Source: Halichondria panicea
Lineage: Eukaryota; Porifera; Demospongiae; Suberitida; Halichondriidae
Reading direction: 5' to 3'
Assembly: GCF_963675165.1 (NCBI RefSeq)
Contig: NC_087381.1
Coordinates: forward strand, 6,852,419 to 6,916,418
Length of the DNA: 64,000 bases
Numbering within the stretch: position 1 is the first letter of the stretch; every line of letters begins with the position of its first letter. The notes under the pieces are model-generated. The model made no database searches, was not told the DNA's origin, and saw only the letters and a program-made list of their open reading frames with translations. Below, piece by piece: positions 1 through 64,000 of this stretch. Position numbers and translations under genes: made by a program.

Positions 1-708
1 ATACTGGTCTCTAATAAGGTTGGCATTGCCTAGTCAGCAGTCCACACTACACTGAGGTTGTATTACAGTCCAACTTGCAATATTCTGTGTAACTTGGCTG
101 TAACCACATTTGTAACCCACTGACCTTTCAGCCCATATGCCTGCCAATGAATCTGGGTTGAGAAATCTGAATGGTGCATTATTCTGACCTTGCTCGACCC
201 AATAATTTTGACCTATAATTATATACAAACAAGTGTCATCACAGGGGGTGGCCATCACAGGGGGTGGTGGTGTGTTAGGCCAGTGGGGAAGAGAAGCAAC
301 ATGCATAACTGCAAAGTATCACTGAATAATTATGGGTTATCTCGAAATAAAAACCCCAGACACTATGATACACCATTCTGAGAGTTTCATTGGCATATGA
401 GCTCTGAGGCTGTGCAAAGTCATCATGGTGTACACTGTGTGTGGTTACAGCTCTGAGGCTGTGCAAAGTCATCATGGTGTACACTGTGTGTGGTTACAGC
501 TCTGAGGCTGTGCAAAGTCATCATGGTGTACACTGTGTGTGGTTACAGCCAAGTTACCCAATATTGCTGTACATGTATCTACTACTCTTGTCTGTGCTTG
601 AGGTCAATTAGTCTAGTCCTTATGTTTTTACAAACTGTTATCTCCATCAGCTAGTACATGTGTTGTGTTTATGCTGCAACACACACACACACACACACAC
701 ACACACAG
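1..708. other. Intron/spacer upstream of the first visible OGDH exon
   Basis: No coding exon is recognisable here. The stretch holds a three-copy 49-bp tandem repeat (listed separately) and ends in a (CA)n tract that runs directly into the splice acceptor of the OGDH exon at 709. Earlier OGDH exons must lie outside the window or upstream of position 1. Confidence 0.5.
401..547 (+). repeat. 49-bp tandem repeat, 3 copies
   Basis: Three near-identical 49-bp units begin at about 401, 450 and 499. Each unit ends in TGGTTACAG, which looks like a splice acceptor, followed by CTCTGAGG. It lies in what should be an intron of OGDH. Confidence 0.9.
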
Positions 709-2269
709 CCCTTTGTCTCATGTGTCCCCTGGTCAAGCCAGCTACACTGTGTGCAATAGCTCTCTGAGTGAGTTTGGAGTGCTTGGGTTTGATCTTGGCT
801 TCTCCATGAGCAACCCTAATGCACTAGTGTGCTGGGAGGCACAGTTTGGAGACTTCCACAATACAGCACAGGTAGGTACAGGGCACTTCACTTGACCAAC
901 CCACTACTGTACACACACTAGCTACAATGTACACAGTGGGACCACACTGTAGGCTCTAAGCAGGACACATTTGTATTTATGTACCATGGTGTGTGTGTAC
1001 AGTGTTGATATTGCCCCTTCCCTCTGTATAGTGCATCATAGATCAGTTCATCTGCTCTGGTCAGGACAAGTGGGTCCGCCAGAGTGGCCTAGTGCTGCTA
1101 TTACCTCATGGGTATGAAGGTATGGGCCCTGAACACTCGTCAGCAAGATTAGAGAGGTTCCTACAAGGTACTGTATGGTAGGCCTTGTACTGTGTGCTCA
1201 CTGTACCACTACACTATAGGTTGCTGTGATAATCCTGATAGCATTGAACCATTGCGCCCAGAGCTAGGACTGGACAGACCACTAGCTCAACTGTATGAGT
1301 GCAACTGGCAGGTACGTGTGTGTGTGTGGGCGGGTGTGCGTGTGTGTAGTGAGTGACCTCTTAATGTCCTTCACAGGTGGTCAACTGTACTACACCAGCT
1401 AATATCTTCCATGCTCTGAGGAGACAAATTCAACTACCCTTCAGAAAACCAGTAAGCTAGTGTGTGAGTGTGTGTGTGGGTGTATATGTGTGTGAGTTTG
1501 TGTAACTAGTGCTGTTATGTTGTACTGTAGTTGGTTGTCATGACACCCAAGAGTCTGCTACGACACGCTGATGCCAGGTCACCAATCTCAGACATGTCTG
1601 ACATGTATGACAGAAGGTACAATGATGTGCTGCATGTGCTGCATGTGATACTGTACATGTTTAGGCTAACACAACCAACTGCTCTGACTACTAGTGGATG
1701 TAAGTACATGTGTGTATAAATAGTTATGTGTGTCCTTGCCTAACCTCTCTTTCCTCCTTTCCTTCCTCCCCTTTCTTATTGTGTGTAGGCACCAGCTTTC
1801 AGAGAGTGTATGTGGACAGGGAATGTGGAGAAGGGTCAAAGTTCAGCGTGTATTATTCTGTACTGGCAAGATCCACTATGAGCTGTATAAAGAGAGACAG
1901 CGATTAGGCCTCACCAATAAAGTGGCCATTATCAGAATTGAACAGGTACAGTACCTACATAGACACATATACGACCTTTGACCCCTTTATACGGGTACAT
2001 TTGGCAAAGGAGGCAATTGATTATCAATGTTCGCTTGACTAACATGCTGCTATATTTATCACACGTATACTGCATAATAATAATTATTGGCAATCATTAA
2101 TTTCGTCCCCAGATATCCCCATTCCCATACGACCTGGTGATGAGTGAGTTGACTCGTTATCCCTCGGCTGAGTTGAGATGGGTACAAGAAGAACCTAAGA
2201 ACATGGGGGCGTGGTCTTATGTACAGCCACGCCTACACACGTCCACATGCAAGAAGAAGTTGAGTACAA
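709..2269 (+). CDS. OGDH: 2-oxoglutarate dehydrogenase E1 component, C-terminal part (partial gene)
   Basis: Thiamine-diphosphate E1 subunit of the mitochondrial 2-oxoglutarate dehydrogenase complex (TCA cycle). Exons seen: 709-871, 1032-1167, 1220-1311, 1377-1451, 1531-1616 (or to 1699), 1789-1945 and 2113-2269. The peptides follow the transketolase-like C-terminal domain in order: [106 protein letters not shown]. The 5' two-thirds is outside the window. The very last exon (family motif near YAGRxPxAxPATG) was not found with confidence. Oddity: in exon 1789-1945 the GTSFQRV and [10 protein letters not shown] peptides lie in different frames (see findings), so either a splice variant or a one-base indel is present. 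Confidence 0.9.
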
Positions 2270-5240
2270 GTGAGTGGCTAGTCATGATCAAAGTGGACCA
2301 CCTAGTATAGTGTATAGGCTGCTTTAGATGACTGGCATTATATCTGCTAACGCGTGCAGAGTGTGACTCTTTCCCCCACCAGAACTGTGATCTGAGCATG
2401 TCATGTGATAGGCCTTGTCTAGAGCTACAGAATGCATCTCTTAGTTTTGATATTGATTGCTTTTTAGTGAAGTTATGACCTCCCGATAGTTGCTTGAATT
2501 ATATACATTTTGTGTGCGGGTTACCGCCTGTTGTCGTAGCTAAGTTTGAGAGGCCATAACTTGTGTTGTGTTGCAATTTCCAAAATAGTATGTATAGTTT
2601 ATGTAACTCTTTCACATCAAGACTGTACATACATACACAATTATTGCAGCTCAAGCTGAAATAGCTCGATTTGAAACAGTTTTACCTTGAGAAATAACTT
2701 TTTAAGGAATTATTATCACGTAGTGAGTGGTCTAATTGTTATCTCGCTTGTTAGATTCGTGAGGGTCAGTTGGACTGTTGGATGCTCTGGCTCTAGACTG
2801 AGGATGATCAAACATCCGCGAGGAACTGATGGAAATAGTCAACAGTGTTCTCAAGAAAGAGGTAGAGACATTAACTACATTATATATACAGTGTGGATGT
2901 GTGTGCCCGCCCCCTCATACACTGTGTACATGTGTGTGATGTGATGACCTGCCCCCTCGTACACTGTGTACGTGTGTGTGATGTGATGACCCGCCCCCTC
3001 ATACACTGTGTGTGTGTGTGATGTGATGACCCGCCCCCTCATACACTGTGTGTGTGTGTGTCATGACCCACCCCCTCACACACACACTAGGGGACTATGA
3101 TTAAGTCACGACGCAGCAAGCTACCTGCAATGCACTTGGATCATTATTTTCATCACTCAAGCCGACGCCCATCTGCCCGCCCACTCATGTCGGACGCCTC
3201 CATTGGGGAGGACGGACAATAATTATAATTGAACTATATTACTTTTAGTTTGAATCAATAATTATTGTTACTTTCTGTTGTTAAAAAATGTATGTAGTCT
3301 CATGAATCAGCCGCCCTTCAATGTGTTGCTAAGACTTTACCTCGAGATAATACTATAAAGATCATTAACGAAACATCTAATACTAACGAAATTTCCCTCA
3401 TGTGTAGATTTGATGACCCTTTACCAGACAGGCTTACACACAAGATGGAGACAGATGGTGAGGAAAAGCGTTCACTTGTCCTTCCCTCTAGGAGCTTCCA
3501 CAAGGCTGGATATCTGGTGGATACTCACCCAAAAGGCCAGCAGCAATGGATCACAAGGCAAAGAGCATCGCAGCAAGTACAAGTGAGTGGCTAGTCATGA
3601 TCAAAAGTGGACCACCTAGTATAGTGTATAGGCTGCTTTAGATGACCGGCATTCAATATCTGCTAATAGATATCATTACTAGTGATCAAACTATACAGCT
3701 TCTGTGACAAATACATCCATTGCTACACATTAATTTTTGTTGACTCGTTACTTCATTGCGTACAGTGATGGAGAGCACGAGAGGGGCGGAGTCAGTGACA
3801 CGTTGCTATGACAACATGTGATGGAGGAGTTACAAGGTGACACTGTGGAGTTCGTCGAATACCCATTGGATGTCTTTTACTGCAGATAAAGTAAGAAATA
3901 GTGAGTACTGCCGCGTGCTGAGTGTGACTCTTTCCCCCACCAAAACTGTGATCTGAGCATGTCATGTGATAGGCCTTGTCTAGAGCTACAGAATGCACCT
4001 CTTAGTTTTGATATTGATAGCTTTTTAGTGAAGTTATGACCTCCCGAAAGTTGCTTGAATTAACATTTTCTGTGGGGGAAGTTATTATGATTACTACTAG
4101 TGAGTGGTCTAATCGTTCTCTCGCTTGTTAGGTTCGTGGGGGTCAGTTGGACTTGTTCCCAGCAAGTTACAAGGTGACACATGGCACTGAGGACAACTTG
4201 TACAGCAGATAGAATACAAGAAACAGTGAGTACTGTACTGCCACATGCAGATTGTGTAGACTCGCAAGCCGTCACTGTTGCAGGCGAACAGTAGACTGGT
4301 CAAACTCCGTGTTGAGACTCGTGTTGCACAGTCAGCATATCAGAAAATATTTTAAGTGGCTTTTCATGACGTCAGTATACTGCATGTGATACGTAGAGTT
4401 TTCTAGTGAAACGTCACTATCATTGATCTTGTGGTAACCGTATGCGGTTAGTTGCCACAAATATCGTGGCAAACGTTACACGAGTCTCAACACGGAGTTT
4501 GACCAGTCTACTGTTCGCCTGCAACAGTGACGGCTTGCGAGTCTATAGATTGTGTGCATGTGACTCTACCCTAGCCTGAACTTTGATCATAATTATCATG
4601 TGATGGATGCTTTGTGTGGAATGGTTACGGCTTTTCATGCTCTGTCCCCCCCTCCTATAATTACCAGCTCTCCACATTATCATTGTGTGGTGGTCAAGGT
4701 AGTGTTCACTACAGAGCCTTGATAAATCATTATTATGCTTTTTTTATCCCTAATTCTCGGAAATCTGCCTATTATTCTCATTCCAAAAAATGTGACTCGT
4801 TCAAAATCCTGTATGGGTTCTCAGTGTTGAACTGTTCATCTTCACCCACTTTTTACCATGAGAACATCGTTATGCAAAACTTAATCTAATGATCTTTACC
4901 AAAAATTGATATTGATGGTCTACGAGACATTTTGGGCGACAATTATAAATCGTGGACTGTGAATAATGCATTATTATTAATGATAATGATTGTGTGTGCA
5001 GGACCAACCACCACGCGTCACTAGCATGCATCACGAAGGACGCTGTACAGAGGTGTTGAATTACTGCCAAGTCACTGATGCATCTCCTCTCATCAATCGA
5101 ACTCTAGCAATAACAGTATTAATGATGATGTATTGTATCAATAATTAATTCATTGTCAACTCTTAATTATTTATTATTACTATTATAAAAAAATGATAAC
5201 GTCGTCATAAAAATACAAAACATGAACATGAACAACTATA
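2270..5240. other. Gene-poor region with duplicated blocks
   Basis: No confident gene. Segments just downstream of the last OGDH exon recur about 1.3-1.6 kb later: 2270-2340 resembles 3582-3650, 2357-2500 resembles 3918-4070, and 2720-2780 resembles 4100-4155. A third weaker copy of the second block lies near 4555-4610. A short open stretch around 3110-3220 (ending HSSRRPSARPLM) might be a diverged OGDH terminal exon, but I cannot support it. (TG)n-rich repeats with CCCGCCCCCTC lie at 2890-3080. Confidence 0.5.
4257..4545. mobile_element. MITE-like element with ~70-bp terminal inverted repeats
   Basis: The left arm starts GACTCGCAAGCCGTCACTG and the right arm is its reverse complement, ending CTTGCGAGTC. 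The arms also share the segment around CAACACGGAGTTTGACCAG. TA flanks both ends. There is no coding capacity, so it is a non-autonomous DNA transposon. A degraded relative with CGTCACTGTTGC and CGGCGAACAGT is visible at about 28270-28325. Confidence 0.8.
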
Positions 5241-5396
5241 CGACAATCATTAATTGTTTGCAGCAGCCATCAGAATAAGAGTCGAGCTGCTTGCATGTAG
5301 TGTTGGTTACTGCTGTCCATCCCAAGCAATCAACCTGCATGGAGGGATCATGCATAAAGACTTGCCATACAACATAGCTAGCTACTCAGGTGTGCA

Positions 5397-5720
5397 TTGT
5401 GTATGCTGTTACAGTGGCTCCTCCACACACAATCAACCTACATTGGGGAGCATGAAAGACTTGCCACACAACATAGTTATAGCTACTCATCTGTGTGTAT
5501 GCTGTTACAGTGGCTCCTCCACACACAATCAACCTACATTGGGGAGCATGAAAGACTTGCCACACAACATAGTTATAGCTACTCCTGTGTGTGCATGCTG
5601 TTACAGTGGCTCCTCCACACACAATCAACCTACACAGAGAGCATGAAAGACTTGCCACACAACATAGCTAGCTACTCATCTGTGTGCATGCTGTTATAGT
5701 GGCTTAGCTTTTGCTGTGCA
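5397..5720 (+). repeat. 96-bp minisatellite, ~3.5 copies
   Basis: Units begin at about 5401, 5497 and 5593, with a shorter one at 5686. Each contains GCTGTTACAGTGGCTCC and a CTTGCCACACAACATAG segment. Long open frames on both strands here are repeat artefacts because the unit is a multiple of three. Confidence 0.9.
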
Positions 5721-8400
5721 GACATCAACCTACACATCATAGAATGTATAAGACACTTCACATGTAGCCAGCCATACTCATCTTTAATGTATCCATGACT
5801 GCATACATATACAGAGACAATCCACCTCTCTATAGACCAGTAATACAGGCTAGTGGGCAGTGAGATCTGAGCCCCTCCCTCTGAAGAGAGATGTGGGGGC
5901 GTACAATCAAACCCCGCCCCCTTCAATATAATTACATTGGTGATCCCCTCCCTGGGTTCAGCATGGCTAGTCTGTACCTGGGCCGGGGGAGAGAGGAGAC
6001 GAAAGCAGTGAGAGAATGGAACACTAGTACAGTAGCTAGTAGGAGGAGGTGTGTGTGTGTGTGTGCATTGTGGCTGCAAGAGAACAAGCAAATGCATGGT
6101 TACATTGAGAGCAGCAGTTCAAACAAAACCATCCACTCCACACAATACAATAACCAGCCAATCACCACCACAGCTGACAACCATCAGCCTAGTATTATCA
6201 ATACACACACAATACATAATTATAACACCAGACAACAACAAACTAGCTGTTTGTATGCAGAGAAGAGATTAGAACAACCACCAATCAATTCAACAGCAAG
6301 ACTACACAACAAGACCACCAATTCAGCCACAAAAATAATTATCATCCACATGCACCAACTGTGCAGAGAAGACAGAACTTCCCATAATAAACCAACCAAA
6401 ACCAATCAAATCAACCAAAAGAGGACCACCACCAGTAGTCCAGTAGTTTCCTTGCCCAAGGGACTAATACAATAAGGGCATAATAAACTAAAGGGACCCT
6501 GTGACTGTGAGTACCATTAACTGAGCACAGAAGTAATCAACCAGAATGTGTGGGATGGTTCAACAACAGTAGACTCACAGAGACAACACCTCCTTGCTCT
6601 CGAAGCCCTTGTCGACTCCAGTTGCAACAAGCCTGGCATGCAAGGCTTGCACAAGTGCTCAAGACTACTCTTCCACCAAGCCAGTCAAAGGCTACAGTTC
6701 CCTTGGCACACCTAGGGTTTAGTTAAAGCCTGAACTTACCAATTCCATCCACCCGACTAAAAAAAGGCATCATAAAAGTATATTCAAGCCATCACATTAG
6801 CATAGCTAGGAACCAGCAGTCGACTAACTAGCTAATGTCTAGCTAACTAACTATTGGAACTGATAACGAGATCTCAACACTCCCTATTATGGCAGGATAT
6901 GCTCCCGGGGGAACATACCCTGTGCTGCTTTCCCCTTAGGCAGGTACTAACAACAGAGTGCTCCCTCCGTAGACTGGAATGCCATGAGTAATCCATCATT
7001 GCACCCCGAAGACTGGCTCGACAACGGTTCCAAGAACAAGAAGATCCTGTCCTGCGACCCGACTGTTGAAGAACCTTCCACACACATACTGATTGATTAC
7101 TCCAGTGCTACGGACACCACCCCCCCCCCCCCCCCCACCAAGGGTTCAAGGCCATGCAGAATAATAGACTCTTAGCCACGCGTACATGAAAAACAAATTA
7201 TAAGCGCAACACCAACACGAGTTTAGCCATGCATACATGCATTCAACGTGTGCTTTGCTGGCAAGTATGTATTTATTAAGCTGCATGACCTACACACCTC
7301 ACAGTCAAGAAGGGGCCACCACACTTAGACACAAGGAATATCAGAACAGAAACCTTCCCGCACTCCGCACCACTCGACAAACAAAGCAACACCGATACAC
7401 TCAAGGCCAGAGAGGAAACATCCCATCAATAGCTGCAATAACATACACATGCACACACACACCACATGCAACAAGCTACACACAAGACAAGATGAACATG
7501 CAGACGTACGGTTAAGGTTTCAACTTACAAATAACTCCTGCAGCCTGCACTGCTTCGGATGATCCAGCTCCTATCCGTCCATGGCTGAAGAATGCACGCG
7601 CTGCTCCGCAGGAAGGCAACACAATGGAAGGCTCGCGATGGTTCTGCAACACCGTGGAAGGCTCGCGATGGTTCTGCAACACAATGGAAGGTTCACGATG
7701 GTTCTGCAACACCGTGGAAGGCTCGCGATGATTCTGCATAAAAAGCAAGTCAATAGTAATCAAAATTAATAGACAGCAAACAATGCTACAATGCTACATG
7801 CCTACATTCCTGCAAACATGCAAGCTACAAGCAAAGAAACTCACCTCTTCCAGCAAGACACTGAGCTTCTTCAAAGGAATTGAGCTTCTGGAACTGGATC
7901 TGGGAATATTCCAGGCGATTGACGTCAGAGTCTCCGTGGAGATGCCATGGAGACCGGCAGTTCCCACCGATAAGGACCGCAAGAGTACTATTGTGAGTTA
8001 TTGTGGGTATTGCGAAATCTGTCCCAGACAGCCGCAAGTTTTTTTTTTTTTTTTTTTTTTTATGGCGAAACGAGTAGGTAAGGTAAATACAAACGGGTAG
8101 ACAGATATAAATCGAAATCTAAGTAAGGTAAAGATATGAAGAACAAACATATAGTAAGTTTAGGTATGCCCATCAAGCACAGGTGATAGAGTTGGTGACC
8201 TGTGAATGAGCATGGAAGCATTCCCTCGCCAAAGGGCAAGTGTACTTATACGCATGCGCAGTAACATCCAGACCAGCCCCACCCCTTTTATCCCACAGAA
8301 GACCTTTAGCTTTTCGAAAATGGATCCTATATAGCACACCAGCTAGCCGCATCAGGAGGAGCTACACCTAACCCCAATGCTCCCCCCCAACCAATCCAAG
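5721..8400. other. No recognisable gene
   Basis: I see no conserved protein on either strand. Contents: a poly-C run near 7125, a 30-bp minisatellite at 7619-7738, a poly-T run at 8040-8061 and adenine/cytosine-rich low-complexity sequence around 6120-6450. Confidence 0.4.
7619..7738 (+). repeat. 30-bp minisatellite, 4 copies
   Basis: Four 30-bp units built on GGAAGGCTCGCGATGGTTCT, alternating ACAAT and ACCGT at the junction. All frames stay open because 30 is a multiple of three. Confidence 0.9.
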
Positions 8401-8633
8401 CAACCCATGACATAATTATATCTGTGGAGATATGCACACCCCCCCACACACACAATGCCCAAGGGTGTCATACAGGATTTTGAAGTAGAGGGGGGAAATG
8501 AGAAAAGTAACGAGAAATGTTGCTAAAAAAAGGTCAACTGTTATTCAATACCCAGCTATGGACACTCAGTCATCATTGAAAGGGAAGGGAAATTGGAGCC
8601 ACACCACACATGCCGCCCACTCCACAAACACAG

Positions 8634-8721
8634 AGTGTCACAGTGAGAATGAGGTGAAACCAAGGGATCCGATTCGTTGTCAAGAGTGTGGCTGCAGAAT
8701 CATGTACAAGAAACGAACTCA
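8634..8721 (+). pseudogene. POLR2K: POLR2K-like (RPABC4/RPB12) single exon, probably a remnant
   Basis: The translation contains [19 protein letters not shown] followed by [10 protein letters not shown]. This closely matches the zinc-ribbon core of the small RNA polymerase I/II/III subunit RPABC4. A plausible acceptor (AAACACAG) precedes it. The C-terminal exon (family end near RLVVFDAR) is not visible. The N-terminal half carrying the first zinc-binding Cys pair is also not clear. About 200 bp upstream, near 8410-8430, one frame reads YICG after a peptide similar to the family start, but with stops and no good donor. I therefore prefer a decayed copy; a split intact gene with unrecognised exons remains possible. 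Confidence 0.65.
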
Positions 8722-8759
8722 GTGGAAGTCTCCTCCTGTTCAAGTAGCAGGATGATGGA

Positions 8760-11500
8760 GTGGTTGGTTGGTCCATTGTACGTATGGTGGTACTCCCTCC
8801 GTTGCACATGAAGAGGATAGAATAGTCACCCATACACCACACAGCTACAAGCATATAAGCACAGCATACACTCGCCTTGGTTGTACCACCCTAATTACTG
8901 TACACCCCTAGAGAGTACAGAACAAGGTAATCATGCAGTGAACAGTAAGGTATCATGTCTCAGAGCAACATAAAACCTGTGCTAGGACCTGTGGCATGCT
9001 CGGTACGATCGGGTCATGACAACGTAGCTATCCTGCATCATTCCTGTCCAATCACCAGTAAGTGTCATTGCGCCCCCACTGGGCAGTATTGCTCTGTTCC
9101 GATTTCTAAATCCTATGCCTTCAGGGCTACCGATACCGCAACGCGATGGCAGGATCCCAAAACCAAGGAATCTAGAAATCGAACAGAGGCTATACTGTCA
9201 AGTTTTCCCAAAGGTAAGGATCGCTTAAGACGCTCGACTTGCTGATCATACAACAGGTCAACAGGGTCACAGCTAGTCCCTAAGGCAGGGCCTAGCACAG
9301 GCTCTACATCACCCTGAGGCATGATCCCAACTGTACAAAGCTCTAATCAGTAATAGCCATGCAGTACATGTACACAGCTACAAGCATATTTAAAGCGCAG
9401 CACTCATAGTAAGTGGGCGGGGCTATTCTTTGGGACAAAGGGCGACCCATTCATGAGACTACTATCATGCAGGCATGCATGATTCCGCTATAATTAACGA
9501 TTAATGGCAAAAAATTAATACATTATTAACGATTAATTTTATTATAATAATGGCAAAATACAGTTAGGTGTCTATTATTGTGTGTCAGTCTCTTAGTTGT
9601 CCTGCGAGTGACCATAATTATTCAATCCATTGGCGAGGGAGGGCAGGAAATTGTATCATGATCGTAATACAAAGGCGTATTACATGGTATAGTAGAGTCT
9701 GTCCCGGGTGGTGTGCTGTCCTAGCTGGTAGTAGGTAGGTCTTGTAGTGTGTTGGTTAGTTGGTGATGCTGGCTCTTAGTAGAACAACCAAACCGACAAT
9801 AATACTAGACTATAGAATGAACTAAGAATGAACTAAGAATAAGCTTAGCCTGCGTAAGCAAGTTGGAGGAAGAAGCTGAGCAGAACAGAAACCAATCCAA
9901 ACAGTGGCATACATTAATTTAGTGTAATAATTATACAGAATAACTTCTCCTGCATTGGTCCATCAGAGCAGTGGAGCCATCATCAGATCATTGCCACCAT
10001 GGGAGTCCTCTCTGTACAAACTTACAACACACTTCATGTAATACAAATGGAAGAAACTCCCACGCACCAGTATTGCTATTGGTTTCCTGGCATTGAAATG
10101 TGAACAACTATACAACATTTCTCGAGGGCTCAAATAACGAACTTTCCCGCTACACAGTAGTAGAGGTCAATGCATAAGTGGAGTTAACTACCTAATACTG
10201 GTACAATAATAAAATACAATTTCTTAAGCCAAGAGTAGAAGAAATGTTTTAACTGGCTAGTGATTGAAGGCAATTGCATCTGACCCAAAACAGAGAAGAT
10301 CATCTAAGTACCGTACAATAATTATTAGACTATACCTTGTGTGGCCGACTCCCTCTGTTTAGAGTAGCCTTTCCTGTCAGAAAATCACATACACTGCCTG
10401 CAGATTGAGTGATGAAGAAAGGGGAGCTCATGCTACTCTACAGTCAATTACTGATAATGTTACGAAAATAACGTATAAGCAACAGAATATTCATACATGA
10501 TACAGTAACTGGCCCTTTGTCTCTCAGAGGTAGATCCACTCCATCACCGGAGCCAATAGCCAATAACAGATCATCTCCTCCTCGATCAGAACGCCAGCAT
10601 TCTATGTTGCGGCCTGGAAGGCTAAGAATCATAGCCCCATCCATACATCCATATAAATTCAGTATCCAATGAATCATTAATACTAATGGCTTGGAGATCT
10701 ATATAATCCTGTGCTCATTAAAGGGGCTGAACACCAGAGGAAGTAACAGATAGTACACTACATCACTATGCATGGGACAATACATAATTATTATACTGAC
10801 CCTTTCCTGTCGTATCTTGTAGTGCTCTTATATATACGTACGTCAGCAGCCATTCAGTGATAAAAATTAAGAGTGGGGCGTCCCCCATAAAAGATGAAAT
10901 GACAATAAAATTATGGGAGTGATTGAATGCTGAATCCTGTGCTGTGCAGCGTTGAGTAGTTATCTGTGAGTAAGACATGAGAACAATATAAGGACAGTAT
11001 ACACAGAGCTACTTTAACACAAGGCTGTCACTATATAATGTCCAACTACCATCTTGCTAGCTATAGCGCTCACCAAAAGGTGACCGACGTACACCTTGTC
11101 TCGTGCAAATGACATGTGCTCTATCATGACATGCGTGACAACTTTTGTGTACCACGAGGTAGGCAGCCATAGGCTAGCTGAAGGATCCGCCGCTCTTCTA
11201 ATTGTTTAGGCCTTGTGAAGGAGGCTTGGAGATTACCAGCCTGCGCCTCTGCACCCACAATTTTTACACTGCAAAGCTAATAGTGGGCGGGGCTGACAGT
11301 CTCGAGGCTAAGCCACTAGTGTGGCCCACACAATGCTTAGCCACGCCCCCACAATGTGGGGGTGTGGCTAGCTAGTAGTGTGACCGCTAGCTAGCTCATA
11401 AGCCTCTTAGCTTGCTGTATAAATAGCCTGATCATCTAGAAAGCTGCTCCCAAGCGATGGTGTAGGGCTATCAGTACCAGAACTGTGTTTAGCTGTTGTG
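8760..11500. other. No recognisable gene; CELF upstream region at the right end
   Basis: No conserved protein on either strand. The region is AT-rich with short palindromes around 9480-9550. At 11280-11400, GC-rich GGGCGGGGC-type boxes and copies of GCCACGCCC precede the CELF start and may be promoter-proximal. Confidence 0.4.
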
Positions 11501-11534
11501 TCTTGTCAGGTCTTGCTAAGTGTTGTGTGTGCTT

Positions 11535-13332
11535 ATGGCGACGCTAATTGGACTGGATCCTCTGGTCGAGTCAGCCGCCTACCCCATCGGCGGCCCGGTC
11601 GAGCCAAGGAGATTAGACAAAGAACCTGACGCTGTAAAGCTTTTTGTGGGACAAGTACCCAAGAACTTTGAAGAGGCAGATCTTCGTCCTTACCTGGAGG
11701 CTTTTGGGCCCATTTATGAGCTGTGTATCCACAGAGACAAAGCCACCAGTGCTCACAAAGGTACTAATACCATGGTGACATGATATGGTGCCCTCAAGCG
11801 TTGATGTGATGTGTGCAGGTTGTGCATTTGTCACCTTCTGTTCCAAGACCAGTGCTGAGCTGGCACAACAAGAGCTTCATGATAAAACTGTTCTGCCTAA
11901 CGTAAGTGGTGTTATGTACTTAACCTTAACCCTTCATATGTTCCCTATGTGTGTACGTGTGTAGATGACACGGCCTATGCAAGTGAAGCCTGCCGGGACT
12001 GATGCTAGATCAGGTATGTACGTGTGTATTTGTGTACACTCACACATAATCATGTGTTTGTCCTAGAAGAGCTGCGTAAGGTGTTTGTAGGCATGCTCTC
12101 AAAGAGTGCCACTGAAGAGATGGTGCTGGTCATGTTTGAACCATTTGGTTGTGTGGAGGAAGTGACTGTCCTCAAGGATAAAGAGGGCCACAGCAAAGGT
12201 TGTGCCTTTGTCAAGTTCAAGCTAAGACAAGAGGCCCAAGCAGCCATTAACCAGATGCATGGATCACAGATAATGCAGGTCAGTGCTAGCAGCCCTCAAC
12301 CACTGTATACCTACCTCACTAATCATGCCTATGCAGGGGGCCTCTTCTCCGCTGGTGGTCAAGTACGCAGACACTGAGAAGGAAAGACAAGCACGACGTT
12401 TCCACAAAGCCATTCAGCAATTCTCGCAGCTCAATATAAACCCCCTCACACTTGTGCAGCCCACCACCAACCCTCACTACTATTACCCTCACCAGGTCAG
12501 CCCCACTGTGTGTGTGTGTGTGTGTTCTACTCACGGTCACTGTATAGTTGATGCCAACGTTGGGGCCTGCTGGGTTCTCACAACCATCAGGACTAGGGCT
12601 CTTGTCTCCAACCAGCCCCTCCCCTCTCACTGCCCTCTCTGGGGAACTGCCTACACTCACAGTGGAGGCCTCCATGCCTACCAACACTCAGGGACTAGCT
12701 GCTCTTGGTAATGGACCCTCCACTCTCTCTCCCTCCCTCACATCGGACCCTCTGCAGAGCCCCTTGCATAGGTAAGCTCTATAATTATGTGTATAGTGTC
12801 AGTGCCCCTCCCCTCCAGCCCACTACACGGCTACTCCCCTGGAGCCACTGGTCTGCCTTATGGTACCTCTGCTTATCCCTACTCCTTTGTACAACACTCC
12901 CCTTCTGATCAGGTAAGCCCTGGCGGCACATGTGGTGTGTGGGTGTGTGACCTCTATACAGCCTCTGCCTCAGAAAGAAGGACCTGAGGGATGCAATCTC
13001 TTCATCTATCATCTCCCTCAAGATTTTGGGGACTTGGACCTACAACAAATGTTTGCACGTTATGGGAATATCGTGTCTGCCAAAGTTTTCATTGACAAGA
13101 TCACCAACCAGAGCAAGTGTTTCGGTAAGCCCCCTACTAGTTGCGCACCACACTGTTTGTTAGTTCCCCTAGTTGCGCACCACACTGTGTTGTTAATGTT
13201 TATGCAGGGTTCGTGAGCTATGATAATGCTATGGCTGCTCAAACTGCCATTGCTACAATGAACGGGTTTCAAGTGAGGAACAAGAAACTCAAAGTTCAGC
13301 TAAAGAAGCCGCGAGATTCCAGAAGGCCCTAA
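11535..13332 (+). CDS. CELF: CELF/Bruno-type RNA-binding protein with three RRMs
   Basis: Regulator of splicing, translation and mRNA decay that binds GU-rich RNA. Nine exons: 11535-11760, 11819-11901, 11965-12013, 12067-12278, 12337-12495, 12548-12771, 12819-12912, 12974-13124 and 13208-13332. They join in phase to 440 residues. RRM1 is about residues 33-112 (KLFVGQVP), RRM2 about 122-205 ([17 protein letters not shown]) and RRM3 about 355-437 ([29 protein letters not shown]). A Pro/Ser-rich linker separates RRM2 and RRM3, as in all CELF proteins. The start ATGGCG was chosen because it opens the exon holding RRM1. The paralogue class cannot be assigned by eye. Complete and intact. Confidence 0.93.
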
Positions 13333-13904
13333 CTAAACGTAAGCTCCTGGTAAGACATGAGTTGACCTTTAACCCCACCCTACCCATGCAGAGGTACTGT
13401 CAGAAAGATGTCAGAAGAATAGTGTCTCTATTTTGTAACTGATTAAATTATTGAATATGTAGGTCATAATTATTTTAGAAGTTTTTACAGTTCATAGTTC
13501 GCCCCTGCTGCACGTACTGTACTTGAGATCACAAAGACTTTATTAATTTTAAGAAACACTCTCTTTTTGATAAATTGATAAATTGTGATTGTTATTATTG
13601 CGAATGGGCAACAGCTAAAATTAAAATTAATTATCAACCTCTTTTACCCTGCGGCCCATATTCGATGTACTTAACTGTGCGTTACGTTAGAGTAACAGCG
13701 GCCTAAGGACTGAATTATGTCGCGGCTAAGTATCGAACTACATGTTCCCTGATGAATGTGGAATGTTCTGTGCAAAGTGACACCTTGCACCAGATACACA
13801 CACAATATATGCTGCATTATTACCTACTAGCTAGTAACTAACTGCAGCAAGTGTTCTGAGTCTGATCTGATAGTCTCTAGAGTCTCAATATCTTCATCTT
13901 TATA
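13333..13904. other. Spacer between CELF and the phosphatase gene
   Basis: AT-rich 3' flank of CELF. At 13650-13745 there is a short GCGGCC/GCGGCTAA-containing segment resembling other CCGCGG-bearing dispersed repeats in the window (near 43610 and 53760-53930). No gene seen. Confidence 0.4.
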
Positions 13905-16539
<2,635 letters not shown>

Positions 16540-16774
16540 AAAGAACAGAACTATATATATCAGAACAGAATCAAAAACTTTCAGTATTATATATTAATTG
16601 TCAGATAGCAGCTCAGAACTTTGAAGCTGTAGGCCAAACTTTTATTTTTGAATTGCATGTAATCGTTATTAGTAGATCTAGAATTATGAAGTGTGTATAA
16701 TTATTATACAATTATAATGATATAATTTTACTAAAAAAATATATATAATTATGTGAGTGAGTAGTGTTTTATAG

Positions 16775-17801
16775 TTAGTCTATTCTCTTCTCTGGTTGGT
16801 CCTCTTGAGAGGCTTCGGTGCTATTGCTACTGGATGGTCCATCAATGACTTCTGCTTGGGACACAGTCACAGTGACAGTAGCACTGCCTGCAATAGTCAT
16901 GCCGTCATCTGACACCAAGCTGCTAGATACAAGAGCCTCCTCTTCTTCTGCGACTAAAGTTACAACACGGTCTTCATCAGAAGACTTGTCTGAAAACACA
17001 ATATCTCCGTTCCCCAAGTTACTAGATGATGTTAGGATAGCACTTTTTCTTTGTTCCTTCAGTTCAGTACGTTCCTTAGCGACTGCCGCATCTCGAGCTT
17101 GTTGTGTTGCCGTGGGAAGCAGTCGCCATGACGAACGTGAGCCAGAGCTTCGAACAAATGTACCAGATTCTCTTTGTGCCTTGTGGCTTGGGATGTCAGC
17201 TGTGGGCGTGTGTGGGCGTGTGTGGGGATAATTAGACAATGATAACAACTTGTGTGGTAGGTGTTTATTAGCGTTGGAATGAGCTCAGTTACTGAGAACA
17301 TTCCAACAGCCTTACTATATGACGTCCAGAGTTGCCTAGTAACCATAGCACATTACCTGTACTGGTTCTTGGAGATATTCCTTCGTCCTTGTGTCGCAAA
17401 ATAACTGGTGTTTCTTCACCTTTGACCTCTTCTCGTACGCTCACTTCCACCTCTTGCACCTCTTCACCGTCCTGGCTGCTGTGCACTTTGACCTCTCCTA
17501 TTCCCTCCAGCTCTCGTGCTGGTGTACTCTCCTTGGACACATCAGCCGACAACTGCACACACAGACCATGCATACATATGCTAGGTATAGTAAAACTAGC
17601 TAGGAGAGTACATATGCTAGGTATAGTAACTAGCTAGGAGAGTATGTTATAGCTGCAGGATGTACAGTAGCTAGCTCACCAGAGGGCGTTTCTCATTGTT
17701 CTCACAGCAGCAGCAGCAACAACAGAATAGCTTCCACCAACTCTGCAAGTGGTCAGTCTAACCTTCTGAGCTAGTGCAAACACTGCACTCACCTTACCCA
17801 T
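16775..17801 (-). CDS. Cysteine-cluster family protein D (unrecognised family)
   Basis: Function unknown. Exons in transcript order: 17801-17793 (MGK), 17742-17680, 17552-17357 and 17199-16775. They join in phase to 230 residues. Exon 2 encodes SWWKLF, a run of seven Cys, then ENNEKRPL. Exon 3 is acidic (EEVQEVEVSVREEVKGEE). Exon 4 begins with SSGSRSSWRLLPTATQQARD and then runs into an acidic Ser/Thr-rich tail. MGK followed by a Cys run suggests a membrane-anchored, multiply palmitoylated protein, perhaps N-myristoylated (inference). The start is uncertain: the frame is open upstream of MGK to about 17958. Same exon layout and phases as genes C, B and A next to it. Confidence 0.6.
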
Positions 17802-18004
17802 TCTCTGGCGGCTTGTAGACGGCAGCTCTGCGGTAGAATTATGTGTACTAGAGTGTGACAACAACCAAATAGCTTTCTCACCGCAGCAGCCACAGTGCAC
17901 AGCCCCTCCCCCGTATACTCTTTGGCGCATGCGCATGGTGATGATTTCCAAGCAAAACAATTAATCATAAAAATATAAAATTAGGCATGGAAGCTATAGT
18001 ACAG

Positions 18005-18686
18005 CTACTGATCGTCAGTTTGTTGTCTAATTTGTATTGTGAATGACGTTTGCTCTTTAGACTCAGAATTTATCTTCCATGATAGCCGGCGGTCTTGTGG
18101 ACGCGGCTGCTCTGTGACTAGATGCGTTTCTGGCAACTCCAAATCATCTGCAGTTAACAGTATACAGTTGTGCAACACATTGTAGGCATACCATACCTAT
18201 GTTGGGAATATCTGAAGCCTCTGAGTGTCTTTCAGAGCTCCAGGGAGAGCTCTCAGCAACAGACTGGTTACTGGGGAAGTGCATATCCATAGACTGCACC
18301 TCTTGTCCTTTGGGTAGCGAGTACTGACCCGGAGAGCCACTGCCAAGCTAGTAGGAGAGATCAGAATGTATCACACACATTCTTGATAATTAACAATCTT
18401 AGAGCTTACCAGTGGTTTTCCTTCAGTTCCACTACTCACACAGCAGCAACATGCATAGCCACAGCAGTAGATAGTAGGACAACAACAGAACACTGACTCC
18501 TAATGTATGTACAACAGGGAAATAACACTCCATTTGTAAAGATTGGTTTACAGCTAACTATATAATTATAGATCTACAAGTTTATAGCTATAGCTATGAA
18601 CTTGTAGATCTCTAGATATAGCTATGAACCTGTAGATCTCTAGCTCATTATACCTTCTGTTCAATCTTTTTGTCTTGTTCACTCAT
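18005..18686 (-). CDS. Cysteine-cluster family protein C (unrecognised family)
   Basis: Exons in transcript order: 18686-18654 (MSEQDKKIEQK), 18499-18410, 18347-18197 and 18147-18005. They join in phase to 138 residues. Exon 2 encodes ESVFCCC, PTIYCCGYACCCC and then SSGTEGKPL, closely echoing the ending of the gene D cysteine exon. Exon 3 is Ser/Gln-rich with SERHSEASD. Exon 4 carries RRLSWKIN, the counterpart of SSWRLLP in gene D. All splice sites are canonical. No known domain is recognised. The Cys clusters could be palmitoylated or bind metal; I cannot tell which. Confidence 0.6.
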
Positions 18687-18916
18687 TCTTATACTTGTAT
18701 TAATATAGATCTATATGTTACAGGTACAGAACTCTACTTCCATCAACAGATAGCTTGTAGCTAATTGAACTGTGAAATTGTTAATTTTGTGGAATGTTTG
18801 TACATCCTGTCACTAAGGCTGCCATTCAGAGAATCATGACCATGCAGCCATGCAACTTGATACACTATAATACTGAGAAGACACACAAACAAAATGTCAT
18901 GTATCCATTATAAGAG

Positions 18917-19360
18917 TCAGTGTTTCTGTCGTACATACAACGGAGCAGCGCCAACTTCTTGCTGCTGCTGTGTTGATGGAATAAGCTTCCACATCGGTCC
19001 AGTGTGTCGCTCCTCCTCTGAAAGAATACAATTATACGCATTACATAATTATATGCGTCCCTATACCGACAGTGGGAGGTGGTTCTGTCAAGTCACGCTC
19101 AGAATTACCCCATTCTGACGGAGCCTCTGATGGTGTTTGGTGGCCATCTAATTCTAGTTCTTGTGTTTCAGATCGTGGTCTCTCCCAACAACCACACAGT
19201 GACACCTTTAATTAACATAGAGAGTTGGCATGCATGATAACACAGTGCTATAATAATTATTATACTATACAGATATTGTGGCTATAAATACTTAATTATA
19301 ATCATATGCATATACCTTTGAGAAGTGTATTGGCAGCACAATGACAGCAGCTGGAAGCAT
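18917..19360 (-). CDS. Cysteine-cluster family protein B, short (unrecognised family)
   Basis: Proposed exons in transcript order: 19360-19316 (MLPAAVIVLPIHFSK), 19205-19067 and 19017-18917. They join in phase to 94 residues. Exon 2 starts VSLCGCWERP and has the SEAPSEWGNSERD segment that parallels gene C (SERHSEASD). The last exon carries GPMWKLIPSTQQQQ, the counterpart of SSWRLLPTATQQ in D. The Cys content is reduced. The first exon is the least certain: the same DNA in another frame encodes NASSCCHCAANTLLK, which looks more like the cysteine exon of the paralogues but leaves the wrong phase. B may be a degenerating copy or use an upstream exon. Confidence 0.45.
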
Positions 19361-19554
19361 TTCTTACAGTGGCTACAGCTAGCTGTACGTGTTGTTTAAT
19401 TAATAGTATCACTTCTAGCTGCATGATTGCTCTGGTATGCATGACAGGTTGCACACCCACACCAGCAGTAATGTGACAATTAAAATCCAAGGAACAGTTG
19501 CATGGTTCAAGTATTTAAAGTAATTACACAATGATGATTGGTATAATAGCTATT

Positions 19555-20879
19555 TTAGTTCTCAGACGTATCAGTAACACTTGTACTTGGTTGGGCCGTC
19601 ACTTCTTCTGTGTCTGTTGCTAGGTTGTCAACAGCAGTATCAGTTTCCACTGGCTCATCAATTGACTCAGTCTTGGTCTCAGCTTCTGATTGGTTTGCTT
19701 CTTGATCATCCTCCAATGTATCACTAGCCACAGCCTCATTGGCTGCATTGTCAGCAGGAGCAATGTCTTCTTGTTGCTCTGACTCTTCTTCAGGAGGTTC
19801 ATGATCACCTTGCATTGATTCTTGTGTTTCGTCATTCGTTGGTTCTTGTGGATCAATCTCTGTCGTTATCTCCCCTTGTTGTTCCAACTCTGCATCTTGA
19901 GGAGAGGTCAAAGGTTCATCAAGGGACTCCTCAGTCTCTTCGGGTGAGCCAGCTAGCGAAGGCTCTACTGGATCCTCGTGTAGTGGTGGATCTACTAGAT
20001 CCTCCTGTAGTGGTGGATCTTCTGGCTGCTGTAATTGAGGGACCATTATCCACGATGCTCTGCCGGAGTTGTCACATACATAATTCTGGTCGTTAGGGCC
20101 TGAGAGTGCAGTATAATACACACAGCAATAATTCGTTACTATATACTATCAGCAAAAACGTTGTGATCTGTTACCTTTCTCTTCAGTTGGAGAGATTGAT
20201 TGTGAGTCCCAGTTAGAGTGTGTTTCGGACTCTTCAGCAAACCTGTAGTCTAGTGCTTGGATCTCCTCATTCTTGCTGACTCCATTCTTACGAGACTGCA
20301 CCTATTAATGGCATTCATATAGCGTATAGTTCAACATGCACGAGACATGGTAATTGATCATAGTGTCTGTTGGCATAGTTGTTATTAATGTAATAAGAGA
20401 CTATAGCAAACATGGCAACACCACCTAGACAAAGCTAGCACAAGAATGTGAGCTGGTAACTTACCACGCCAGCATCAGGACTTTGGCAGCAACAACATAG
20501 CAACTGCAGGAGCTGTATGGAGGAGGAACACAGGAGTTAGGCGCATCATTAATTTACTATATGCATGCATGTATTAACGATATTTTAGCAGATCTACCTT
20601 AGAAGGTGGCCTCGGTTTGGCCACTACTGTGAGCTTGTCCCCATCCTGCACTTGATTCACATGATGCACATCAATGTAGCAGTCCCACTGAGGAGACCAT
20701 TTCTGCAGCAAGTATACATCTCTCTCTGCAGTGGACCCCAGATCAGCATTAGCAGTGTGGACACTAGCCCTGCCTCTGCCCACACGCCTCAGCTCTGTAG
20801 TCACGCAGTCAGTGAGTGTCTCACCACTGGCTACTGTAATCTGTCTCCTTGAGCCTCGATATTCTAGTAGGACCTCCAT
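19555..20879 (-). CDS. Cysteine-cluster family protein A with N-terminal beta-grasp-like module
   Basis: Exons in transcript order: 20879-20598, 20512-20465, 20301-20175 and 20099-19555. They join in phase to 333 residues. Exon 1 is a compact module of about 94 residues (MEVLLEYRGSRRQITVASGE ... YLLQKWSPQWDCYIDV ... VQDGDKLTVVAKP) that reads like a ubiquitin-like/beta-grasp fold (inference from strand pattern only). Exon 2 encodes LLQLLCCCCQSPDAGV. Exon 3 is like the middle exon of the paralogues. The last exon has GRASWIMVPQLQQ and then a very acidic Glu/Asp/Pro-rich tail. It lies head to head with the epimerase gene, 351 bp apart. Function unknown. Confidence 0.65.
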
Positions 20880-20881
20880 AG

Positions 20882-20914
<33 letters not shown>

Positions 20915-21230
20915 GCCTTGCACAGACACACCCATGATTCTGCTGCCAACAAAACTACACACGCATGCGCACAAAGTGATGTTGTGGAGTTAAAGTTAGC
21001 CTCGATTCCAGGCCGCTCTCAATGAGAAAGACGTGTGAGAGGCGGGGCTGGGATCGAGGCTAAGTTAAAGTTAACAACATTTCTTTTTTTGCTGCCTCAC
21101 CAGACTTTAGTGTTTGATATTCTTTTTACAGTCAGAAACGAAGTTCGCTTAATTAGAACTTCCCTAATTCGTCGAAGAAGCTAGCTGCTGCTTGCTGTTC
21201 CAAAATCTGGTATTCAAGTGCTAGCGATCA
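20880..21230. promoter_or_regulatory. Shared upstream region of gene A and the epimerase gene, with hairpin
   Basis: 351 bp separates the two divergent start codons, so it probably holds a bidirectional promoter. It contains a (CT)n tract next to the gene A start. It also contains an inverted repeat at about 20997-21063 (AGCCTCGATTCCAGGCC versus GGCTGGGATCGAGGCT). The same AGCCTCGATCCCAGGCCGC motif recurs near 36755 and 56262, so the hairpin is a dispersed short element. Confidence 0.5.
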
Positions 21231-24200
21231 ATGGCAGCGCCAGTGGAGAAGCCGTCCGTGCTCATATTAGGAGGTAAGCTGCAGTGGATGATATTCAACC
21301 TCCTTATCTATTGTATATTGTAGGAGTTGGTTTCATTGGAAGGCACCTCACCACTCTGTTAGTGGAGGAAGGACTTGTGTCTAAAGTACGAGTGGTGGAC
21401 AAAGTGCCTCCCTCCACTGGATGGCTCAACCCTCAACACAAGGTACTGTTGTCAGGGGCAACGTTATCACTAGAGCCTGTAATATCAATACAAAGTCTAG
21501 GCCAACCACACACAGTGGCTAGTCCCCCCCCCCCACACTCACACACAGTGGCTAGTCCCCCCCCCCACACTCACTCACACACAGTGGCTAGCCCCCCCCC
21601 ACACACACACACACACACACACTCACACATACTGACAGGAAGTGTTCGCTCAAGTGGAGTTCAAGCAGCTGAACCTTGCCAACGCTGCAAGTGCTGACAA
21701 GGCGTTTGCTGACGGCCCATTCCAAATTGTCTATAATCTGGCGGCTGAAACTAAATACGGCCAATCAGAACAGGTACGCCCATATATGGTGCTACTACTG
21801 ATGATATCATATTACCTTACAGGTTTATGAGGAGCGTGTTTTGAGGGTGGCTATGAACTGTGCTACAGTCGCAGCTAAAGCAGGGTCAAAGTTCATCCAT
21901 ATATCCACTGGCCAAGTGTATGATAGCTCTAAAGGTGTGAGCACTGAAGAGAGTAAAGTTGACCCTTGGACCCTACTGGCTAAATACCACCTCAGAGCAG
22001 AGCTAGCCCTCAAGAATATACCAGAGTAAGTGCAGAGGAGGTCCAACTGAGTACCTCGATTAATTAGTCGCATGCAACAATGACTTTAACTGTTGAATTT
22101 TGCATGTGACCAAGCGTAATCCAGGTACTCATGTCGTACCTCTTCTAGAGTAAGTGTGTGTGGTTGTGTGGGCGTGTGTGTATCAGGTGTTTGTTAGTTC
22201 TGGTAGGTAGCTTTGCATTGCATTATATACTGTGAGTTTGTTTAACAGATGATGTTGTATTATATTGACAGACTGCAGTACTTGATCGTGAGACCTGCCA
22301 TAGTATATGGCATAGGAGACAGGAATGGACTCAGTAAGTCAACCACATCATTCAATGCATCATGTGGTTAATTAGCCCAATAGTGTGGTTACACTTGATT
22401 GCCTTCCCACTCACCTCAGCATCTAGACTAGTGACAGAGGAGGTACAACAGAGTACTAATTAACTCAATTTCAGCCTAGAGTCTAGGTGCTGCAGGTACA
22501 GACAGAGAGGTCATGTGATACACTGTACCTAGACTAGTGATAGCTGCTGTGTATCACATGGCCTCTCTGTTTGTACCTGCAGCACCTAGACTAGTGATAG
22601 CTGCAGTGTATCACATGACCTCTCTGTTTGTACCTGCAGCACCTAGACTAGTGATAGCTGCAGTGTATCACATGACCTCTCTGTTTGTACCTGCAGCACC
22701 TAGACTAGTGATAGCTGCAGTGTATCACATGGCCTCTCTGTTTGTACCTGCAGCACCTAGACTAGTGATAGCTGCAGTGTATCACATGACCTCTCTGTTT
22801 GTACCTGCAGCACCTAGACTAGTGATAGCTGCTGTGTATCACATGACCTCTCTGTTTGTACCTGCAGCACCTAGACTAGTGATCGCTGCAGTGTATCACA
22901 TGACCTCTCTGTCTGTACCTGCAGCACCTAGACTAGTGATAGCTGCAGTGTATCACATGACCTCTCTGTTTGTACCTGCAGCACCTAGACTAGTGATAGC
23001 TGCAGTGTATCACATGACCTCTCTGTATGTACCTGCAGCACCCAGACTAGTGATCGCTGCAGTGTACCGTCACCTCGGAGAGAAGATGAAGTTGTTGTGG
23101 AGTGAAGAGTTGAGAATGAACACAGTACATGTTAGTGACGTCTCCAGGGGGCTGTGGTTGCTAGGGACAACCGGCGGAGGGAAGGGGGAGGTCTACAACA
23201 TGGTGGATGCTGGGGAAACTAGTAAGCGATTATTTTATATTATATAATTATTTATTATCCGCCACAGCTCAAGGTGTCATCACTCAACTGGTGTCAGAGC
23301 TGTTTGCTATTAAAGCGAGCTATTTCGGGTCCATCCTCTCAAACCTAGCAAAGGTACTTACTTATAAATGCAGTTTGTTTGACCTTTACCCTCTACCCCC
23401 TAACAGTTGAACATGTCTGGAGCTACTGAAGAGAGCAATGATAAGCACTTGGCACCGTGGTCTGAGGCTTGTACTCAAGACAGTGTATCCAACACCCCAC
23501 TCTCGCCCTACCTTGGTAAGCTCTCTGTGTGTGTGTGTACATTGGTCAGCTCTGTGTGTGTGTGTGTGTGTACCTTGGTCAGCTCTCTGTGTGTGTGTGT
23601 GTACCTTGGTCAGCTCTCTGTGTGTGTGTGTGTGTGTACCTTGGTCAGCTCTCTGTGTGTGTGTGTGTGTGTACCTTGGTCAGCTCTCTGTGTGTGTGTG
23701 TGTGTGTGTACCTTGGTCAGCTCTCTGTGTGTGTGTGTACCTTGGTCAGCTGTGTGTGTGTGTGTACCTTGGTCAGCTCTCTGTGTGTGTGTGTACCTTG
23801 GTCAGCTCTCTGTGTGTGTGTGTACCTTGGTCAGCTCTCTGTGTGTGTGTGTGTGTACCTTGGTCAGCTCTCTGTGTGTGTGTGTACCTTGGTCAGCTCT
23901 CTGTGTGTGTGTGTACCTTGGTCAGCTCTGTGTGTACAACCATGTACTGCGTACAGATCAGGAGCTCCTGTACAACAGACATCTACACCTTGATGGAGGG
24001 AAGCTACGAACTCTCGGCTTTGACTATAGAGTCCCTAAACCAACTCTTGACCTACTCAGAGAGGTAGGAATAATTATGGTATTACTGTCCTCACACCCCC
24101 TCACATGTACTACCCCCTCACGTGGACTACCCCCTCACATGTACACCCCCCCTCACATGTACTACCCCCCTCACTTGTACTAACTCCCTCACTTGTACTA

Positions 24201-24338
24201 ACTCCCTCACATGTACTGCCCCCCTCACATGTACTACCCCCCTCACTTGTACTAACCCCCTCACATACTATCCCCCCCTTATAGGTGGTAATGGATTATG
24301 TGGCTAATGGCCAGTTCCCACCATCACTCCTACCGTAG
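21231..24338 (+). CDS. NAD(P)-dependent epimerase/dehydratase-like protein (extended SDR)
   Basis: Ten exons: 21231-21273, 21324-21442, 21639-21773, 21823-22025, 22272-22333, 23039-23221, 23268-23353, 23407-23515, 23957-24063 and 24285-24338. They join in phase to 366 residues. The Rossmann motif GGVGFIG near the N-terminus, the NLAAETKYG segment, [13 protein letters not shown] and the [17 protein letters not shown] region mark an extended SDR of the sugar-nucleotide epimerase type. Substrate unknown. At the usual YxxxK position the sequence reads WTLLAK, so the catalytic Tyr may be replaced (inference). Introns 5 and 8 are minisatellites that copy the neighbouring splice site (listed separately), so length isoforms are possible. 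Confidence 0.8.
22481..23060 (+). repeat. 57-bp minisatellite carrying a splice acceptor and exon start, ~10 copies
   Basis: Units 57 bp apart from about 22530 to 23043. Each contains a pyrimidine-rich stretch, TGTACCTGCAG and then the first bases of exon 6 (CACCTAGACTAGTGAT). The final copy is the genuine exon start at 23039. The unit is 19 codons and the frame stays open from 22537 into exon 6, so use of any upstream copy would insert multiples of 19 residues. The array begins with an inverted copy at 22481-22525. Confidence 0.93.
23516..23935 (+). repeat. Minisatellite (~27-35 bp) derived from a splice donor region, ~14 copies
   Basis: It directly follows the donor of exon 8 (TACCTTGGTAAGCTC). 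Each unit repeats TACCTTGGTCAGCTCTCTG plus a variable (GT)n, so each carries a degenerate copy of the exon end and donor (GTCAGC instead of GTAAGC). Confidence 0.9.
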
Positions 24339-24350
24339 CACACTGAGTGG

Positions 24351-24392
<42 letters not shown>

Positions 24393-24808
24393 AGCCTTCA
24401 TTCGACAGTAGACTAGTGAATCATAGACTGACCTAATGTACATTTCATTGCTTGAATTTTTTATACACCATGTTGAAAACTGTCTTTAATAATTTCCTAA
24501 TGACAACATTCTTGAGTCAACTACTACATGTACCAACTCATGCATGGCTTCATGCCCACTAGCTCATCGTGTGCTGAGCATGTTACAGCACCAGTGATGG
24601 AGGGTAAGCTTTGCATGCACCATTATATATATCCACTAATAATCATTAGGACTTTTTCACCATTATAATTATATACATGTAATTATATTTTGCATATTCA
24701 CAGCAGTCAGCAGTTAATAATATTTCAATAAAAGCACACAAAAAAGCAGCACAATATAAATAGGGAATACACTAGCTAGCAGCATTAGCAAAGGTCAGGG
24801 TTCAGAGT
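24339..24808. other. Convergent spacer between the epimerase and desaturase genes
   Basis: Holds a (GT)n tract at about 24352-24391 and AT-rich sequence with AATAAA near 24727. No gene seen. Confidence 0.4.
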
Positions 24809-25735
24809 TCATGATAGGTCACCAATTCTTCTACGAACTCTATCTATCGATTCTTGTGAGACTTGCTTTCGATCGTAAGCCAGTCCAAGAAATGCAAATA
24901 CATCGATACAAATAGTAGTCATGTTGAGTTTAGGGCCCCATTCACTTGTGGCGTAGTCGTAGGGGAAGGTGTGATGGTAGTTGTGCCAACCCTCGCCAAT
25001 GGCTGCTATGGCAACAAACCGATTATCACTGGGGTTCATATGCTTGTCGTATGGTTGACTTCCCCACAAATGAGCCGCAGAGTTGACCAACCACGTCGAG
25101 TGTAGTGTCATGACATAACGAAATGCAAACAAGACAAAGTAGGCCGTAGTCAAGTCCTCACCCCACACTAGGTAGGGTACAAAGGTCGGGAGTATGATAT
25201 TACACAGTAGACAGAGGGGAAGGTAATAACGGATCTGGAACTGTATCACTGGATCTTTCTTAAGATCTGACACATCGACAGCTTCTCCTTTAATGAATAC
25301 ATCGGGATGCTTCTTCATCAGCAACCAACCTATGTGAGCAAAGAAGAAACCTCTCCTTGCGTTATGTGGATCAGCATTGGTCTCAGTGAACTTGTGATGA
25401 ACTCTGTGATCTCGTGACCACACTAGTATATCATTCTGTGTGGATATACAATTGCAGAGCATTAGAATGATCTGCAGAGGCATCCTTGCTTTGTATGTCT
25501 TGTGTGCCCAGTAGCGATGTGCCCCAGCCGTCACACCTAGGCCACTCATGAGGTACATGGGGAAGAAGCTCCACCAAGTATACCACGAGGCATAGGGACC
25601 ATAACACACTCCAATCAGAGCCAGAATGTGAAGAACTGTGAAGATAAAGATATTCCTCCAAACAAGTGGAGCAGTGAAACCACAAGCACGCTCAAACCAG
25701 TTCAAGTGGTAGAACTCTGTATGTGGTGTGTGATG

Positions 25736-25766
<31 letters not shown>

Positions 25767-25781
25767 GTGTGTGTGTGTGTG

Positions 25782-25812
<31 letters not shown>

Positions 25813-26074
25813 CAGTAAAGGAACTAAACATGCAATACAGTTATTGAAGGTTGTGTGTTTAGGAAGTGAATGATTATTATGCAATATCGATGCACACACG
25901 TATGCACACACGTATGCACACACGTATGCACATGTAGCAAATACCTTTAACAAGTTTCTGAAATCTTGGACTGAGATTAGCCGTGCTTTGAGGGTCAGGG
26001 TCAGAGGTTAACCTAGCGACTGGACCATCTTGATCTTGTAGCTCCATCGTCTTGGTTTGAGATCCTGGTGCCAT
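24809..26074 (-). CDS. SCD: Acyl-CoA delta-9 desaturase (stearoyl-CoA desaturase)
   Basis: ER membrane di-iron enzyme that introduces the delta-9 double bond into fatty acyl-CoA, with cytochrome b5 as electron donor. Two exons in transcript order: 26074-25945 and 25716-24809. They join in phase to 345 residues. The three histidine boxes are intact: HRYWAH (110-115), HRVHH (147-151) and HNYHH (288-292). Four hydrophobic segments are arranged in two pairs around them. The metal-proximal NSAAHLWG is present. The start ATG gives the usual short cytosolic N-terminus (MAPGSQTKTMELQDQDG). The single intron contains a (CA)n run whose CATACAG end is the acceptor. Intact, with typical family length. 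Confidence 0.96.
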
Positions 26075-26107
26075 GGCAACTAGAGGGAGATATGGTACAC
26101 ACACACA

Positions 26108-26149
<42 letters not shown>

Positions 26150-26391
26150 GACACACTCACCAGCTAGTGTACTAGTCAAGTCAGTGCAGAGAGAAACTTG
26201 TCCAGTCTATCAACTATTGAGTTATGGCAGGTCATATGATACACATTCTCAGGTGATAGTGCACAGTCTGCAGGAGCTGAGTAGCTGCTCGTGCAGGGAG
26301 AGGTCACCTCTGGATAGGGTCTCAGTAATTAGCCGCATCACTGTAACAAGTGACTCGTTAATTTAAAGGAAAATACGGTTACAATATGCAC

Positions 26392-26421
26392 AAAGACGCC
26401 CTACATTTCGAGGGCGTCTTT
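26392..26421. promoter_or_regulatory. Perfect 11-bp stem-loop in the SCD 5' flank
   Basis: AAAGACGCCCT, an 8-nt loop, then AGGGCGTCTTT. It lies about 320 bp upstream of the SCD start and 460 bp downstream of the BLOC1S6 stop. Role unknown; it could be a transcript stem-loop or a small transposon end. Confidence 0.6.
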
Positions 26422-26727
26422 TGTATCAAAACTTGGAGTAATCTAATTAAATGATGTCGTCACAATCATATAATTTGAGTGCATGGTAAAAGTATTTGTC
26501 AATTTGGCGTTACATGTCCAAGGCTGAAAATGGCCCCCAATGAAATTGTGGATTAAACGGCCATAACTTTAGCCGATGGTCCAATAATGTTAATTTTATG
26601 ATTTTCTGAAAGCTTAGAGAGAGGCATTTCAGATGGTGTCATCAAAGGTTACATTTAAGTATTTACCGATACGATGGATAACAAATAGCCAACCACTTTA
26701 CGCAAAAATTTGGAAAAAGTGCCTTTG

Positions 26728-26867
<140 letters not shown>

Positions 26868-26884
26868 GATAGTACAAGTAGTGT

Positions 26885-27750
26885 CTATTTGGGAGGTTTT
26901 GCTTCCAACAGTTTCTCCTCTTGTATCTTGATTTCAAAATCCTTCTTCCTTTGTTTGTCTCTCGCCACTCTGACCTCCCTCAGCTTCCCAGCACGGCTCT
27001 GCACAAAACAGCATGTACAATAATTAATAAAAGTAATTCTGAGTAATTCATAAGAGGGATTGAAAGCGCAAGGTAAATAGCATTGCGTTTCGATCAATGT
27101 TTTCTTCTTTATTTCCTCCAGGTTATAAACTATCTACTGAGCATTAGCAATGGCTACTGGAGTCATAACATGAACTGATAGAAATGTAGCAACTTCCGTA
27201 GGTGTGCCGATACAATGAACCAGCTATCAATGATCTCTACCTATCATTAAATCCTTGATAACTTCTAAATGGGTTCACAAACAAGTCTGCTATGTCGAAA
27301 CCAGCTTACTAAGGCAAAAATGAATAAGTACATACCAACCTAAAGCCAAGTGGCTGCTTTGTGCAGTAGTCACAGCCTCTCCTTGTAGAGGTACACAAAG
27401 CCAGAGCTGAAACGATACAACACTCAAAAACTGCCTTTGAAGCTTCCAAGCTCTTGGTGACATACACTATGCTTCTGTACGCTGCACAGTAGGAATGGAT
27501 GCTCAGCACAGGACTAAGAATCCTTTGCTTTTTTGTTAAAAATAGTAGATTTTGACTAGCCACAGAACTTGTATCTAAGCACATCATTGGAAAGGTAATT
27601 CTGAATGCATCAATTCTGAACTATTTACAGGCTTTCAAAGTTAGCTACTTCTTCAAGTTGCTCACTTGAAGTCTTTTCACTCGCTTGTTTAGAGAAACCA
27701 TTTTCTTTGATAGATTGGACAGTTTTTGTTTGTAGGCAGGAGCTTGCTGC

Positions 27751-27787
<37 letters not shown>

Positions 27788-28613
27788 CGTGCGTGCGTGT
27801 TGTGTGTGTGTGTGTGTGTGCTTATAGCCTGAGGTATAGCTAGCCTTGGTTGAGTGCACAGAGACTGTAGGGCCTGGGGGGGGGGGGGAGTAGTGTCTAG
27901 TATCAACCACAGACTATTCCCTACCCACAACACACATACCAGAGGATGCAGCCCACTGGTCAGTGTAATGGGATATCATAGCCTACACACATGGAGTTAC
28001 CATGGAGACAGACAGCGGACTTACTGTACTTTGAATGTCTTTAGACAATGCTGACTCATCAAATTGTGAGATCTTATCACTCATTGAAGTCAGCATCTCC
28101 TCCTGGTTGGCACTGCACAAGCACACACATTCATAAGACACACCCACCCCCTCACACACTACACACACACACACATACACCCACCCCCTCACACACTGCA
28201 CAAGCACACACGTTCATAAGACACACACTAGACTAGCAGCTGTCACCAGTACAATGACGTCAGTGAGTAGACTCGCTAGTCGTCACTGTTGCACGGCGAA
28301 CAGTACAGTGACAGCTTGCAAGTCTACACACACACACACCCCCTCACACACTACACACCCCCCTCACACACTATACACACACACACACACACACACACTA
28401 TACACACACACACACCCCTCACACACTATACACACACACACACCCCTCACACACTATACACACACACTACACCCACACGTACGTAAGCTCATTGACACTC
28501 TGCAGGACTCTGCTGATCTCTGGCTCGAGTACTGACAAGAGTCCACTTGTCAGATTCTCCACCGTATTCTCTGGGAACAGATTAAGCGCTTCTATGGCCA
28601 CTGGATCCTCCAT
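26885..28613 (-). CDS. BLOC1S6: Pallidin, BLOC-1 subunit 6
   Basis: Coiled-coil subunit of BLOC-1, which sorts cargo from endosomes to lysosome-related organelles. Exons in transcript order: 28613-28483, 28112-28025, 27752-27666 and 26998-26885. They join in phase to 139 residues. The order of features matches pallidin: ENLTSGLLSVLEPEI, a helix with ELTANQEEML, DKISQFDE, a helix with YKQKLSNLSKKM and RVKRLQSRAGKL, and a charged end (RKKDFEIKIQEEKLLEAKP). It is shorter than the vertebrate protein at the N-terminus. The third-exon acceptor is again the end of a (CA)n tract. Snapin is the main alternative, but the basic C-terminus favours pallidin. Confidence 0.85.
28265..28330. mobile_element. 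Fragment related to the MITE at 4257
   Basis: Contains GTCGTCACTGTTGCACGGCG, then AACAGTACAGTGACAGCTTG and CAAGTCTA. These match both ends of the 4257-4545 element with the middle lost. It lies in the first intron of BLOC1S6. Confidence 0.55.
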
Positions 28614-30059
28614 TTCATTTGTAGTACACATGCACAGTGTATTGTTAAATGTAGGGAGTCGAGTCAAGGTCAAATACAATTGACGTAGGGTCAAAGTTCT
28701 ATCAAATTGCGGCGATTTAGACGCTCACGTGATGTGGGAGAGTGCCAGTATAAACTTGCGGTGTGATGGAATGCGCACAACAAGCCACAGAAATGCGTAG
28801 CACACTGCACTCCCTAACCGCAAGTGCAGTTTAGTAAAAAGCAGCGCTCAAGTTCTGCAGTTGTCCCACCAACAAACAAATGCTCTAGCACTTGTGGAGC
28901 TGGAAACACTCGAAATATGCTCTGCAGAAGAAGTTCTACTTGTCATCGCGATTTGTTGATCTGGTACAAAGGAGCTCCAGCTAGCTAGCTACAAGCACAA
29001 GTACACGCTTGGATACAAGGCTCTGGCTTGCATAGTACTACACTGGTTGCCTATGACTACAACTATATACAAGGTAACTACCAGTAGTGTGTATTGTATT
29101 AGTTGTGAGTAAACAACTTTGGGTACTTGTGATTTTATGGTTTATCTAATAAACCATTGTTTTCTTGTTGATACTGTTTATACAGCATACCATTGCCCTG
29201 CCTCTATATTACTAGCTCTATACTGGTGTCAGTGAGTACCTATCTGCACGATGCCATTAGCCAGATTCCTTCCAAGGGTGTGGCGCGCTTGCTTATTATA
29301 GCAACACTGTTGTACTATATATAACTCAGTAGAATCTGGCATGTCTTTGAGCTGTCCATTGGCTGATGGAATGTGTTCATGTTTGTAGTAATTATACTGT
29401 GTGCATATTTGCCAGTACAGTGAGTGACAGTTACTGGATAATGGCTGCAGCTATGCCACATTGCCACATTGTGGTCCAGCTCAAGTGTGTTGGCCAAAGC
29501 CGTGGTTGGAGCATTGTAATTGATCGTCCCCTTCCCCCACATTCCGGTACTGGATCATTTATCATTGCTGCATTCTGTCTGCTACTCCTACACTGCCTCT
29601 TGTGACAACTATATATCCCCTTGTTTCGTGCTTGGTTAGAGAACTTGATGCCTCTATACATTGCTGGCACTAATGCATAACATATCTGTGTACTATATTC
29701 ACAGGAGGATCACTGGAGGACTGCAACTGCTGACCTCACACTATCCCCTGTCAGTGATGCGTGCACAGGGTGCAGGTGGTAGCCCTCATAGGGACACTAC
29801 CTGTGCACCTGTGTGCCCATGGTTGTCAGGGTGGGTGCCATCATGCTGCTATAATTAACTCATCACAGTCACTCAGTGGGCATATGCACAAACTATAGTA
29901 ATTATACATGTATGTATTGCATGTGTGCTTGAAAGTCCATAGCGTGTTGGCCTTCAACAAGGTTTTGCTGGAGTATATATAAAATTTTAAGTCCATGCAT
30001 GCAGCAACAATTAAGGAGTAAGATTAAAGGTCCATCTGCGTCCCATACTATATGTAACA
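28614..30059. other. Spacer upstream of BLOC1S6
   Basis: No conserved protein. The first ~200 bp is the probable BLOC1S6 promoter region. The rest is unique AT-rich sequence. Confidence 0.4.
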
Positions 30060-30533
30060 TCAGAGGATTATCAGGGTCAAAGGGTCAAAATTGACATCTA
30101 CTCTTCTTGTATCTCCAATCACGTCAGGAAGCAGCTTTACGAGTAAGACCTTTTGACCCTGATGTAAAATATATACCGTACCACCGGCACTTTGGTCAAG
30201 CAATCCCGACCAAACTACTGTTGCTGTGTGCTGCAGCTTCCCAACGATTGACAGCAACTCTGGTTTTTTTTGTTTTTTTGCATTGCATTCACTCTTCCAA
30301 CAACACCCTACTTTTGCCATCGGCAGTCGAACTTGCTCCTCTACAGAGTTAATTTTGAACCCCAGAAATGTAATGCATGTCGTGGGACCTTCTATACTTT
30401 CTCTTTTGCTAGGCCTGCAAATGTCTTTCAGCTGTAAGCCACTGATTGCACATGCAGTTATCTGCTCCACACACGATAAAATCGTCCCAATATTATAGTG
30501 CCACACATATTCAATAAGCGGTGCCACCAGCAC
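30060..30533 (-). pseudogene. Reverse transcriptase/RNase H fragment of a DIRS-like retroelement
   Basis: The minus-strand translation contains HYNIGTILSCVEQ where functional elements have the catalytic HYLDD box. It continues with CITFLGFKINSVEEQVRLP, then ELLSIVGKLQHTATVV. This is the thumb/RNase H region style of DIRS/Ty3-class elements. The catalytic Asp pair is lost and the frame is open only locally, so the copy is dead. Confidence 0.65.
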
Positions 30534-32700
30534 TATTTAACACACTATTTTACCAGTTACAGTGGCAACCCCCAGACGCTTTACCATCCACACTTGGTCA
30601 CAGTGTTGGGTGCCGATCTCAGCCCCAAAATAATGACAATGCTGCGTCCACAAAGACTCTTCTGTTTCGTTACATGGCCCACAACCTTTGATCCACTGGG
30701 TGTACCACCGGACCAGGTTGGCCTAATCCAACAATCTTTTCACAACGTCATCCACTTAACCATATACATTAACAAACACAACTCCAAGTTGATTCCGTCA
30801 TCCGAGAGATATCAACAATCAACCTCCCTAACTTGGAAAAACTCCTATTCTGCTCACTAAAATGGCAATCCTCTGCACTTCCTTTTCCAAATACTCACTG
30901 GATGCTGCATCGTCTAGCCGAAGGGACACACACCTGATCTGAAACATACAAAACTAAAACCGTTTTAGATCCCCCTCATTGTAAGTTCTCAGGGTGATCC
31001 TCCAACATTGATTTTCAATGATTCCACCCCAATGGAGTCACTATTGCTCGTAAGCACTCAACCCAACCTTCTCCAAACCGCTAAGATCCCCGTACAAAGG
31101 TACATTCCTATATATAGTTAAAACTGCCATCTTATTAGGGTAGCTAAGTGAGTGAAGATACAACTTAATGTTCCCCACTCCCTACTGGTCTCACCCGAGG
31201 GCGGACAAAGCCTAATATAATTTAAGTATTTCCTTTCCTATTATAGGGTGGGAAATGTGTCTCACCTGAGTCACAACTCCCGGTTATAGCCATTTATATG
31301 ATGGTCGGAAAACCCCAGTCGTTTATATTTTATAACCACACACCGCATACATATACATGCATGTATACATTTATTTATTTATTTACACTTGACACTCATT
31401 ACACTATTATCCAGGTTATCTACAAACATGAGTATCCGTCTCAGTTTGCATGGGTGAGCCCTTTTGGTACCCACTATATAGGCATGACCTGACCCATCTG
31501 ATCCGCCCTTTGCACATTCTGAGCCAAACTATATGTGAGCCAAACGGCATTTGTCACACTGGCTTACTTTTATATCCATACCAAACTCGTGGGCCCCGGC
31601 CTTCACTACGATAAGCCACCACCCACGGCTTTGTATCACCCCCTCGCCATTTCCAGTCGGCCTTTGGTGGATTGTCCAGGATATTCTCAATGTCATCGGC
31701 CAGCCCCCATGCAGAACATGTTCTCCTCTGCAAAACCGAAGCTGAACAAAGTTGTATTTACTCGACATAACTCAGTTTTACCATCTACTTCCCAAACCCA
31801 GTGGGCCTGAGCAACACCCCACAGAGAACCGGTACTTTGTGGTTACATAATATATCCGGCGAAGCACTGGACCCATTGCTTGATACGTCTACTGTTTGGT
31901 TTTTGCGCAACACAAGCACATTCAGAACTTTCCTCCTCCCCTTCATTCATACCTCGGTCCTGAGATCTCCCATCTCCACCAACGATAAGTTCCCGATCCC
32001 CTTGACCACTTTCTCTGGGATTGGCTCCAACTGGCAGGGCTGGAACTATCATTCCCATGCCTGACCCCCCAACTGCCGCCATAACCTGGCACCGTGATTT
32101 AGGGTGTCCTTTCCAACCACAACACTGCGTGATCCTAGCGGAGGGTACATCCCCTCACAACGAAACACATCAGTGATCATACTGACTGACCTGCATGACT
32201 GTGCCACAATGACACTCTAATTATTATAGGGACCTTCCATAACAACGGGTTTGCCACTACAATGAGTATATAGGCCTAGACCGGTGAACTTCGGGTTAAC
32301 TATTCTCCTTCCACATTCCATCACTGGCCTGTTGTCCAATAGGTTATTCACCATGGCAATGGTACTTTTTTCAATGTCCTCTACATTTTCAGTCCATCGC
32401 TATTTTTTGGGGACTGGGCGGGCGGCCAGAGAAAATTGGTTAGGGGCGCGGCGGGACTTGGGTTCAATGTGACATGTTCTGACTGACCCCCCACCTTCCG
32501 TACACTTATAGCATTTCCTCCACTGGCCACTGAACGGCCCCCACCTTCCCACCCTGAGGGGACTCTGTCTACAACACTCGGAGTTTCCTTTACTGGCCAC
32601 TAACCGGCCCACATCTTCCCCACACTGAGGGGTTTCCGTACACTTGGAGTTTCCTTTACTGATTCCCGCTAGGGACCATTACACTTGAACTGTGGTTTGA
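30534..32700 (-). mobile_element. Probable 5' body of the same decayed retroelement
   Basis: GC and codon character differ from the AT-rich surroundings. Several interrupted minus-strand frames occur (near 31530-31770, 31840-32080 and 32400-32610). The last includes a Cys/His-containing stretch (CYKCTEGGG ... CH) that could be a gag-like knuckle. No single motif is decisive. Boundaries are approximate and no terminal repeats were found. Confidence 0.4.
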
Positions 32701-32977
32701 ACTTTCTTCATCAACCAACACAGCCGAATATTTACCATGTTGAATTTATATACGACGTTGAACTGAACACTTAATTATAATAATACACATGTATATTGCC
32801 TCTGCACACACCTGTAGTATACACACCTGTAGTATAATTATTCACTAGTCTAGTGCGCATGCGTTAAAATGTGCGCGTTATACTACTGTTAAATCCTAAT
32901 AGGGTATTCCCCTATGTGGTCTGGCTATGTAAGGGTATTCCCCTAGAGGTACACAAACACATCATGTCAGTGCAGTG

Positions 32978-34509
32978 ATGGTAGGACACAGGTTTCTAGT
33001 AGTGTGCTGTGTACTGGTGTTAACTATCTATGAGCTTGGAGGAGCTACTGGCAGTATTGACTACACGTTGGACCCTGTAACTAAGCCTAAGAAAGATGAA
33101 AAAACTGACGTATCAATCCATTTTGTACTGACAGTACCTACAAAGTTATTCAATGAAGAGAGTGTTAGTATGGTCTTCACCGTGGAGCCACTGAACCACC
33201 CACCCTTGAATATTCTGATCTCTGATATTATAGTGCCAGAATCAAGTGTATCAGTCGAGACGAAGGACGGATTTACTATGTACAGCGGAGAGTTTGAGGT
33301 TCAAGTGTCTGTTACTGCTGACACAGATGGAGTAATAGGAAACCTCCGTGCTACACTGTCCTGTGATCATCCTATTCTCTGTAAAGATGAAGACAAGACT
33401 GTAGTGAAAACTAAAGTGATTGTTCAGGAAACAAAGAGTAAGTGTCACTGTGTGTACACTACTAAATGTTGTCCTAACTACCTCCTCATCCCCACAGCTC
33501 TCAGTGTGACTGCCACGCCCTCTTATAGTGTGTCCCCAACTACAGCCGATGTTACTGTCACCCTTTCCAAGGATCTCGCTACACCTGACAAACTCACTTT
33601 ATCAGTATCACTAATCAATGAAGACCCTCAAGGCGAGGGTAAGTCGTGTGTGTATATACAGGGGGTCAGCTCGATCTTGGACTGTTTTCATACCTATAAG
33701 TTTGGATTGTCCATAACTTACGTTGCTAACGCCCAATTTCCAAAAAAATGTTTTGTTATTTCGGGCCCAACCATTTTCCATTCATAAACTTGACATAAAT
33801 TATTATCACGATTAAAATGTTTTTTTTATACATCACTGATGTATACATTCCATGCACAGATTACAGCAATCAAAGTGTTCTGGCCTCTGATGCTGACAGC
33901 AGTAGTTTTCCTGTTGCGTTCACTAACAACATACAGTGGGGTGAATACCAACTGATCATTGGCTGTGGAGATGATAGTGTGTGCTCTGCTCTGAGTCAGT
34001 GGATACGTTTCCCTGACCCTGTGTCTGTGGCCGCTCATCCATCATATTCCAATCTATCTGCAATCATCTTTGGTCTGAAAGAACAACTTGCTGATTGTAG
34101 TACCAGTACTGTTGCTACTAAAGCCCCTGTGACGACACCCTCTATACCCCCTAGCTCTGCTGATGCTACTACTACGGCCACCGATGCTACAGCTGGGAGC
34201 AGTTCCCAGACAACACTCTATATGGAGTTTGCAGTTGGTGGTTTGATAGCAGCTCTCGTGTGTGGTCTACTAGGATACCTCCTCTATCACTACCGGACCA
34301 CGGTGGGTCTTTATTGTAGTGTTGTGTATATTGACACCATTATTGACTGTTCACTTGTCTCTTGCACACATGATTAGGTGAAGGAGTGGATTTGCTCTAA
34401 GAAAGTTGTTGTGTCCAACCTACCAATTGCAAGGAAGCTGCGCAGAAATGCTGGTAGTAGGTACTCCAAGCTGCCCCAGACCATGCAAGAAGCACTGCAT
34501 CAGGACTGA
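32978..34509 (+). CDS. Single-pass surface protein 1 of a tandem family (unrecognised)
   Basis: Exons 32978-33437, 33498-33638, 33860-34302 and 34378-34509 join in phase to 391 residues. There is a signal peptide (about residues 1-25, FLVVCCVLVLTIYELGG) and a beta-rich ectodomain with paired Cys (TLSCDHPILC). A module LSVTATPSYSVSPTTADVTV follows, then a module with WGEYQLIIGCGDDSVCSALS, then a Ser/Thr/Pro stalk. The transmembrane helix is FAVGGLIAALVCGLLGYLLY. The basic tail has SRYSKLP, an ITIM-like SxYxxL motif, and ends EALHQD. It resembles Ig/FN3-type sandwiches but no family is recognised. The start is the ATG just before the signal peptide. Confidence 0.8.
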
Positions 34510-34835
34510 CTATAGCTATTGTACATAATTATGAACATGTATTCATATACGCTGCTTTGTTAATTTCTCATAACATATTAATTTGTTCATACATGCAAGA
34601 TAAATTGTCATTTGTTGTAAGACCATGTATATACAAATCATGATCATTAAGCGAAGATCCCGCTATACGGTAATCAAATTCAATTATTAGGGTATACGAC
34701 GTAACATACCACAATTTATAATGGTACAAAACAGCAGTATAAATCAAATGGCTCAGCACACACCACACAGCTACACTACATGTATGCTAGCTACTATATA
34801 AACAGTCCCCTAGCTATAGAGCTAGCTACAAGTGT

Positions 34836-35037
34836 TCAGGTGGTGGTCAAGTCCACAGCAGGTAGCACAGTGCCAGTGACTTGTCCAAAGCCCACTCTAT
34901 AACCAGGGCCCTGACAATAGCCAGTCATGATGACTGTGTCTCCATCTTGGAGGAACTTCCTTGTCTCTCCATTAGGCAGGCTGATGGGTTTGGTCCCCTT
35001 CCAGGAAAGCTCCAACATTGAGCCATAAGAGTCAGGG

Positions 35038-35039
<2 letters not shown>
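34836..35039 (-). pseudogene. FAH: Stray duplicate of the last FAH exon
   Basis: 204 nt encoding [20 protein letters not shown] through the stop, nearly identical to the true last FAH exon at 39344-39141. It includes the adjacent (GT)n-G run acceptor tract. No other FAH exon accompanies it, so it cannot make FAH. It was carried here with the surface-gene duplication. Confidence 0.9.
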
Positions 35040-35074
<35 letters not shown>

Positions 35075-35301
35075 GGGGGGGGGGTAATGGACTGTACACA
35101 GTGACACACATACACAGTACAGTTAGTGTACACATAAAACCTTACATAAGTCAACCACTAATCAACCACTATAGTCTACACACTGTACAACTAAATTCAA
35201 TTAGTGCAGATTGTCAATCAGTGTTGTACAGACTTCAAGTGAGATGGAGGGTTTGCAGCTACACACAGTGAGGGCAGCTACGCACAGTGAGGGCAGCTAA
35301 G

Positions 35302-36517
35302 AAACCTCCGTGCTACACTGTCCTGTGACCATCCTATTCTCTGTAAAGATGAAGACAAGACTGTAGTGAAAACTAAAGTGATTGTCAAGGAAACAAAGAG
35401 TAAGTGTCACTGTGTGTACACTACTAAATGTTGTCCCAACTACCTCCTCATCCCCACAGCTCTCAGTGTGACTGCCACGCCCTCTTATAGTGTGTCCCCA
35501 ACTACAGCCGATGTTACTGTCACCCTTTCCAAGGATCTCGCTACACCTGACAAACTCACTTTATCAGTATCACTAATCAATGAAGACCCTCAAGGCGAGG
35601 GTAAGTCGTGTGTGTATATACAGGGGGTCAGCCCGATCTTGGACTGTTTTCATAGCTAAGTTTGGATTGTCCATAACTTGCGTTGCTAACACCCAATTTC
35701 AATTGCTCTTTGAGTGCTGCAATAATTATTGTGTGCGAGTAATTTATTGTGGGCCCAAATTGTTCAAAATATGCATTTTGTGTTTAGATCTGAGTTTATG
35801 TTGTATACATTCCATGCACAGATTACAGCAGTGAAGGTGTTCTGGCCTCTGATGCTGAGAGTAGTTTTCCTGTTGTGTTCCCCAACATACAGTGGGGTGA
35901 CTACCAACTGACCATTGGCTGTGGGAACAATAGTGTGTGCTCTGCTCTGAGTCAGTGGATACATTTCCCTGAACCTGTGTCTGTGCCCGCCCATCCATCA
36001 TATTCAGAGCTATCTAAAACAATTTTTGGTTTGAAGGCTGATCTTAAGAACATAGATTGTACCACTGTGGCTGCCACTACGGCTGAAACTTCTAGCAGTA
36101 AGTGCGAGTGATTTTGCTCTTACAACAGGTACCCCTACCCCGTCAACTATGACAACCTCTTCCACTAATGAAGGTGTGGCTGTGACTACTGAAGCTCCTG
36201 GTCCCCCCGCTATGCCTTTAACTCGCTATATGAAGTTAGCAGTTGGTGGTTTGATAGCAGCTCTGGTGTGTGGTCTACTAGGATACCTCCTCTATCACTA
36301 CCGGACCAAGGTGGGTCTTTATTGTAGTGTTGTGTATATTGACACCATTATTGACTGTACACTTGTCTCCTGCTCACATGATTAGGTGAAGGAGTGGATT
36401 TGCTCTAAGAAAGTTGTTGTGTCCAACCTACCAATTGCAAGGAAGCTGCGTAAAAATGCTAGTAGCAAGTACTCCAAGCTACCCCAGACCATGCAAGAGG
36501 CACTGCATCAGGACTGA
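35302..36517 (+). pseudogene. Surface protein 2 of the tandem family, 5'-truncated
   Basis: Exons 35302-35399 (partial), 35460-35600, 35822-36097, 36129-36310 and 36386-36517. All junctions keep phase. It lacks the signal peptide and most of the first ectodomain module. Homology to gene 1 begins abruptly at GAAACCTCCGTGC, right after copies of a GCAGCTACGCACAGTGAGGG repeat that belongs to the FAH intron. Exon 2 is almost identical to gene 1, while the stalk has diverged (PTPSTMTTSSTNEG). The tail keeps SKYSKLP. Without a new 5' exon it is a pseudogene or a chimeric transcript; the rest is fully open. Confidence 0.75.
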
Positions 36518-36891
36518 CTGATCTGATTGACACTGGCTATAGAGCTACTGGACATTTGGCACTCTAGTCTATTCATGCTGCATTTGTTAAATTCATGATT
36601 TTACATGATACTGTACCATACTGTACTGGTCATTTGAACAAAGAATGTTGTCAGTTGTAATAACTACCTACTAGCCTGGATTTGTGGGTACATCAAAGTA
36701 TAATATTGGGGCTAAAGCTAGCCCTCCATCACAGGCCGCACTTCTCCTGAACTACCCTCGATCCCAGGCCGCACTGCATGCAGAATAGTGATGTCATTTA
36801 ATAATTATTACACAGTAATAAATGTAAGGGTATTCCCCTAGAGGTACACACAACAAGTACATGTACTTTCTAAAAGTGTAGCTAGCTAGCT

Positions 36892-38775
36892 ATGGAAAGA
36901 CACAGGTTTCTAGTGTGCTGTGTGCTGGTGTTAACTGTCTATGAGCTTGGAGGAGCTACTGCAAATGTTGTCTACAAGTTCGACTCTAAGAAAGATGTGA
37001 ACGACACATTGCATATTATGTTTCGAGTGATACCTGGAGATGTATTCGATGAAGATAGTATTAGCCTGAACTTCACCGTTGAATCACTCAACCAAGCTGC
37101 CTTGAATATTCCAACCACTAACATACCAACACTGAAAATAAAAAAAAAGATCGTGGAGAACGAATACGGGAATAGCAATGAGTATTTAGGCAGTTTTGAT
37201 GTGTCTGTTACTGCTCACACTGATGGAGTGCTAACAGGAGACCTCAGTGCTACACTGTCCTGTGATCATGATCTCTGTAAAGACAGCGACAATAATGTAG
37301 TGGAAACTGAAGTCGTGATTGTTCAGGAAACAAAGAGTGAGTGTGTACACTAGTAATGTTGTCCCTAACTACCTCCTCCTCCACACAGCTCTTCATGTGA
37401 CTGCCACGCCCTCTTATGATGTGTCCCAAACTAGTCCTACAGCCAACGTCACTATCACCCTCTCAAAGGATCTCGCTACACCTGACGAACTCACTTTATC
37501 AGTATCACTAATCAATGAAGACCCCCAAGGCGATGGTAAGTGATCATAATTTATGTGTAACATTAGGAGGTCAAGGGGCATGTTTTTGTAGCTAAGTTTT
37601 AGAGGCCATAACTTATGTTGCGAACATTCGATTTCCAAATTTAGTAGCATAATGGGCTTATACAAATTTTATTTTGGGCCCAAATTGTCCGAAAAAAGAT
37701 GATTTACTTAATCAGATCAGTGATTGCTTGCTGGTCAAAAGTGTTTGAAATGGGCATCTCTAACTTTGAACTGCTAATAATTGTATACATTCCATGCACA
37801 GATTACAGCAGTGAACGGGTTCCTGTCCCTAAGGCTGAGAGTAGTTTTCCTGTTGTGTTCACTAACATACAGTGGGGTGACTACCAACTGACCATTGGCT
37901 GTGGGAACAATAGTGTGTGCTCTGCTCTGAGTCAGTGGATAGATTTCCCTGAACCTGTGTCTGTGGCCGCCCATCCATCATTACCAGAGATAGGTGCTAC
38001 AATCTTTGATTTGAAGAAAACAGTCGCTGATTATAACACTATTAAGGATGATGATAAAAATCTTCAGGAAAAGGTTGCTTCTTTGAGTAGCCATTCTGAC
38101 TATCTTACTGACATGGTTTCTGTGCTAATAGTGGAAATAGCCGAACTTAAAGCACTGCATAATGGTGAGTGTGCACGTGATTGGGTCACCTTATTATTTT
38201 TAATTATTGCAGTTACCGATGACCCCTCTCCCACTACAACTCTTACCCCCGTTATCATCACTGAAACAGCTGAAGCTACTATCAGTAAGTGTGAGTGCAT
38301 GTGTCTTATTGACTTGTGTGTGTTGTTCTTACTGCAGGTACCACTGAAACTACGACTACCACTGAGCCTATTACTACTCCGACGACAACAACCTCTATAT
38401 CTGATGATAACAGTACCACCACTAGTGTCGGTGGTGCTAGTGATGCCGGTGGTGCCGGTGATGCCCCCTCTCAGACAACACGCTATATGGAGTTTGCAGT
38501 TGGTGGTTTGATAGCAGCTCTCGTGTGTGGTCTACTAGGATACCTCCTCTATCACTACCGGACCAAGGTGGGTCTTTATTGTAGTATTGTGTGACATTAT
38601 ATTGACTGTTCACTGTTCACTTGTCTCTTGCTCACATGATCAGGTGAAGGAGTGGATTTGCTCTAAGAAAGTTGTTGTGTCCAACCTACCAATTGCAAGG
38701 AAGCTGCGTAGAAATGCTGGTAGTAGGTACTCCAAGCTTCCCCGGACCATGCAAGAAGCACTGCATCAGGACTGA
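36892..38775 (+). CDS. Single-pass surface protein 3 of the tandem family (unrecognised)
   Basis: Exons 36892-37336, 37389-37535, 37802-38164, 38213-38284, 38338-38567 and 38644-38775 join in phase to 462 residues. Same plan as gene 1: signal peptide (FLVCCVLVLTVYELGG), ectodomain with TLSCDHDLC, the WGDYQLTIGCGNNSVCSALS module, stalk, transmembrane helix and the SRYSKLP tail. It is longer because of a predicted coiled-coil insert (KNLQEKVASLSSHSDYLTDM ... EIAELKALHN) and two extra Thr-rich stalk exons. The transmembrane and tail exons are nearly identical to genes 1 and 2, whereas ectodomain exon 1 has diverged strongly. Confidence 0.8.
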
Positions 38776-39140
38776 TCAATTGACTTATGATAGCATCGAT
38801 TATACATGCATAATAAGTTCATTCTGCTTTAATAATATCTCAGAACACATAATTAATTTTAATTTTGTCCCAGATGAATTGTCTATTTGTTGCAAATTAC
38901 CATAAATATTAAGTTGATCATTAGCCAAATAGCATACTATAATTATATATAGCTAGTATAATCAAATTTGATTATTTAGGGTGTTCTGGAAATATATGCA
39001 ATACGTAACCTCGAGTTAATCACCAAAATTCAGAGTACAAAAACAATAAATCAAATGCCTCAGCACACACCACACAGCTACACTACTACATGTATGCTAG
39101 CTATTATAAACAGTCCAGCTATAGAGCTAGCTACAAGTGT

Positions 39141-43483
<4,343 letters not shown>

Positions 43484-43782
43484 GATCTCTGTAGCTCAGC
43501 GAGAAGTGTTGAGCAGTTATAGCAAGGTGATCTGTAGCGAAGCTTCTGCAGCACACAAATAGTTGATACGGTAAGGATCGTCTGTAGCTAGGTCAGGTGA
43601 ACACCATTACCGCGGCCAATAATCGATATTGATAACATACCCGCGGCTAGTAACAAAGACAATACTAAACAATCATGTACACACAACACAAAATAAGGGA
43701 TATATTAGGGTAAAAAACAGTTGCCTAGCAACAACATTAAATTAAGGTTTAAAAATAGTGAGTTTGTCGTATGCATGGAAGG

Positions 43783-47239
<3,457 letters not shown>

Positions 47240-47414
47240 CTTTACTCATGTATCTTAGCTAGCTTGTCTAGCACCTTGGTGTGTTTATTCCAATATTACA
47301 GAGGGCCTCCTCCCCCAAAATACGAGTTATTAGAGATCAACCACGCCCACGTTTTCTAGCACATCTTGCATCGTTGACCCTTTACCAGACACAAATCCAC
47401 GATAATTTTGAGCA
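47240..47414. promoter_or_regulatory. Bidirectional intergenic region SNX17/TXN2
   Basis: 175 bp separates divergent start codons. No TATA box stands out. Inferred shared promoter. Confidence 0.4.
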
Positions 47415-48143
47415 ATGGCGAGTGTGTTCATCAAAGCTTTGCAGCCGCTGTGTACGAGACGATTGAGTTTCAGCGCTGTCAAGTGGAAGATCTTTGATGT
47501 AGCTAGTGCTGGTCAGTTCAAATCAGACGTTTTAGACTCCAAGGGACTCGTGATCGTGGACTTCCATGCAGAGTAAGTGTAGACATCGTACTGACTGTAC
47601 CATCATCTCCACACACCCACACACACACCCTCACACACACTACACACCACCCACATACTGTAGCCCAGGTGGCAATTGTTGTAGGCTATGCCACACACTC
47701 ACACATGCACGCGCACCCACCACACACACACACACACTCACCCGCCCACACGCACACGCTCACACACACCACATACACCCCTGTATACTGTATTCCAAGT
47801 GGCAACTCTTGCAGGCTACCCTACACACACTCACACACACATACGCGTACCCGCCCACACACACACACACACATATGCGTACCCGCCACACACACACACA
47901 CACACACACACAGATGGTGCGGCCCTTGCAAGGACCTTGGCCCAGTATTGGAGAGCGTGGCCACACAAGAGTCAGTGGACCTTGCTAAAGTTCAACATCG
48001 ATTCATTCACTGAGCTCAGTATGGAGTACGGCGTGTCTGCCGTGCCGACTGTGGTTGCCATTAGCAACGGAAAGGTGGTCGACCAATTTGTAGGAGGACA
48101 GAATAAAGACTTCGTAAAAAACTTTATCAAGAAACAATTGTAA
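47415..48143 (+). CDS. TXN2: Mitochondrial thioredoxin, with an apparent one-base frameshift
   Basis: Disulfide reductase of the mitochondrial matrix. Exons 47415-47572 and 47914-48143. The N-terminal ~30 residues are basic and hydroxylated (ALQPLCTRRLSFSAVKWK), a likely targeting peptide. Then [20 protein letters not shown] carries the active-site WCGPC split across the intron, and SAVPTVVAISNGKVVDQFVG holds the cis-Pro. Between AKV and NIDSFTELSMEYGV the frame changes: the DNA reads AAAGTTCAACATCG where one base fewer (near 47993) would be continuous. As given, translation stops shortly after (QHRFIH). Because both flanks are well conserved, I expect a sequencing error or a recent mutation. 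Confidence 0.88.
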
Positions 48144-48252
48144 TTATTACATTAAAATTAATTATTCAAACGCACACAGTAAAATAATGATAATGAGACA
48201 CATTGCTATATTATAGAGATGCAAGAATAATACAGTCCAGTTCATTGCGTTG

Positions 48253-51018
48253 TTATGTGCTGAGTACATTGTTGAGGGTACCATAGTCGTTGTCAATGGT
48301 GGGCTGGAGGGGATATACATACAGGGAGCAGGGTTAGTGTTGGTACAGGGAGCAGCTAGAGTGAAGTGTGGCTGGGCTGTAGCACTGATATAGTGAACGC
48401 ATTGAATGCTAGGTGAGGGTAACAGCATACAATGTAGCTAACAGTTATGACATAGTTGAAAGAGCTAAAGTAATGCACACAACTCGAGATGTACATACAA
48501 TGATGTACTTACTTGAGAGCTATCGTGTGTCCAAGCACCATCGACGAGGTACTTGTACTCATGTGTACCAGGAGGGAGGTCAACAGCTGTCTCAAACTCT
48601 CCACTGCCCCTGCACAGAGAGTCAGTATAACGTATCAGAGCACACACAGAGTCAGTATAACGTATCAGAGCACACACAAGTCAGTATAACGTATCAGAGC
48701 ACACACAAGTCAGTATAACGTATGAGAGCACACACACAAGTCAGCGATATCAGTGCCCAGCACGTACGTCATCACATCAGTACAGCTATAGCTAATGTAC
48801 TGGCATACGGGCAGGACACGGCTGTAATTATACCGACTAGTACTGGAATGTTATGCGAACATCAAACATAATTATTATACAAACTTAATTTGCAAAAATA
48901 AAATCGCAAAACCTAAACTAGTGCTGGTAAATACACACGATTCTTGCCAGAACACAGTAGTTAGATCGTAAAGGGTAAACTTTTCTGCTCATTTGGATTC
49001 TTCTCGCAAAGGTTTAATTTTCACCAGCAAAATTTCTAGTGATACAGTATATCAGTCAGTAGTTGCATGCATAGTGAGGTTACATACAGACACAGTATTA
49101 TATAGTGACAGTACCTTTGGTTGAGTGAGAGCTGTGTCCAGTCACTGAATGATCCCGCCACACTCACACTCTGTGGTGCTCCACTCCAGCGAAACCTCAC
49201 GTTCCTCTGTCTCACACCCTCACCACCCTCACACATCTCACGACCCTCAGGGGGTGGACGACCTTTGACCTCTTCTGCAAGGCCGCTAGCAACAAGGTCA
49301 GAGTTCAAACTCACACCCTGCACAAAATACAATAATAATTTAATATTAAAAATAATTATTATTATCCAATTTTTTACCACTTTGTGAGGAGACTGCATGA
49401 CAACGGTTGGTATGGAGATACCGTTTGTGTTGCTATGACAACCAGTGGGCTTCACAGAGAATACGGCCCAGTCGCCTTGATTAGTGACCGCCCTCAAACT
49501 ATCCCTCCCCTCATCTGACCAACCATCACCTGCAAGATAATAAATTTGATGATTTGGCAAATTTTACTGAAGATAGCCACATTTAAAACTGTTAAATTAA
49601 GTGTTTCAGTGGACACAACGTCATTGCTATAGTAGCCATACCTGAGACGCCAGATTAAAAACCAAGTTAAAAACCGCCAAGTCAGTTCAAATGGCTCATT
49701 CATCAACTATAATACTTGCCGAATTTCCAGTTACATAATATTGATGTATAACTCACCGCATGGTTTGATGTTGGCCAGTGCACAGGGAACACTGTACACT
49801 GTCTCCTCACAGAACTCATCACTGGAGGAGGTACACTATCACAACACACACACACCCACTCACGTTAGAGGCAAACACCCACACACCCACACTCACGCCC
49901 ACTCACATTAGAGGCTTTAATTGACTTGACGGTAGACACACAACAACTCCATAGTCCACCAGGCGAATGAGAGCGCTGCAATCTGATTGGTTGAATGAGA
50001 TCACATGACCTCTGTACCACTGTGTATTAAGGTGGGCGGCCACAGTATCACCACGTTGGAGAGTAGAAATACTGTCATCTGATTGGTCGTACACTGCGTT
50101 CATCCTCGCACACAGCTGACTCAGCAAAAGCTCGTAGCCAATCGGAATCACAAACAGTAAGTCAGGTGATTCAACATAAGCCACAGAGCAATCTGATTGG
50201 TCGTTCAGAACCACTTGATTAGTAATTGGTAGGAGGGGGTGCTGTTCGTCTCTATGGTAACGTAGTGAGCGAGGATATGGTGGGTGTGGCTTAGCCCACT
50301 GAGCATGCCCAGTAGACACTAGACTCTCGGCAATGTCCACATCCTTGCAAGGGAAACAGTGAGTAAGAGAGTGGTATCAACACATCGCTAACTGATCTCC
50401 TTTACAACAATCTTTTAGTTGTGATAATTCATTTTTTAAGCATTTAAAGTTAGCTATCAAAATACACCTGATTTAGAAAAAACATCCACTTTATATACTA
50501 TAATAAGCCATGCTTTTGTTCTGTAAATGGACTACTTCGACCAGACAGCAATCACTGATCTGAACACATCATTATACGCTTTTCAAAGAGCTACAAAATA
50601 AATATTTTAGTTGTGAAATTGGACCTCTTATGATCACTCAATGCTAGGTAGCTACGTTGGTTGGTTGACTACCTTATTGTTGGAGGTGTCAATGAGCTGT
50701 ATTTTGGTGGGCGTATTAGTGACGACCTTCGCCATGACAACCCGCCAGGCTGCACTGTGTGTGAGGTCCTCGAGAGCTGCTAGCCCACCCTCACTCCACA
50801 CACCACCTGCACACAAGGCACACAAGGCACACATCATTATCATCAACTTTCAAAACCTCGATTTAAAGTGGCACAGAGATTACGGTACTACAATAGGTAG
50901 CATTCTTACTGCACGTGGATGCATGACGTGTGCATGATTGTTCCATGATGCCTGCATGTGGGGAGAGCATGCTCTGCCCATGTACAAGGTATTGTATTAC
51001 AGTCAGTCAAACAGTCAG

Positions 51019-51051
<33 letters not shown>

Positions 51052-53268
51052 CATATTATGTGCTAGCATGTCATGTCAGGATGGACACACAATAGATGCA
51101 TTGTGGTCACTCTAGTCAGCTGGTGTGTGTGTGTGTGTGTGACCCTATGGCCTGCCTACCTGCTGGGATAATGGCGTCTAGTAGACACCTCACAGCCTGG
51201 GCCTTGAGAGTGCAGTACTCTGGTCTGTATAATAGGGGAGTGTGCACAGTATAGCCGGTATGTATAAACTTTTGCGGAAAGACAGTTTTGGAAGGGTTTC
51301 ATGGATTCACAGAATAGCAGCTTTTTGCAGCATGCATGTGATATTACATTCGTGGGTATAAATGTTCACGGTATAATCAGCGAAAACCACGAGCATACAT
51401 TTATACTCACGGAATACATTTATACCAGCTATACGATAGTATAGCTGGTCAAACAAGTTAACAGGAAGCCATGCAGTGACAGGGAACACCAGCCACACAC
51501 CATGGCTCCAGCCCACACCACACACACACACACACACCATGACTACAACCCACACCACACACACACCGCCCACACCACACCGCCCACACCATGACTCCAA
51601 CCCACACCACACACACACACCGCCTACACCACACCACACACACCTTAGTGGCCTGAGTGACCTGACGTTCACAGCAGCATAGTCACCATAGTCCAGGTAC
51701 ACGACCTCCACACCTCCACTACTCACACACGTCACACGCACACGATACCACTTGTCATCATGATCAAACGACGCCGCAAATAGATCACCAACATGTACAT
51801 CACCAGGGTAAACATCCTCCGTGTTGCCATAGTAACGCGTCATCTCATCGACCAATCCCTCAAGCTGTACGGGATCCTCTAATCCGATTGGCTGAACCCA
51901 AACACCGCCGTGTCCATCAACAGATGATACAAAAACTGGAATAAAATCACTAGAAATCACCAACTCCAAATCCCTAATATTAGAGACACCCTCTTGAGTG
52001 TGACTGGGTGGAGTGGGTCTTGATGGACGTGGTTTATCAATGGCTGCCACTATCTCTTGAATAAGAGCAACTGCGCGTGATATCTCCTCTGGTCCACCAA
52101 TCACCTCACACACACGCACAGCCTCATTACGACCACCAGTTACCATGGTTACCTGTCAGATAGTACAGTGATTAGTACATAATTATATTGTGTAGTCTAA
52201 TGATCGTACAGCTCAGGATAGCGGTGTTGAACCTAGCTAGCTATTACGATTTCGCAGTTTTCATTTTCATATGATCGATGCTCTAAATACGAAACGAAAT
52301 ATCCACCATACGAAAATAACCTATACAGTAAATTTGTGCGTTTGTTTAATTGGGATTGAAATATCCACGCATGACTTATTAGGGCACATCACTAGTAACG
52401 ACATACTGACCTTTGCACCCGACTCTCGCTGTATAGACTTGATGTTAGCGCCCTGGCGACCTATGACCTTTCCGACAGCACGCTGTGGTAGTGTCAGTGT
52501 GACCGTCTGCTGGTTCTTGCCCGAGGACAATCGCTCATCAACAGACGCTTGTATGAGTTCCTTAGCACTTGCCACACAACCAGGTCGCCCAGTGATGACC
52601 ACCACCTGCAAGAAGGGGGTGGGGCTTGTAGTCAAGGGGTTTAATTATTATGAGAGGTAGTCTAAAATTACTAAATGTGGAAGGGAAGACAGACAGTGTC
52701 ATAGTGTAGACACAACTAGGATGGCCTTTGATAGGAGCACTTACTACTAATACCTGGAAGACAGCAGCTATAGGACTGTATGCTGTGAGGCTATAGGACT
52801 GTATGCTGTGAGGCTAATGGATGATTGACACTGTACAAGCATTGATTGTGCATGGGAAATTGCATGTCTTTCAATTGCAAATTATAGGCTATTCGCAATC
52901 GAAAGAATGTTGAATTTGAAACAGTATATGAAAGTCACCATATTCGTACGAACCTTGTCCTTTGACCCCTGCTGATCCTTGAAGTGCACTCTTGCTCCAC
53001 TCTCCTCTTCAACCTGACGTATGCTAGTGCCATGGCGACCAATCACGTAACCAACGACGCTCTCCGGGACAATGAACTCTACACTGACGTTCTGCCTCAC
53101 ACGTTTCACACTATTGTCAGCCCGCCCACTCACGGGAGGGTCACGTCTCCACGCTCTCCACACCCACACACACGGGCACACTGCACACGCTATCATGAGA
53201 GCAGCAGAGGGCACAAGGAGCACTAAACCCACCAGATAACTGGGCACAGCTGGTACTAGTGTGTGCAT
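48253..53268 (-). CDS. TDRKH: KH-KH-Tudor-Tudor membrane-anchored protein fused to an AMPK-beta-type CBM48
   Basis: Eleven exons in transcript order: 53268-52954, 52605-52411, 52152-51644, 51224-51160, 50806-50673, 50343-49907, 49821-49757, 49529-49378, 49317-49115, 48609-48513 and 48303-48253. They join in phase to 740 residues. Hydrophobic N-terminus about 8-37 (outer mitochondrial membrane anchor in TDRKH/Papi). KH1 about 60-118 with GRHG; KH2 about 138-200 with GRQG. Extended Tudor 1 has YLDYGDY and the SN-like half VRCLLDAIIPAGGVWSEGG. Extended Tudor 2 has WYRGHVISF, LVDYGVVV and VPCALANIKPCGDGWSDEG. CBM48 about 663-740 has RFRWSGAPQSVSVAGSFSDW, HEYKYLVDGAWTHDSSQP and YGTLNN. W684, K711, W718 and N735 match the glycogen-contacting W/K/W/N of AMPK beta. 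The SN-like end of Tudor 2 and the CBM start share one exon. Confidence 0.88.
48610..48745 (+). repeat. ~30-bp minisatellite, 4 copies
   Basis: Unit built on GTCAGTATAACGTATCAGAG plus CACACACA. It lies immediately upstream of the TDRKH-like exon at 48609, in the intron. The copies do not include the acceptor itself. Confidence 0.85.
51246..51450. repeat. MITE-like segment in the TDRKH-like gene
   Basis: Starts CAGTATAGCCGGTATGTA and ends near TACCAGCTATACGATAGTAT. The internal sequence is rich in TTTATAC and CACGG words shared with the 57041-57248 element. It probably belongs to the same family with ACCGTATAGC-type ends. Confidence 0.5.
52205..52325. repeat. Dispersed repeat (ACAGCTCAGGATA family)
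   Basis: Shares TACAGCTCAGGATAG, a TTGAACCTA-like segment and ATGCTCTA with 42170-42235, 54735-54840 and 59400-59480. Two of the copies are preceded by CGTATTCTAAATATTCATAC. It looks like a short interspersed element present at least four times in the window. Confidence 0.65.
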
Positions 53269-53995
53269 GGATGGTAGGACATTTTCGAGGCACTTCAATT
53301 TTGTGGAATGTCTATAAAAGTATTTTTCGTTGCATAAATTTCGCGCTATTTGGTCAAATAATGCTGTGCATTTTGTTAAATGTTGAGGATTGCTAACCCA
53401 CGAAAACAGTGAAAATTAAGCGCTTTGAAAATGTTGTGCTATATACGGTAATTACGTGATTACTGCATCCATGCAGAATGAATGTTAGTCATGTGCTGTC
53501 AGTGTATTCACACATACACCGTATGCACTGCATGCATCTCATCTAGCTAGCTCATAGTGTACTGTGTTCTATAGTATAGTAGTGTGACTGCTCCCTCACC
53601 TTTATTCAACAACCCCATTATATGAGACCTCTTCAGTACAGTTCAGAGCTTGCAGGCTATATTCTGATGACTACCTGGAATCACTGCAGCAGCCAGACTA
53701 TGTACACTAGCAAACAATGCACTCCATGTGAACACAGCAAGCTAGCCATGTGGCATTAACCGCGGCTCATATTCAGAACACAACATGAGCCCCTCCCCCT
53801 CCAGACACACTCTATGTTTAGCCGCCCCCTCTTGTGGTCACTTGAGATTTGGCCGCGGTTTATTATTTCCCAGAGAATGGATTTAGCCGCGGCTCTAATT
53901 ATGGTCCTCAGATTGGCCGCGGTCTATTTCAGTAACTCATCACACACCACAACGCACTATACACACATGCACAGACACACTGTTCATAGTCTAGA
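53269..53995. other. Spacer between the TDRKH-like gene and ECH1
   Basis: No gene seen. At 53755-53935 there are four CCGCGG-containing segments (ACCGCGGCTCATATTCAG, GGCCGCGGTTTATT, AGCCGCGGCTCTAA, GGCCGCGGTCTATTTCAG) in alternating orientation. These form inverted repeats related to CCGCGG words near 43610 and 43645. Confidence 0.5.
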
Positions 53996-54121
53996 CTATA
54001 GTTTAGAGTAGACTGGTGTTTCCTTCGTCATGGCAGCTTGAGCAGCTTTTAAGAGATCCTCTGATTGCAGCATGGCGCTATTCCAGGTCAACTATACATG
54101 GAGGGAGGGGGCGTTAACACA

Positions 54122-54154
<33 letters not shown>

Positions 54155-56011
54155 ACACACACAACTGACTGACCGCATACTCTAGACCATTATCCACAGT
54201 GTTGTCACGAGAGTACACCAGGTTGACCTTTGACCCCTGAACGGCCACCGGGCTCTTGCTAGCAATTGTCTCCGCTAGTGACAGACCTGCTGACTCAGCA
54301 CTTTCCCTACTCTCATACACATCACTGCATGCACATACAAAAATTAATAATGATAAAGTAAATTTAGGAAATCTGACCGTTCGTTAACGCATAAAAGAGC
54401 TACAGTATGCAACCACAATCCTAACTAAATATATGGCAATCACAAGCACCCCAGTATAAGATCACACTACCTGGTATAAGATCACACTACTAGACTACTG
54501 ACCTGAGCATTCCTATTGCATGTGCTTCTTGTGCAGTGAACCTCCGTGCTGAGTAGACCAACTCTCTGACCAGGGAGTCATTCCCTACCACCTTAGGCAG
54601 TCTCTGCAGAGTCCCCACATCAGCAGCCAGACCTAGTTCAACCTCCTGTGTTGTCAGAGGAGGGGCGGGTTATCTATCGTATAGTGGCCCGGGAATTGTC
54701 GTATGAACTGCTCAATTCAATATTTCGTATTCTAAATATTCATACAGCTCAGAATGGAGATGTAAAATCTATTGCAGTAGTATCTGTATGTTTGCTCTAC
54801 AATACCAACATTTTTACACCATACAAAAATAACCTGCTGTAAGGTATGTGCATGGTCTTACCTTTATCTGGAAGAAAGCATCTTGAGAAGCAAGTCTAAT
54901 ATCACACGCTGTAACCATGTCAACCCCTCCGCCCACACATGCACCGTGAATCACAGCTATCACCGGCTTAGAGCACTGCACACAGATAATAATAAACATC
55001 AGATTAATGGATTGGACGTTCCTAACACAAGTTATGGACATTCAAAGTCAGTATTTTTTTCGGCTTTGGACCATGCATGGGCTATATAAAATTTAATATT
55101 AATTTTGGCTCAAATTGGCAAATACTGTTTCCAAATCTGAACAATGATGGTACCATTTGAAAGATCTCTTTCAAAGTTTTCAGTTAAAATCGGACGTTCG
55201 ATCACAACACAAGTCAAACAGGTAGTTCATATGCACCTTCTCTAAGGCAGTGAAGGAGTCTTGCATTGGCTTGGCCATGCGGCGCACTGCCATAGCCTTC
55301 CTACCAACATCACTTCCTTCACCGGAAAACTCAGAAAACTTTCCAGCAAAATCGACCAAATCAAGTCCTGTGCGGTTACTACATCATTAAAGAGTGGGCG
55401 TTTGGTATGTACAGGGAACGTACCTGCGGTAAAGTTTTTGCCAGCCCCGGTAACCATGACAACTCGGCAGTCTGGATCCACAGAGAGGCTATCAAAACAT
55501 TCTTTGATTTCCCTATACAATAAATAATAATAATAATAATTTGTATTATAATTATAAATTTACGTCCAAAATGCAGTGTTCATAGCGTTGCTCTTGTCTG
55601 GTCTATTGATGGTAACCTTGGTAACGTATGGTGAGGGGTGTGTCACGAGGAGTGTCTCATAAGCAGTAGCTTGTGTGGATAGTGATGCTGTGTTGTACAT
55701 CCCTGTGCATGTGTGAGGGGGTGGGAGGGTATAGCAACTTCGTACAAACCATTAATGACCATCGTACAAGGCACCACTTCTAGTGTACTGTAGCTATACA
55801 GTGCTATAGTTATGAGGCATAGATAGTCCAGGTGGCGTATAACCAGAAGGGGGACCTTAATTATTTCAAAGTACAGAACATCAGCTAGCTAGTTAATTGA
55901 TGCATACTTCAATATACTATAGTCTACTATAGCATAAGTATACACATGCAGCTTACCTATTCTGACAGGCTTAGCAGTCGCCATGAACGCTCTCCTCAGA
56001 AGCGTAGCCAT
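53996..56011 (-). CDS. ECH1: Delta(3,5)-delta(2,4)-dienoyl-CoA isomerase, mitochondrial/peroxisomal
   Basis: Crotonase-fold enzyme that moves double bonds during oxidation of unsaturated fatty acids. Eight exons in transcript order: 56011-55957, 55702-55564, 55512-55424, 55367-55237, 54975-54862, 54645-54503, 54324-54174 and 54091-53996. They join in phase to 305 residues. The N-terminus is basic (MATLLRRAFMATAKPVR), suiting mitochondrial import. Diagnostic segments: INRPDKSNAMN, GKNFTAGLDLVDF, CSKPVIAVIHGACVGGGVDM, then CDIRLASQDAFFQIKEVELG and LAADVGTLQRLPKVVGN. The acidic residues used for catalysis in this subfamily (Asp of GGGVD, Glu of KEVE, Asp of AADVG) are all present. Ends YSKL, not a strong peroxisomal signal. 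Complete. Confidence 0.95.
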
Positions 56012-56700
56012 TATTAGTACAGTGGGTAAAGGCAATCAAAATAATAATTAGATAGATAGAACTTTTTATTTAGGCAGGAAATGCTGCATCCACAGTGTGG
56101 GTTTTAATGCAGGTCCTGTATACTATACAGACATGAACAAAAGACAAGAACGTAGAAAAATAATTGCTTAGTTGCAGTTAGAGAATGCAAAACAACTATT
56201 CTATTTGGTATTGGTCGCTTCTGGCGAAAGTGTCTCTGTGGGTTGCATGACCTGCGCTGGTGCCTCGATCCCAGGCCGCTCTAGCTGAAGGAGGCTAGTT
56301 CGATACCAGCTGGGGCCTCATGCATATCTACACATTTTTTCCCGCAATTGACTCAGCCAATACAATGATACAAAACAATAGATGTGGCACTGTATACCAT
56401 AAGTGACCAGTTACAGATATAGATGATTATAGTGTTGGGCAAAAATATTATCTATACAGAGTTCGATATACAACATGAGTATAAAACATTTCACAGTGTT
56501 GCTATGGTGACAGCTAGCTTTTAAGATTCGTACTGGTATTGCATGAGATGATGTGGGGCTGGAATAGAGCTCACGGACTGTGCTGTGTGTGTGTGTGTGT
56601 GTGTGGAGTGGGTGTGAGTGGAGTGTGTGTGTGGGTAGAGTGTGGTTACGTCAACAGAGATGTACAAAGATACACAAAATAAGGGAGGGGACGCTTTACT

Positions 56701-56739
56701 GCGAGTGGCCATGTGTGGCTAAGGTGTTGGGCTCTGGAC

Positions 56740-56765
<26 letters not shown>
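56701..56765 (+). mobile_element. tRNA-like SINE head overlapping the SMAD4 terminal exon
   Basis: The plus strand reads like a tRNA-Ser-type gene: A box TGGCTAAGGTG (56716-56726) and B box GTTCAATAC (56752-56760) both fit the RNA polymerase III consensus at tRNA spacing. Stems are imperfect, so it is a tRNA-derived SINE head rather than a working tRNA. The antisense strand encodes the end of the SMAD4 frame. Confidence 0.5.
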
Positions 56766-63303
<6,538 letters not shown>

Positions 63304-64000
63304 GTCAGCAATATCCGTCAGTGTAATTAGGGATGCTGGATCAGTGGAGCACTCTCTCTGTCTTGTCTTGTGTGGAGCACTCTCTCTGTCTTGTATATAA
63401 ATCTGCACAATTAGATACATAGTGAGTATCGCCACAGTAACGAGATATACAATCCTTCCATGTATCATATATGTACATACAAATGCAACTATTATTTTGT
63501 AACGAACTCATAACGAACAATAGGACACCAATAACACAGCACCTCCAGTTGTCCAGTACTATACCACAGCTAGCTAGCTAGCTACTACAATATATTGCAC
63601 ACAGTGGTAGCTTTATCACTGAATCTCATGAACCTTGTACACTTCACACGAAGACTGTAACTATGGCCGTACCTTCCAATAGGAGCTGAGGTCTTGTCTT
63701 GGCTGAGGTCTTGTCTTGGCGCACTGGAGCAGTTGAGTATAAAGTGTACTCACACTGAAGATTGTTTTGGTTTTACATTGGTTAATATACGGAGTAAACC
63801 AGACACTCCGGATATTTCTCTGGATATCCAAATGTCTCGACTCCACCCACTTTATGTTCAAAATGTACAAGAAACCACACCCTAACGTTGACGCATGCGC
63901 ATTAAGTGTAGGATCAGAGATCTTCTTCTTTTTCTTTGTTACCTTCGGTAAAAGAGAGTCACACGTGCCGAAGGTGTGTCATCATGTGATTGAGATAATT
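63304..64000. other. SMAD4 upstream region
   Basis: The frame upstream of the chosen SMAD4 Met is open for a while but not conserved, so it is treated as 5' untranslated. Holds a tandem 24-bp duplication (GGAGCACTCTCTCTGTCTTG) at about 63345-63395 and a short duplication of GCTGAGGTCTTGTCTTGG at 63684-63720. No second gene recognised. Confidence 0.4.

Follow-up and report, generated by a model that had tools for sequence, protein, structure and literature searches.

Evidence for a TDRKH/Papi relative with a C-terminal AMPK beta-type CBM48 in the demosponge Halichondria panicea

TDRKH (TDRD2)/Papi is a core scaffold of piRNA processing and anchors PIWI proteins on mitochondria for piRNA trimming. 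CBM48 modules of the AMPK type are found in proteins of quite another kind: in the AMPK beta subunit the module is followed by a C-terminal domain that binds the alpha and gamma subunits, and the plant proteins LSF1 and SEX4/DSP4 have a role in starch. On the mitochondrial surface, the Tudor domain of Papi/TDRKH binds PIWI and its KH domains bind the precursor, as described in PMC8938449. According to the same paper, the KH domains of Bombyx Papi bind piRNA precursors only with the help of a C-terminal auxiliary domain, located after the Tudor domain, which the kinase Par-1 controls at Ser547; this residue is absent in mouse and Drosophila, the Tdrkh tail is much shorter, and the C-terminal tails of Bombyx Papi and mouse Tdrkh are predicted to be disordered (PMC8938449). 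For AMPK, PMC6274970 indicates that glycogen on the CBM alters the contact of the CBM with the kinase.

Here we analysed a window of 64,000 nucleotides (C5:6852419-6916418; genome searched, 131 Mb in 39 contigs) from Halichondria panicea, a demosponge of the order Suberitida. Our results support the identification of a gene product in this window as a relative of TDRKH/Papi that carries a new AMPK beta-type CBM48 at its C-terminus. Like TDRKH/Papi, the protein has an N-terminal hydrophobic segment, two KH domains and a TDRD2/Papi-type extended Tudor domain; unlike TDRKH/Papi, it has two extended Tudor domains, the second of them missing from the relative P0022 and from the partial P0006, and ends in a CBM48, where the Bombyx and mouse proteins have their disordered tails. 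It shares with AMPK beta an AMPK-type CBM with the W/K/W/N contacts, but has KH and Tudor domains where the beta subunit has its other parts, and nothing after the CBM. In LSF1 and SEX4/DSP4 (matches at 1.6e-9, 8.6e-7 and 1.2e-6), too, an AMPK-type CBM is attached to a protein of an unrelated kind, although these are named phosphoglucan or glucan phosphatases in the PDB. The preliminary description of this DNA knew of no described Tudor-CBM48 protein, which fits our search of the open-licence literature among the papers listed.

The gene lies on the minus strand at 53268-48253, where 11 exons (Table 1) join in frame and stop-free into 740 codons plus a stop. All ten introns start with GT and end with AG; the acceptor of exon 7, which starts at 49821, reads ...CTCCAG/TGATGAG. 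The in-phase join of 11 exons put forward previously is borne out by these features and by an NCBI model (P0001, 'tudor and KH domain-containing protein homolog isoform X2 [Halichondria panicea]', 717 residues), which is identical to the joined 740-residue protein from residue 30 to the end and has the same CBM at its C-terminus. Because this independent model is identical from residue 30 on, we consider the splicing confirmed. Exon 9 had been said to encode both the end of the second extended Tudor domain and the start of the CBM, and both indeed fall within one open frame there; the CBM as a whole is spread over exons 9, 10 and 11 rather than contained in exon 9. The gene is flanked upstream by an enoyl-CoA hydratase-like gene on the same strand and downstream by a thioredoxin-like gene on the other strand, neither of which would take in the CBM exons.

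Table 1. Exons of the H. panicea gene, with positions in the window and the encoded parts of the protein
Feature	Position	Strand	Basis
Alternative first exon, isoform X2 (MGLLNK...)	53600..53618	-	spliced to 53180; P0001 N-terminus MGLLNKVCPCV read on the sequence
Exon 1, aa 1-105: predicted transmembrane segment and most of KH1	52954..53268	-	joined ORF, Pfam, hydrophobicity
Exon 2, aa 106-170: KH1 end, KH2 start (GRQG loop)	52411..52605	-	joined ORF, Pfam
Exon 3, aa 171-339: KH2 end, linker, extended Tudor 1 core	51644..52152	-	Pfam, PDB match, structure comparison
Exon 4, aa 340-361: extended Tudor 1	51160..51224	-	joined ORF, PDB sequence match
Exon 5, aa 362-406: extended Tudor 1	50673..50806	-	joined ORF, PDB sequence match
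Exon 6, aa 407-551: extended Tudor 1 end and extended Tudor 2 first part	49907..50343	-	Pfam, structure comparison
Exon 7, aa 552-573: extended Tudor 2	49757..49821	-	joined ORF; agrees with P0001
Exon 8, aa 574-624: extended Tudor 2	49378..49529	-	joined ORF; P0001
Exon 9, aa 625-691: extended Tudor 2 end, linker, CBM start with W684	49115..49317	-	joined ORF, Pfam, P0001
Exon 10, aa 692-724: CBM with K711 and W718	48513..48609	-	joined ORF, Pfam, alignment
Exon 11, aa 725-740 and stop: CBM end with N735	48253..48303	-	joined ORF, Pfam, alignment

The domain assignments proposed earlier hold in Pfam, where TUDOR (E 1.7e-39, two stretches), KH_1 (E 1.6e-32, two stretches) and AMPK1_CBM (PF16561; E 1.4e-22, 80.1 bits against a cut-off of 26.8, residues 664-739) all scored far above their cut-offs in the joined protein; in NCBIfam, the KH region gave only matches below cut-off. 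In a search of PDB sequences, Tudor 1 matched TDRKH structures (best, 1.6e-30) and the C-terminal 78 residues matched CBM structures of AMPK beta-1 (best, 1.8e-20). Pfam, structure comparison and a tree that includes mammal, bivalve and Trichoplax relatives agree on a pair of KH_1 domains ahead of an extended Tudor domain, the arrangement of TDRKH/Papi. The protein ends with the CBM, and the C-terminal alpha/gamma-binding domain of AMPK beta is not among the 10 Pfam families that it matched. By eye in the alignment, Tudor 1 appears to keep the stretches ASF...WYR...VYLDYGD of a putative aromatic cage for dimethylarginine, and the cage of Tudor 2 appears less complete than that of Tudor 1. In the structure model of the H. 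panicea protein the CBM is weakly predicted (block means, 26-64), and that of P0022 is better over residues 421-480 (65-85), with its last 25 residues, including the N150 equivalent, below 50. No carbohydrate-binding fold occurs among the structure-comparison matches listed for either model, lists that are filled by Tudor and KH rows; this is not evidence against the CBM.

By a hydrophobicity test, which is the basis of the transmembrane call, the best 19-residue window of the 740-residue form starts at residue 12 and has a Kyte-Doolittle mean of 2.58, versus 0.93 for the best window in isoform X2, in which another first exon is used and the hydrophobic N-terminus is absent. Use of the X2 exon would yield a protein that has no membrane segment, and part of the protein may be located off the mitochondria. 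A hydrophobic N-terminus is also present in P0002, P0004, P0005, P0006 and P0022, and the predicted structure of P0022 has a helix at residues 6-38.

When the same architecture was sought in other proteins, in searches that scored only the candidates with most shared words, the fusion was found in three proteins and its start in a fourth. P0002 (746 aa, 65% identical to P0001) and P0004 (753 aa, 42%) have a hydrophobic N-terminus, two KH domains, Tudor and a CBM (77.4 and 70.3 bits, respectively), and P0022 (506 aa, 45%) also has a hydrophobic N-terminus and two KH domains, with one Tudor domain and a CBM of 76.9 bits. The longest contigs carrying P0002, P0004 and P0022 (2377, 2961 and 2066 bases) are too short for an intron-bearing gene of the H. 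panicea kind and are therefore probably transcripts, and their tree positions suggest that the three are sponge proteins. The fourth, P0006, is a partial protein of Geodia barretti whose C-terminal end, VTLEWVDGRSVSVAGSFSEWEPVPLSRT, corresponds to the first strands of the CBM; it ends inside the module, and its AMPK1_CBM score of 13.4 bits is below the Pfam cut-off. In both P0022 and the partial P0006 a single Tudor domain runs on into the CBM, so that the module also occurs without Tudor 2. These relatives bear directly on the possibility that two adjoining genes were merged into one model. Both the earlier gene model and that of NCBI are predictions, but the join sits inside exon 9, is common to three probable transcripts and has its start in Geodia; a merger is thus extremely improbable, and we rejected it on the strength of exon 9 and of the relatives with the same join. 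The earlier identification of a TDRKH/Papi-like protein with an AMPK beta-type CBM48 is accordingly upheld by Pfam, PDB sequence matches, the NCBI model, the probable transcripts and the one-Tudor form (P0022 and the partial Geodia protein).

In precomputed Pfam lists, PF16561 occurs in 3 of the 20 matches listed in one search (P0001, P0002 and P0004) and in 4 of the 16 listed in the other (the same three and P0022). Six sponge or sponge-like proteins extend past Tudor 1 (P0001, P0002, P0004, P0005, P0006 and P0022; P0007, P0009 and P0023, which end before this region, and P0008, of 434 aa, were left out), and five of them have the CBM or its start. The sixth, P0005 of Ephydatia muelleri, has three KH and two Tudor domains, and a Pfam scan of the annotated protein found no CBM. 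PF16561 is also absent from the Pfam lists of six other KH-plus-Tudor proteins, five from named non-sponges (P0010, P0011, P0012, P0021 and P0025) and one from an unnamed species (P0020); P0020, P0021 and P0025 were Pfam-scanned as well. Amphimedon and the calcareous, glass and homoscleromorph sponges are not named among the matches listed, which says nothing about them. A tree of the KH-to-Tudor region places the five CBM bearers together, apart from Ephydatia and other animals, with modest support (69), and in a tree of the CBM all four complete modules from TDRKH proteins are separate from AMPK beta and other CBMs, again with modest support (81). The trees disagree on P0002, which groups with H. 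panicea in the former (100) and lies nearer to P0004 and P0022 in the latter (81). Because of this conflict and of the very long branches in the CBM tree, neither tree is relied on for details. The simplest reading is a single gain of the CBM within demosponges after the split from the Ephydatia line; alternatively, Ephydatia may have lost the module, or its gene model may have missed a 3' exon. A gain of this kind would be a marked one, in a lineage in which the Tudor repeat comes and goes and the CBM stays.

The four complete TDRKH CBMs (H. panicea, P0002, P0004 and P0022) were aligned with AMPK beta-1. W684, K711, W718 and N735, which the preliminary description had named as retained, are at the positions claimed and align to W100, K126, W133 and N150, to which PMC4032982 gives glycogen-contact roles in AMPK beta; their equivalents are kept in 4/4. 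With the roles of S108 and T148 taken from PMC6274970, the T148 equivalent is kept in three of the four (Gly in P0022) and that of S108 in one; the sponge's own AMPK beta has His at the S108 position (beside an exon junction joined by eye), and S108 is therefore no test between readings. Residue 146 is Leu in AMPK beta-1 and Tyr or Phe in all four. The glycan face of the TDRKH CBMs is thus conserved, and because the glycan-contact residues are kept, glycogen tethering or energy sensing by the CBM is plausible. A different use of the module would be as a protein-docking surface that binds no sugar, for instance for an AMPK-family kinase (AMPK or Par-1/MARK). This we regard as unlikely: the glycan contacts are invariant, yet the equivalent of R83, a residue that would face the kinase, persists in only one of the four TDRKH CBMs although the sponge's own AMPK beta has it. 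R83 carries the case for a loss of the kinase face, which is weakly indicated, and docking draws on the phosphorylation of Papi by Par-1 described in PMC8938449.

We propose, with a probability of roughly 0.48, that the H. panicea protein is a mitochondria-anchored piRNA scaffold whose CBM tail binds glycogen and places piRNA processing at glycogen stores. By analogy with TDRKH/Papi, the N-terminal segment would anchor the protein on mitochondria, Tudor 1 would bind PIWI through its methylated arginines, and the piRNA precursor would be held by the KH domains; by analogy with AMPK beta, the CBM would bind alpha-glucan. The least certain steps are that mitochondria, nuage and glycogen would be co-localized in germ or stem cells and that glycogen occupancy might modulate RNA binding. 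In oocytes of one demosponge species, not H. panicea, mitochondria surround a nuage-like granule, and in other demosponges, again not H. panicea, glycogen is found in nurse cells or blastomeres (PMC5805295). Several observations count against the proposal: isoform X2 is without the hydrophobic N-terminus, residue 146 is Tyr or Phe, T148 is Gly in P0022 and the annotated Ephydatia protein is without the CBM. The less complete cage of Tudor 2, the weakly modelled H. panicea CBM and the lack of a CBM fold among the listed matches count against it as well.

Instead of an anchor, the CBM may be a regulatory replacement of the insect Papi tail: it would either fold back onto the KH and Tudor domains or set them free, with glycogen or another ligand acting as a switch of RNA binding. 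The auxiliary domain of Bombyx Papi occupies the same place after Tudor, with its requirement for precursor binding and its control through Par-1 and Ser547 (PMC8938449), and the changed kinase contact of the glycogen-bound AMPK CBM (PMC6274970) offers a precedent. However, the Papi tail is described as disordered and not as a CBM, which makes this a likeness of position only, and mouse and Drosophila are without Ser547, the Tdrkh tail being much shorter (PMC8938449); we consider the switch doubtful. A CBM that binds glycogen and positions the scaffold would be the best reading, with a gating of RNA binding next.

Domain conservation bears on whether the CBM is a mere passenger, kept by fold constraints and with no role in the piRNA pathway. 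Between H. panicea and P0002, identity is 80% in KH1, 72% in KH2, 63% in Tudor 1, 58% in Tudor 2 and 67% in the CBM; between H. panicea and P0004 it is 61% in KH1 and 48% in KH2, and the CBM (57%) is better conserved than either Tudor 1 (45%) or Tudor 2 (31%). This conservation, and the retention of the CBM in P0022 with only one Tudor domain, make a passenger quite improbable, even though the annotated Ephydatia protein does without the module and H. panicea has other CBM48-type genes, so that the module was available for shuffling. AMPK beta itself is a separate gene on C6 (L001, VFRWDNGGEEVYLCGSFNNW; named by its sequence).

P0001 matched the H. panicea genome 37 times (44/44 candidates scored), and only at the locus of this gene do KH and Tudor matches occur together. 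Nine of the 37 matches, on C5, make up the gene itself, and 22 fall in two long multi-Tudor frames on C2; the remainder are three KH-only matches (C10), two short matches to Tudor (C4 and C10) and one CBM match (C11). A TDRKH paralogue without a CBM was sought among these 37 matches and was not found. A conserved, predicted glycogen-binding module on the only copy found of such a scaffold would directly and physically link transposon silencing to carbohydrate reserves. Such a link makes testable the otherwise vague question of whether energy stores influence the making of small RNAs in the germline. More broadly, and as a tentative possibility that we hold with less confidence than the proposal above, transposon defence in demosponges could be wired to energy storage through one TDRKH with a glycogen reader; in germ and stem cells, piRNAs would be made on glycogen-docked mitochondria, or their making would depend on the presence or the absence of glycogen. 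Thirteen Piwi-domain matches were found in the same genome, on C2, C6 and C8, some of which will be Argonautes.

NCBI isoform X2 (P0001, 717 aa), a gene model of the TDRKH-like protein, lacks the hydrophobic N-terminus owing to the use of a different first exon. Because this exon does not supply that segment, both anchored and soluble forms of the protein may occur.

Alternative first exon of the TDRKH-like gene (window coordinates)
Feature	Position	Joined to	Strand	Source
First exon, isoform X2	53618-53600	53180	minus	NCBI gene model

The domain composition of TDRKH relatives varies. In both the 506-aa relative P0022 and the partial Geodia barretti protein P0006, a single extended Tudor domain is directly followed by the CBM; the second Tudor domain has been gained or lost among the CBM bearers. 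The annotated TDRKH protein of Ephydatia muelleri (P0005) has no CBM, and it carries three KH domains rather than two.

Elsewhere in the H. panicea genome (G000), another AMPK-type CBM gene, distinct from the AMPK beta gene on contig C6, was found at L003 (G000:C11:3075366-3075604), and comparison of the CBM parts revealed 53% identity with the TDRKH-like protein over 57 positions. Four short AMPK1_CBM matches, two with an in-frame stop, lie within ~20.5 kb at L005-L007 (G000:C16:2984243-3004739) and possibly represent a tandem family. On G000:C13, a 384-residue open frame (L002 637-1791, minus strand) encodes an AMPK-type CBM followed, as judged by eye, by an esterase-like domain. Two very long open frames of 4162 and 2989 codons with numerous Tudor matches (G000:C2:2984137-2992935 and 2505401-2512402) are giant multi-Tudor genes that apparently have few or no introns.
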